From: Prillingera fragicola
Lineage: Eukaryota > Basidiomycota > Tremellomycetes > Trichosporonales > Trichosporonaceae
Assembly (NCBI GenBank): GCA_002335605.1
Contig: BEDY01000001.1
Coordinates: forward strand, 496,001 to 560,000
Direction of reading: 5' to 3'
Length of the DNA: 64,000 nucleotides
Shown: piece after piece, positions 1-64,000 of the stretch
Layout: every line of letters begins with the position of its first letter
How positions within the stretch are numbered: position 1 is the stretch's first letter
Translations under genes and position numbers: made by a program
Notes under the pieces: model-generated
What the model was told of the DNA's origin: nothing
The model's database searches: none
Seen by the model: only the letters and a program-made list of their open reading frames with translations

Positions 1-45
1 ATGTCAGTAGCTGTGCAAGTATGAAAAAGTATCGCGAAAACTCAC

Positions 46-1868
46 CCCTCGGACAGATCTGCGAGCTCGTCGTCCTCGCCGTCCTCGTCCGTATCGTCCT
101 CGGTGAGAATCTCCTGGTCACCCTGGTCGTCACCAATCATGTCCCCGTCCTGGGGGGCAATGTGGAGCTGGCCACTCGAGTCTCCGTACGCGTTCAGGCG
201 ATGAGCCTCGGTCTGGATCGCAGGTCGAAGAGATACGTAGTGGTATTTGCTGGATGAAAGTGAGTGACAGTACAAAACGAGGAACCGGAGAAATCCAGCG
301 CAGGGTTGCGTACCTGTTACCCCGCACGCCTAGTCGGCGAGTGCGGATGCCCAGAAAGGTGGAGCGTACCACCTTGCCGAACGATGCCGAATTAATGGGC
401 CGAAGTCCAAAGTCATTGCACGACATGGTGTACGAGTGGTACAAGCCTTGACGAGGGACAGTGAATCCGTTGACTGGCGTGTAGCTCAACTTGAGCCTGG
501 TGGAAGCGTGGTGGTTAGTCGCGGGCACGGCCAACTTTGCTCAGGGACTCACCATCGCTTGGCCCACACTGCACGCGCCTTGCCGTGCTGGCACGGACTG
601 AGCGCGCGGACCTGGTCCGCCTTGGTGCCGAGGTCTGCACGCACGACAGTCTCGCGCTCGGCAGCCGAGTTGCCATTGAACTCGAGCTCGGATTCAAGAA
701 ACTCAAGATTGTTTGAAGTCTTGCCCAGCGAAAACGACCTGGCCCGCGTGCGTCCCGCGTGATGCCCCATCGAGGGGATTTCAAACGGAGTAGAGCTCGA
801 ACTAGGAAAAACGACGGGTCAGCAACAAGGTTGAAACCAAGGGTTCCTGAAACCAGCGGAGGTGGCGTCGTCGTCGTCGTACGCGCGCTGCCTGTTTACT
901 CACCGACGGTGTTCAAGTGACATTTGGCTCATGTCGCCTGCAATGATGCCAGTAGAGTTGGACCACGACGTGTTGTAGCCGCTCTGGTTGGAAGTAGAAC
1001 TATAGATGGACATGAGCTCTTCGTCAACGTCCGACCTATGGATGTCAGTGCAACTCCCAAGGACGGTGGAAACGCACTTTACGGAAAGCGAGTTTGAACG
1101 TGACGACTGTACGTGATAGGGCGAAGGGCGGCTCGCGCTGCGATTCCGCTCATGCGCCATCTTGCCCATGGGGCCGCTGCCAGGAAAGGCTTGCGTCTGT
1201 AGAGAGCGAGTCAGCCGACGCGCACACACACAAGAACCAATCCATGCACTTACAGGAATCATGCCAGTAGGACCGGCCACTGGGGAGCGACCAAGGAGCG
1301 CTGGCGGGAGAGTGCCGGGCATGGGAGGAGGTGGGCGATAGCTAACACCAAAACCCATGCCTGGATTGAAGGTGCCAGGAGGCTGGCCTGGCACCCCTCC
1401 CATTGCGAGTGCCTTTGGATCGTGGTGGAACATGGGGCTCGGGGCGTACTCTGCAGGTACAAAGGGGGCATAGATTGGACCGCCTGGGTGGGCCGGTTCA
1501 GCCTGGCTCGCCATCGAGAACGAAGTGGAAGAGGATGCGAGAGAGGGAAGGGATGCGGTGGAGAATGAATGGCTATGACCAGAGTTTGTGTGGTGGTGAT
1601 GTGACTGGAAAGTAACTGGTGCAGAGCCTGGTGCTTGCGCTCCGATGGGAAGATCTCCCCCCATCGGGGTTCCAGTGTTGGTTGGCACACCAGTGCTGGT
1701 GGCCGGGCGCGAGGGGTCGAGGCCGACGCTAAAGGAATGCTCACTGTTTGCGGGCGAAAAGTGTGGAAGGCTAGCTGTATCAAAGTTGCCCGAAAGGAAG
1801 CCTGGCGATGCTTCGACTTGACCAGGTCGATAGTCTCCCGGAAAGGGGGTCTCGCCGTATTCCGCCAT
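46..1868 (-). CDS. RFX-family winged-helix transcription factor, 5' part (runs off left edge)
   Basis: Six exons read on the minus strand: 1868-1254, 1196-1078, 1035-904, 801-553, 496-314, 249-46; phases are continuous over all five junctions and the last exon ends at a GTGAGT donor (40-45), so the C-terminus lies outside the window. About 500 residues are visible. The first 290 are low-complexity (Ser/Pro/His-rich), then an RFX DNA-binding domain at about residues 365-440: TVPRQGLYHSYTMSC, INSASFGKVVRSTFLGIRTR, then RRLGVRGN joined across the last intron to SKYHY. That is the RFX wing and recognition-helix core. An acidic stretch follows (DDTDEDGEDDE). Family knowledge: RFX proteins bind X-box DNA in the nucleus and control DNA-damage response or morphogenesis in fungi. 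I chose the ATG at 1868 because upstream sequence has a donor-like GTAAGC and no conserved protein; a 5' UTR intron is possible. Confidence 0.88.
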
Positions 1869-2442
1869 GATTGCGTGTCCTCGCGTTGGGGCCAGTGTGT
1901 GCTGCTTACGCGCCGAGCCTTGGATCGGTGTGAGCGGCAGGCAGAAGGTGGAGGGGGGACAAGCGAGCGATGCCGCAGAAGGACGACGATGTGGTGCTTG
2001 CTCCGATGGCAGCTGGTCGATGGGGCGATTCGATTGATGGTAGGTGCAGCAAGGCGCTTGCACAAGTGACCTGCACTTGGAACACGGTGTCTACTGTGTG
2101 GTTGTGGGTTGCTTCAAGCGTTGGGCGTGGAACCGGCTTGCGATCTCGGCACGCTGTATTGTTTGGGGTGGAGGTGTTGAGCTGTCTGCAACGGGGACGC
2201 AGCGGTATGTGGGACCGTCTGCTTAATGTCACGTAGAGTGTCTCGACTTCGAGTCTAAGCACTGCTGGACAAGAGCACACAGTGCGAGAACGACAACAGC
2301 AAAGCAAGCAAGCGATGGGAGCTACGTCGGAGGTATCAGATCCAGATCCAATGTACGACGCACGGCCAAGTCGCTGGTATTGATTACTCAAAGCAGTCGA
2401 GCTCAATGCTGGCAAGCGACAAGTGACGAGATGCACGTGGGG

Positions 2443-2454
2443 GTTGCCGTCAAC
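2443..2454. promoter_or_regulatory. Imperfect X-box-like inverted repeat upstream of the RFX gene
   Basis: GTTGCC-GT-CAAC is an imperfect palindrome resembling the RFX target (GTNRCC, short spacer, RGYAAC), although the right half lacks a perfect GYAAC. An E-box CACGTG lies beside it at 2434-2439. It sits about 575 bp upstream of the RFX start codon, so autoregulation is an inference only; such a short degenerate site can occur by chance. Confidence 0.2.
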
Positions 2455-5400
2455 ACCGGACTGTTATGGACCGGAGGAATGGACAGTAATGCTGGAATGG
2501 GTTGTGTATGCTTGTGTTGGGTATCGCGGGGGGGCGGGGGGCGATAAGAAGAGGGATTGCGGGGTAGAAGAGATGAGAGCTCCGAAGTGTGTGTGTCGGG
2601 GAATGGACAACGACGAACACGCGATGGTGATGAACAGTGACACACCAAGATGTCGTTGTGGGGTGAGATGGGCACACACAGGATAAAGATGGAGAACAGA
2701 GTTTGGAAGCGTGGTTTGTGGATTCTCGAGCGGCGTGTCGGTTTGTCGGCGGTTCTTGACGGGGTGGCAGAGCAAGGGGTGGCGCAAGACGGTCACAAGC
2801 AGCCGACGAAACCAAGAGGGTGGGTTTGCATGTGGGGACAAGGCCGGGGGAACGGCGGCAAGATCTAGCCAAGTAACTGAAAGCAAACGAAAAGGAACAA
2901 GGCCACGAGAATGTGTGTCTGACGTTTCTACTAGTCCTGCGTCTCATCAAGAGGGCCAGGGGATGGAGGGACCTGACAGTCCGACCGATGAGTCCTTGCC
3001 CTTGACCCAAAGCCTAGACCATTTCGGAGCTACGCCGTTCATTCTGTGTAGCATGCAAGCAATGCGGCGTACGCAGAGTGTGCGCGGCGGCGGCGCCGCG
3101 GCGTAGGCTCTGCGGCATGGACGATGGGGGCCACCCAGGTCGTGACAAACTGGTGCAGCAGCTCAAGCTCTGACACAAAGGGGTCACGCCAACGACGATC
3201 ACTCAGGCTCTGGTCCTGTGCGCATGTGCGCACCGGCGACAGATCTCACCGTGTGGGCGGCCTGCCCCGTCTCAGCGGCGTGTGCCGTGCGGCGCGGGGG
3301 GCACGCAAGAGGGGTTGGAGTGGGCCAAAGAGGGGTTGGGGACTCACGACCGCGGGCAACGGTGAGCTGTTTGCAATCTCTCAGCAGCACCATGCATGTG
3401 TCAAAAGTGCGTACGCTCCGGGCCGAGCCAGGATCCAGGAGGCAGCGCGCCACCCGAGGAAACACCTGGGGCACAAGTCGAAACTTGGGGGATTTCCCTG
3501 ATCCGGGCTTGTCCCCTACTACCTGGCACTCCAGGGACATCCAGGAAAGGTCAACCTGACACACGGACCATTACGGCAAGGGGCGATTGTGTTGAACAGA
3601 CGTCTGTATAGTGGGCCGGGCCGGACTCGGCGGCCAAGTCTTTGGGCAGCTAGCGGCATGGGATTCGCATGTTCTTGTTCAAAGGCGGTGTTCACTTTTA
3701 TAGGTGTACCCTCTTTGCCCGAACGCCGTAGAGTGGCACAGCGCATTCCGCCCACCTTGCCCTTGGCAGAGAGTCGCTGCGCACTAGAGCGAATACGCCG
3801 GTGGTCCCCTCGTTGCACGCTTACCGTCAGCTTGTCTGGACTCCTTGATTCTGTGTGCGTAGCTGTGCCACCCTCTTTTAGTCCTTGGGTCACAATGGTC
3901 ATGACGGCGCCGTTTCGACGTCCCGAAACGACTACACCTGTTAGCGTCTAACAGAGACGACGACTTTTGCGCATGCTCTTGTGACCTGATACGTCCTGCC
4001 CTGAGTGGTTACTAAAGAATGGACACGGCGAGAACTTGAGGCACGAGGGACGGTGATATGTGCCAGCACACCACACCAGACGGCAATGGCCCCAGGTGGG
4101 GATTGCTTGATATGCGAGGTGTGGTTCCTGATCCTGACGTCCTCTGGAACCACATCAACACGAAATTGTAGGGCAGAGAAGAAGTGACAAACCCACACGT
4201 TGCAATGCTTGCGCAGGTATATGCAGATAGAGTTTGTTTCAGGATAACGAAAGACTTCAGCCTGGGACGTTGGCCTCACAGGGGGCGATGAGCAAAACCC
4301 TGCTAGCAACATGCCTCAACCGAATGGAACGACTGGAATCACCCCAACAACCTCGGTGACCCTGTCGGCGTATAACACTTCTGTGCGTGCCAGTTTCATG
4401 GATCACGTATCGCCAACCCTCGGCATATGTAAGCGCCTTGCCGTGGTCAGATGCCACTTGCAAACTGTGGTACGGGCCATGTGGCGGTGTAAAAGTCGTG
4501 GGCAAGTTCTGGAACTCGGCCTCGGACGCCGGCCATGCGCACAGTTGCTAGTGTGGGAAGAGCATCCGTACCAAAGACGCCGCCCAGTGCGAGTTGGGGA
4601 TGCGCACCAGCTCCACCGAAACAACGCCGAGGCCCATCGTTGGCGACCCAAGAGGCACAGCGCCGTGTACGAGGCACGATCACCGAGTGCAATACCGCCG
4701 GAAATGCGCCGGCTAATGCAATGAGGCGGTGGTGTGTGTACTGTACTTGCTGGACGTGGTGTGGCGGCGCTTTGCGCCACTGTGGCCGCCACCCCAATGT
4801 TACCGAGGGTTCTGGTGAAGTCCAGAGTCACATTTTCCGCCATTATTGCATGTTCTGAAAAGGGTAGGTACAACTGTGACCCACTGCTTAATAGTCGCTG
4901 TCACTGGAAGCTGCAGCGGGAGGTTGTTTGGCGTGTAAGACAGTCGCTTCAAGGATCGTCCTCGCTTTCCAACTTTGCCCATTTTTGCCTATGGGAGACG
5001 CAAACAGTCTCTGCTGCAACGCGTCCCATTTTCGATACTACGGCCTGCACTGTAAACAGCTGCAAATGTGAGATGTGAGTCCTTCTTGCAAAGTCACTTT
5101 CCACAATGTGTCATTTGTGTCCACCCTCCGCTGGAGAGGCGTAGTTGCGTGATCGGAGTCGTCACGAGCTTCGTAGCGTGGAGCCAATTTCTCCCTCAGA
5201 CAGGAGCGTCTTTGGTTGGAGGCATTAGGGGGTTGGACTCGACTGAGAAGTGACGTGCGTCGGCTTATTTGTTTCCCGGCCATTGATGTTGCCATGTCCG
5301 TTCTGGCAAGTGTGTTTGGCCAAGCGTTGACAAGGAGACGATGAGTTAGGAATGTCCCCTTTCACTTACATCTGGTGCTCTACTTTGCAGAAGGCTTCAT

Positions 5401-5880
5401 GTCCCTTTTGCAGGAGGTGGCGGGGTGATTTTCACTATGTGATGCGGCTTCGTGACTGCCCAACCAGTCTTCCTTCACTCTCTCTACCTTGGGCCCTGAC
5501 AGCTTGTGACGGAACAGTCTGTTATGGTCCAGTGGGAAAGGCGCTAAGTTGTGCACCACCATCAAATTGATTTTGTACTCGTAAACGGAAGAGGCACCCT
5601 GCTAGAGAGCTGCACGCGTGAGGCGATGATCAGCAGGATCCAGCACCAGGTCCAAGTGTTATTCTATTGTATTTGAGGAGTTCCCCAAGAGCGAAATAGG
5701 CAAGCAGGGATGTGTGCCTTGGCATCGTGGGTACGAAACAGCTCTTGGTCTGCTAGATGACGAGCTGAAAGTGAGTATTGCCGTCACCCATGAACTTTAA
5801 CACCATGGCCTGCGGGGCCTGTACTCGCAAGCGATGCTGCGGTATGTATACGGTGGATGCATTTTGCATCGTTTGTCGGT

Positions 5881-5938
5881 AGGTGTGGAACTTCAGGCAG
5901 GTAAGGAATAGGTGTGGAACGTCAGGCAGGTAAGGAAG
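5881..5938. repeat. Tandem 29-bp duplication, two copies
   Basis: Two adjacent 29-bp units (5881-5909 and 5910-5938), each starting AGGTGTGGAAC and ending GGTAAGGAA plus one base, differ at only two positions. It is a local duplication in the gene-free region; no coding role is apparent. Confidence 0.85.
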
Positions 5939-8262
5939 GGCTGAGGAACGACAAGTCACCAGCAAGGACAAGTGCGTCACGGTCATTCCCCTCATGCAAT
6001 ATTACAAGGAGCCATCTTGTCATCACCTTCTGGGTGTCTGTGAAAGGAAGAATGCACGGCCGCCGAGATTGCGCAGAATTGCACAGAGTGCAGCCAGGTT
6101 TGCGGCTGGCCCAAAGTGAAACAGGTGCTGCTGAGGGGCAACCTGTGCGGTGCTCCCTTGTGCCCGCACCGCGTCGAAAATGTCTCGCCGCGCGGCACGG
6201 CGAGGGGTGTCGCCTTGAACATACGTGTGCGCTTTCCATCTTCTTTCTCGGGCCGACTTGGCGACCTAGCCGTCCCTCTCCCAGGTGTAGATGCCAGACA
6301 AACAATCCAAGCAGGAAACACGAAACACGCGGTGAGAGTTGGGTAGGCTCGGAGCCAACTTTGGGAACTCCGTCGTAGGCTCGGCATGTCTCAGCCTGAA
6401 ACGTCGACCGGCTGTTTGGGTCACAGGCACCTGGGATCCTTGGGACCTGAAATCCGAGGGCTGGGCCCACTGCCAATTCATCCCAACCCACCCCGCAACA
6501 AGGTCAAGCAACATGGGTCGGCCAAACACCCAACGTGGTGTTCCCCTCGAGCGTTACTTTAAACTTTGTTCTCACCACCTGCCCGTGTGTAAGACCTTCT
6601 GCAGGTTCTCGGTTCCAGGCCCGACCCAGAGGTTCAGCCGCATTCCGCTCAACGCTGCGTCTGTTTCCGGATTCACCGTCTGCAAGTGGAGCATGCTAAC
6701 AAAGTGGGGTCCGTTATGCAAGCGAGCGGGCACTGCTACGACCGTATCGTGACGTCTGAGCAAACTTCCGGAATCGGCTAGTGGAGATCGGTTGACTGAC
6801 TGCGCTGACGGTCTACCAACGGGCGGCGCACGATGCCCTTTCCACCCACTTGACCGCGACCTCATTCGAACCCGGTCGATGCGGCGAACGGATGATCAGA
6901 GCTGCCCGCGACGCCAGACTGAACCTCAATAATCCTTGGTTTCAGCCCGCATTATTATTAGAAAATTGGAGGCGGGGAGTGGAGCAAGACCGTAAATGAT
7001 CGAACATCATTGATTCAGGTGACCTCTAGCCACTATTCATGGGAGTGAAGTTGGTCTGCGCCGCTTCTGTGACACACTGAAAACATTTATTGACGGGCAC
7101 CGATCCCAGAAGCTCACGAAGAGGAGGGCTCGCAATGATGAGCGGTGCTTAAGCAATTAATTATGCGTCTTCCTCTCACTTGCCAGTGGGCTTCAAATTA
7201 ATCAATAAATCTGCTAGGAATATTTTCTTCGTCATTGTTCAAACCTGAGCTGAACACAACACAAAGATAATATAATACATGGTGCAGCGCAGTGCGGGAT
7301 TGTCACAAGTGGCTTGAGAGAAAGTCGACCTGTTTATCATTTTGCCGCTATTGGGCCTGTATTGCGCAAGACTACTGTCACAGATCTAGAATTAACCTTG
7401 GCTTGCGGAGGCGAGCGTGGTGCATAAAGCAATACGAGGGGAGTGAGGGACGTTTGGTCAATGTGAAGTTTGTGTTAATAAGAACGTGAACGACGCCTGA
7501 CATCCGTTTTGCACAACCATAACGTCATAAAGGAAGCCGTACTCGTTGCCGGACTTTGAAGAGAGCGAGGGAACAAGCCTGGTGAAGCTCGCCCAACCCG
7601 GGGACCAGCGCCATGGGACAGACACAACGCTGCAGATCCATTCGGTGCTTCTCTCACCCTGCCGACCGCGCCACGGCCAAGCAGACACTTGTTTAGCACT
7701 CGCCACAATGGGTTCGCACAGAAAGAACGCGAAACCGTTGCTCAGCGTGCGTGCCGGCATGCCGACGTCTTTGTGGGAATGACACTGATCAAAAAACATC
7801 AGTACACGTACTCTACAGATCTGCATCCGAACCATGGTGGCTGCCATCCCATGGAGTTGGATTGTTGGGCGACCCGACATGCTAGACCCGTCTTGTTGCG
7901 AGGATGGGGTCGAGCCTCGTCTGCCCTGATTCTGGTACCTTTGGGAATGTTTACCGTGTCTTCAAACATCAGTCTTGTGTTTCGTGATTTCTCTGTTTGT
8001 GGTACCACCGTTTCCAAGGAGACGTTGGGTACCTGTCAGGTGTTTGGTTTCAGTGGTATTATCATGAGTGTCTGGCGCCGGACATGCCGGTACGCTTAGT
8101 AAAAGGCCATAGACCGTGGTGAGTGTAGGAAAGAACTGCCACGCGAGATGTTTCTCTTCACACACTTCTGCATACGTCTCTCCACTCTCAACTTTTTTTG
8201 TTATTCACCGCACAAGGTCCTACAACTGGGGGTGTGCGCCGCAATCCTCTCAAGCAGACAGC

Positions 8263-9800
8263 TTAGAGCTTGGGGGGAGCAGGGGTGAACTGGGCGCCCT
8301 TCTCGATCGAGGGGCCGAGCTCGGTGACGGCCTCCTTGATGAGGGCAGCCTCCTGGTCGTCGACGTTGCCGATGGGGAGAATGTTCTCAACACCGTCGCG
8401 GCCGAGCTCGACGTTGACCGAGAAGTAGCCGACGTCCGAGTTGATCTCCTTCTTGATGGCCTCACCACCGGCGGCGGCGTTGAGGTCAATGTAGGTCTGG
8501 ACAACGCGGGTCTTGCCGTTGAAGGCAGCCTGGAGGACGTAGTCGGCGAAGAGAGCACCGGCCTGGGCCATCGAGAGGGTAGCCGAGCCGGCACCGTCCT
8601 TGGCCTTGACGACCTCGTCACCACCAAACTGGATGCGGTTGACAAGAGCGTCGCGCTTCTCCTTGTCGCCAAGGATCTCGGCGGGGATCTTGGGCTCCGA
8701 CTGGGTAAGGATGGGGACAATGGTCTTGCCAGAGTGGCCACCAATGACGGGGATCTCGTACTTGGGGGCCTCCTGGGGCTTGCCAACGAGGGTAGCAACA
8801 AAGGTCGAGGCGCGGACAATGTCAAGGGTGGTGACACCGAAGAGGCTGGCCGGGTCAGATCGGAACTATTGTGCACACGCTAAGACTCACCGCTTGGGGT
8901 CGTAGCAGCCGGCCTTCTTGAGGACCTCGGCAAAGACGGGGACGGTCGAGTTGACGGGGTTCGAGATGACGAGGATGAACGCCTTGGGGGCGGCGTTGGC
9001 GATGGCCTGGGCAAGGGTGGCGCAGATACCAGCGTTGACCTTTGGAATGTCAGCTCGTGTAAACTAATCTGGGGGCCCCAGCGATACCCGGGTGGCCGAC
9101 TGGCCGCGTCTTCCGGGAACCACGGCCGGCCACCTCAAACTACGAGTGCCGCCGAGTGCGGAGATGCTCACCTTCTGATTACCGGAACGCGATAAAGCCG
9201 AACAGTCCTTGTCAGTATACGGTTCACAATACACAGTCGCGGCTACGCACGAAGAGGTCGTCACGGCTGTTCGACGTCAGTACATGAAACTTCGGGTGAG
9301 ATGGGACTGCGGGAGCATTTCGCCCTGCCAGCAGGTTACTCACGTCATGCCAGGCTTGCGGGGGACACCGGCGGGGATGACGACAATGTCGGCGTCCTTG
9401 AGGGCGGCCTCGGCACCGTTGTCGGCGGGGAGGAAGCCAGCGACCTGGGCGGGGGTGTTGATGTGCGAGAGGTCAGTAGCGACCTGGGGGGAAGGTCAGC
9501 GAAGGTTCCGAGATTCCGACCGACAATCCGCCTCGGAGGCAGGGGCCGAGCACCCGACAGCAGCTACTCACACCCTTGGCGTTGACAACATCGTAGAGCG
9601 AGAGCTCGGTGACGAGGGGGTTGAGCTTGAGGAGGAGCGAGAGGGGCTGACCAATACCGCCTAGATGACTTGTCAGTGTCTGCGCCGCTTGATTCAACGT
9701 CGTAGAGGCCCTCCCCTCTGACTGAGCCAAGTGGGCCGGGGGCGCCGTGACGATGAGCTGGCAACTTACCGGCGGCACCGCAAACAACTGCCTTGACCAT
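8263..9800 (-). CDS. NAD-dependent malate dehydrogenase
   Basis: Interconverts malate and oxaloacetate with NAD. Exons on the minus strand: 9800-9770, 9660-9572, 9483-9344, 9266-9251 (16 nt), probably 9174-9172 (3 nt, one Lys codon), 9039-8891, 8845-8263; 336 residues, normal for the family. Visible motifs: Rossmann [11 protein letters not shown] from residue 8, substrate loop [26 protein letters not shown] and the catalytic His in GGHSGKT. The protein starts directly at MVKAVV with no mitochondrial presequence, so it is cytosolic or peroxisomal; it ends in PKL, only a weak resemblance to a peroxisomal PTS1. The 3-nt exon is invoked because every close homologue known to me has one residue between RDDLF and the VNAG segment, and strong AG and GTGAGC signals flank AAG. 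Skipping it, or using a 36-nt exon, also keeps frame. Confidence 0.95.
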
Positions 9801-10691
9801 TGCTGCAGAGTGTGAGTGTTATGCTAGAAGCAGCAGGGATGCGTACTGAATGTGAGTTTGGGGGGTTTTGTGTAAAGAGGGGGGTGAGAGAGAGTGGTTG
9901 GAAGGAGAGAGAATGGTAGGATTCCTATATCACGTCTTGTCCTCCGGTCCGAAGAGGGTCTCCCCACCGTACACGTCCCCACCCACCCAACCACCATGGC
10001 TGGCTGGGGCCGGGTGGGCGTGCGAATCCGGGGCAATTACCACCGGCACACCCAGCCAGCCAGCGGGCCTAATTTTGCGGCAAATCCACATTATTCCTCA
10101 TTGTCCCGACCACTGGCGGCTCTCGTCATCTGCGTTGCTCAAATGAGGTGTAGTTTGCTGCACCCACATGCAGTGGACAATCTGTATCACCTCTATGAGC
10201 CAGCTGGACGACACGGCGTCGCGCAGACACTGCAAAATGGCAAGCGGGCATTATCGGACTTGACTGTTACATGGATCCCCCGGTGCCGATCGGCGCCGAT
10301 CAGTGTGCCGTACCCCGCATCCACCTGCATCACACTCACACCCAACTCTTGACCGAGGCTTCCGCGGACCCATCCTGGCCGCCCGTTATCAGATCCCGGA
10401 CATGTCAGGAGCGTGATCCCGCCGCCTGGCAACGAATGTGTCGGCCCTTCCCCACACTGGCCGATCTAACGTGCTCATGCCGAAGACGCCGACGAGCTGC
10501 CCCTCCGTCGACGCGACGGTTGACCCGTCGCAGCTCCGTGCGATCTTGTGCGGCAGTTTGCGGCATTAGTGCGTATATACAAGTCTATGTCATCGTCTGT
10601 CTACTGCCATGTGGTCGTGGTGACTGGTGGTCCTGCGATGTATCACAGCTCTCCAAGCGTCTCCTCTTATGCCCCCCTGCGCACTCTTGCT
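9801..10691. other. Intergenic: malate dehydrogenase promoter and downstream flank of the CCNDBP1-like gene
   Basis: A strong pyrimidine tract on the minus strand (9868-9915) lies 70-115 bp upstream of the malate dehydrogenase start, as in leaders of highly expressed fungal genes, with a possible GATATAG TATA-like word near 9928. No further gene is visible. Confidence 0.6.
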
Positions 10692-11951
10692 CTAGGCATC
10701 GAGGGCATCGCTCAGTGCAGCGAGGGACAACCTCTTTTCAGCCCACGCCTTGACCTCGAGATCCAGGCGCTGCTCCCACCTGTCTGCAAACGTCCGAGCA
10801 GTGTCCTTTGCGGCAGCATCCGCAGGGCTGGCAGCAAGACGAGTCTTGAACGCAGCAGCGAGCTCGCGGCCCTGCTCATTCAATGCGTCCATGGCGCCAA
10901 AAATCTCGGCCACGTCCTGCTTGGGGTACATTGCTGACACGGCCGTGTCAAAGGCGGCAACAACCTCGCCGCCGGATCCGAGCAGCGGTGCGTAGGTCTG
11001 CTCTGGGTCAAATGCGAGTAGAGGCATGTACCTGGGCAGAGTCGCGTGGAGAATCTGATGCAAGCCGAGAAGTGGCTTGGCCTGCGTCGAGTCAGTCTTT
11101 GTAGTTCGTAGAGCAGAGAGAAAACCTACCGCCTCTGCGCGCGTCTTCTCAGCCGCGCTAAGCTTGCCGCCCATGGCCTTCTCAAGCGCCCCCCACTCGT
11201 CGTCCTCAAAGTCGTCAAAGCCTCCATCGTCCTCGCTGTCCTCGTCCTCGTCCTCCTGATCCTCAAGAAACTCCTTGAACTCGGACCAAGCGTCGCGCAC
11301 AGTGGCCTTCTGGCCCTCCCAGCGCTTGGCAACGGCCTCAGCCTCGGTACGAGGAAAAGAGCCTGTCAGACGGTCAACAGCCTCCCACACCATACCGGTG
11401 TGAGCGAGGTATGGGCTCTCATTTGACGACGACGATGCCGCCGACGAGTTCCGCACCCCCTCATGAAGAACAGACATGAGGCGCTCGACCTCGTTGCCAA
11501 CAAAGGTCGCGCCGTCGCGCCACTCGTCGACGAGCGAGCTCGAGGCCTCACCGCCATTACCGGCCAGAGCAAGCACAGAGCTCACGAGGCGGCCCATCTG
11601 ATCGGTAATCTTGTCGACCTGGAGGGGGATGGCTGCCAAGGTCGCTGGCGGCTTGAATGCAAGCGAGAGCGTGGTGACCTCCTTACGGATACCCGCCAGG
11701 AGAGCAAGTGCAATATCCGCAAGACCAGGAATGGGAGCGGGAATCTCGATCAAATCCGTCTTCTTCGAAGTGAGGACATCGAGAGCGCGGAGGGTGGCCT
11801 GGATAGACTTACGCCCCTCGGCGAGACCTGGAGGTTAGTTCATGGCACAGGCATAAGGGAGCTCTGGACGCACTCTTTTCGGCAGCGGCTGTAAGAGTAA
11901 GCATGGTGTATTCAGATGCTTGTGGTACTCACCGGGAGTGACAGCGGCCAT
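10692..11951 (-). CDS. CCNDBP1/GCIP-like protein
   Basis: Exons: 11951-11933, 11888-11874 (15 nt), 11827-11130, 11081-10692; 373 residues, frame continuous. After the short exons the protein reads on as helical sequence with the LREE-like pattern of the Grap2/cyclin-D-interacting family, for example ALLAGIRKEVTTLSLAFKPP followed by LQVDKITDQMGRLVSSVLAL. A central acidic block (EDQEDEDEDSEDDGGFDDFE) divides the N- and C-terminal helical halves. In animals GCIP binds cyclin D and inhibits HLH factors; its fungal role is not established. The assignment rests on my recall of the family pattern, so an unrelated helical protein remains possible. It is divergent from BRCA2 with 337 bp between start codons and may share regulation. 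Confidence 0.55.
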
Positions 11952-12288
11952 GATATGTGAGGGTTGACGACTGATGATGATGAGGAAGAAGTTGTTTTGG
12001 CAGCAAAAATATCGACAACCTCCACCTCTCAACTTCGGAGCCGCGTTCCTAATCCATTTTGAGTCACAAGTGTAATGCACGAGTCAATTTCTAATCAAGG
12101 TTTGGACCCCTTATTAAGATGTAATGTTACGTAAATCAACCCCATTGTTTAGATGAGTGGACGCGCCTGGCTTCCTTGGTCAACTCACTCATCCAACGTC
12201 AACTCGTTTATTTCTCATCACACGCATGGCCAACCCAGCACTACCAGTAGGCATGACCACTTCATCGTAGATACATACATACCGCATC
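11952..12288. promoter_or_regulatory. Divergent promoter between the CCNDBP1-like gene and BRCA2
   Basis: Only 337 bp separate the two divergent start codons. The segment is richer in A/T than the flanking genes (for example TTATTAAGATGTAATGTTACG near 12110). No canonical TATA box at a convincing distance was seen. Confidence 0.6.
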
Positions 12289-15235
12289 ATGGAGTCAGGA
12301 GCTATTCAAGGTAGGTTGGCCATTCAGGCGACACCGCTGACATACAGCCCCGCTCCCTTCCCCTTCCACACCTCTCCAGGCAGTCGCCGCTACAGACATT
12401 CACGAACTGCTCCTTGGCCTCGACGCAGACGACTTTGATGACTTTGACGATATAGAGCAAGGCTCTCTCGGCCCTAGTGTACGCGACGATGCCGTTCTTC
12501 CCCCCCACTCCACTTGCGAGAAGCGCGCTCATGACGACACGCAGCGGCAACGTGAGTCAACCCGAGTTGCCCCTGTTGATAAACCAGGCTCTGCCTCTCC
12601 CTATGAAGACTACGACGACAACTTTACCGTCCCACCACCAGGCGACACCCCTGCGGTGGTCTCGTTCGCCACCGCGGCCGGCAAAACCCTCGCCCCTCCC
12701 TCAGAAGCGGCCATGTCTCGTGCGCTCAAGATCATGCGTGACGCAGAGCGCGATCTCGAAGTAGGCGACGAGGGTGATGGCCCCGGGCCATCAAAGAGGA
12801 GACGCGTCGACGAGCCGTCCATGCCCACGTCGACTCCGGTGGCGCAGATTCGTGATGCCCTGGCCGAGTTACGGAACGGTCTCGATGGTGGCGCAGAGCA
12901 GGTGGAGGACGAGGTTCCGGTCGCATCAACCATTACACCGGGCGGGTTTCAGCTCGGATCGGGTCGTGCAGCTCCAGATCCCTCCGACAATGCTCGTGCT
13001 CGTGCTCTTGCACTTTTCACGGAAGACGACGATGAGGCAGCTATTCCCAGCCATTGCTCAGCAGACAACCGCTCGGCAGCGAAGTCCGGCTTTCAGTTGG
13101 GATCTGGTTTTGTCCCTCCAACACAGTCACAAAGCGTTGCGCGAGCTCTTGCAATCTTCAACGACGACCATGCCCGTGCGGGTCCATCGACTCGGCCCGG
13201 AACGCCCACACGCTCGATGGCATTCCGCCCTCCGACGACTCCTCTTCTCTCCGGGTCACCTGCCGTTGCTCGACGGCTTCTAGCCGGAGCTCCCCTGCCA
13301 CCCTCAACTCCCTCCCGCGCTCCCTTACAGACCACTACCAATACGTTTGCCACACCGCGACCCGCGACGCCATCGCAGACCAAGCTGTCCCGTGGCATTG
13401 AGATCAAGGGCCAGGTGGGCACACCTCGTCGCATTGGTCTCGGATTCTCTACACCGGGCTCTGCGCGAGGCAAGGCCCGCAAGGGGTTTAGTACACCGTT
13501 CAAGCCGCCTGGAGCTGTCACCAATGCCAAGTTTAGCACCCCACTGTCGAGCCTTCGCGTGCCAGTCAAGCCGCCAACGCCGGTCAAGACCTATGAGCCA
13601 GTGTTCGATCTGAATCCGCCAGCAGACCGGGAGAGTATGCGCGAGGCGTACCTCTACCCGGGTTTCTACACTGAGGGAGACATGCTCGGCATGGGCCTGC
13701 CCAATGAGATCTGGACTCTCGGCCTCACCAACGCGATCTACTACCAGTTTGTCGCTGAGGACGCCTCGATGCTCGGCAATAAAGAAGCATTCCAGAAGCT
13801 CAAGCGCGACAAGTGCGAGCTTGCTACCCAGAAGTGGGTGGACAACCACTGGGCTATGATTCTGTGGAAGATTGCTGGCCAAGTCTCGGCAAAGCCTACA
13901 TTGTATGACGAAAAGTGGAACTGGTACGAGGTCATTTGCCAGCTCAAGTATCGCTACGAGCGCGAGTATGGAGCTGCCCTCCGACCACTGGTCCGCCGGA
14001 TTCAGGAGCACGACTCTTCCCCGAGCCTGCCCATGGTTCTGTGCGTGGCCGGTGTCTACCACCCCGAGCCGATTCTCGACGAGAAGGACGAGCCGGTGCC
14101 ACAGCGGCCATACCTGTCCCTCACCGACGGATGGTATCAGATTCGAGCGACTGTGGACGACTGCCTCGCCCGCGCCATTGTCAAGGGCAAGATCCGCGTT
14201 GGTCGCAAACTAGGCATTTCGGGCGCCAAGCTCGAGTCAGGCGCGGACGGCAACGACGCGCTCGACGCATTCGAAAAGTCCAACCTTGTGTTGTCGGGCA
14301 ACTCTACGCATTTCGCAAAGTGGGATGCCAGACTTGGTCAGCACGCGCTGCCGTTCATTGCGGGTCTTTCGAGCCTGTCGGTTGACGGCGGTTCGGTTGT
14401 CCTGATGGATATCGTGCTCGACCGGGTCTACCCACTCGCATACATGAACGGAGACCGAGGATCACGCGAGGCGCCGTGGAATGAGGAGGAGGAGGCCAAG
14501 CGCGCAGATGTCTGGAAGGAGAAGCTTGAATCCGAGACGACGCGCCTGCAGGACGAAATGCGCAAGAATCTCGAAAAGATCGAGGACCTCGCCTCTCTCC
14601 TCGCCTCTTACGCCGAGGACGTGAGCCATGTGGGCATGGAGCCTGACAACCTCGACAATGACTTTGACGAAATTCTCGAAGCCAAAGATCCGCGCCCCCT
14701 CCTGCGCGCCATGTCTGGAAGCCACGTTGTACACCTCGCCCGCCACGCTCGCAGCCGCGTCCAAGAGGCCGCGATGGAGGAACGCGCCGAGCTCGAGAGA
14801 AAACTCAAGGAGACGTGCCCGCCGCGCTCGGTCCGCGATTTCCGCATGGTGCGCTTCTGCGACGCGCGTTCCGGGCGCAGGGAGCCGGCGCGCACGGGGA
14901 TGTTGAACGTGTGGGATGCGGCTGCGCTTGGCAACGAGTTGGTGGAGGGCAAACGGTATTTGGTTTCCAACCTTATTCCGGGCAAGAATGGGGATTGGAA
15001 GAAGCCAGTCGCGGGGGCGATGACCGAGGTCTACCTCCACACGCGCAGGGAGACGAGGTGGAAGGCTGTCGAGGTGCCAGAGCCCCAGCCTGTGGTAGCT
15101 GAGCCACCCGAGGAGTCTGTCGAGTCACCTAAAAGCGCGCCTGCCCAGGAAGAATCGGCTGTGAAGACGGAGCAGGGAGTGGAGACAGTCAAGACGGAGA
15201 CCGTCAAGACCGAGTGTGGTGTGAAGCAAGAGTAG
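12289..15235 (+). CDS. BRH2: BRCA2 homologue (Brh2), Rad51 mediator
   Basis: Loads Rad51 onto single-stranded DNA in homologous recombination. Two exons, 12289-12310 and 12348-15235, give 969 residues. An acidic N-terminus (DADDFDDFDD) precedes a BRC-type repeat at residues 114-140 (FATAAGKTLAPP, then ALKIM, the Rad51-binding FxTAxGK pattern) and two degenerate copies at about 208 and 256 beginning GFQLGSG. The DNA-binding region begins with the helical domain near residue 435 (YLYPGFYTEGDMLGMGLPNE, TQKWVDNHWAMILWKIAG) and continues into OB1 (GWYQIRATVDDCL, IVKGKIRVGRKLGISGAKL). A charged helical stretch that could be the base of the tower and a further OB-like segment follow. The C-terminus has several VKTE repeats. 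The continuous frame from exon 2 supports the 12289 start (MESGAIQ). Confidence 0.93.
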
Positions 15236-15407
15236 CCAGTATTAGAACACCCAGTCTCATTAGCATGTTGTGAACAGCACCACGAGTGTATGCATGTGTA
15301 GCCTTGCCGAACGTTGCACTTCTGACATCCAACCTCTCCGCCTACAAACACAACAGAACCAAACCTTGATCCTTGACTTGAAATTGCGAACAATCCCTTA
15401 TGCAAAC

Positions 15408-16372
15408 TCACGCCACAACCATAGCGTCCACACCAGTACAAGCACGGAGCGCCCGACGCACATCATCGGGCACGCTCTCGACAGTAACCTCGTGTCCGTG
15501 CGCGTCGCGCTGCGTGTCGTGCTGGATCGCCGGCGTCACTCCGGTGTAGTACTCGATCCACGCGCGCGTGTCGGCGGGCGACAGGTCTTGGATCACTATC
15601 AGTGACGTGAGGGGCTGCGGTCGTTAGTGGTTCTGGTCGGTGTGTTGCCAAGACAAAGGGGCGATGCGCCCCGTGGGGTGCGGGGAAGGTGGTGGGTGGA
15701 GGCAGTGGGAGTCTCAACACACCGGAAGATTGGGTGGGACGGGATCCTTGCCGTTCGTGACGGGGAGCAGGGGTTGGCCCAAGTAGTGTAAGATGCGGTT
15801 CTGGTTTCTAGAGATCAGCAACGCCAGGCATGGGGGGCTCACCTCGTCTCGACTTGGGCGATCCGCTGGTCCTGCCCCTCCAATCTCTTGTCAAACGCCT
15901 GCGCGAGCCTGTGCATCTGCTGCTGAATCTGCGCAGTTGTTCCCTTTCGTCCGCGGCCATCGTCATCAGAGCCTTCCGGTATCATGTCGTTGCCGGGCGA
16001 GCGAAATCGTCGCAGCGGCGCTCCAGGCTCCTCGGCGATAAGGTTCGGTGGGCGGGATCGCGAGCGGGACTTGTATCTGACTGGCGACTTGTCCGGGGAC
16101 ACGCTTGCGTCGCGGTGTCCGAGGAGTTGGGAGCGCCAGACGCGCGCAGTGCGGCGTGGAGAGGGGTCGCTGCGACGCAGAGTACCTTGGTGGCTTGGGT
16201 GGACAGACGAGTTGGCGACACTGTTTGCGAACCCAAGAGCGGCCTCCAGGCATTCCGGAGGAGCGTCGGCGGGGAGACCGCCGTGCTTTTCGTGCATTTC
16301 CTTGATCTGAGGGTGCTGCTCTAGCGCCGGGTGCGAGAGCAGCTCGGGGGGGATAGCGTATACCTCTGACAT
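15408..16372 (-). CDS. Protein of unknown function
   Basis: Exons 16372-15843, 15807-15723, 15614-15408 give 273 residues with consistent phases. The N-terminus (MSEVYAIPPELLSHPALEQH) and the C-terminal exon (PADTRAWIEYYTGVTPAI) look globular; the middle is Arg/Ser-rich and disordered (KSPVRYKSRSRSRPPN). A predicted helix, QIQQQMHRLAQAFDKRLEGQ, suggests a short coiled coil. I do not recognise a family. The open frame continues upstream of 16372 without protein-like character, so I start at MSEVY, which has the good context CCACCATGT. It is convergent with BRCA2 (172 bp between stops). Confidence 0.7.
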
Positions 16373-18684
16373 GGTGGTGTTGAAGAGGTTGGCAGTGTCA
16401 ATGGCGGCAAGAAAACGAATGCTGGCTATCTTTGGTGTCTTGGTGGTGGGGTCGGCATCTACCCGGCAGGCAGTGTGGCACCATAACGTCATAGCCGAAG
16501 CAGCCGATCCCTCCGAGATTGACTCCGTCAGTGTGGCCCCCAAGTGGCACCGTGGCATGCATCGGTGGTGTGGTAGCGAGCAGGGTGGCGGTGGTGGCAT
16601 TCGCAGGACCATGGCCAACGAGCTCCGCATACATTGCCCTGTCATCTTGGATTTGTGATTTTCTCGGACCCACTTGGTTAAGCTGCTTACATGACCAAGC
16701 CACGAGGCCGACACATCGCGGCCATCACTTTCCATGGCCGCCAAGTTTCGTGCAAATAAAGTGGGTCAAGCATCCACTAGGCCGCGAACATGCATCGAGT
16801 GCTCCATAGCAACGGAGACTGCAACAGTGGCTGCAACACTTTCAGTGACGCAAGGGCAGAGCTGCTCCTTTCCAGTAGTAGCTGGAACAAAATGGCGTCG
16901 CAAGACAATCTCCTTGGCCGCTGTTCGCCAGTTCCAGGGCAGCACATGAAAGATGACACTGACACTCGACACAGGGGTTCGTTCCCCCCCATCTCTGCCC
17001 TGGAAGGATTGTTTGAGGGTACGGTACCACTCTTTCGACCCTGGTCGCGACCAGGCCCCTTGCTCCATAAATTCTGGACCCGAGGAGCTTCCGGCCGCAC
17101 GTGAAGTAGTGCTGTCATTATTCTTTTGGAGATCTCGAGCGACGTGCGGGTGTGCTCTCGTGGGTTGGGGTACGACCCAAGAACCGGCGGATGTGACATG
17201 CCAAAGAGCAAAACTCATTTGCGTATTCTTGTTCTGCGTGTAAACTTTGATGTGTTTGAAGCTAGTGGAAGTGTGCAGGGGAAGGAACAGCACAGGGTTG
17301 CAAGGTCGAACGAGGCACAGTCCCATGTGTGCAACGGCATGCAGTGAGGCTGCTCCTGAATAGCCCAGAGGCAGAGTACTGGGTCTCGCAAGGTCTGGGA
17401 GACAACGCTGTCACAGAGGTGAGTTTCTGGATGGATTGGAAGACTGCAGCGATGGTAGTCGTGTGGGGGTCTTTGAGGTTCCACGAAGTGTGGCGTTCTT
17501 CCCCCTCCATTTTCCTCTTGCTGGGTCATGTCTTGATCTCCCGTGAGTGACTCTGTAAACTTATAGAAAAAAGCGTAGACGAACAGCTGCAAGATGTAAA
17601 GAAGCTGGCCAGTGGCCAGTGGAGTACTCTGATTTTCCGTCGTTGTCAAGCGTCCCTGCCAACAATCGCCAATCGGTGTCCAACTCATGGGCTCAACTCA
17701 CAGGCTCGTGCCACGTTCTACTTGGAACAAGCTACTACAAGCACTCCTTGGCCCACAGATAACCACTACAGCTCTTTCACTTTCAGTTTGACTTCATCCA
17801 TCATTCTATCAACGAGGGGGATCCATCAATTCCCCTCAGTGGCCTCGAACTGCAGTGCTACTCGCCTTTGTAATTCGCCTCCTACTTCACGCCTTCCGTC
17901 TTTTTGGCAACCTAGCGAAGGTCCAAACTCAGATTTGTTCTGGTTATCAGTCCCAGCAGTTGAATGGAGTCCTCTTCAATACCCACTGGCGTTTCGTCCA
18001 AACTTCGAGGAAAGGCCACGAACAACTCTTGCGCTTCCTGCTCTTGGCGTCACAGTGCTATACTGGCCTGGCATGGTGAGTTTCTGGGTATCCCATACCC
18101 CTCAGCTCTGTGTTCTATCCCTATTTAAATCTTTCTCCTTTTCGCTATACCAAGAGTTGGGGTCTATGCAGGAGCTTGGCCACCCCGGAGGTGGAACAGT
18201 ACCATGCCATCTCCAGGGCTTCTTTGAGGTGTGGATCAACTAACAATTGATTTGTCAACAAAATCTATGCACAACCACTGCCGGCTAACCAATACCTGAC
18301 TTATCTCAGATATTCAAGCTGCAGAGCCATTCCTTTCTTTGCTCATTCGACGATGCGGCCGACTGCCACATCGAGGACCGGCTGAAGTGGCGGCTAATAT
18401 CCCTCGTCAGCCGCGTCTGTTCAACAATCCTCATTCCACTTCTGCTCAATGCGGCACGACCATCACTCTTCCCGGCTATAACAATACTAACCCTACCATA
18501 TCATTGGATTGGGTGGTATCATCCGTTTCCGGGAGCACGGTTGACTAATGGGACAGCATATGACTCCATCAACGCTTGCGTCCAGCTGACGAGCCACCCG
18601 TGCTACCTTGGAAAGGCATAAAAGACAAGACTCTGGAGCCTCATCTCTCTTATTCTCTCATCTCATCACAGAATATTACACATC
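16373..18684. other. 2.3-kb divergent intergenic region
   Basis: Holds the promoters of the unknown gene at 15408-16372 and of the Leu-x-x repeat gene. Several isolated splice-like signals occur between 17700 and 18320 (a GTGAGT near 18075, a CTTATCTCAG near 18301-18310), but I could not join them to a conserved protein; a non-coding or long 5' leader transcript is possible. Confidence 0.5.
18617..18624 (+). promoter_or_regulatory. TATA-like box of the Leu-x-x repeat gene
   Basis: CATAAAAG lies 61 bp upstream of the ATG at 18685 and is followed by a CT-rich stretch (18640-18670), the usual arrangement of a short-leader, strongly expressed fungal gene. Confidence 0.55.
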
Positions 18685-20565
18685 ATGTCGCAGTTTTACT
18701 TGCCCAGGTTCCAACTCCCCGAGTACTTTGGCAACGTCGACAATGTGATCGTGCCCGTGGCTGCGCCCGCTGTCCCCTCCGATTTCCTCAACACCACTTG
18801 CACCTCCGACGACTCTACCAAGCTGCTCGGTAACAACTCTATCACCAGCCAGAGCTCCAGTGAAAACACCATGGCGCACTCTACCCCAACACCGCCTGCC
18901 AACCTGCCCGCATCCGGTTATGTCCCCATCATAATGCCGGGCTCTTACGCCGCTGCTGATCTTGTGTCCACCTCCAAGCCGCTTCCCGCCTCGCCCATGT
19001 CCACCTTCACTGTCCTCCCTCCATCACCGGCTCTCACGAGGGTGGATGGAACAGCCACCACAGCCCCTCCCGTTCTCGAGGCCAAGAGGTTTATACCCCC
19101 TCGCTTTCTCAGCCCCGAGTGCCTCGCAGCCAACCCGGTCATCGCCGCGATGTACCGGACTGACCGCGTTGTCCCTCTTCCTCTCACCGACGGCGTTCTT
19201 GCCACCCTTCTCCACTGGTCGGCCTTTGTTCTGGGCACGAGGGGGGAAAGTCCCAGCCAGTGTGCCGAGACACGCGAGCTCCTCTCCTGGGTCCTCGAGT
19301 ATGAGGGCTCCAATGATGCCGCACCCTCCGAGCCCATTCCCGCCCCAGCTTGCTCGTGCGGCACCAGTCCGTCAGCCGTCAATGAGCTAGGCACCGCCGT
19401 CGAAGGCCTTGGCGACGTTCTTGGTGGAATCGAGTCCAAACTTGCTCACCTCGACCAGCTCGAGGGCCTCGAGGCCCGCCTCACCTCGCTCATTACCCAG
19501 CCCAATGCCGGAACGGTGGCACTCGAGCGCCTTGGCAAGGCTGTGGACACACTTGGTGGCGTTCTCGGCAATCTCGAGGACAAGCTCAGCAAGCTTGACG
19601 TACTTGACACCGTCGACGACAAGTTTTCGGCCATTGAGACCAAGCTCGACTCCACCCTGCAGGCCACTAGCACGGACTCTGCTCTCCACAGGCTCGAGGT
19701 ACTCGGCAGCACGATGTTGGTCCTTGACGCCAAGCTCGACAAGCTGAACCTTCTCGACGACATTGGCTCGCGCCTCAAGCGTGTCAGCAAGCGGGTGGCG
19801 GCCAATCCCGACGCCGCCCAGATTGCCCAGGCCCTCCAGCCCTCTTTCGACACTGTTGACGAAAAGCTCAAGTCGCTCTCCAAGCTCGACTCTCTTGAGA
19901 AGCTGGAAAAGCTTGACGCTCTCGGCGAGCTCACCTATCTCTCGGACCTCTCCAACCTCGCCTACCTTGAGCGTCTCGACAAGCTCTCAGCCCTCGAGGA
20001 CCTGGACTCGCTCAACGATCTCGGCCAGCTCAAGCAGCTTGAAATGCTTGACAAGCTCGACCTCCTCGACCAGCTCTCCAACCTCGACTCGCTCACCAGC
20101 CTCCAGCGCCTTGACGACCTCTCTGCTCTGAAAGCCCTCCCGACCCTTACCCCCGAGACGCTCAACAGCCTCGAAGACCTCAAGCACCTCTCCCAGCTAG
20201 ACCAGCTCGAAAAGCTCTCAAAGCTCAACCACCTGGGCAAGCTCTCAAACCTCTCAAAGCTCAACCAGCTCGACAATCTGTACGAGCTCTACAAGGGTGC
20301 CCGCGGCGAAATGAGTATCAAGCTTGACAAGCTCGACATGCTTGATCGCCTCTACAAGCTGGATAGCCTCAGCAAGCTCGATAAGCTCGGCAAGCTTGAG
20401 AAGCTGGATCAGCTGGATATGCTTGGACAGCTCAAGAAGCTTGATCGTCTTCAGGATGAGCAAGAGGACGACGAGGACGAGGAGCTTGGGCAACTCGAGA
20501 ACGACGAGTCAGAGAACTCGGAGGACGAGGAGTATGATTACCTCGAGGCCGATGAGCTGTCCTAA
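18685..20565 (+). CDS. Novel Leu-x-x triplet-repeat protein
   Basis: Single exon, 626 residues; I recognise no family. Residues 1-130 are Pro/Ser/Thr-rich and disordered. Residues about 135-210 look globular (FIPPRFLSPECLAANP, TDGVLATLLHWSAFVLG). Residues 232-375 hold three or four degenerate repeats of about 45-50 residues built on LGxVLGxxExKLxxLDxL. From residue 395 every third residue is leucine: 32 consecutive triplets (395-490), 15 (493-537) and, after a GARGEMSIK break, 15 more (547-591). The x positions are mostly Asp, Lys, Ser, Glu, Gln and Asn. The C-terminus is strongly acidic (EQEDDEDEELGQ onward). No signal peptide or membrane segment is seen. Period 3 does not make an ordinary amphipathic alpha-helix; a solenoid, 3-10-like or polyproline-II-like fold are possibilities. 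It is convergent with the promethin-like gene. Confidence 0.85.
   Translation: MSQFYLPRFQLPEYFGNVDNVIVPVAAPAVPSDFLNTTCTSDDSTKLLGNNSITSQSSSENTMAHSTPTPPANLPASGYVPIIMPGSYAAADLVSTSKPLPASPMSTFTVLPPSPALTRVDGTATTAPPVLEAKRFIPPRFLSPECLAANPVIAAMYRTDRVVPLPLTDGVLATLLHWSAFVLGTRGESPSQCAETRELLSWVLEYEGSNDAAPSEPIPAPACSCGTSPSAVNELGTAVEGLGDVLGGIESKLAHLDQLEGLEARLTSLITQPNAGTVALERLGKAVDTLGGVLGNLEDKLSKLDVLDTVDDKFSAIETKLDSTLQATSTDSALHRLEVLGSTMLVLDAKLDKLNLLDDIGSRLKRVSKRVAANPDAAQIAQALQPSFDTVDEKLKSLSKLDSLEKLEKLDALGELTYLSDLSNLAYLERLDKLSALEDLDSLNDLGQLKQLEMLDKLDLLDQLSNLDSLTSLQRLDDLSALKALPTLTPETLNSLEDLKHLSQLDQLEKLSKLNHLGKLSNLSKLNQLDNLYELYKGARGEMSIKLDKLDMLDRLYKLDSLSKLDKLGKLEKLDQLDMLGQLKKLDRLQDEQEDDEDEELGQLENDESENSEDEEYDYLEADELS
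19867..20457 (+). repeat. Leu-x-x coding repeat (62 triplets in three runs)
   Basis: The 9-bp periodic sequence encodes residues 395-591 of the protein at 18685-20565. Leucine codons alternate between CTC, CTT and CTG and the intervening codons vary, so this is not a simple recent microsatellite: the amino-acid period is kept while the DNA has diverged. Confidence 0.9.
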
Positions 20566-20903
20566 ACTCCACACCAACATCATCTCCACTGTAGCGCTGT
20601 ATCAACACTTGGCCGTGCCATCTCACTGTCAGCCGTATCATTGGCCCTTGCCTGTACTGTAGCGACCCTTGTGAATATTGTCATCATGTATGTCTTGTCT
20701 TGGAACGAGAACAGTGTCGTATCTGTGGCGCATCTAGGTATCACGACGACGTCGCGGAGCGCTAAAAGTCAAGTCGTAACATCGTCGTCAACTACAACAC
20801 GAGTACAGGCATCGTTAAGAAGAGTGAATGAAAAGTATATATTAGCAGAGAGCAGAGATAGAGTCTCTAAAGTTTAGGGCAGCACTGGCTACCACCAAGG
20901 GCG
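20566..20903. other. Convergent 3' intergenic region
   Basis: 3' flanks of the triplet-repeat gene and the promethin-like gene; AT-rich around 20820-20880 as expected for mRNA 3' ends. Nothing else was seen. Confidence 0.6.
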
Positions 20904-22047
20904 CTACTTTTCGCCTTCCTCCGACTCCCAGTCGTCCTCGCCATCTGCATCACTGGCCTGCTTTGGCAGGTCGGAGAACTTGCGAGGCTCAGGGCTGAAC
21001 AGGTCTGGCTCGGCTTTGACTTGTGGGACGCTCGTGCTGATGCTCCTGGGCGCGGCACCGACGGCGTTGACAACACGGTAGTTCTTAACCGAGCTAGAGG
21101 ACGAGTGGCGGGAGAGAACGGGCTTGGCATCCACGCGCTCGACGGCGTAGGCACTGTAGTCGTGCTCGCGAGGTTCGCGAGCCGGGAGGGTCTTGTACGA
21201 GTTGGGTTCGTACTTTGGGGAGAGCGAGGTGGAGAGGCCGATACGGCCTGCGGTCTCGTCCAGCCAGGTACGCACGCCTTGGAGAGCGGCCTGGAGTGGG
21301 GGCAGGTCGGCCTCGGACGCGGTAAGAAGGTGGATGTAGAGGCGGTGGGCGAGGAACAGGCTCAGAAGCACACAGAGAGCCATGAATGCCACGACGCCCG
21401 AGAAAATGAGGACGGGGAGGAGGATGGCGGCTATGCGTTGTCAGCGGATGATAGCGGATTGCCGGAGGCTCTGCACGCGGAATGTTTGCGTGGGAAGCGC
21501 GACGACTTACATGCGAGAGCAAGCGTTCCCAATATGCTCAAGGTGAGAATAATCAAACCCGTGCCGGTGAGGAATACGGTCGAAGCAATCACGAATCCCC
21601 TGAGTCTATGTCAGTCGTGTCAACAGTGGGTGCCCTCGACTTACGCAAAACACAGGATTGGAATGCAGCTGAGAGCACAGAAAATGGAAAGAAATGTCTG
21701 TAACCGTGTGAGTTTCGGGTCTGATGGCTTATCTCAGCGTCCATCACTCACAAATATGACTGGCGACGCGTCGGCAAACGACTTTGCCCCTTCGGCCATG
21801 GGCGTGAGGGCCTTTTGGATGCTGTCCGTCAGACGATACTCTTGCGACAACCAAGTCATACTCACCGGTCAGACTGGTCGCGTACACGCCGAGTTATATC
21901 CTCTAGCGCAGCCTGAGCAGCACGTTCGTTGCTGCTGGGCGCGATTGCCGTGCCATGATCGGGCATGTTTCTCTTTCTGAGGTGAATGACACGAGAAGAG
22001 TGGTGAGGAGCGTGATCGGAGGGTGCTGTGTATGCCACTGGAGCCAT
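20904..22047 (-). CDS. Promethin/LDAF1-like membrane protein (lipid droplet assembly)
   Basis: Exons 22047-21866, 21821-21752, 21697-21645, 21599-21511, 21430-20904; 306 residues in continuous frame. The central part has hydrophobic hairpins: PVIFTFLSIFCALSCIPILC, then AGFVIASTVFLTGTGLIIL with LSILGTLALA, then AILLPVLIFSGVVAFMAL. The order 'ASPVIF - two tight helical hairpins - charged tail' resembles promethin/TMEM159 and yeast Ldo16, which work with seipin at ER-lipid droplet contacts. The C-terminal 150 residues are polar and end in an acidic tail. The start is uncertain: MAPVAY at 22047 is chosen; MDSASIV at 22143 (338 residues) and MPDHG at 21966 are in frame. The family call is from topology and pattern, not a search. 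Confidence 0.6.
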
Positions 22048-22526
22048 GACCCTTGGCTTTTGGCTTGTTGTTGATGATAAACGAGTGTTAACGTGGTTGT
22101 AGTGGTGGGAACAAGGACGGGCAACGATGGACGCGCTGTCCATGTCATGGCCAGTGCCTAGCGGATCAGATGTGTCACCTCCACCAGCCCGCCCTGGCGG
22201 CGAATTAGAAATATTGTTCGTAATAAAGGAGATAGTGCTAATAATCATTAGGAAAATTTCTAATCCTCAAATGTGTGCCACTACCACGTGTATTTCGGGA
22301 AAAGCACAAACCCCGGCTTCAGTCTTGCTGCTGGGACTTTTGTCCTCGAAGTCCATGGTGCTGGCGACGCCTAGCAGTAGCATCCACAACAGCGGCGCGA
22401 CCCACCCCTCGACTCTCTCTCCCAAAAGCCTAGGATACGCATCAACAGCGTACACAGGCAATAGACTCGCGACCGTCAAATTCCCCCCCATCCTTAATCG
22501 CTTCCTCCCATCCAAAACGATCCATC
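22048..22526. promoter_or_regulatory. Divergent promoter, promethin-like gene and eIF3l
   Basis: About 480 bp between divergent starts. It contains an AT-rich core at 22200-22265 (for example GAAATATTGTTCGTAATAAA) inside otherwise GC-rich DNA and a pyrimidine-rich leader before eIF3l. Confidence 0.5.
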
Positions 22527-24485
22527 ATGGCCGACCCTACTGCGTTCTACGAGCCCGAGGAGGATGAGCTCCTTTCGTCCCTTGCCGTCCCCCAGTACGG
22601 CGGCGAGGAGGGCTACGACGAGGAGAGCTACCGTCGTCTCCAGGAGCTCCAGCAGCACGCGTACCAGCAGCAGCTTGCCGCCGCTGAGCAGGAGCAGGCT
22701 CAGGCGCTCGAGCAGGTTCCCGAGGACGTGAAGCGCGTGCGTAGATGGCAATGGGCGTCGAAGCGGACTGTATGACTGACGCGTGCAGTTCCTTGTGCTT
22801 TTCCACCAGGCTATCCTTGACAACGACCTCCCCGCTATCACCAACATGTACGAGAGCGGCTGGAACAAGCTCACTCAGGTGAGTGGCAACGCCTTGAACA
22901 AAGAGGGACGCGTTGCTAACCCTTTCCTTAGGCCCACTACCAGCAGGCTGAGTGGCCCGAGGCCGAGCTCATTGCCCCTCTTGTCCAGAATGACCAGGTC
23001 TTCCTTACCCTCTACCGCGAGCTGTACTTCCGTCACGTCTACGCTCGTCTCCAGCCCACCATTGACGACCGCTTCCAGTCTTACGAGAACATTTGCGAGC
23101 TGTTCAACTACCTCCTCAACTCGGACGGACCCGTTCCCCTTGACCTCCCCATCCAGTGGCTCTGGGACATGCTCGACGAGTTTGTTTACCAGTTCCAGTC
23201 GTTTGCTCAGTGGCGTGCCAACCCCAAGAACAAGTCGGAGGATGAGCTCGACATGCTCGCCGAGGCTTCGCAGATCTGGTCGTGCTACTCGGTCCTGAAC
23301 GTTCTCTACTCGCTCGTCCAGAAGTCGCAGATCAACGAGCAGCTCCAGGCCGAGAAGGCTGGCAAGAGCCCCGAGGAGGTTGCCGAGATTGCAGGCAACT
23401 ACGGATCCAAGCCCCTTTACAGGAATCTTGGATACTTCTCGCTCATCTGCCTGCTCCGAGTCCACGTTCTCCTCGGCGACCCCACCCTTGCCCTCCAGAC
23501 CATGGAGCACGTCGAGCTCGGCGGCGGTGCGTTCCTCACCCGCATCACTGCATGCCACGTGACCACCTACTACCACGTCGGCTGCGCCTACATGGCACTC
23601 GGCCGCTGGCCCGACGCGATCAAGACCTTTGTCTCAGTCCTCATCTTCTTCCTCCGCATGAAGCAGTACCACACCAGGAGTTACCAGTACGGCTCGATCA
23701 CCAAGACCTCGGAGCGCATGTACGCTCTCCTTGCGATCTGCACCACCCTTTCGCCCGGCCCCTCGGACGACAGCATCATGACCATTGTCAAGGAGCACTA
23801 CGGTGACCAGCTTCAGACTCTCCAGCGTGGCGGCGACGAGGCCCTCGAGACGTTCAAGGAGTTGTTCCTCCAGGCATGCCCCAAGTACCTCTCGGTCAAC
23901 CCCCCTCCTTACGAGGACAACGACGCCCTCCAGGAGTGGATGGCCAACCCTCCTCCCGACGCCACCCAGCGTCACCTCGACTTGTTCCTTTCGGACGTCG
24001 GTGCCATCCGTGGTGTCTCCAACGTCCGCAACCTTCTTAAGCTCTACACCTCGATCGATGCCGCCAAGCTCGCCGCCTTCCTTGAGACCTCGGGCGACGG
24101 CGCCGATGCCGAGGAGGAGGTCCTCCAGCAGCTCATGGTCCTCAAGGCCGCTTCGCGTACTTACGGCAAGGGCGCCGGCGAGGGCTCGCTCCTCGATGGT
24201 GACCGTATCGTCACCAACAACCTCGACTTTACCATCGACGGCTCCATGGTCCACGTCGAGGAGACCACCTCGCACCGCCGTTTCGCAGGGTTCTTCATCC
24301 GCAACGCCGAGCACGCCCAGCGCGTGTTCAACACCATCCGCCAGAGCCCACTCCCTACCCAGCGCAAGCCCCAGGACAAGGCTGCCGGCGACAAGGAGGG
24401 CAAGGGCGCCGCGGCTGCTGCTACTGGCGAGCGGAAACCGGCCGCTTGGGCACCCAAGTCGCGCCAGGCTCGTGTTGCGGCTTAG
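22527..24485 (+). CDS. Eukaryotic translation initiation factor 3 subunit L
   Basis: Exons 22527-22736, 22789-22878, 22932-24485 give 617 residues, close to the family's usual 540-600. eIF3l is a non-core subunit of the eIF3 scaffold on the 40S ribosome in the cytosol; it is present in most fungi but absent from budding yeast. Diagnostic segments: [101 protein letters not shown], plus the C-terminal PCI region with [15 protein letters not shown]. The N-terminal 70 residues are acidic and Gln-rich. The tail ([20 protein letters not shown]) is a short Ala/Lys extension. The ATG at 22527 follows an in-frame leader with CCATCATGG context. Confidence 0.97.
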
Positions 24486-25301
24486 AGCGTAGGCTTTATA
24501 GCCGGTAGATATGGCGGTGGAGGCGAGTGGAGTGCGAGGTAGAGTGCTAGGCGCGGAGTAGACGCAGGGCAGAGATTCCATGCATACATTTGGCTTTGAT
24601 AGCTGCAACGGTTTGCCGAGGTTTGGCTCGGGAGATGGTAGACCACGGATTTGCATTCCGGTGGTTGAGGCTGAAGGTCATATCTGATGCCGAGATGGAG
24701 GCGGCAGCTTCAATGTCGACGACGTCGCTTTGCATGATCCTGATGCCTAGTCCTGTGTCTTCAGGACTATGCCAGGAGTCACAAGGGTGCAGTGCTGCGC
24801 TATACGCCGGTCGAGCGCAACTACTGACTGTAATGCGATGGTGGAAGCAGCCAAGAGGTCTGTGTGGCGCGCCACGACAAACGATGATGCACATCTGCAA
24901 ATCAAGCATACCTCACAACTGTGTTCGGACCAGGTCCAGAGATCGGGCAGCGACCTAGGAACAGCAGGAATGACCGGGCAGTGGGCAAACAAAGGTCAGC
25001 AGATCTCGCTCTCGTTCACAGATGCAGGCCCTGCCAGCTGCTGCACAAGCAGATTGGCCGGCAAGATGCGGCACTCTTCGGTATCCCTCGCGCTAAGCGC
25101 TGCGGCGGCAAGCGGGCTAATCTCTTGTCTCGCCAAGGAACCGGTGAACTGGAGAGTATATTGCCCCGGCGGCAGCGAGGGTCATTTGTTCTTCCTCTTG
25201 CTTTCCTGTTTGCTCTGCATTGCACTTACCACGACGACGACCTCATCACTCACAAATAACTACGTATTCGAGAACGTTAAAGGGATAATCGATTAGACGA
25301 A
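24486..25301. other. Intergenic, 3' flank of eIF3l and promoter of the FAD oxidase
   Basis: No conserved frame on either strand. An AT-richer segment lies just upstream of the next gene (25225-25300). No clear TATA box. Confidence 0.55.
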
Positions 25302-27005
25302 ATGGCTCCCAAGAACGTTGTCATTGTTGGCTCGGGTACGTCGTCCAACTTTTCCTCCCGGTGCGAGTCGAGTCGGGTGCTCCTGTATTGCCCACCGGTC
25401 AACGGGGGCAGCAACAGCATGCTGGCAGATGAGGGGAGAAGACCGGTGCAGGCAGTGAAAGAGTAGTAGCTGACTAGCACAGGTGTGTTTGGCATGTCGA
25501 CCGCCCTGTGGATGCTTGACGGTCCCAACAAGGGAAAGTACGCTGTCACTATTCTGGAGAAGTGCGAGACTGTGCCCGCGCCTGATGCTGCTAGCACGGA
25601 CATCAACAAGGTGGGTACTGGTGTAGGGCGAGGGATGGAGAAGGAGACGACGACGAGGAAGAGGAAGCGACCGTCGGCCAGGGGAGCTGGATGACGAGAG
25701 CCACGGCGACGGTGGAGGAGGGACGTGCACAGACAAGATCGACACTGACGATGCAGATTGTCCGCGCTGGTGACTACGCCGACCCTCACCTTGCCAAGCT
25801 CTCGGTCGATGCTATCGACTTCTGGCGCAGGCCCGAGTGGGACGGCACCTACCATGAGTGAGTCGGCATAGGCTGGTGGGCGGGGTCACCGCTTTCACCT
25901 CAGCTCAGTGCGTTTGCTTGCCGTGCTGACGTCTAGGTCTGGCGTCATGTGCCTCTCCGGCAACGACCCTGCTGGCCGCGCGTACGTTGACTCGTCGTAC
26001 AACAACTGCAAGAACATGAACCTCGGTGCCGACAAGGTGTCGACTCCTTCAGAGATCAAGGCCCAATTCCACAAGTCGATCCAGACTGGGCCCTTTGAGA
26101 ACCGCTCGGGCTACATGAACCACATTGGTGGCTGGGCCGAGTCTGGGCGCGCCATTGAGGTCGGCCTCGCGCGTGTTGCCAAGCTTGGCGCCAAGATCCG
26201 TGCTGGCGCCGAGGTCGTTTCGTTCCAGAAAGAGGGCAAGAAGGTCACTGGTGTCGTTCTCAAGAGCGGCGAGAAAATCCCCGCCGAGCTTGTGGTTGTC
26301 GCTGCCGGCGCCTGGACCCCCTCGCTCCTCGCCAACCCCAGCGTCAACATGCGCATGCCCGAGGTCGTCGCCACTGGCCAGACCGTTGCCATGATCAAGC
26401 TCACCCCCGAAAAGTACGAGATTCAGAAGCACGCCCCCGTCGTCTTCAACCTCGACACCGGCTATTACATCTTCCCCCCCACAAAGGACGGTATTGTCAA
26501 GATGGCCATCCACGCCGCAGGCTTCACCAACTGCAAGGCCCCCTGCGCTACTACGGGCAAGAACATTTCCATCCCCCGCACCAAGCTTCCCCCCGGTGCC
26601 GAGAGCGGCGCCATCCCGGTCGAGGCTCTCCGCCCCATGCGCCTCGCTCTCGCCGCTCACTACCCGGCGCTCGCCAACAAGCCCTTTGCCGACACCCGCC
26701 TCTGCTGGTACTGCGACACGGTGACCGGTGACTGGCTCGTCGACTACCACCCAGACTACGACAACCTTTTCCTCGCCACCGGCGGTTCGGGCCATGCGTT
26801 CAAGTTTGCGCCCAACGTTGGCCGCGAGGTGCTTGCCCTCATTGAGCGCACGGGGAACTCGCTGTTCCAGGACCGCTTCTCGTTCCAGCCTACAGTCGGG
26901 GCCGGCGCCGACGTGCGTAACGGTGTGCGCAAGGAGATTGTCGAGGGGGAGCTCTGTCAGCACTCTGACATGGTTGCGGGCGCGCGTGAGGCGGGTAGGC
27001 TCTAA
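25302..27005 (+). CDS. FAD-dependent amine oxidase of the fructosyl-amino-acid / saccharopine oxidase family
   Basis: Exons 25302-25335, 25483-25610, 25757-25857, 25937-27005 give 443 residues, matching the family (about 435-445). The N-terminal Rossmann motif is VVIVGSGVFGMSTALWML, split by intron 1; the substrate-side block ASTDINKIVRAGDYAD is typical of this DAO-type family, and the second FAD-binding block is FLATGGSGHAFKFAPNVGRE near the C-terminus with a WYCDTVTGDW segment before it. The enzyme would oxidise a secondary amine such as an Amadori product, L-pipecolate or saccharopine, using oxygen and making H2O2; the substrate cannot be decided by eye. The C-terminus AGRL is not a canonical peroxisomal signal, unlike many relatives. 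Confidence 0.85.
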
Positions 27006-27572
27006 TTGTGTGACCGTGGCAGAGGAGAAGAAGAAGTACATTAGGCAGACCTGGCTGGCGGGCCAGGTGTCTCATAACTCATTAGTGGCCGCGACCACTC
27101 GCCCCGAGGAAGATGGGGCGTGCATGGATATCTAGCATCGATAGTCTTGGGCCAGTAGGAACTGTTGTGTGCGATTATGCATTCTCGTGATACTGCAAGC
27201 GCGCAGACGAACACATGTTCTTGGTGCCAGAGATAAGGCGCGGTTGCTGTCGCTTCCAGTATTCCTTACATTCCTGCTCATGCCGAGCTCGCCGGTTGAG
27301 TATATAATCAATCATCCTGTCGTTGATCATCATTGTCAACAATGTGCCTGTTAAGAGGTGCTGACGCAGCTTCGTACTCTCACCGGCGTTTGGCGTTGCT
27401 ATCATGGACCTCGGCCTGACCAGCCTCCACCATCCATGCGGATCGTGCCGTCATTTCCGGCTCATCGACTTCTATCCCGCCAGCAAGCCATCTTTCCACA
27501 TGTCTCTCCTCATCTCTCACTCACATCACACTCTTTTCTCTTTCCAAATCAACTAACACGCTTCTCACAGCG
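27006..27572. other. Intergenic, promoter and leader of the SDR gene
   Basis: The last 100 bp are pyrimidine-rich and end in TTCTCACAG at 27570, two bases before the ATG, so a 5' UTR intron immediately upstream of the start codon is likely. Nothing else was seen. Confidence 0.5.
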
Positions 27573-28752
27573 ATGGCCACCACTACGCAGGCTAAGCAGG
27601 AAGTGGCTCCCGTCACGCCGTCTACCGGCCTGGCGAATGTCTGGGACTCGTTCAAGTTCTTTTTCGCCTCCGTGAACGGCGCGGGCCTGCCCGTGGTGTT
27701 CTGGCAAAAGCCGCATTGGCTGCCTAGCCAGATGGCTGCGCAAGAGGGCAAGGTGAGCGCCGCGTCCGCTGGCCCAGAATCAAGCTAATTTCCAGGTCGT
27801 TCTCATCACTGGCGGCAACAGCGGCACAGGCTACCAGACAGCGCTCGCCTACTACCAACACGGCGCCAAGGTCTACATTGCCTGCCGCTCCGCCGAGCGC
27901 GCACAAGCCGCGATTGCCGACATTAAGAACGGCCTTCAGCCCGGCCAGTCGGCGTCGACCTCGTACGCTCCCCTTCCCAGCATTGCCCCCGGCACCATCG
28001 AGTATGTGCAGATGGACCTGGCCGACCTGCGCAGCGTCGAAAAGTGCGCTCGCGAGTTCATGCAGCGCGAGCAGCGCCTGGATATCCTCTTTGCCAACGC
28101 GGGCATCATGGCCATGCCCCAAGGCCACTACACGGAGCAGGGCTACACGCTCCAGTTTGGAACCAACGTGCTCGGCCACCAACGCCTGATTTCGTTGCTC
28201 CTCCCCCTCCTCCAGAGCACCTCCAGGGCCACCCCCGCTACCCCCGCGCGCGTCATCAACCTCTCTTCCATGGCGCACGGCACTGCTCCCAAGGGCGGCA
28301 TCGACTATGCTGCACTCACGCCGCGTGCGCCGCAGCTGGAAAAGTGGTTGGAGTACGGCATGTCCAAGTGGGGCAACGTCGCTGTGTCCAACTATCTCGA
28401 CGCGCACTACGGCCCCAACTCGCCTGCCGCCAAGTCTGGTGCCGGCGAGATCATCTCTATCGCCGTCCACCCAGGCATCGTCGCCACCAACCTGTACGCG
28501 CACATTGCCAACCAGGGGTTCCAGCAGACGCTCAAGGACACGTTCATTACACCCATGTGTATTTCTCCGCCTCAGGGTGCGTTGAACCAGATTTACGCCG
28601 GCGAGGTCGAGCTCGGCAAGGCCCGCGAGCTGTCGGGCAAGTATGTCGCTTGCTTTGAGTATTCCTGCATGCCTAGGCCCGATACGAGGGATAGTGCGGC
28701 GTGGGAGAGGCTCTGGGAGTGGTGTGAGGCGGCTGCGTCGCGGGCCGAGTAG
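27573..28752 (+). CDS. Short-chain dehydrogenase/reductase (retinol-dehydrogenase/WWOX-like)
   Basis: Exons 27573-27752 and 27796-28752 give 378 residues. Classical SDR features: cofactor motif TGGNSGTG at about residues 65-72, ACRS after beta-strand 2 (NADP preference suggested by the Arg), NAGIM, the catalytic Ser in INLSSMAHG, and YGMSK (the YxxxK pair). VHPGIVATNLY is the usual post-catalytic strand. A 60-residue N-terminal region with DSFKFFFASVNGAGLPVVFW could form a membrane-associated helix. The substrate is unknown. The C-terminus has a CISPPQGALNQIYAG segment typical of the RDH/protochlorophyllide-reductase-like branch. It is convergent with the HDAC gene, with only 109 bp between stops. 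Confidence 0.9.
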
Positions 28753-28861
28753 GTGGCCAGGCCGAGCGTATCGCGGGTTCACGCAGCCTGCACAGTCTGA
28801 GCTGCGAAACATAGAATTGGAGTATCCTAGTATTCTTGGAGTGTCTTGAATAATGCATACA

Positions 28862-30549
28862 TTAAGCGTGATAGTTGACAATCTCGCGAATCCGTTCCGC
28901 CAGCACTGCAAACTCGGCGTCCATCTTATCCAGCTCCTCGGCCGTATTCTCATCTGGAACGTTACCTGTCCCGTCAGCCCTCGTCCTTCTCAACGCACGT
29001 ACTCTCTGGCACTTCCAGCGTAAAGCTAGGCCCATACTCTTCCCACTGAGCGACCTCATCCGGCACATCACTCTCGACCCCAACGTCCCCGCGCCCCAGC
29101 ACCTCTGCTGTCGCCAGCGCCCAAGCCCGCGCGGCATTTACGCTGACATATCCTCCTCCCCCGAGGATCGCTGTAGGCAGGTTCCACGCCATGACCTGCT
29201 GCACACACCACCGCACCCCGCCGACGCCCGCGACGTTCCAGGCCCCATAGTGGCCCACGGGGTCGCGCGGGAGGCCGTCAACGCCGAGTTGGAGCACGAC
29301 GTAATCCGGCCTCCAGGCTTTGCGGATGCGTTCGACGTTTACAAACGCGCGTGCGTAGCTTACAGGGTGGGCAAAGGCCGCGAGGGGGAGGGAGAGGGAA
29401 AATGGGCTCGGGGTGTCGCTGGGAGTCAAGGTTGGTGCGCCCGGGGGAAAGAATGTTGCGTGTGCGTGGTGAATGGACAGGGTGAGGACTTGAGGAGGTC
29501 GTGGTGGTTTGGCTGGCAGAGGGTGTGGAAACTGTGTCGGGGAGTGGAAGGCGGAGGCGACTCCGTCGCCGTAGTGAAGGTCTAGGTCGAGGTAGAGAAT
29601 GCGCGGACGTCGGCTAGGTGTTATCTCGGGCGGGAGCGGGGTGAAGTCTTCCTCTTCTTCGACGGTGTCCTCGTTCGTGGCGTCCTCCTCATCACCAACT
29701 ACTTCGGTAGCAAGTTCGTTCTCCCTAGCCTTTAACCTCGCCTCCTCCTCTTCCTCCTCCCTGGCCTCCTCTTCCTCAATCTTCTTGACCATCTCCAACC
29801 TCGCTACCGCATCAGCGCCAGCCCCAACGCGTCACTCACCTCTCTGTTCCTCCCGCTGTTCAGCAGGAACGCCTTCCCTCCCCAGCAACAACACCCCCAA
29901 CACTATATCAGCGACATAGCAAAACCCACTCGCCCGTGCACGCGCGGCATGATGCCTCCCCCCGTCCCAGACAATAGCCACGTCCGTCTCTCCAGCAGCG
30001 AGGCGTCGACAGGCCGTGAGCGTCGCGCCAGACACGAGGAGTGCATATTCCGGCAGAGTACGGAAGGGAGGGCAGTCCTGCCGTCAGCTTTGCGGGCAAG
30101 CGTAGACGCACGTATTCGAGACCCATCGACGTTTTGCGCCGTTTTCGTCGGGCAGGTGAATCGTCATCGGACGAGTCGTTGCCGCAGCACGACGCGGCAG
30201 TCAGATTTATGCCGGAGTGGGAGGCGGTGTGATCACGCAAGAGATAGTCTAGACGTCAGCCCACCGAAGGGACCATGTGTTGAGAAGTGAGCGCACCAAC
30301 ATAACGCCCGTCGTGATAGCGTCTCAACTCGGCCTCAGTAGCGAGCTCGGGGTCGGGTGGGATCACCAGTGCGCTTGCGCTGCCATCAGCACCTTCCTCT
30401 GACCGTTCGTCGACGTCCGGAAAGGCAGCAAGCTTCAATGCGCGGATGAGAGCATGCACGACCCCAGACCGACCGACGTTGGCAGGGAGGTCGTTGGATA
30501 CAGCCTCGAGGCGCGGGGACCACACATAAGCCACGCGTGGTCCGGTCAT
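28862..30549 (-). CDS. Divergent class I histone deacetylase (Hos1/HDAC8-like)
   Basis: Exons 30549-30297, 30248-30112, 30077-29840, 29803-29003, 28965-28862 give 510 residues, all phases consistent. Removes acetyl groups from lysines in a Zn-dependent way. Motifs: MTGPRVAYVWSPRLEAVSND, LEYDCPPFRTLPEYALLVSG (joined across intron 2), GGRHHAARARASGFCY, LDLDLHYGDGVASAF with the Zn-binding Asp and His, LGVDGLPRDPVGHYGAWN with the third metal ligand, and GGGGYV carrying the catalytic Tyr. Odd features: about 80 Glu/Lys-rich residues inserted just before the LDLDLH strand (KKIEEEEAREEEEEEA and onward), a Tyr in place of the usual second His in the HHGDG motif, and divergence of the usual GCFNL block. 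The catalytic set is otherwise intact, so activity is likely. Confidence 0.88.
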
Positions 30550-31030
30550 GGAAGGCTGGGAGAGTGGAGAGGGAGTGGACGGGAGTGGTGGAGGTTTGTT
30601 TGGTTTTGTACCACCACACAGGTTGAGAGCCCAAAACACACTACGACGGTGCCAACGTTTATGCCCCGATCTCAGTGTGTATTCGTCAGAGCCCGAAAAC
30701 GTATTGTGACGCGACGGGTCGTCAGTCCACTATTGGATTCCCCACCGTACAGGCCATTCTGTCCATCCGCTGGACGTTCATGTCCGTGGACAATGTGTTT
30801 TGAGATACATACTAGAGGGCATTTTAGGTGTGGGTCCCTTTTGTAATGTGCATCCGCAGGTGGTCCATCCTGCGCAAACACCTCAGCCGCGTCTCGATTG
30901 TGCAAGGGATCATGCATGCAACATGCAGCATATGTATGTATGTATATGACGCCACAGGTCGTCAAGCAGCAGGCCAGCAGCACAAGCGTAGTACAACAAA
31001 CAAGCAACGCAGCAAATCCTCGCCAATGAC
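30550..31030. other. Intergenic, HDAC promoter and POL4 3' flank
   Basis: Includes a short TATG microsatellite (about 30931-30947) preceded by CATGCATGCA palindromic words. No gene seen. Confidence 0.55.
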
Positions 31031-32939
31031 CTAGCCATCGGCGTTCCTCAACTCTGGCGGGATATACGCCAACCCCACGTACGCAAAGATATCCCGTTCG
31101 GTAGGCAAGTTGATCTCTGTGTTCGTGTTGCGATCAATGAGGCCTGCGCGAAACTTCAAGCCTCTTTGCAATCGTCAGCCCTGCCCTACCAAGCATCAAG
31201 TTGGATCAGTGCACTCACCTGTCCTCGACAAACCGCCTGAAATCGCGTTCAAACATCATACTCCCCGACCAACTGAGCACAGCGGCGGCATACCTCTCTG
31301 GCGGAGCACAGATCAGGTCTACCCGCCTGTGCTTGGCCCCCTTCCCAGGCAGCTTGAAGATGACAAACGCCTTGTCGAGGTTATCAAAGTTGGCTCCATG
31401 GCTGTGCAGAGGCATATTCGGATCACGCTCGGAAACGTGAAGCACGTGGGTGATGATTCCCAAGTGCGCCAGGCGTCGATACAGCGCACGTAGTAGCCCT
31501 GCCCCAGAGTCGTTCCCGGGCGGCCGGAAGATGACGTCGACATCGTTCGAGTCCGTCTTGCCACGCCGGAAACCGCCGCAAATGGTCTGTTCGGTGCCCG
31601 GGCAGAGTGCTTCAAGATTCTCGTGTGCAATCGCGGCGATGGCTTCCACTTCGCTGCGGGGGATGCTGATGGTGAGCTCCCACCAGTGGCAAGCACTTAC
31701 GGCTCATCGAGCTCCGCCTTCCTGTCCAACCAGGCAGCCACAGTCTCCGCTCTGGTCATATTCCCCTCCAGTCGTCGCTTCCGCCTCTGTCGCCCTTCCC
31801 TCCCCTCTTCAAGCTCGTCTTCTTCCTCCAATCCACAGTAGAACACCCTCAAATCTCGCAACGTCCGACACCCCCGCCGATCCCAAAGCTCGGCTGCCGT
31901 AGCCTGCCCAATACTGTAGACGCTGGCAAACTCTTTGAGAGCCTGATACCGCGGGGAGGCACGTATGGCTTCGCTTTCTGCCACTTGGCCCGTGATCAGA
32001 AACTCGTCTATGCGTTCTGCGACTTTTTCGCCTACGTCAAAGAGTTTGCGGGCTTCGGTGCCGGATTTGATGCGTTTTGGCACGGACTTGAGAATCTGTC
32101 GTCAGATAGGACGAATGTGGACTCACGCTCATGCTTCGCCGATAGCTCAGGACGTTGCTGTTCTTCTGATCGAGCTCATCATACTCCCTCGCGAGATAGA
32201 TGGGTTTTATCGCGTCAATCTGTCCATCAGCCACCTCACCAGAGCAAACCCTCAGATCAACCTACAATGTCCTGATTCACACATGTCAAAGGGCACGGGC
32301 GCTCACAAGCCATGCGTGGAATGTCCCTCAGGCGCATGTCAGCAGGATAGAGCGTGATGTCGGGAAGAGTCTTTGCCTCTTCAGCCTCCAAGCGGCGTCG
32401 TTTAGCCACAGGAGCCTCATAGTCCTCTATACCGCGCTTGGATTCTTTACTTGGGGTTCCCGGGCCATCCAGAATCTCAATCGACGGCGACCGCTCAGTG
32501 AGTCGGATCCTATACTCGTCCCTAGGCGGCAGGGACGGCACCTTGCCGCTCCTCTCAGCAGCAAGAGTGCGGGCGTACGCGTCGTCGATATACTGCTCGC
32601 TGACAAGATTGCCCATTTTGGTCTAACGTCAGCTCCTCCCTGTCGACAGACACGTACCACCTGAGCACCCAACACCCGCACCAACCGCGGCCGTCCCTTG
32701 AGAGCAGTCACGACAATGCGAGCGTCCTCTGGCCGCGCGACACGTGTTCCGCCCAGAGCATCGATTTTGGCGAGTAGAGCACCAACGTCCAGCTTGGCCG
32801 GGACGATGAACACGGTGATCTCTGCTAGAAGTGGAGCCAGGCCCGTTCCGTCATACTGGCGGGCGGGGGTGGGTGTAGCCCCTGTCGAGGAGGTGCTGGA
32901 GGATGTCGAGGCGTGATGGGGGAGCGGTGGTCTGAGCAT
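31031..32939 (-). CDS. POL4: Family X DNA polymerase with BRCT domain (Pol4, mu/lambda type)
   Basis: Exons 32939-32658, 32622-32266, 32219-32127, 32095-31701, 31653-31219, 31163-31031 give 564 residues. Gap-filling polymerase for base-excision repair and non-homologous end joining in the nucleus. Order: BRCT domain (FIVPAKLDVGALLAKIDALG, RIVVTALKGRPRLVRVLG), a linker with a basic KRRRLEAEE stretch, the 8-kDa domain (YDELDQKNSNVLSYRRSM, GTEARKLFDVGEKVAERIDE), the fingers HhH (FASVYSIGQATAAELWDRRG), then the palm with GGFRRGKTDSNDVDV (two catalytic Asp) and RRVDLICAPPERYAAAVLSW (third Asp), ending in LAYIPPELRNADG. The frame is open upstream to about 33053, so a longer N-terminus is possible; 32939 is the conservative start. 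Confidence 0.93.
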
Positions 32940-33566
32940 CTCAATTATAGCGTGGTCAGAGATGCTATGGGTAGAGTATGGCGGTACACATGAGTGGGAA
33001 TGAATCCCGAAAGATTCAATTGATATGGATGACGGGTGAGAGATGGACGACACATGTGGAGGGGAGTGGTGCTTGCTCGTGCCTGACGCGTAATGTTCAT
33101 GTCTCGGAAGCGGTCTTGGATGCGCATCTACTATTGTCGTCGGTGACGGCGGCGAGACAAGCCGAACAGCTAGCTAGCATGACAAGCGATTGAGTAAGAG
33201 CAAGCGTAAACATGAGGGAACGCAGCTGTAACCATCCTCTACATGCCGAAGACCTAGAGCAGGGCGCGCCCAATACCCCCACAACGCTGCAAAGTATCCA
33301 GGCCTCCCCGGTTTACCTGTCTGTCCATAGGCAATACATGCATTCCAGGAAGACGAGGTCGCACCAGACTGTACCAGGAGGTATGCCCCAGGCTGCGCGT
33401 TGAGTGTATTCATACTTGTATGCTGCCATCTCCGTCGTCATCTCGTGAACCTCGCCCAAGCTCACCTCCCTCCCTGTCGCGGTTCCTCGCCCAGCGGCTC
33501 CCTTCCCAAGCCCACAAGGCCACCTTCACAGCAGTGGTGACCCATACATGCATGCTAAAAACCCCT
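32940..33566. other. Intergenic, POL4 promoter
   Basis: The frame of POL4 exon 1 stays open to about 33053 and could be leader or extra N-terminus. The rest holds no conserved coding sequence. Confidence 0.5.
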
Positions 33567-34475
33567 CTAAGCCTCCTCCTTGGCCAGCATCTCCTGCGCG
33601 AGACGCTTCGCCTCGGCCCTCTCATTCTCATGCTCGACTCGCGCCAGCTCCTTGTCGGTACGGTTCGCCTTCCTGCGCCTGTTCAGGTGTAGACGCTCCA
33701 GGTTGGTGGTGATACCCTCGGGCCTGACTGCCCACGCCCAGGTGTCACTCTTGTACCGCTGTGCACTTTCCGACGCATACTGGGCCATACGGCGGGCTTG
33801 TTCGGCATCGGCCCGCTCGCGCTCGCGCGCAAGACCTTCGGCGGCCAGTTCGGCGGCGGAGAGATCCCTCGACGTGAAGAGGTGCCATAGTGCGGGGCCG
33901 TTTTCGCTCTCGGTGTTGATCTCCCACATAACAAACCTCCTTTCGCGACCGCCGTGACGTGAGAGGCGGCTGCCCTGTAGAGGCAAGTTCCAGACTGGTG
34001 TGATCAGGTTCTGCGAGAAGAGGAAGGGGAGGATACGTTTCTTCAGGAAGCTGCGAGTGGGGTGTCAGTTGTGCTTCTAGCAGCGCACTTTGCTGCGTTG
34101 ATGGGTTTCGACTCACTTGCCCGACACAAAGGGATGTCCCGAAGGGACATGATCAGGCCCCTTGAAAAAGGTCTGTGGTACTTTCGGTTCGCTCTTTGCC
34201 TTGGACTTTGGGGGTGCAGGTGGAGGCGTTGAAGTCGAAGCACTGGGTCCCTCGACGCCGTCGAGGAGAATCTCTTGAAAGTGGCGTGGGCGGTCCTCGA
34301 GCAGCTTGCGGACGAGGGAGAACGCGGCGCTGGTGGGAGGTGGACGATGGTCGATGGGGACCTCGCTTGAAAGATCCTCTGTGGTCGGCAGAGTCGTCGG
34401 CAGAGTCGTCGGCCCCGTTCCCTTCAACCCCCAAGACCTTGCCTCATTGACGAGCAGTGCCAGTGATGGGCGCAT
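33567..34475 (-). CDS. Putative mitochondrial protein of unknown function
   Basis: Exons 34475-34117 and 34050-33567 give 280 residues. The N-terminus (MRPSLALLVNEARSWGLKG) lacks acidic residues near the start and could be a targeting peptide. A Pro/Ser/Thr-rich linker leads to GHPFVSG joined across the intron to NFLKKRILPFLFSQNLITP, the best-ordered part. The C-terminal third is highly charged and helical (NLERLHLNRRRKANRTDKE, then an Ala/Glu/Lys helix), as in accessory mitochondrial ribosomal proteins. Supporting context: it is divergent, only 233 bp away, from mitochondrial uS13. I do not recognise the family with certainty, so a mitoribosomal role is inference. Confidence 0.7.
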
Positions 34476-34708
34476 GATGTCGGGGGTAGTGCTTGATGTT
34501 CTAGTCGTTTACAACAACACTCGTAGTCGAGACCTCACTGTCCCAACCAGGACATGCGACTTTTGGTATTCCCGGATAATTCCGCAGGGTGGCACCTTGA
34601 ACGGTGCTCGTCCCCTGGCTGGGCAGGTGGATGGTCAAAGTTGGACAAGGCCAAAAGTCGAGGATATCCACCAACAACACCTTTCCAAGCACACCCCACT
34701 CGCACACG
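34476..34708. promoter_or_regulatory. Compact bidirectional promoter, unknown mitochondrial protein / uS13m
   Basis: 233 bp between divergent start codons, so both genes probably share regulatory sequence. No TATA box is evident; TTCCCGGATAATTCCG (about 34568-34583) is a near-palindromic word that might bind a factor. Confidence 0.5.
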
Positions 34709-35194
34709 ATGCATCTCCTCGGCCACTACCTGCCAGAACACAAGGCGGTCCGCATCGCGCTGCGCAGCTTTTACGGCATTTCCAACGCCACGGCGTCGCG
34801 CATCCTCGCCCGCCTCCAGATCCCAGACATGGCGCTCGTCTCCTCGCTCACCGAGCCCCAAGTCACCGCCTTGTCCGCCTACCTCTCCTCCCCGGCCACC
34901 TCGGAGCCTCCCGCACTCACCTCCGTCGTCGCTCCCGGCGTCCAGGCTTCCCAGCCCGCCGAACGCTCGGCCGCAACAGCAACCGCAGCGGCCGCAGCCG
35001 ACCCCCTCAACTCGCTCAAGATTGAGACCGACCTGCGCCGCTCGCGCCAGGCCGATATCGTCCACCACCGCAACGTCGGTACCTACAAGGGACGTAGGCA
35101 TGCCATGGGTCTGCCTGTGCGCGGACAGAACACGCGTTCCAACGCCAAGACGGCGCGCAGGCTCAACAGGATCAACAGGAGGAACTTTAGGTGA
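34709..35194 (+). CDS. Mitochondrial small-subunit ribosomal protein uS13
   Basis: 161 residues from MHLLGHYLPEHKAVRIALRS, a typical uS13 start followed by FYGISNATASRILARLQIP (the H2TH region). The basic C-terminus binds 16S-like rRNA (HRNVGTYKGRRHAMGLPVRG, QNTRSNAKTARRLNR). An Ala/Pro/Ser-rich insert of about 55 residues (around SERSAATATAAAAADP-like sequence, residues 70-110) is absent from bacterial uS13. I chose 34709 although the frame is open further upstream, because the family begins here. The stop TGA is part of an AG|GTGAGT donor-like sequence; a second C-terminal exon at 35434-35524 would be in frame if spliced. Confidence 0.92.
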   Translation: MHLLGHYLPEHKAVRIALRSFYGISNATASRILARLQIPDMALVSSLTEPQVTALSAYLSSPATSEPPALTSVVAPGVQASQPAERSAATATAAAAADPLNSLKIETDLRRSRQADIVHHRNVGTYKGRRHAMGLPVRGQNTRSNAKTARRLNRINRRNFR

Positions 35195-36024
35195 GTCGCA
35201 GGCCGTTCGCTCCCGCGGCGCACCGCGGAAGGTCAGAGGGGAGGGGAAAAGAGAGGTGATGGTTGTGGAGCTTGAGACCGTGATCGAGGCAGCAGTTTGG
35301 TCGAGGATCGCGTCTGGCACCAGCGGCTCGAGACCTCTGCTCCGCCGCAATCTCTCAACTCTGCGGCACTCTCCTCTTTGGTCTTGCCTCCTCCATTCAC
35401 TCTCAGCGTCTGGACCACACACTGACATCCCAGCTCATCCCCCATCCTCGACCTCGCATCCTTTCCCGAGCCCCCCGTCCCGCAGCCCCCGAGCCAGATC
35501 TTGCGGCTGTTGGGCAAGCAGTAGGCGCCGCCAGCCACACAGGAAGAGAGGAGTAGACACCTAGAGGTGTAGAGATGGAGGGAGTCACTTATGCATTTAA
35601 CATCACACGTTTATCTGCGACGGAGCGTTCGATTGTGGGCGAGCAATGAAGCAAGTGGAGGGTTGTGGTTGTGCCACGCGCGGAATCACCCGATGGCCAG
35701 ACCAACGACATGCCTCTTCCCACTTACTGCAGCGCTCTCGTCAGTAGGAGCCAGCAAGGAGCGTCGCGCACATGTACATGCTAACAGAAAAGAGTAGAGA
35801 AAGGATACGAAAACTGCTCTGTGTTTTTGGGTGTTTTGCTTGGATTTCTCGGTCGTGATCTCGTGTCAAAGAACAGTGCAAGAGATACAGGGTACAGAAA
35901 CTGAGCGATGCGATGCCGTGAGGGGTGAGCCGTGAGCTGAGCCAAGAAGGGTTGGGTGGTGTAATGATGCTGTGGAGTTTTCTAGTCGTAGGTCGCAAGC
36001 AGCGCTCGCTGAGGCGCGAGAGGC
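35195..36024. other. Convergent intergenic region with a possible alternative uS13m 3' exon
   Basis: A CTGAC branch and CAG acceptor at 35431-35433 precede an open stretch (35434-35524) in phase with a splice from 35190. The remainder is 3' flank of uS13m and of the CBS/PB1 gene; AT-rich around 35780-35840. Confidence 0.4.
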
Positions 36025-38397
36025 CTACTTGCTGCCTCGCGAGGCGATAAAGACACCAACAATGACAACACCCAAGAACCCGATTGCAGCAGGCAAGGCG
36101 AGGTCCTTGGGGAGAACACCGCCAATCAACTCCTCGGCCGGTTTGGCGTGGACAACGCCCTTTGCACCGAAAGTGGGCTCGACGGCCGGGTCTGCCGCGG
36201 GGTCCTCGAGCTTCTTCTCGACAACATCAATGACCTCAACCTTGGTCTCGGCCTCCTTGAGCTTCTCGACGGCCTTTTCGCCACCATTATCCCGGGCAGC
36301 GAGCTCCCAGTTCTTGCCGCCGTTGACGTACAGGACCAAGCGGTCGGAGCGCTGGCTGCGGGCAATCTTGACGGCGTCGGTCACGTCGCCGTCGGCGGTC
36401 ATCTCGACAAGATCTCCCTCGTCGTCGGTGTACGACAGGGTGAACACGGAAGGATCGGGAACGTGCGAGGAGGGCTCGGCGGGAGTGTCAAAGAAGGGGT
36501 CGCTGACGAGCTTGCCGTGGACAATGTCGCGGAGAAGCTCATAGTTGTCGTGCCTCGCCTGGAAGCGGTGGGTGCGGCCCGAGGGAGTCTTAAACTTGAA
36601 CACGTACGTGCCATCGTCGACAGGGGGTGCGGGGGCGACCGACGAAGCGGGGCCCTTGGACATGCCAATGTCCGAGCGGTCATCGGCGACAACCGACGCA
36701 GAGTCTCCGGGCATGACCTCGGAAATGGGCGAGGTGATACTCGAGAGACCGCGCTGGTGAGATGGCCTTGACGGTGTGTCGGGGCGGTCGTCGCGCGAAA
36801 GCGCAGACGCCGAGTCATCGTCGACGGCAGACTGGTTGAGCGTGTCAAAGAACTTGCCCCACATGGGTCCGGTCTCGCTGCCGCGATCCTCCTGCATTGA
36901 CTCAATTTGCTCAAGCGTCGCGTATGTGAGCTTGAGAACGTCGACAATGCCCATGAGGCGGCCGTCCTCGTCCACAACGGGGAGGTTGAGGTAGTGGCCG
37001 TTGTGCATCTTCTTGAGTGCGTCCTGGACAATCATGTTGGGAGGAGCAGTGTCCGGGTGAGGGGTCATGACGCGGACGACGCTGCAGCGCGAGGCATCGA
37101 GGCCAGCGGCGATGACACGCAGGACAATGTCCTTTGAGGTGAAAATACCGGCAATCTTGGGAGGGCCGATGGGGCCGTTGGTGGCCCCCGAGAGGGCAGA
37201 GTTGCCAGTGCTGGCCTCGAGCACGCACACGGCAGTGGTGCGACGCTCCTTCATGAGCCGAGCAGCGTCACGGACCGAAGTGCGGGGCGAGACGGTAGGA
37301 GGGGGGAGAGAAGTGTCGAGGACCGAGTTGAGATCGGGCTGGGCCATGCGCTCACGAAGAGCGTCGACGTAAGCCATCATGGCAGCGGCCTGGGGGTTGC
37401 CCGAAAGACCGGGACCGAGCTCAGTCTGGACACCGGCAAGGGCAGCAGACAGCTGGTTGGTGGCCGAAGAGCTACGCTCAACCTTGGCGAGGGCATCGTG
37501 GAACACCTTGGTAATGTCAAGAAGACCAACAACGTCGCCGTCATCGTTGCAAACGGGCAGGTGACGGAAGTGACGCGAGACCATGAGCTGGAGGGCCTCG
37601 GTGGCGCTTGTAGTGTCACGGGTAACCATGGGGTTGCGGGTCATAATCTGCGCCACAGTGGTGGTGCGGGGGTCGAGGCTGTCGGCCGTAACACGGAAAG
37701 CCAGGTCCTTGGCGGTAAAGATGCCGCTCAGGCCCTCCTCGTCGTCCACGACGAGAACACAGTCAGTGCGCTTTGCGGCACACAGCTGCGAGGCGTCGGC
37801 GACGCTCATGCCCTCGGGGACAGTGAGGGCAGGGCTGGGGCGGAGACCGGCGACGGTGCCCTTGAGCGAGCGCTTGGAGGTGCGCTGCTTGCTCATACCC
37901 GAGCCCTGAGGAGTCGACTGGACCTGCTCGGGACCGCCGCGAGTGGGGCGCTTGCGTGAGAGCTCACTCTCAATCTTCTTGCGAAGCGACTGTAATTTTG
38001 AACCAAAGCCGCGAGACGAGACATTGCGCGAGAGTTTGCCAGTGGGTGCGATTTCAGTTTTAGAGACCGACGAGTGGTAGCGTTTACGAGGCGGGTCCGT
38101 TGGAGTGACGTTGCCAGGCGAGTCGTCAGAAGGCGTGGTAGGGAACGTTACCGGGGCGATTGAGGGTCGGTTAGGGAGTCCGGAAATGGCGCGTTCAGAT
38201 TTGGACGGCGTTGGTGGAAGGCCAGCGCGAGGTGTAGCGTCGGGAGATGGCGATGCCGATAGGTCAGATGCCGGGGGAGTTTCGAGTTGTTTGGGAGTCG
38301 ACACAGGATAGACGGGTGGTTGTTTTTCGTCGGCAGCGAGAGGAGGGGTTGGCGCAGAGGGAGAGAGCGTGAAGGGGAGGGTCTGAGCGTTGAACAT
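36025..38397 (-). CDS. Tail-anchored CBS/PB1 domain protein (S. pombe Mug70-like)
   Basis: Intronless, 790 residues from MFNAQTL; the frame is open further up but only from a GTG. The N-terminal 190 residues are Pro/Ser-rich. Four CBS motifs in two pairs follow: AAKRTDCVLVVDDEEGLSGI, ATEALQLMVSRHFRHLPVCN, RDAARLMKERRTTAVCVLEA and QDALKKMHNGHYLNLPVVDE, each with a downstream GIFTxKDL- or GxxD-type strand. A PB1 domain follows a Ser-rich linker (YVFKFKTPSGRTHRFQA ... YTDDEGDLVEMTADGDV). The end is a single hydrophobic helix, LPAAIGFLGVVIVGVFIA, then SRGSK, so it should be a tail-anchored membrane protein. CBS pairs bind adenosine nucleotides and PB1 mediates heterodimerisation; the exact role is unknown. 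I recall this CBS+PB1 arrangement from S. pombe Mug70. Confidence 0.88.
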   Translation of the reverse strand: MFNAQTLPFTLSPSAPTPPLAADEKQPPVYPVSTPKQLETPPASDLSASPSPDATPRAGLPPTPSKSERAISGLPNRPSIAPVTFPTTPSDDSPGNVTPTDPPRKRYHSSVSKTEIAPTGKLSRNVSSRGFGSKLQSLRKKIESELSRKRPTRGGPEQVQSTPQGSGMSKQRTSKRSLKGTVAGLRPSPALTVPEGMSVADASQLCAAKRTDCVLVVDDEEGLSGIFTAKDLAFRVTADSLDPRTTTVAQIMTRNPMVTRDTTSATEALQLMVSRHFRHLPVCNDDGDVVGLLDITKVFHDALAKVERSSSATNQLSAALAGVQTELGPGLSGNPQAAAMMAYVDALRERMAQPDLNSVLDTSLPPPTVSPRTSVRDAARLMKERRTTAVCVLEASTGNSALSGATNGPIGPPKIAGIFTSKDIVLRVIAAGLDASRCSVVRVMTPHPDTAPPNMIVQDALKKMHNGHYLNLPVVDEDGRLMGIVDVLKLTYATLEQIESMQEDRGSETGPMWGKFFDTLNQSAVDDDSASALSRDDRPDTPSRPSHQRGLSSITSPISEVMPGDSASVVADDRSDIGMSKGPASSVAPAPPVDDGTYVFKFKTPSGRTHRFQARHDNYELLRDIVHGKLVSDPFFDTPAEPSSHVPDPSVFTLSYTDDEGDLVEMTADGDVTDAVKIARSQRSDRLVLYVNGGKNWELAARDNGGEKAVEKLKEAETKVEVIDVVEKKLEDPAADPAVEPTFGAKGVVHAKPAEELIGGVLPKDLALPAAIGFLGVVIVGVFIASRGSK

Positions 38398-39566
38398 GGC
38401 GGGGGGATGAGCCACGAAAGGGGCTGGGAAAGAAGAAGGAGGGATGGATAGTGGAGTGGGAGCACGAATCACAACACGACCAGCAGATAGTCATATAGGA
38501 CTGGCGGCGACGACAACGAGCGACGACGCAAGAGGTGAGGTATCCCATAACAATGGAATCCCAACGCTACCCTTGTTTACGCCAATCCCCCGAAGCGAAG
38601 CGAGAACGCCTCGTCGGCGGGGTTCGCAAACTGGCTACCGCCTTGTGCTTCGCCGCTCCTCTCCGGGGGGTCATGCTATACCAGATAACAAACTAGCACA
38701 ATAGTGCCATGTTTTGTAGCCGGTACGTGAGAGCCGCCAGAGGCGAGAAGCATGGTGCCACGTGTAGGTGCGTGTGTGTGTGCCACGATCGCAGTGGTAC
38801 TTCAGAACCGTTGGGTTCTGTCACACCGCCGAGAGAGATAGGAGGATTGAGGGGGTTCGTCGTTACTACTCACCTCGTCACGGCGATTCTGCTTTCTCCT
38901 GGTGTCGGTTGAATGGTTTGAAATTGAGCTCATGGCTGGTGATCCTGGGGTTGAAGAGCTAGAGGTAGAGGTGTGTAGTGCACCACTTGGAACCGGGATG
39001 CGTGACATGTACTGTTTAAAAGGGCAAGCGGGGTGGAATGGGGAGTGTTTATGTGTAAATGTTGTGTTGCTCCCAGCAGTGATTGCGGAGGAGCGTGGGG
39101 AGGAGCGAAGAGAGAGAGTGAGCAGGAGCAGCAGAAGGGGATTGGACACTGGTGTTTGTTTTTCTCCAGCAACGTCTCTACCCACAGGACATTCCACCCA
39201 ATGATTACGTAGGAGCAACCGCCACAACAATGACGTGTAAGGTGATACTCACCGTAGCGACAGAACAACCCCTACAGCCATCCCTATGCATCTCATGACT
39301 GCACGTGAACATTACTCTGCATGTTCTGTCGGTAGGACATACTCTCCTAATGTACAAGACATGTCCCGATCTCCCGCAGTGGAGCTGCAACTCACTAGAA
39401 CGAACCGAATAATCATCCAGTCGTGAGAGGGTTGTGGAGACCCCACACTGAGATTCTGTTTGTGCCTGTGTGTAGCTTGTTGCAACCCATTGTCATCCAG
39501 CATCATCCCTTGCACAGTCCACCTCGTCCACGTCCAAGAGCCCGAGCAGCTGACAGAGGCCACACA
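38398..39566. promoter_or_regulatory. 1.17-kb divergent promoter region, CBS/PB1 and F-box-like genes
   Basis: Short frames on both strands without protein-like features. Pyrimidine-rich stretches flank both genes. No gene or RNA recognised. Confidence 0.5.
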
Positions 39567-41782
39567 ATGCTCATAGCCGACATTTTCCAACGGCAGGGCC
39601 ACGAACTCATCGTAGAACGGATCCTAGCTGATCTCGACTGGAAAACGCTGCTGGCTGCTAGTACCGTGAGTCACCTCCTGCTGCCTATCGCTCACCCCGC
39701 AGACATGCACAAACCTCAATAAGCTCATCTCTACCAGCTCGCGCCTCCAGCTCATTCTCCGACATGCCTATTATGCCTTGCCGTCGGTGCACGCAAAGTT
39801 CCTGAGCGAGAAGACACCAGCAAAAGAAATCGAACGCGAGATTGATGTGCAGTTGCGTTGGGCGACATTGAATCCTAAACGCATTGATGTCGTCGCGCGG
39901 CCGCATCTGGGACGGTCGATATTGACTCATGGACTGTTGGTGACGTACAATACCTACCTCCAGGATGAACTGGATGAGGGCGACGGTGGGGATGATCTCG
40001 TGTTCGAGACGGCGCCGCTGTTGCTGGGACCAGGCCAACCAGCGTTTCAAACTACGGACGACGATGACGAAGCCGACGTCGAGGAGGATGAAGAGGACGA
40101 AGAAGATGGCTCAGAAGATGACGCTGGCCCAGTCGTGATCGACATCCCCGACGTGGACGACATTGACGACATCGATCCCGACGCCTGGGAGCTCGCACCT
40201 ACAGAGGGCTCGCTTGGCAGCGTCCCCGAGATCAAGACTGACACGCACCGTTTCGCATCGTGGACAGTCTGGGACGTCGGAGCTGCGCGTAACGTCGACC
40301 CCGCCGTCCCGCTCGAGCAAGCTGCGCTGCAGTGTACTTTCCGCCCTGGGTTTCGCTTTTTGCACCTCGCCGCGTCGAGGGATGAGAATGTCGTGGCCGT
40401 CTCGACGACCGAGGTGCAGGATCGAAGCTCGGGGGCGGTGATTGTCGCCAAAATACACTTTTACCTTCTTGAGTCATCAACAGGTCAAGCCTGGGGAGCC
40501 CATGAAGGCGGCCTGACACCCACCCCGCATCCCGGCGCAGCGAAACAAGTTCTCGAAATCGAAGTCCCGTGGCTCCGCCCCGAGGAGATGTACGAAGACT
40601 GGCGCGACCGCAAAGTTGCCTGTTTCTTGACCTTCGGTCCCGGTGGGGTAATCTGGGTTCAGCTGCATGCTCCCGGCGGCGCAACCCTCTTGAACTGGAA
40701 GACGGGCGAGGTCGTTTTCAAAGCCGACATTGATGCAGACATGGACGACCGCTTTCCTATTGCTGCCGACACGGTACTGGCTCTGGGTACCCCTCCATGG
40801 ACGACGAGCGACGACGCGGCGCCAGAGAACCACATTGCGCTGCATCGCGGGCATCTCTGTTTCATCTCTGCCGGCGACGGCCCGCGCTCGCCTTACACCA
40901 CTTCAGCGACCACCGGCGTCCACGAGGCGGGGACAGTCAACCTGCCCTCCATGGCACGCCCATACTATCGGAACCACCCGGACACGGGCCCCACGCCATC
41001 TGACTTTCCCATGGAGTACATCGAAGGTGTAACGGATCTCGACGCGAGGCTGCTCGCAGCGACCGTGTGGGTGGACGATGACTCGCAGGAGCGATACTCT
41101 TACACGGCCATCATCAGGCTGGACGCATTGAGGGCGCGCATGTCAGCGCAGCTGCGCGAGAGCGGGCTGAGCCCCGCGTTGTCTTTTGGCGAGCTGGGTG
41201 GGTTGGTGGATATGGAGACGTTTGATTTCGGCTGCGCGTGGGCGGGCACATCTGGTTTACGAGCTGTGGTCGTGTCGCACGACGACCTCGAGCGGCCAGT
41301 TGGCGAGGACGACACCGGTGGGGACGGCCTCAAGATTGCCATCCGTGACTACAGGTTTCGCTCAGCAGACCTCGGGGCACTGGTACACCCAGGCCCGCTT
41401 GCGAGCTGCCACCCACAGACGACGACAATGGACGATTCGGCCGACCTCGCTGACCGTGACCACCTCGACACTCCGGAATTCTACCTCTCCAACCCCCGCC
41501 AGACCGACGACTACTATACCGGTGGCGAGCTCACGAGCACGATGTTCAAAGACTTTAGACTGGAGAAAAGGCTGGCGCGGCCCGCCTGGGAGGCAAACTT
41601 TGAAGTGTTTGGGCGGCCAATCGAGGATCTCAACGTTACGGGTGTCATGACTGATGCGGAGAGGTTGTGCCTGGCTACAGTGAGTCACTCTGTCAGCGGT
41701 GCCACGAGCGGGAGCTGCGTTGGTTGTACGCGTATGAGCTGACGGTCAACAGAGAAGCGAGCTGTGGGTCATGCAGTTCTGA
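39567..41782 (+). CDS. F-box-like protein of unknown function
   Basis: Exons 39567-39665, 39703-41679, 41753-41782 give 701 residues. The N-terminus (GHELIVERILADLDWKTLLA, then ASTTCTNLNKLI joined across intron 1) fits the F-box pattern, the Skp1-binding part of SCF ubiquitin ligases. A strongly acidic stretch (residues about 140-165, EEDEEDEEDGSEDD) follows, then a long region with beta-rich, WD/propeller-like character (ASRDENVVAVSTTEV, KVACFLTFGPGGVIWVQLHA, SYTAIIRLDALRA) but no clear repeat signature. The last exon encodes only RSELWVMQF, a small terminal exon. Substrates cannot be inferred. Confidence 0.72.
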
Positions 41783-42337
41783 GTCGGCGAGGGGGCGTGA
41801 AGAGGTGGGGTTGTGGCTGGAGGGAGATGTGGCAGTCGTGTCCATCCTGGCACGCGCCACAACCACAGGCAGCGCGCATGCAGACGCAGCACAGGCGCGC
41901 TGTGAGGAAAAAGTGGTAGCATCAGCAGTTACAGTGTGCTGTAGGCACCACGTCATCATATGCATGTGCCCATAGAGCACGACGGACGCGCTGTTCTTGT
42001 GATTGTTCTTGTTATTGTGTTCAGGTCCTCGCTGGTGTTTCGGATATACTGAAACCAGGAACCACTGTGCTACTGAACGGGATCAGATTACGTAAATCCT
42101 GCCCCGCGTCTGTTCCATCCGCCGCGTCTCTCTGCGTCTTTGAGATCGGCCACCACGTTGCACTTTTACCCCGCCCAGCGTCCTTCATCGACCCTCTTCC
42201 CTCTCTCTTTCACTCTTCTCTACTCGTCTCTCTCTTTCACAGCAGACACACATCTCGAAAGCGGGCACACCTCCCGTCACCGCGTCGCCCCAACCCCCAT
42301 CCCTAACCCAGCCAGCGCGCGCTCCACGCCAAGGGGA
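41783..42337. promoter_or_regulatory. Intergenic, PMR1 promoter with CT-rich leader
   Basis: A long pyrimidine tract (42180-42245) precedes TTTCACAG, a possible 5' UTR intron end, about 95 bp before the PMR1 ATG. The PMR1 frame is open back to 42140 but reads like leader. Confidence 0.5.
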
Positions 42338-45300
42338 ATGGACACTTCGCTCCGCCCCCACTCTGCGCCATACAAGCGCAAGCTCACGCCTCCCCAGAGC
42401 CGCACCACCTCGCCGCGCCCCGACGACATGCCGCCAGCAGCATCTTCGTCAGCGTACGGCGGCCGCACGCCGCGCAGTGCCGAACGCCGCGTGCTCCCGC
42501 CCACCGCGTCCGACTCTGCGCTCACAGACGACGAGACCGACCCCTCCGCCGCGGGATACGCGTACAGCACCACGCTGAGGAGGCAGAGCTCGCCGACGCG
42601 GGCGAGGGATATGCGCGGCTCGCACAGCCCCGTGAGGGGTATGATGGGGCGCGACGCTGCTAATCCCTACGAGGCTGCGAATGGGACGACCGTGTTTGAC
42701 GCCGAGACTGACGAGCCTGGGTTTGTGGAACGCGCGACCTTGTTTATGCGCCGCGTTACCAACCGTGGATATGAGGAGGTTGCGCCTGATCCGAGGGATG
42801 CAGAGAGGAGGATGAGGGAGACGCCGAGTGCTGTTTATGCGCATAAGAGTGTTAGCGTCAGTGTCAGCCCAGCCGGCCTCCCGTGTCTCGAACTTTTGCT
42901 GACGTCGCAGGAAACACTGCACGACTTCAACACGTCAGCAACGCTCGGTCTGCAGCCTACAGACATTGCCGGCTTGTTAGGCCGCTACGGCCCCAACGAG
43001 TTTGAGCTACCGCCCGACGAGCCCCTCATGCTCAAGTTTGCCAAGCAAGTGTATGAGAATCCCCTCATCCTGCTCTTGCTTGGTAGCAGTGTGGTGTCAG
43101 CACTCATGGGCAACTACGAGGATGCCGGCTGTGTCGTGGTTGCCGTCGCGATTGTCTTGACTGTTGGATTCGTCCAGGAGCAGCGGTCTGAAAAGTCGCT
43201 CGAGGCGCTCAACAAGCTTGTGCCCCACTACTGCAACTTGATCCGCAACGGCCACCCCCACACCCCGCTCGCCAACACGCTCGTCCCCGGTGACCTCGTG
43301 ACGTTCAATGTTGGCGACCGTATCCCTGCCGACATTCGGCTCATCACCTCGGTACAGCTTGAAATCGACGAGTCGGCACTCACCGGCGAGACGCGCCCGG
43401 CCCGCAAGACCATTGAAATGTGCAAGCGCGGCGAGGGAGAGGACACGCACGGCGAGGGCGGCGGCATGGCCCTGGGTGAGCGTCACTGCATGGCGTTCAT
43501 GGGAACCCTCGTGCGCTCAGGTCACGGTTCCGGCATTGTCGTCGGCACCGGCAAGGATTCCGAGTTTGGCGTCGTGTTCTCCATGATGCAGGATGTCGAG
43601 GAGAAGCGTACCCCGCTTCAACTGTCAATGGACGACCTCGCCAAGCAGCTCTCAATCTTTTCGTTTGGTGTTATTGGCGTTATTGTCCTCATTGGAGTTT
43701 GGCAGCGCCGCTCATGGCTCGAAATGTTCACCATTGGTGTCTCGCTCGCCGTCGCTGCTATCCCCGAGGGTCTCCCTATTGTCACGACTGTCACACTCGC
43801 GCTCGGAGTCCTCCGCATGTCCAAGCGTAAGGCCATTGTCAAGAAGCTTCCGTCCGTCGAGGCTCTCGGCTCTGTCAGCGTCATCTGCTCGGACAAGACT
43901 GGCACCCTCACCAAGAACGAAATGACCGTCACCCACATCTACTCTGTCAACGACCTCATCGACCTTGGCCCGTACCTGCACGCCGCTGGCTCGCTTGGCC
44001 CCCGCAACCCTGCTACGTCCGAATTTGCCGCCACGGGCGCTCAGTCCAAGACGGCTCTGATTTCCAACTTGTGCAATAATGCCTTCCGCAACGAGCACGG
44101 CATCAATGTCGGTAACGCCACCGAGGTCGCGCTCCTCAACGTTCTGCCCATCCTGCACGTCGAGGATGAGAGGAAAAACTTTGAGCGCAAAGACGAGATC
44201 CCCTTTTCGTCCGAGACTAAAAACATGTTTGTGTGTGGCTCGCTCAACGGCGGAGCGGACATGGTCTACATGAAGGGCGCGGTCGAGTCGGTCCTCTCCC
44301 GCTGCAAGTATTATTATGTCACCGACTCGTCGACTCCGGTCCTGGACGCAACGACCCGCGAGACAATCATCGCCAAGGCTACGGAGGTGTCGAGTCGCGG
44401 TCTCCGTGTCATTGCCATGGCGTACGGCTTCGCAAAGGGCACCCTCGGCGAGAACGAGGATCTTGTTTTCACTGGATTCGAGGCAATGATGGACCCGCCC
44501 CGCCGCGGCGTAGCGCACGCCATAACGGCACTGCACGGCGCGGGCATCCAGGTTGTCATGATTACTGGTGACGCCGAGCCGACTGCTCTGGCCATTGCGC
44601 GCGAGCTCGGCATGAAGGTCTCGCCGTCGAATCTTGAAGGCGCCATGTCAAGTTGCATGCTCGGCTCCCAGGTTGATCAGCTGTCTGAGCGCGAGCTCAT
44701 TGAGCGCGTCCCTTCTGTTACGGTGTTTGCACGCACGACGCCGCGCCACAAGATGGCCATTGTCAAGGCGTGGCAGATGCGCGGTGCCGTTGTCGCCATG
44801 ACGGGTGACGGTGTGAACGACTCGCCTGCCCTCAAGATGGCCGACATTGGCGTCAGTATGGGCCGCAGCGGTACTGATGTCGCCAAGGAGGCCGCCGATG
44901 TTATTCTCGTCGACGACGACTTTGGATCCATCCTGCCTGCCGTCGAGGAGGGTCGGTCAATCTTCTTCAACATTCAAAACTTCCTGTCCTTTCAGCTCTC
45001 CACTGCGGTCGCTGCGCTGTCCCTCATCACGCTCAGCACGATTCTCCGCCTCGCAAACCCGCTCAACGCTATGCAGATTCTGTTCATCAACATTCTCATG
45101 GACGGTCCCCCCGCGCAGGCGCTCGGCGTCGACCCAGCCCGCCGCGAAGTCATGGCTATGCGCCCGCGAGCCAAGAACTCGAACGTGCTTTCCCGCCAGG
45201 TCCTTATTCGTGTCGGATTCTCATCGGCAATGATCATCTTTGGCACCTTGTTTATTTACGCCCACGAGACGAGCGACGGCAGCATGTCGCGCCGCGACCA

Positions 45301-45610
45301 GACCATGACCTTCACCGGGTTCGTGTTCCTCGACCTCGTGTCTGCGATTCAGAACCGTGGAATCACGACCCCGCTGAGCGGCAACCGCATGCTCTTCCTC
45401 ACGGTCTCGATCTCGTCGCTCTGCCAGCTTGCGTTGATCTATGTGCCGCTCCTGCAGCACGTCTTCCAGACGGAGGCGCTGGCCAGCAGGGACCTGTTCA
45501 TGCTCCTCGGTATTGCGGCCACGAGCTTTGCGCTACACGAGGTGCGCAGGTTGTGGGAGCGGAGGGAGGCAAAGGAGGAGATCGAGAACCAGGGGTTGGG
45601 AATGGCTTAA
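42338..45610 (+). CDS. PMR1: Golgi Ca2+/Mn2+ P-type ATPase, Pmr1/SPCA type
   Basis: Exons 42338-42856 and 42911-45610 give 1072 residues. It pumps Ca2+ and Mn2+ into the Golgi for glycosylation and secretion. Motifs: [15 protein letters not shown] with GRYGPNEF (SPCA N-domain), [18 protein letters not shown] (M1), LTGETRP (actuator, the dephosphorylation loop), [18 protein letters not shown] (M4), [14 protein letters not shown] (phosphorylated Asp), [14 protein letters not shown] and [20 protein letters not shown] (hinge). The rest of the TM segments follow to about residue 1050. The first 170 residues are a Ser/Pro/Arg-rich cytosolic extension longer than in yeast Pmr1. The 54-nt intron is a multiple of three without a stop, so retention would only insert 18 residues. 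Start 42338 has good context. Confidence 0.95.
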
Positions 45611-45800
45611 GCTTGCAGCGGGCGAGAGCGCGAACGCGAGCGCAATGTAGCGGAGCAGCGGAGAGGAGGAGGAGCCGGAAACGCCGGTACTGTAGAAGCG
45701 CCTCGGTAGCATATCACATGTCTCAACTTCAATCTTGCATACGAGTTTCCGAGCTACGACCGAGCCACGTACAACTGCTGACAACCTCATCACATTTACA

Positions 45801-47398
45801 CTACTCGTCGTCATTGACATCCAGCCCATTCTCCTCTGCGAACTTGCGGTTCGAGACCTTCAGATCCGCCATCTGCTTCTCCCAGGACGCCTTGACGTCC
45901 TTGGCAAAGTCGGCGTCGGCGAGGAACCGGAGACCAACGGCGGCCATGCCTGCCGTGCACTTGAAGCTCCTGTCGTGCGCCTCTTCAGTCTTTGCGGCTG
46001 CCGTAAAGCCCGGAGTGTGGTTCTGCGCGCCGACGGGGGCGGGAATGCCGTACATTGGGTGGCAGCCTTGGTTCCATCAGCTCACGGTCTACGGCGAAGA
46101 GGAGACAACTCACCAGGCATGGTCTGCGTGACGTTTCCAAAGTCGGTACTCGCGCCCATGCTCTGTTCGAGCGCGACAAGGATGGGAGCCTGGTACATTT
46201 CGTTCATGACGTGGGCAAACTCGTCCTGCACGGCGTCAGCATTAATATTAATTGACAATTAATTGGAGGCACTCACCGCCAGACTCTTGTCGTTGCGCAG
46301 CTCCTTGACTACAGTTCCCTCCTCGATCTTGACCTTGCAGCCACTGGTAATCGCAGCGCCCTCGAAGCATTGCAAAACCTTTGCACGCACCACAGCAAGC
46401 TCGGCGCTCGTCGGCGCCCGGACCAGGAAGTTGAGCTCGGAACGAGGAGGAATAACATTCGGCGCCGTGCCACCACCGTAGGTGATGACGCCCTGGACGC
46501 GGGACTCGGGCTTGAGCTGCTGGCGCATCACGCCAATGGCGGCATAAGCTGTCGTCGCTGCGTCGAGCGCGTTGACTCCCTCCCACGGCGCGAGGCCGGC
46601 GTGCGACGGCTTGCCCTCGTAAGAGACCTTGATGGGCTGGTAGGCGTACGACCTAACGACGGCGCCGTTCATGGCGGATTCCTCGCCGCGGCCTGGGTGA
46701 AGCATCATGCAGGCGCCCATACCCTCGTCTGTTTCTAGTCAGTCATTGTTCTCCAGTCGTAGCCCGCAACTCACAAGCACCAGCCTCGAGGAGCCGGACC
46801 TTGCCCGCGTCGCCTTCCTCTGCGGGAGTGCCAATCAGCACGACCGTGCCGTCGACCTTGTGCTCGTCCATCGCGGCCTTGAGCGCCAGCAAAGCGCCCA
46901 CACCAGTAATGGCGATCAGGTTGTGCCCACAAGCATGCCCAATGTCGGGCAGCGCATCGTACTCGCTGTTCAACCCAAACGTCCTCCCCCCACTCCCGCG
47001 CGTGTAAGACACGCGAAAGGCAGTAGGATACTCTTTGTAGTTTTCAATCTTGAAGCCCTGCTTGGACAGAAAGTCCGTCACGGCAGCATGCGCCTTGGTC
47101 TCCTTCCAGGCCAGCTCGGGGTTCTCGTGCAGGTAGTGCGACAGCTTGGTGAGCTCGCCCTTGTGCTGCTCCAGCGTTGACTCGATGGTCTTGCGCGCCT
47201 GAACAAAAGGTCAGTGCTTCTGCCTTGAGCGTGTGACTTAGCTGCTACTCTCAACCGCGGCTATGTGCTTGCTCGCCGCAGCTCGTAGCATCCAAGACTC
47301 ACCTCTGGCATGAAAGCGACGCGGCCCGCAGCCTTGGGCGGCTCGCCCTTGGGGATGTTCTGCCCGCAGGCCGCACATGGTTCAGGAGCGATCGTCAT
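45801..47398 (-). CDS. M20 family metallo-amidohydrolase (PM20D2/aminoacylase-like)
   Basis: Exons 47398-47303, 47198-46775, 46728-46277, 46225-46114, 46066-45801 give 449 residues. M20 dizinc hydrolases cut amide bonds of N-acyl amino acids, dipeptides or related small amides. Signatures: SEYDALPDIGHACGHNLIAI (first metal ligands), GTPAEEGDAGKVRLLEAGA (catalytic Glu-Glu), YEGKPSHAGLAPWEGVNAL (lid domain His), and HPMYGIPAPVGAQNHTPGFT near the end. An N-terminal Cys pair (CAACGQ) precedes the domain. No signal peptide, so cytosolic. Convergent with PMR1 (190 bp between stops). Confidence 0.92.
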
Positions 47399-48000
47399 CT
47401 CTGTAATCCTTTTGCGTGAGTGAGGTCGAGTCTGAGAACAGCAAAAGACTTGTGCCGCATCAATCCATATATATAGCTGGAGATGGGCAGGATACGGTTA
47501 CCCGGTGACAACATCCGTATATCCCCGGCTTGTGGGACGCATATCTAATCGGCGGAGTCCGATGGAATGGAATGTACATGCATCAGCCAAAGTCTTTCGG
47601 CGCCCGGTCGCTTGATGTGCGGAAAAACAAGACTAGACCCAATGAATGCATTGCAGAGTGTACAGGAGTGTGCACGGAGGCGAGGAGTTGAACCTCGAAT
47701 GTGATGGGGGGTGCTTTGCGCTTTTATATGGAATGTTGGATTGGTTGGTGGGTGGAATTGCGCTTCGCGGTATATAGTTTACAATCTGGCACGGCTTGCG
47801 ACTGGGTGGCACCGCGGCGGCTCAGAACATTGTGTAGAAAAGAGTTGGGAGAGGGTAACAGTGCAGGTGGCTTAACGCCGGGTATGCTGTGACAGGTATG
47901 GGTTGAGCCGTGGGGGTAGTGGCGCGGCCGAGTTGAACGGCCGCCCTGTCCGTTGAGGACCGGGGTCTATCTATTTTATATGATTGGGGTGGGGAGCAGT
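47399..48000. other. Intergenic, M20 hydrolase promoter and MTHFR 3' flank
   Basis: Contains the TATA box above. A 5-bp stem with 7-nt loop at 47681-47697 (minus strand) resembles a tRNA T-arm but has no tRNA around it. No gene. Confidence 0.5.
47468..47475 (-). promoter_or_regulatory. TATA box of the M20 hydrolase gene
   Basis: TATATATA lies about 70 bp upstream of the start codon at 47398 on the minus strand, a plausible TATA position for a regulated gene. Confidence 0.55.
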
Positions 48001-49937
48001 TTAGTGGCCGTTGGCAAGGCCGTCGGCGGCCTTGAAGCGCTTGGCCGAGACCTCGTCGACGTCAAGCTGGAAGGGCTCGAAAATGGTCGAGCCGTCCTTA
48101 AAGTCGTTGGCGACAATGTTGACGAGGTAGCTCGTCTCCATGATGTCGCCAATGAGCTTGCGCGTCTCAGAGCCCTCGGGGTAGAGGTTGGCCCACTGGC
48201 AGCCGAGCTCAAAGGCCTCGTCCTTCCAGGCGACGAACGAGACGGCCTCGACAATGGTCGGCTGGACGATCTCCTTGCCGGGGAACACACCCCAGGTGAC
48301 GGCGTTGGGGCCTTCCGAGTGGGTGTTGGTGCGTAGGTCACCCTGCTTGTTGACGGCATAGTAGGTGATGCGAGGGTCACGCTCGATGCGGCGGATAAGC
48401 TCGGTGAGCTGCTCGGGCGCAACAAAGAACTCGAGGTACGCCTTCTGGTAGACGTAGCCACCAGCGGGTCCCCATCCGTGGACCTTGTCAGCCGAGGGGG
48501 CACCGTCAACGGCAGGCTGCGAGTTGATGGTCAGGAAGCCAAGCTCGTTCATGCGCGCAAGCTGGGTGTTGATGACAGCGGTCTCGGACGCAGGAGGCTG
48601 CGAGGACCAAGGGAGCTTGGAGAGCTCGCCACGGCAGAACTTGGCAAACAGTTGCGCAATGTCCTCACGGGTAGTAGGGTTGCCCCAGAGCTCCTGGGCC
48701 TGGGCGGCAGTGATACCGATAGCAACAGGGTAACCGTCGAGGTCACCGTAGGCGGGCGAACGCGAGTCACCCCAACGACCGTTGGGGAACTCGTCCCAGT
48801 CGGACGTACGCGAGAGGTACGATTGCACACGGTTGGCCCAGAAAATGGGGCGGATAGTCTCCTGGCGACGCGAGGGAGTAAGCGAGGGGCGCCATGGGAG
48901 GGGTGCGACCTGCTCGCGGCGGGGGTCCATGTCGAGCTCGTCGAGGAGCATGCGCGCTCCCTTCTCGAGGTTGAGGGTGTAGACATGAAGACCCTTTATG
49001 CCGGCCTCGTCGTTGGTGAGAATCCTGCGACACATGTCGGCCACGAGCTTGGTGCCGACGGCGCGAACCTGCTCGTCGTCGCCCTGGACGGGGTTGAGGG
49101 CCTCGTAAAAGTGAGGGGGGACAACAATGCTCTCGCGCTTGACCCAGGTCTGGAACTTTTGCCAGTTCTGAATAGGCATGATTCCGGGAACAATGGGAAC
49201 GGTGATGCCGTACGAGCGAACATCCTTGACCCACTGGAAGAAAATGTCGACGTCGTAGAACATTTGGGTAAAGATAAAGTCGGCTCCAGCGTCGACCTTT
49301 TCCTTGAGCCAGAGCATCTCCTGGTGCTTGCCTTCGGGGGTCTCGGGGGTCTCGGGATGGCCCTGGGGGAAGCCAGCGACGGCAACACAGAAGTCACCAG
49401 GGTAGTTTTTGTGGATATGACGAACAAGATCGACGGCGTGCTCAAATCCGCCGGGGGTAGGCTCCCAAGTCGACGATCCGGCCGGGGGGTCGCCACGGAG
49501 AGCGAGAATGTTTTGGCAGCCAAACTGCTTGGCCTGCTGGAGAGCCCACTCGACCTTCTCCTGAGGCACTGGGGCGTCAGCTCCACTGCTCCACTAACGT
49601 ACGTTCGCCATCGCCGCCACTCACTCTCGGTGCACGTCAGGTGCATGCAGCACTCGATACCAATTGTCTCCTGGCACACCTGCACCAGGCTCGAGGTCAG
49701 GTCGGCATTCTTGCCACCTGCACCCCAGGTAATGTCGATAAACTCGGGGCCAAGGTTGCGCATGCGCTCTATGCGGTCAAACAAGTTCTGCAGACCCTAC
49801 GACAGTGTTAGCGGGCCATTTTCGAAAGATGTGGTAGCCGCAAGTCTCACCTGGGCGGTACGTGGGGGAAAGTACTCGAACGACCAGAAGGGACGGCCCT
49901 CGCGCTCGGCCTTTGCGAGCTTGTCGGTAATCTTCAT
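48001..49937 (-). CDS. Methylenetetrahydrofolate reductase
   Basis: Reduces 5,10-methylene-THF to 5-methyl-THF with NAD(P)H and FAD, feeding methionine synthesis. Exons 49937-49851, 49796-49625, 49568-48001 give 608 residues, normal for a eukaryotic MTHFR. N-terminal TIM barrel: PFWSFEYFPPRTAQ, FIDITWGAGGKNADLT, LALRGDPPAG, GADFIFTQMFYDVDIFFQW, VPIVPGIMPIQNWQ. The C-terminal SAM-binding regulatory half is present (WGPAGGYVYQKAYLEFF, YYAVNKQGDLRTNTHSEGPN, VTWGVFPGKEIVQPT), so feedback inhibition by SAM is expected. It ends in LANGH. It is the catalytic-plus-regulatory form like yeast MET13/MET12. Confidence 0.97.
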
Positions 49938-50460
49938 GACGAGTGGGTCAGGTCAAGGGAAGAGGAGGGGAGGGGAAGGGAGGAGGGAAAGAGAAAAGAG
50001 ACGGTTCGTCGACGTGGTGGCACGTTGGTGGGTCGACTCTAGAGGTGTCTGGGGCCAGGAACGTGGCTGCCTGGTCTGGGGTCTGAGCCTGGGGTAGGCA
50101 GGGGCGTGAGCTCTAGGACGATGAGCTGTAGAGGGTGTTTTTGGGAGAGGCGTGTATGCGCAGAAGTCTCTGCTGCTGTAGTTGTAGAGGTCTGCTGAAC
50201 AGAGAGAGGTAAAAGTCAGAAGCAGGGCACAAAGTTGAAAGGGCTATCGTTACGAGCGGTGGATGAGACGGGGGGCCTGGACGGGGGAATGTCCGGGGCA
50301 ACTATCTTTTTCCATCGACCGACTCGGCTGCAGCTCACCCAGCGCAGTGGGATATTTGATCCCGTTCCTACATCCCTCATCACGTCTTCGATCACGAACA
50401 AACCCGTCTGGCTCTTCCGAAGAGTAGCTGAAATCCAAAATGCATACACTGTTATCATTG
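49938..50460. other. Intergenic, MTHFR promoter and GPN2 3' flank
   Basis: A CT-rich strand (minus) occupies 49965-50000, just upstream of the MTHFR start. Nothing else was recognised. Confidence 0.55.
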
Positions 50461-51793
50461 CTATGATAGGTCCGAACCTCCAGCCGCACCTGCAGGCACC
50501 CCATCACTTGCTCCAACTCCTCCGCTCTGAGCGGCCTTGGCCACAGCTTGAGCCTGGTGTCGAGCAGCCCATTCCTTCTCCCACTGATCCATTTGTGCTT
50601 CATCAAACTCTTCTCGGCGATCACCCCATCGCTCCTGCACATCAGACACATCCTGGTAACCGCCAGGTATCAATCCCGACGCCGAGGAGAACAAAGCTGC
50701 CAGGTTGTCGCCAGTCGTGCCACCCTCGCTGCCATCGGCTCCGTCATGCGGCATGAACACGTAGCCAGTCACCTTGTCGATCAGGCGCGTCAGCTTCATC
50801 ATGGACGCCTTGTCCTAAGATATGGCGTCAGCGATGTGCGCTCCTGAGCGTTTACTCGCACCGGACCCCACGGGGCAACTCACCTCGACAGCTAATGTTT
50901 CAAATCCCACCAATCCAAAATCCTCGATCAGCTCGCACATGGCTCGGTTCAGCTTGTGGAACCGTCTGGCTCGTGGTTCCTCCTCGAGCGTGTTCAGAAG
51001 GTATGACAGATCCTGCACTTCTGTGTAGTAGTCGAGATTGAACGCTTCGCAAGTCAGGGGAGTTCCAAAAGTCTTCGCCAGGGTTACTCACGAAGCTCGC
51101 CAAAATTGTTCAGTGTGTCAATCTTGGACAACACATTGACGTGAGGCATCTCGAGTTGCAACATGGCCCGCAAAGCAAGAAGCACAGCCGAAATGTACTT
51201 TGAGGCGTCGGTGATGGTGTGCGCGTCGGTCAAGTGGACTGCTGCTAGCTGCAGGGTGTCAGCCTGGCCTCAGAACCAGTTATTCCCCACGAACCCTGTA
51301 GTCCATCTTTGTGAGCTTTTGAATCATATTCCTCAAGCTGTCGTGGTTGGTCCATAGCTCGGCCTGCCCCGGTGTGTCAATAACAATATACCCGTTGCCG
51401 TCCTGCGTTGAAAGAACCCGATCCAACTCGTCAACAAGCCAGTCAAAGTTTGCTTCCAAGTACTCGATGCAGTACAGCATTGCGCCGTTGGGTCCCAAGC
51501 CGTATTCCTCCATGACGCTCTCAAGCGTAATGAGCTCGGTAATGGACACTGCGCAAGGGTAGGGCGGGTCGACAACTGCCGGGTCGAGATTGATAATGCT
51601 CACCGGCCGTCCGAGTGCCGTGAGGAACTGGGCTCGTTAGTCACGCGCCAAGCTCAAGGCTACTTACCTGGTGCATGCCATGGCAGTAGGTCGACTTGCC
51701 CGCACCAGGCGGGCCGGTCACGAGCTGCCCGAACGCCGTCCTGTGCACGACAGTACTGGACGAAGAAGCCTGGACGTCCTCCATGTCTTGCAT
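50461..51793 (-). CDS. GPN2: GPN-loop GTPase 2
   Basis: Exons 51793-51668, 51627-51295, 51248-51092, 51044-50884, 50814-50461 give 376 residues. GPN GTPases act in the cytosol in assembly and nuclear import of RNA polymerases II and III. Motifs: P-loop GPPGAGKSTYC, INLDPAVVDPPYP (switch I), the GPN tripeptide in GLGPNGAMLYCIEYLE, VIDTPGQAELW (G3), HVNVLSKIDTL (G4-like) and PFNLDYYTEVQDLSYLLNTL. The C-terminus beyond about residue 320 is Ala/Gly-rich and acidic. An upstream in-frame ATG at 51826 is possible; 51793 (MQDMED) is used. The exon 2 donor is GTTCGT, weaker than the others. Confidence 0.93.
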
Positions 51794-54153
51794 CGTCGAC
51801 GTGTTGCTTGCTGTAACGATTTGCAAACTCTTCGGCTAGGACCAAGAGCCGGTACACTAGGGGAAGCGGTGGTGCGCAGTCGGCGTCGGCGTGGAGGCTG
51901 CAGCGGGGTTGCTGGACCGCGTGGAGGACGGGCGAGGAAGGCGGTGGACGACGAGTTCCCCTCTTGGGTTTTTCGAGGCCGCGGCGACAATCGGGGTGGA
52001 GCGAGGGATACTGCGCAGTGTAGTCGAGGTACTTGGCAGTGGCTGTGTGGTATGGTGAGGCGGTGCTCCTTTTGGCGTGGTCGGCAGCAATAACAAGGAA
52101 TGAAAAGGCAAACAGCTGCGAGGTGACTGTCGATTTGCCACCAAAGATGCTCAAAAGTGCTGCCTGACGTAGCAAACGAGCTCTTGGTGGAGGGACGGAA
52201 TCAGATTGTTCAATGTCTCCCTCAGATACGGAATCAAAATTTCAGTTACCAGGTACAACAAGGTCACGTGGATCCTAAATGAAAATGCTCATCGTTCTGT
52301 TTGGCTCCTTGGCCTCCTTGTGTTTTTCTCGTTTCTTCGAGGGCAGCCGCTTTTCCAGAAGACTGGCACGCCGTACATGGTCAGGAGACAGCATGCAGTG
52401 GCGCGGTACCGTCTGCAGTCCAGACTCGGGATGCAGGTCTGTAAATGCGCAGCAATAGAGGCGAGGAGCGAGGCAAGCGCGAGATCGCGAGGGATGCCCT
52501 TGCTGCTCGCTCCCTTTAGGGGTACGCTGCGACGCAAGAATCTCGGCTGGCGAGGCGCGTCGCAGCTTTACGCCGTCAGGTCCGACGTGGTTGCCGGGGT
52601 ACGGCCATTTGGCACGGCGAGCCCTTTTGCCTCTCGCCCTGTTCGCCCTTCTTTCCTGGCAGCACGTTTCCGCGCCGGCCGTCCAGACAAGGGGCCAGGT
52701 GGGCACGCTGTTATGGGGAGTGCATTGCCTGATTTTTTTTTCAGCATTCTGCCCATTAAGACGCTCCCTATTGGTGAGTCGTGTGGCCAGACCAACACAA
52801 AGCCAAGGCCGTCTTGGGATGCAAGGCCGTTGTTTGGTGGCCGATATCCGAGTGACCCGGGTTGGCGCGTTGGCGACTTGGTCGAATGGGTGCACCTGCT
52901 GCTCGGTATGCCAAGCCCATACACAACAGATCTTGTGTGACTGCGCGCTGTGCTGATCGCATGTGCTGGTACGATCAGGCACTGCACTGGCTTCTTGGGT
53001 AGCTTCAATGCATTAGAGCTGGCGCCGTACACGAGATACTAAACGGTGACAGAGTGAATTCAAGCAGCAGTAGTTTGGTTACTGCCACACCTTGCAACGT
53101 CTTGGGCAACGTGTCTTGTGATGATGCTCAGGGCGGACCCCCAGTCGTGTCTGGCGGCGCGAGAGAGGAACAGCGGTCCAGGGCAGACAGACGTCAGGGC
53201 TTTCGTCCGTTGGGTGTCCTCCTGCCCTGAGGCGGCAAGAGCCAGTAAGGCTGCTACTTTGCAAGCAGCGGGCTTCTTCCCCCTCCCCCACCCGTCATCC
53301 CTGCTGGCTGCTGGCTGCTGTTGCTGCTGGCTGCTGCTCCTCCTCCTGGCTGCTCCTGCTGTTCGTGTGCATGCATCTTGCACCAAGTACAAGGCTAGTC
53401 CCATTCCTCGGATTCACTGTTCCCCACTACCACACTTTTCTTGCGCAGCAATCCTGCTCGTCTTTTCCACCCTCATCATCATCATCATCATTACCAGCAT
53501 ACACCACACAGCATATAGAAAACGATACCAATTATTACACACGGAGTCTGGGCTCGCGACAGCCAACCAATCCATCACTGGCCCTTTGACCCCAGCCACC
53601 AGACCCCCAACGGCCCTGGACGCTCAAGCATCACAATCCTGGACAGACAGACCCTCTCTGGGTGACCTTCCCCCAAGCTGTGTCTCGCCCACCTGGCTCC
53701 TGCCTCGTCTTGTCTTTGGCAAAATCAACCTTGCTTCCTCTTGTTCGCCGATAGAGTACGGACCTCTTTCTTGTCGTCTCCCTGGTCTAATTGGCTCGGA
53801 TCACATTGGCCGGATACTCTCCGTCGTCGTAAACCCCCCTCCATCGTCCTCGGTCCTACGACATCCAGCAACGCGCTTGGTTCCTTGTGCAGGAAAGGCG
53901 CCAAAGCACTATCTGCGTCGGCCTAGTGGTGTCCACCCTAGCGTCTCAAACTAGCCCTGCACTTTCAGACAACACACACCGCCAACCGACACGCGCTACC
54001 CATCGACGTTCAAGGTGACTACTCATCTAGGCAACTCGGTCATCTCTCTCTCTTTTCTTTCTTGCAGTCGCCTATCCGCATCCACCTCCTCGCACACCTC
54101 AGCCCTCATACACGCACTGGCGACTTGAACGCGCTGCTCCCTTTTGGCCTCCG
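51794..54153. other. 2.4-kb intergenic region, GPN2 promoter and long leader of the sugar-nucleotide transporter
   Basis: Several open frames (up to about 280 codons) lack conserved or protein-like sequence. The right part (53400-54060) is pyrimidine-rich with CAT repeats near 53476-53500, and a TTTCTTTCTTGCAG acceptor at about 54052-54065 suggests a 5' UTR intron of the transporter gene. No tRNA or repeat element recognised. Confidence 0.5.
53301..53362. repeat. GCT/CTG-rich imperfect trinucleotide repeat
   Basis: CTGCTGGCTGCTGGCTGCTG-type units run for about 60 bp with CTC interruptions. It lies in the transporter's upstream region and is probably non-coding. Confidence 0.7.
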
Positions 54154-56550
54154 ATGCCGACACCAATCTCGTCGCCAACATGGCCATCCCATGCGGCCGG
54201 GAGCGCTGCAGGAACGAGCTCGAGCAACGCTACCACTGCCTCGAGCTCGAACGGACGGGGAGCGTCTGTGCCGAGCCATAAAAGAGACGACATTGATGAG
54301 GGGCTAGTGATGAAGGAAAAGGACCGCTACGACGAGGCTTTCGGACATGCTGGTGGACGGGAAATGGGTGTCACACGGCCAAAGCGTCGGCTTTCAAGGT
54401 GAGCTGGAGAACTACGGGCGAGATTGGCTGGGTGAGAGCGAGCGTATGGCGGCGCTCATTCCTGGCAATGCGTACCAGCCACTGGCCCCGTGCCCAGACA
54501 GCGACGCGTATGGCGGCGTCGGGGTCCGGGTCCATCGCGCATGGACATGTTGACCCGTCTGTCATTGTCTGCCGCGGCACGCTCGCTCTCGCGCAAGCCG
54601 TGTACTCGCCCGTTTCCTGACGACGCGTACGCTTACTGACTAGTCCTTCTCCTCCTCATACGATCATGCAATTCGACTCGTCCTCGACTGAATCATCTAG
54701 AGCGCAATCCGCTGCCTCATCTCCTCCAGCGTCGCCCAGTGGGTTCCAGAATTTTACCCCACCGTTCGAGGGACGCAACGCAGGAGGAGGTCCGTCGTCC
54801 TCGTTTGTGCGTTCCCCGACCACTGCTCGCATCGACGAAAAAGAGGTGTCCTATCCACCCCCTGGCTCCCAGGGGTCCTCCTCCAGCGGACCACCAATGT
54901 TGTGTGGTGTTGAGCTAAAGTGGATTTCGTGAGTTGACATCAGGTGCCCCGAGCTACCGCTGACATCGACAGTCTCCTCACTCTGGCCTTGCAGAATGCT
55001 TTCCTCACAATCATCATGCACTACTCGCGGATATCCACACCGCCGGACCGCACCTACTCTGCCGCGGCTGCCGTATTGTTGAACGAGCTGCTCAAGGGGA
55101 CCATCTCGGTGCTTGTCGCCCTGTGGACCATTGACGGCAACCTCACCAAGGAGCAGCAGCCTTTCATTCGCCGTGGCGTGAACAATCCGAAAAAGTTCAC
55201 GATGCTCGACAAGTCGAGGCTACAGGCTCTGGGCAAGTCAGTCTTCTCCCCCGATTGCTACAAACTTGCTATCCCTGCGATTCTCTACGTCATTCAGAAC
55301 AACTTGCAATACGTCGCTGCGTCCAACCTCGACGTCGCCACGTTCCAGGTCACCTACCAGATGAAGATTCTCACTACGGCCTTCTTCTCGGTCATTATGC
55401 TCCGAAAGCGCTTGAGCCGCGCCAAGTGGGCTGCGCTTTTGATGCTCGCCATTGGTGTCGGTATTGTGCAGCTCCAGTCGGCCAAGCCTCCGGCTCATGC
55501 CGCTGCCCCCGTCGAGGAGGCAGTAGCTGCCGCCGCGGCGGCGATTACCGACAAGGTCGGACATCACGCACAGCTGCGCCGCGACGATGAGAGGTCTATC
55601 GCCAATCCCGACAGGGTCATGAATCCGTTGAAGGGTTTCCTCGCGGTGACTCTTGCATGTGTTACCTCGGGTCTCGCTGGAGTCTACTTTGAGCTTATCC
55701 TCAAGACCAACAACGGAGGCGGAACGCAGCCCAACCTTTGGGTTCGCAACACCCAGCTGTCCATCTTCTCGCTCGTACCGGCAATCGCACCGATCTTGTT
55801 CTCGGGCCACTCCCCGGACATGTCGTGGCTCGCTAGTGTGGCGTCCAAGTTTTCCAACTTTAACGGCTGGGCAATTGGCACAATCCTAACGCAGACGTTT
55901 GGAGGTTTGATCACTGCTATCGTCATTCGCTACAGTGACAACATCATGTAAGTGGCGCACTCTGCCCTCGTGGGCCAATGCTGACACTACACAGGAAGGG
56001 CTTTGCTACGTCGCTTTCGATCATCATCTCGTTCATGGCCTCGGTTGTGCTGTTCGCGCACCCTATCACGGTCTCGTTTGTGCTAGGTGCCTCGATCGTC
56101 CTCGGCGCAACCATTCTCTACAACACCCCTAGTGTCGCCGACTCACCGCCTACGCGCACGGCCGTTGGTGTGCTCCCCGGTTCCCCCATTCCCACAAGCG
56201 CACCTATTCTCGGCGAGCCCCAGCCTCCGTCCCGGACCTCGAGTGCTCTCTCGCTTTTGGGTATCGGCAGCAGCTCACGCCCCGGCAGCCGCCGCACCTC
56301 GGCGTCTGATCTTCGCGCCCAGTTCCCCATCACGCTCGGACAGGGTATGACGAGCGGATCGCCCGCGCTCTCGCGCAGCGGCTCGTTCCAGCGTTCGGGT
56401 GCTGCGACGCCGTTCTTGACGTCAAATCATAATTCGCACACCAACATTGCCGAGTACGCACGCAGCAGCTTGGGCAATAATAACTCGAGGTTGTCGCCAT
56501 CCCCGACAAAGTCAAAGCCCAACCTCACTGTCGACACACGTGTCGAGTAG
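54154..56550 (+). CDS. Nucleotide-sugar transporter, UDP-galactose type (SLC35A family)
   Basis: Imports UDP-sugars into the Golgi in exchange for UMP. Exons 54154-54398, 54644-54928, 54973-55947, 55995-56550 give 686 residues. The core starts at KWISLLTLALQNAFLTIIMH and contains hydrophobic helices and family blocks LYVIQNNLQYVAASNLDVAT, FQVTYQMKILTTAFFSVIML, GFLAVTLACVTSGLAGVYFE, WVRNTQLSIFSL, WAIGTILTQTFGGLITAIVI and RYSDNIMKGFATSLSIIISF. Ser-rich N-terminal (about 175 residues) and C-terminal (about 130 residues) cytosolic extensions are long for the family. The first exon is supported by in-frame splicing with a TACTGAC branch and TAG acceptor at 54643; the alternative start is MQFDSSS at 54666 (597 residues). 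Confidence 0.88.
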
Positions 56551-56867
56551 GCGCCCCAGGTCTGGGGTGCGGTAGGAAGGATGGAGGGAAGGAGGAGGAG
56601 GAAGTGGCTAGGCTAGCATCATTATGTTTAGGTCGGCGCGGCGCGCCATAGTATTAGACTGTGCTGCCGGCTTGCTACCGGTAAAGCATAATGCGTGATT
56701 ACAGGTCTGATGCACCTATTAATATGTACAGACGAGCATGTTGCCAGTGAAGCCGCATCAACATTTTGCCACCGCCATGGCGCGTGTCGGCGGATTACAC
56801 CACACGACTGCGCGTCATTCCACTTCGCTCCTCTGATAACCACACACACGACCAGAAGTCGAAAAAA
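56551..56867. other. Intergenic, 3' flank of transporter and promoter of four-TM gene
   Basis: 317 bp, with an AT-rich word ACCTATTAATATG near 56713 and GAAAAAAATGG directly at the next start codon. No gene. Confidence 0.55.
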
Positions 56868-57886
56868 ATGGCAATAGTCGAAGACGTCCCCGACACGCCA
56901 CCTGCGACGAACCAGCCCCGCCGCCGGCCAGGCAAGGGCAAGCAGTCCGCTGGGGGCATTCCCCTCGGTCCACGGCCGAGCGAGATCATCGCCGCCGCCG
57001 CTGCTGCTGGGGGCTCGCGCGGCGCGTCAAAGGGCCAGGCTGGCAGGGAGCCGCTTGTCTCGCTTGGCCTCGAGGATCTCAAGGCTGCCGGGGTGTCGTT
57101 TCATGAAGTCGATGGGGCGGGGAATCCCTTGGAACAAAGCGGGGAGGACGAGTATGAGTATGTCGACGAAGAGGAGATGGAGGTGTACGACTCGGACGTG
57201 GATGGGGCTGGTTGTGCGGATGACGAGGCGGACGAGCGGACCGACGAGGAGCGTGAGGCCGAGTTGTGGTGGGACGAGTTCTTTGACAGCATGCTGTATA
57301 CTGTGCCGTTTAGCTTTCTTTATCTCATGCTCGCCATGTGAGTTGCGAGCCCCGAGGGGTTTGGCGCTGACGACCCCGCAGCTTGACAAACTTGTCGTAC
57401 AACAACCGCCCGACTATTACGCAGTATGCCAAGGACTATGTTGTCGCCCTCATCGGTGAGTAGTTGCTTCCTTGTGCACATGGCTAACATCGCAGCCGTC
57501 GGGGTCATTGTCTTCTACAGTACGTCGCCGCTCAGTCTAACGACAACTTGTCACTAACTGGCCCAGCATCCCGGCACGCCAAGAACATGCGCCTCATGAA
57601 CGTTGTCGCTCTCGTATCCATCATTTGCGGCATGAGGCTCATCTGGCTCGTCAACAAGGCCAACTGGCTTGTTGTTATTGCGCAGGTGCGTTGCGTACGC
57701 CGGCTTGTTCCACCGTGGACGACCCTGGACGCTGTGCTCTTGGTGGCTCGCTGACACTCGCAGGGCCCACCGATTGGCACACTCTGGATCATCACCGTTG
57801 TTCAACTACCCCTCGGTCGCGCCGTTATTGCGCTCAGCTCGGTGGCTGCATGGGCGTGGTATAACAACATGAAGCTCAGGCCTTGA
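56868..57886 (+). CDS. Four-transmembrane protein of unknown function
   Basis: Exons 56868-57337, 57382-57455, 57496-57519 (24 nt), 57567-57685, 57764-57886 give 269 residues. The N-terminal half is cytosolic: a basic PRRRPGKGK region, an Ala-rich stretch and an acidic block (EDEYEYVDEEEMEVYDSDVD). Four hydrophobic helices follow: SMLYTVPFSFLYLMLAIL, YVVALIAVGVIVFYTS, MNVVALVSIICGMRLIWLV, and LWIITVVQLPLGRAVIALSS with a WAWYNN end. I cannot name the family with confidence; the layout is shared by uncharacterised fungal membrane proteins. No signal peptide, so probably ER or vacuole membrane. Confidence 0.82.
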
Positions 57887-58386
57887 GTGAAAGGCATGTA
57901 ATGTCGCAGACTGCGTGCTCTGCCAGCGTATGCCAGGACAATTACGTTAGCGACTGTGCTATAGAACACTCCTAATGCAACGCGTCCTTGGGCATTGGGT
58001 GGATTATTATCGTTGTTGCATTACAATACAGATACGGCCAGTACAACTGCACATTGTGCGACTTCTTCTCTTTCTGTCATTCTCTCGTGACGACCGCCAA
58101 GCTCTGCGTTTCGTTAACTACTACTCTCAGTCACCAGACGACGGAGCAAGCAAGCACGCAGGAGTAAATCCCTCAGTGTAACTATGAACTAGGATCCCCC
58201 ATCGCACGGAAACGACGGACACCCCCCTCTGGTCCGCAAAGGCCAAAACGGCCCGCGGGAAGGTTGCGCCGCCTGGGACACATATGTCCCCCGGCTGGGC
58301 CCACGTAAATGGGTGATTTAAAAGTTTTTCGTCCTTGGGAATCATGGTTGCTTGTAATGCGAGATGTGAATGGAGTACTCACTGGC
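57887..58386. other. Convergent 3' intergenic region
   Basis: AT-richer 3' flanks of the four-TM gene and the TAF13-like gene. No gene or element recognised. Confidence 0.55.
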
Positions 58387-59919
58387 TTAGACGTCCCGCT
58401 TGGTAGGGCTGGGAGCCACAGACGCGCTGCCGCGGTCGCGCTTCTTATATGGCCTCGTCGGACCCTTCTTCTTGGGGGCGACGGGCGCGTTGGGATCTAG
58501 ATTCTTCTTCCAGCCCTTCTTGGGGCCAGGCTTCTTGCGCTCCTCTGGGTTCTTGGGCGGGCGGCCACGACGCTTGGCATCGGGGACGTTCTGCGCAGCA
58601 TCGACCAGCCGACGCTTGGCGCCAGCCCCGTGATCCTGCTCGCCGTCGAGACCCAGAAAGTTTTTTCCCACACTCGCAATGAGGTCGGTGTGCGAAGGGT
58701 TGGTCACACGCTTGCTTGACTGGATCTCGTTGGACATGTACATCATGTCGTCCCAACGGCTTAGGTACTTGCGAAGGTACGAGTGCGAGGCAAGGCGATG
58801 ACGCAGGACGTCGTGGGACAACTGGACAGGCTGGTGAGCCTGGTTGGGCCCGCCACGCATGGGTTGGATCGGGCGACAAAAGTCGGCAAGGAACTCGAAC
58901 ACCATGTCCTCGACAAAGTCGACAGAATCAACATCGGGTTCGACGACATCGCCAGCGGCGTACATCAGGCGGGCAATCTCGCCACGCATGGAACCACGGA
59001 GACCATCGTCCGCACGGCGGCGACCTGCAGCCCCTGAATCGTTGGCATGCTCGTCGGCTGCAGCTGTTGCAGTCCGGTAGCCCGCGGTAAGAGGCGATGG
59101 CTGGGCACGCTGGTCGGGAACCTCGACACGCAATCGCTTGACAGGATCCTTCGCAGGACGCTGCCTAGCTGGTGCCGCAGCGGGAGCAGGTCGGCGGTTG
59201 GCAGCTGCGTTCGAGGCAGGCGTACCAGGAGCACCAGAAGTGTTGGGCAATAGCGACGGATGGAACACTTGAGCCTGAGAGCCCGGACGAGGAGGCCCAG
59301 CTTGGGATGCGTTCTGCGCAGCGATACGCTGCCGAGCAATCCAGTTGGCGTGAACCTGTCGTTGTTGCTGCGGCGGCAGTGCAATAAAAAGCTGCAACGC
59401 CTGGTTCTGCGTGTACGCGGGCGGAGGAGGCGCAGCGTTTTGGGCAGCCAATGTGGCCTGCTGCTGATGGTACTGAGCAGCATGGAACAGGGCAACCTGG
59501 CGCAACGTCTCCTGCGAGACTGGCGCTTGGGTAGGACCCGCGGCGCCTGGCGTGGCGGGCGCGGAAGCGTTCCCTGCTGCTGCAGGCGTTGCCACAGGCG
59601 CTGGCGAAGCTGAAGGTGCAGCTACAGGAGCAACTACTGGAACCGGAGGCGTGGCCACAGGGAGCGTTGGAGTTGCGACCGGCGTGGGCACGGCTGACGC
59701 TGGCACTGGTGTAACAGCCGGCGAGACAGCAGGTAATGCCGGCTGGGACTGCACAGGGGCCATGACAGGCGCGACGGGGACTGCCGGGACCACTGGGATC
59801 GACGGAGTCGTCACTGGCGATGGTTGAGCTGCAACAGTCGTTGTCGCTCCAGGAGCTTGCTGCTGCAACATTGCTGGCGACACGACCGCGGGGGGTAAAC
59901 CGTTCGGAAACTGCGACAT
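58387..59919 (-). CDS. TAF13-like TFIID subunit with long N-terminus and AT-hooks
   Basis: Single coding exon, 510 residues from MSQFPNGLPP. The TAF13 histone fold lies at about residues 320-420: GEIARLMYAAGDVVEP, SVDFVEDMVFEFLADFCRPI, VQLSHDVLRHRLASHSYLRK and YLSRWDDMMYMSNEIQSSKR. TAF13 pairs with TAF11 in TFIID, which binds core promoters with TBP. Odd: TAF13 is normally 120-170 residues, but here about 310 residues of Pro/Ala/Val/Gln-rich low-complexity sequence precede the fold (PVATPTLPVATPPVPV type repeats and a Gln-rich helix). A basic tail with AT-hook-like motifs follows (AKRRGRPPKNPEERKKPGPK). A 5' UTR intron probably spans 60022-59921, ending one base before the ATG. An Spt3-like origin of the fold is an alternative. 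Confidence 0.75.
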   Translation of the reverse strand: MSQFPNGLPPAVVSPAMLQQQAPGATTTVAAQPSPVTTPSIPVVPAVPVAPVMAPVQSQPALPAVSPAVTPVPASAVPTPVATPTLPVATPPVPVVAPVAAPSASPAPVATPAAAGNASAPATPGAAGPTQAPVSQETLRQVALFHAAQYHQQQATLAAQNAAPPPPAYTQNQALQLFIALPPQQQRQVHANWIARQRIAAQNASQAGPPRPGSQAQVFHPSLLPNTSGAPGTPASNAAANRRPAPAAAPARQRPAKDPVKRLRVEVPDQRAQPSPLTAGYRTATAAADEHANDSGAAGRRRADDGLRGSMRGEIARLMYAAGDVVEPDVDSVDFVEDMVFEFLADFCRPIQPMRGGPNQAHQPVQLSHDVLRHRLASHSYLRKYLSRWDDMMYMSNEIQSSKRVTNPSHTDLIASVGKNFLGLDGEQDHGAGAKRRLVDAAQNVPDAKRRGRPPKNPEERKKPGPKKGWKKNLDPNAPVAPKKKGPTRPYKKRDRGSASVAPSPTKRDV

Positions 59920-60859
59920 CCTAAAACCATGGTCAACACTGTGCATCGGGTGCGAATCAAGTGGAATGATGGAATTTTTGTAGATCATAAAGCCGTTTTA
60001 AGCACGCTCCATCCCCGCTCACCACTGTTCAACCGCGCATCAAGATCAAGCAGCTGACGTACAAAACGCATGTCAAAAGCCGTCAACAAGACCCGATTAC
60101 CAGCCGCCAGGCGTCCACCATTACCAGAGAGACGACCAAAACGGTCGTCCTACTGGGTCAAGCAGACAGGCACGGCACGGTGAACAAGTGGGAACAAGGG
60201 AGGAATAAGAGAATGGATTGAGCTAAGAGTTTAATCCTGTCGAGGATGGGGGTCTATGGAAGGAAGTAAGGGAGCGCCCAACTTACGTCGTCCAAGAGTC
60301 GAATGGAGCTAGAAACTAGATTGGGATCGAGACCAGTGGCTACGCGGTTTGTCAGCGCCTTATTCTCTAAAACAGCAAGGAATAGTGTGAAGGAGAAGAA
60401 GATTCAGAAAAGTGTTTTGGTAAAATATGGTTATCGCTCATGACCTCTCGGAAGCAGAACTGAATAGTTGTTTCATCATAGTGATGTGGGGTGACGAAGA
60501 AGAAGGGGGACAAGCTCGTCGCTTGTGGAGGAGAAGAGACGGGATGAGAGACTCACGAGATTGTTCTCGTCCCCTTCACCAGGCTCTCATAAAGCCTGGT
60601 GATGGAGATGATTCAGTGGCACATTGGCCTACTGGGATGGAAGGAGAAAGAGGAGAGGATGGAGAGACAAAGTTGAAGTAGTCTGTCGACTGCAAACAGG
60701 TGCGAGAATGACACGAAAACGGTACAGACAACGCTCGCACCAGGCCAGGAGGCTATTCCCGCGGTAATCCCGAGTGTGGCACAGTGTACCTTCCTTTTGC
60801 CACCCAACTGTCGCTGAACTGTTCGGCCTCCACTTACTCTCTCACTTGCACAAGCAATC
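59920..60859. promoter_or_regulatory. Divergent promoter of TAF13-like and RTF2 genes, with 5' UTR intron signals
   Basis: On the minus strand GTGAGC (60022) to a TTTTAG acceptor ending at 59921 marks a probable 102-nt 5' UTR intron of the TAF13-like gene; a GTAAGT near 60287 may be another. Nothing coding was recognised in the rest. Confidence 0.5.
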
Positions 60860-61901
60860 ATGGGTGCCGACGGTGGCTCCATCCCAGACAGGCGCGACCT
60901 CGTAAAGACAAAGGGAAAGGGAGAGCAGACAGACAAAGCTCTCCAGCGTGAGCGCTTCTTTCTCTGCGCTCTGAGCAAGGTATGTTCCCTCTATGGCCGT
61001 ATGGTTCGCGTCTAACATCGCTCAGAAGCGTTTGACCAAGCCCGTGGTGGCCGACCCTCTCGGCAAGCTCTACAACAAGGATGCTATTCTCGAATATCTT
61101 ATCGACAAGACGTCGTATGGCGACGGTGACGAGATTTGTCGTTACGTCAAGGGCGTCAAGGACCTCCTCACTCTGAACTTGATGCCCAACCCAGCGGCTG
61201 TTGACACCGGCTCGGCTACGTCCATTGAGCGTGCACCCTTTGTGTGCTGGTTGAGTCTAAAGGAGATGACTGGCGCGATTCCATTCGTCGCGCTCAAGTC
61301 GTGCGGCTGCGTCTTCTCTGACGCCGCGATACGCGCGATTGTCCCTAACCTCACTCGTGGTCTCGGCAACCCTGTCAAGGATGACGCTCCGGCCGAGGAG
61401 GTTCCTTGCCCCAATTGCGGCAAGACGTTCAATCCCATCCTTCCCTCGGCGGTCCTCCCCATTGTTCCTTCACCTGTCATGCAGGACCTTCTCCTCGAGG
61501 CTCTGCTGGTTCACCGCGCCGCCACTAAGGCAAACAAGAAACGCAAGGCTGCAGCTACCGAAGAGAAGGGCGAGGCAAAGGGAGCGGCCAAGGAGGGTGC
61601 CCCAGCTAAGGCTGCACGTACCGGCTCGCGTGATAAGTCAGACTCGCCTGCTGCTGGCCGTCCGACCAAGGGTGCGCCGACCTCTGTTGGTCGCTCGGTC
61701 CAGGACAAGCTCGCAGAGCAGGAGAAGAAGCGTCTTGCGGCTCACGCCGGCATGAGTGATGCCGTCAAGGCAATGTTTGCGCCAAAGGTCGACCCCGACG
61801 CTGGAAAGAGCCAGGTCACTGACTTTTTTGGACGGACGTTTACCAGGGTGAGTTGCTGCTTGTGCCGCTGGATGAGTGCTAACAGCATGCAGTACGCGTA
61901 G
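60860..61901 (+). CDS. RTF2: Rtf2 replication termination factor
   Basis: Exons 60860-60979, 61026-61847, 61893-61901 give 316 residues. Rtf2 is a PCNA-associated fork-barrier factor in fission yeast with a degenerate RING-like Zn-binding fold. Features: MGADGGSIPDRRDLVK and the KPVVADPLGKLYNKDAILEY block (family hallmark: VVxxxLGxLYNKxAV), then CGCVFSDAAIRAIV and CPNCGKTFNPI, the Cys pairs of the RING-like fold. A Lys/Ala/Glu-rich tail with SVQDKLAEQEKKRLA precedes the end FFGRTFTRYA. The last coding exon has only nine nucleotides (Tyr-Ala-stop). Divergent from the TAF13-like gene. Confidence 0.93.
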
Positions 61902-62105
61902 AGACGAGTTGTGTCGTGTGGTATAGACTTGTTGTAAGATGCATGAGCAGCCTATCTGTAGAGCCTGGCTCCGATGTACGCCCATCAGCGCTGATCATGT
62001 TTGGCTTCCTTTTGACAGGTCACACGACACTCTGACCACCCCAGCATATGCTCACACCAACCACTCACACCCTCTTACTTCTTTTCCCACCCACTCCGCC
62101 CTGCT

Positions 62106-63629
62106 ATGCTTTCCCAACCCTCTCCAACCGCGCAACCATCGCACGCCCCGCCACTCGTGCCCTCTTCCATTCACTCGCGCAGGCAGCTCGGTTCAGGGTC
62201 GTCTCACATGCCAGCTGCCGAGGTGCATCAATGGCGAAAGCGCAAACAGGATGGCTCTGAAGTCGAGAGCAGTACCGTGGGGCTTGGGAAGGAGTTGCAG
62301 CGGGGAAGGCCAAGAGCATGCGTGAGTTCTGTAAGTCAGGTGGAATAGCAGGTACTCAAGCTGACCAGCAGAAGGAGATTGGTGTTGCTGGGCCACCCCA
62401 TGACTCGTCGCAAACGGACGCATCGCCACCATCCAAGGCTCATCGTCTGGCAACCTCTTCCTTTGGCGGACTGGGTAACACTCTTCTTCCAGAGATGCAA
62501 GACCAGCTCCCATCCTCCTGGAATCGACCCCTCACACCCCTCTCTGAGATCTTTGCAGATGCCATTGACGACCTCCCCTTTAGTGCCACCTCCCCGAACC
62601 CACACCACGAGTGGCTCGACACCCTCGCCTTGGACCCTTCTCCCTTTGCCCTACGCTTCCAAAGCGACACTCTAGTTGCAAAGACAAACGAGCCCAATCC
62701 CTTCCTCGTCCCAGGAGACACAACCATCTCGACAGCAATCCCCTCACGCCGCAAGCTCTCCCTTACGCGCTCCGCCCCATTCCACCCCTCAACGCGACCC
62801 GGCACGCCAATCCCAAACACGACAGCCTCAGTCTCCGCTCCCTTCCTACCCTATGCTGAGGAGCAACCACTCGACCTCCCCAGCACACCGAATCTGTCAC
62901 CCAGTAATTGCTCCCCTCCACCTCCAGCCGACTGGGAGCTCGAGGTCGCTCGCGGCCTGCCTCCGCGCTTCCGCGAACCCTCCTTCTCCCCACTCGCGCA
63001 CCTTGGCTCCTCCCCGACAATCCTCCAGCCTCGTCCCGTAGCGCCAGTCCAGCCTCGCCCGGCATGGCTCGACCTGCCCGAAATGGACTGGGACCCGTTC
63101 GGTTTCCACGCCGCCCAGGCTTTGACTTACCGTAGGTCGCCACACGACTCGGTTCTGACAGCCCAGAACACAAGCCCGTCACGTACCACCCCTCAGAGCC
63201 CGACACGCCACCACGCCACACACAATACTGGAACAGAAAGCCATCGTCGCCAATCACATTCTCCTCATCGAGCCCAGAAGTCCCGGCGCGACAAGAACCC
63301 GCACACGACTCTGACTCGGTACCAAACCCCGCACCTACACACAGAAGGGGCCGGACCAAACGCGGAATCTGGCGCGGCGCACGGGCCATGGCGCGCATGG
63401 CTGGTGTCGAGGACTTGCCTGGTGCGCCGTCGCCAGAGCCCGAAGAGGGGGATGCGGAGCCTGAACCCCCCGCGCAAGCTAGCAGCCCCGAGCTCAGTGA
63501 GGTGAGTTGTGCAATCATTGGGTGTTTCTGAATCAGCAGGAGGCGCTGCAGGCGCGCGCAAAGCGGATCGCGCACTATGCCGATCTCGCAGCAAACTATG
63601 AGTTACGTGTAGAGTATGTTTGGGGATAG
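62106..63629 (+). CDS. Largely disordered protein of unknown function
   Basis: Exons 62106-62321, 62369-63131, 63167-63501, 63537-63629 give 468 residues. The frame change inside the large open region near 63131 is resolved by a short intron (GTAGGT, TTCTGAC branch, acceptor at 63166), after which YHPSEPDTPPRHTQYW reads well. Pro/Ser/Thr-rich with few hydrophobic blocks (SEIFADAIDDLPFSATS, WLDLPEMDWDPFGFHA), basic GRTKRGIWRGARAMARM near residue 400, then an acidic Pro-rich region and a short C-terminal helix (EALQARAKRIAHYADLA). I recognise no family; it could be a transcriptional or cell-cycle regulator. Exons 2 and 4 begin at tandem CAGCAG acceptors. Start 62106 is uncertain. Confidence 0.65.
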
Positions 63630-63892
63630 TTGCCGATGATTCAAACGCGTCCGCCGCTTAGGCGTTTGGACGTCGAAGTTGTCGGCTGGATCCTTCCGCC
63701 GAAAGTGTACCTGTGTGCGGTCCGTTTCACAGAATAAGCTGAGTTTGAGCCGAGACGTGGCAGGATGCCGAACATCAGTTTCGTGGGCATCATCTGGGCC
63801 GGTAGCTTGTATGAAAGATGTAGCAATAACAATTACCTGGTGCATCCATGTATATTACCCAGTATATTAAGTGATGTGTGGCTGTATCGCGC

Positions 63893-63982
63893 CTAGTTGT
63901 CCTCGTTGACGACCTCGTCAAAGCAGATGCAGACGGCGGCGATGAGTGAGATGTCAACGCCGGGGGCGATGGTGACGTGGTA
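63893..63982 (-). CDS. Last exon of a LURP-one/tubby C-terminal-like protein (runs off right edge)
   Basis: The 90-nt exon after a CACAG acceptor (63983-63985) encodes YHVTIAPGVDISLIAAVCIC followed by FDEVVNEDN and a stop. The VxIAPGVDxxLIxAVxxxxDE strand-helix pattern is the C-terminal end of the DUF567/LURP-one-related family, folded like tubby. A CTGAC branch is visible just beyond. The rest of the gene is outside the window, so function cannot be assessed. Confidence 0.7.
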   Translation of the reverse strand, partial: YHVTIAPGVDISLIAAVCICFDEVVNEDN

Positions 63983-64000
63983 CTGTGTATGTCAGCTTTT

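What the first reader, a model, noticed from the sequence alone, without database searches (positions are those of the whole stretch)
18685..20565. Leu-x-x triplet-repeat protein with no family I recognise
62 triplets of exact period three (runs of 32, 15 and 15 with leucine in position 1) sit after degenerate 45-50-residue repeats and before a strongly acidic tail. Period three does not match an amphipathic alpha-helix (3.6) or coiled-coil heptad; it would put leucine on one face of a 3-10 or polyproline-II helix or into a tight solenoid. Leucine codons vary (CTC, CTT, CTG) while the amino-acid period holds, pointing to selection on protein structure rather than a recent repeat expansion. The TATA-like box and CT-rich leader suggest regulated expression.
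Basis: partly seen in the sequence, partly recalled or inferred. Interest (0 to 1): 0.8.

Follow-up and report, generated by a model that had tools for sequence, protein, structure and literature searches.

The report
Protein with leucine every third residue
A single-copy gene in this probably fungal genome makes a protein whose second half has a leucine at every third residue for about 190 residues, a spacing that ordinary coiled coils and leucine-rich repeats do not use and that also turns up in otherwise unrelated proteins, several of them from Bacteriovoracaceae bacteria.

Summary
ORF 18685-20565 (+) encodes 626 aa with Leu-x-x runs of 32, 15 and 15 triplets; the longest run in 20,000 shuffles was 12. 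Its codon preference marks it as a real gene. It is the only clear copy in its genome, no Pfam family reaches its cut-off, and residues 1-395 found no relatives. The array seems to extend the last of four 44-50-residue repeats.

The pattern is not unique: 24 other proteins carry 30-75 triplets; those that could be named are Bacteriovoracaceae. In three such genes all 60-61 compared leucines are identical at saturated synonymous sites. Seven of eight array comparisons score no better than register-keeping shuffles, so convergence is likelier than homology.

The array lacks the LRR core pattern and lies below the 3.33 residues/turn limit assumed for coiled coils. Charges pair at i+1 to i+3, not i+4, in the comparison arrays, fitting about three residues per turn; the fungal array alone is inconclusive. 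AlphaFold2 gave low-confidence helix. Most likely a self-associating scaffold; fold and function unproven.

The parts
18685..20565 (+). Single open frame, 626 aa (P0001)
   Evidence: synonymous-codon score 0.191 per codon against 0.042-0.344 in 8 Pfam-supported exons of the window (the training set); other + frames -0.214 and -0.239, - frames 0.003, -0.223, -0.396
18617..18671 (+). TATA-like CATAAAAG (18617-18624) and CT-rich stretch ending CACAG at 18671; promoter/leader or the 3' end of an intron, undecided
   Evidence: sequence; inference only
18685..19074 (+). Residues 1-130: Ser/Thr/Pro-rich, 19 prolines, probably disordered
   Evidence: composition; no relatives at E <= 1 for residues 1-395
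19075..19377 (+). Residues 131-231: orphan segment with some hydrophobic stretches, 12 prolines
   Evidence: composition; no relatives at E <= 10 for residues 128-228, 58 candidates scored
19378..19866 (+). Residues 232-394: degenerate 44-50-residue repeats with [ED]xKLxxLxxL cores at 250, 298, 348 and 392; hydrophobic spacing mixes 3 and 4 (peak 3.4), coiled-coil-like
   Evidence: AlphaFold2 helix with block pLDDT 55-75
19867..20154 (+). Leu-x-x run 1, residues 395-490, 32 triplets
20155..20160 (+). Register break, residues 491-492 (5 residues from Leu to Leu); prolines 486 and 490 lie in the last two triplets of run 1
20161..20295 (+). Leu-x-x run 2, residues 493-537, 15 triplets
20296..20322 (+). 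Break between runs 2 and 3, residues 538-546 (12 residues from Leu to Leu, register kept)
20323..20457 (+). Leu-x-x run 3, residues 547-591, 15 triplets
20458..20562 (+). Acidic tail, residues 592-626: 20 acidic, 0 basic

Best explanation
A real gene for a non-enzymatic, self-associating structural protein. The N-terminal ~230 residues are a flexible Ser/Thr/Pro-rich lead, residues 232-394 are helical, coiled-coil-like repeats, and residues 395-591 are an array of 62 Leu-x-x triplets that grew out of the last of those repeats. In the array Leu forms one face, position x1 is mostly acidic or turn-forming, and position x2 is about half basic or amide. The likeliest mechanism is that the Leu faces pack with each other, within the chain or between chains, to make a rod or bundle that acts as a scaffold or oligomerisation platform, while the acidic tail keeps it soluble or binds a basic partner. 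The backbone probably runs near three residues per turn (3-10-like) rather than as a regular alpha-helix. Shown: open frame with native codon preference, period, old array, segregation of charges between x1 and x2. Shown only in the comparison arrays: selection on Leu, and i+1/i+2/i+3 charge pairing. Inferred: growth from the last repeat, fold, self-association, scaffold role.
For: Exact period 3 over 32/15/15 triplets against a shuffle maximum of 12. x1 has 27 acidic and 5 basic residues, x2 has 8 and 21 (Fisher p = 8e-6). Array Leu codons match the rest of the gene (p = 0.71), and the array's synonymous-codon score is 0.289, within the 0.042-0.344 of eight known exons. Each of four upstream repeat cores contains a short Lxx stretch. 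Twenty-four other proteins carry 30-75 triplets each. All 19 invariant columns of 21 aligned relatives are Leu. Leu identity is 100% at saturated synonymous sites in three loci. Residual charge covariance is negative in 22/24, 24/24 and 22/24 comparison proteins at offsets 1, 2 and 3, but in only 8/24 at offset 4. Under one and the same plain shuffle, comparison arrays give z -6.5, -7.9, -4.4 and +0.2 at offsets 1-4, while five E. coli alpha-helical controls pooled give +0.1, -1.0, -4.0 and -5.3. No Pfam family reached its cut-off.
Against: The fungal array alone shows no offset-3 anticorrelation (residual z +1.2; plain z +3.6, which the x1/x2 bias explains); its offsets 2 and 5 are about -2.3. 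AlphaFold2 draws helices throughout most of the array, though at block pLDDT 43-70. MukB by itself did not show the alpha signature (offset 3 z +0.1, offset 4 +0.2), so the control is not uniform. Most comparison proteins belong to one family and are not independent. No evidence on expression, partners, localisation or oligomeric state. Long 3-10 helices are not known to be stable (recalled).
Confidence: 0.4

Rival explanations
1. The array is alpha-helical: helices broken at the two interruptions fold into an antiparallel bundle, with run 1 (96 residues) packing against runs 2 and 3 (45 + 45), and Leu residues spiralling round each helix are buried in the bundle.
For: AlphaFold2 predicts helix over most of the array and of the comparison array. 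Helix propensity is moderate (Pace-Scholtz mean 0.40-0.44, scale recalled). The preceding repeats look helical. The lengths of run 1 and of runs 2+3 roughly match.
Against: Block pLDDT is 43-70 in the array and about 42-55 in the comparison array. Comparison arrays lack i+4 charge pairing (113 opposite pairs against 141 expected). No 4-spacing occurs inside the 96 residues of run 1. Period 3.0 is below the 3.33 residues/turn that PMC4786415 assumes as the lower limit for alpha coiled coils (passages read).
Confidence: 0.3
2. The array forms an alpha/beta coiled coil: a parallel trimer in which hexad or nonad units (two or three Lxx triplets) alternate short beta-layers and helix, as in Thermosinus Tcar0761.
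For: It is a described fibre whose core repeats are multiples of three residues; insertions that strain a heptad coiled coil to breaking give beta-layers (PMC4786415, abstract and passages). The same passages report a prophage tail fibre (2C3F) with two beta-layers in hexad spacing. The preceding repeats are coiled-coil-like.
Against: Beta-layers favour hydrophobic residues at beta1 and beta2, beta2 small; in residues 395-591 LL occurs once and there are 0 Val and 6 Ala, and the A-T-K consensus of the Tcar0761 family is absent by reading. [quoted passage not shown] No 6- or 9-residue super-period in x1/x2 of the fungal array (z -0.2 and +0.6).
Confidence: 0.1
3. The array is an unstructured, Leu-rich low-complexity segment kept by replication slippage or weak selection, or one that forms condensates without a defined fold.
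For: Composition is simple (30% Leu); AlphaFold2 confidence is low; residues 1-395 have no detectable relatives.
Against: Third bases of the Leu codons are at the gene's own usage while the 62 register positions are all Leu; DNA repeat identity is low; comparison arrays keep every compared Leu at saturation.
Confidence: 0.15
4. A degenerate leucine-rich-repeat (SDS22/internalin-like) solenoid.
For: Weak NCBIfam match to internalin_A in all 7 proteins scanned (P0001 E 0.0052, 15.1 bits, cut-off 1600; P0009 E 1.6e-8). SDS22-like LRRs have the consensus LxxLxLxxNxLxxLxxLxxLxx with a 3-10 element per unit (PMC2946307, passages).
Against: The core LxxLxLxx[NTSC]xL occurs 0 times in P0001 and in 3 of 24 comparison proteins (6 times in the plant LRR protein P0026). 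LxL occurs once in residues 395-591.
Confidence: 0.05

Closest known systems
Uncharacterised Lxx-array proteins with an apparent membrane helix, of Bacteriovoracaceae/Halobacteriovorax (P0009, L005-L007)
   Same: Runs of exact Lxx triplets of similar length and number (39-73 triplets in P0003-P0024), x1 acidic/turn and x2 basic preference
   Different: They add a hydrophobic stretch (membrane helix by eye) and a C-terminal domain, with an LGFGE-like motif in most, and in L005-L007 lie beside MotA/MotB-like genes. The fungal protein has neither, and its array is no closer to 7 of 8 tested proteins than its own register-keeping shuffles
Alpha/beta coiled coils (Thermosinus Tcar0761; PMC4786415)
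   Same: Core repeat a multiple of three residues, next to coiled-coil-like segments
   Different: No A-T-K beta-layer motif, almost no adjacent Leu-Leu pairs, no demonstrated trimer
SDS22-like leucine-rich repeats / internalins
   Same: LxxLxxLxx segments
   Different: No LxxLxLxxNxL core
Pfam LED_rpt PF20854
   Same: Weak profile similarity (P0001 E 9.6, 6.4 bits; P0025 E 0.0055; 4 of 21 members of A1, best E 0.00076)
   Different: Scores far below the 59-bit cut-off; 0 of 57 genomes over it; what the family's members look like could not be read here

Membership tests
Leucine-rich repeat (LRR) | Core LxxLxLxx[N/T/S/C]xL (definition in the abstract of PMC2946307) | tested here: not met
   0 matches in P0001; the plant LRR protein P0026 has 6
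Leucine-rich repeat (LRR) | 20-30-residue repeat unit | tested here: inconclusive
   No excess similarity at offsets of 3-39 residues in the fungal array (|z| < 1.6), but only 62 triplets
Heptad alpha-helical coiled coil (array, residues 395-591) | Alternating 3/4 spacing, period about 3.5, not below 3.33 | tested here: not met
   Spectral peak exactly 3.0 in both array parts; 3.33 is the limit assumed in PMC4786415
Heptad-like coiled coil (residues 232-394) | Mixed 3/4 hydrophobic spacing, period about 3.5 | tested here: inconclusive
   Peak 3.4, mixed 3/4 spacings; helix predicted at block pLDDT 55-75
Alpha/beta coiled coil | Beta-layer sequence pattern (hydrophobic beta1 and small hydrophobic beta2; A-T-K in one family) | tested here: inconclusive
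   LL once, 0 Val, 6 Ala in residues 395-591, no ATK by reading; but the pattern is a preference, not a strict definition
Alpha/beta coiled coil | Parallel trimer with beta-layers | not testable with these tools
   No multimer prediction or structure available
Pfam LED_rpt PF20854 | Profile score at or above 59 bits | tested here: not met
   6.4 bits
Internalin A NF033189 | Score at or above the cut-off of 1600 bits | tested here: not met
   15.1 bits
Bacteriovoracaceae Lxx membrane-protein family | Hydrophobic stretch and C-terminal domain after the array | tested here: not met
   P0001 ends in a 35-residue acidic tail
Bacteriovoracaceae Lxx membrane-protein family | Array similarity beyond register and composition | tested here: inconclusive
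   For 7 of 8 proteins 27-186 of 200 register-keeping shuffles score as well; for P0009 1 of 200

The most novel reading that the evidence does not exclude
Leu-x-x arrays are an undescribed protein repeat class: a chain held near three residues per turn, with separate Leu, acidic/turn and basic/amide faces, that arose independently in a fungal protein and in membrane proteins of Bacteriovoracaceae and makes long rods or bundles by a geometry that is neither coiled coil nor LRR.
Probability: 0.25. Interest if true: 0.85.

Novelty: new variant of a known kind. Interest (0 to 1): 0.5.

Why it matters
If the array folds at about three residues per turn, it would be a natural backbone repeat outside both coiled coils and LRR solenoids that AlphaFold2 did not resolve here (block pLDDT 43-70). 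The comparison arrays make it testable: many sequences, strict Leu conservation, and a charge-pair signature that differs from alpha-helix. If it turns out helical, it is still a striking exception to the period limit assumed for coiled coils.

Full report
What is there. The open frame 18685-20565 (+) encodes 626 residues without interruption. Its synonymous codon choice follows that of eight Pfam-supported exons of the window (0.191 per codon; the eight exons 0.042-0.344; array alone 0.289), while the two other + frames are negative and the three - frames give 0.003, -0.223 and -0.396. So it is very likely a real gene and the array carries native codon preference. The N-terminal boundary is less certain: the CT-rich stretch before the ATG ends in CACAG at 18671, which could be a 3' splice site (inference).

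The array. Leu stands at every third residue in 395-490 (32 triplets), 493-537 (15) and 547-591 (15). In 20,000 shuffles the longest run was 12. The hydrophobic period is exactly 3.0 there and 3.4 in residues 232-380. Position x1 is acidic 27, basic 5; x2 acidic 8, basic 21 (Fisher p 8e-6). The Leu codons have the same third-base usage as the other Leu codons of the gene (p 0.71), and DNA-level repeats are weak, so the array is not a fresh expansion.

Origin within the protein. Four segments starting at residues 250, 298, 348 and 392 share [ED]xKLxxLxxL. Each of the first three holds four Leu/Val/Ile triplets and then returns to 3/4 spacing; the fourth runs straight into the array. The simplest reading is that the array grew from the Lxx stretch of the last repeat (inference).

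Copies and relatives. In its own genome (20,248,525 bases, 17 contigs; 5 candidates scored) the full protein matches only itself. With the repeat part at E <= 10 two further stretches appear at E 0.03 and 0.08, which I treat as noise. Pfam, NCBIfam and solved structures give nothing above cut-off. A search of about 5.8 billion proteins, in which the 7,993 candidates sharing most words were scored, returned 25 hits with 19-35% of the query covered. The two I aligned in full match in the array and, in further pieces, in the 232-394 repeats. They are 24 proteins with 30-75 triplets in runs of four or more, and one plant LRR protein. Twenty-two of the 24 (all but P0002 and P0025) align over a following hydrophobic stretch and a C-terminal domain, with an LGFGE-like motif in most (read; the membrane helix is judged by eye). 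The source named one as a Bacteriovoracaceae MAG, and the three genome loci found are Halobacteriovorax/Bacteriovoracaceae; the taxon of the others was not shown. In 129 genomes of that order 29 match at E <= 0.001, some only by weak repeat matches, and 13 at E < 1e-70. Residues 1-395 and 128-228 found no relatives.

Homology or convergence. I aligned the fungal array with eight of the 24 proteins and, for each, with 200 shuffles that keep register and x1/x2 composition. For seven of eight the real array scored no better than many shuffles (27-186 of 200 as good); for P0009 1 of 200 was as good. Given eight tests and that P0009 is a hit chosen by similarity, I read this as convergence, with one result that points weakly the other way.

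Selection on the period. Fungal Ka/Ks could not be measured. In the comparison family the three pairs of L005, L006 and L007 give 60/60, 61/61 and 60/60 conserved Leu (positions taken from runs of the first of each pair), with only 18-23% identical Leu codons and synonymous divergence at saturation; x positions are 51-82% identical. The script's pN of 0.08-0.13 at these Leu codons comes from multi-step paths between the two Leu codon boxes, since no residue changed. All 19 invariant columns among 21 relatives are Leu, and all 10 invariant columns when the fungal piece and three further hits are added.

Geometry. PMC4786415 assumes 3.33 residues per turn as the lower limit for alpha coiled coils (passages), so a 3.0 period should not be a continuous alpha coiled coil. 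LRRs are defined by LxxLxLxxNxL (PMC2946307), which is absent. As an independent test I measured residual charge covariance at each offset after removing the x1/x2 means. In 18 of the 24 comparison proteins (54 runs, 1,015 triplets) offsets 1, 2 and 3 are strongly negative (z -7.0, -8.2, -7.7) and offset 4 is not (+1.6). Over all 24 the value is negative in 22, 24, 22 and 8 at offsets 1-4. With a plain shuffle the same 18 give -6.5, -7.9, -4.4 and +0.2, and five E. coli proteins with long helices (which parts are helical is recalled; 2,040 residues) pooled give +0.1, -1.0, -4.0 and -5.3; MukB alone shows no signal at 3 or 4. Neighbours at i+1, i+2 and i+3 but not i+4 are what a chain with about three residues per turn would show. 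The fungal array, 62 triplets, gives offset 2 z -2.3, offset 5 -2.4, offset 3 +1.2, offset 4 +0.2: inconclusive. AlphaFold2 draws helix for both arrays with low confidence (fungal block means 43-70, pTM 0.21, from an alignment that includes the 24 comparison proteins; comparison array about 42-55), and Foldseek finds nothing in the PDB for the fungal model.

Function. Pfam and NCBIfam found no domain in the protein; no membrane or localisation predictor was available. The best-supported role is a scaffold or self-association module with a flexible N-terminus and an acidic tail. The step from anatomy to scaffold is inference.

Setting. Upstream lies a BRCA2-like gene (12341-15232, PF09103 E 5e-33), downstream a PAF67 gene (22932-24482, PF10255 E 9e-151; eIF3 subunit L, recalled); neither suggests a pathway. 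The genome is eukaryotic by these genes and a snR61 snoRNA.

Noticed in passing
L005 2369-5545, L006 2370-5536, L007 725-3892: In three of three Bacteriovoracaceae loci the Lxx-array gene lies divergently next to a MotB/MotA-like pair (Pfam MotB_plug and MotA_ExbB in L005, by eye in L006 and L007), with a ~355-aa protein downstream that has no Pfam family in L005; it may belong to a flagellar motor or another MotAB/ExbB-type machine.
   Followed up: partly
window 12341-15232 (+): BRCA2-like protein with OB1 and helical domains (PF09103, PF09169).
   Followed up: no
[not shown]
   Followed up: no
G071:C6 about 63.2-64.8 kb and G120:C78 about 32.8-33.2 kb: The Lxx profile matches both strands of the same DNA; a Lys-Leu pair coded AAGCTT is its own reverse complement, which may make Lxx arrays readable on either strand.
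   Followed up: no
[not shown]
   Followed up: partly
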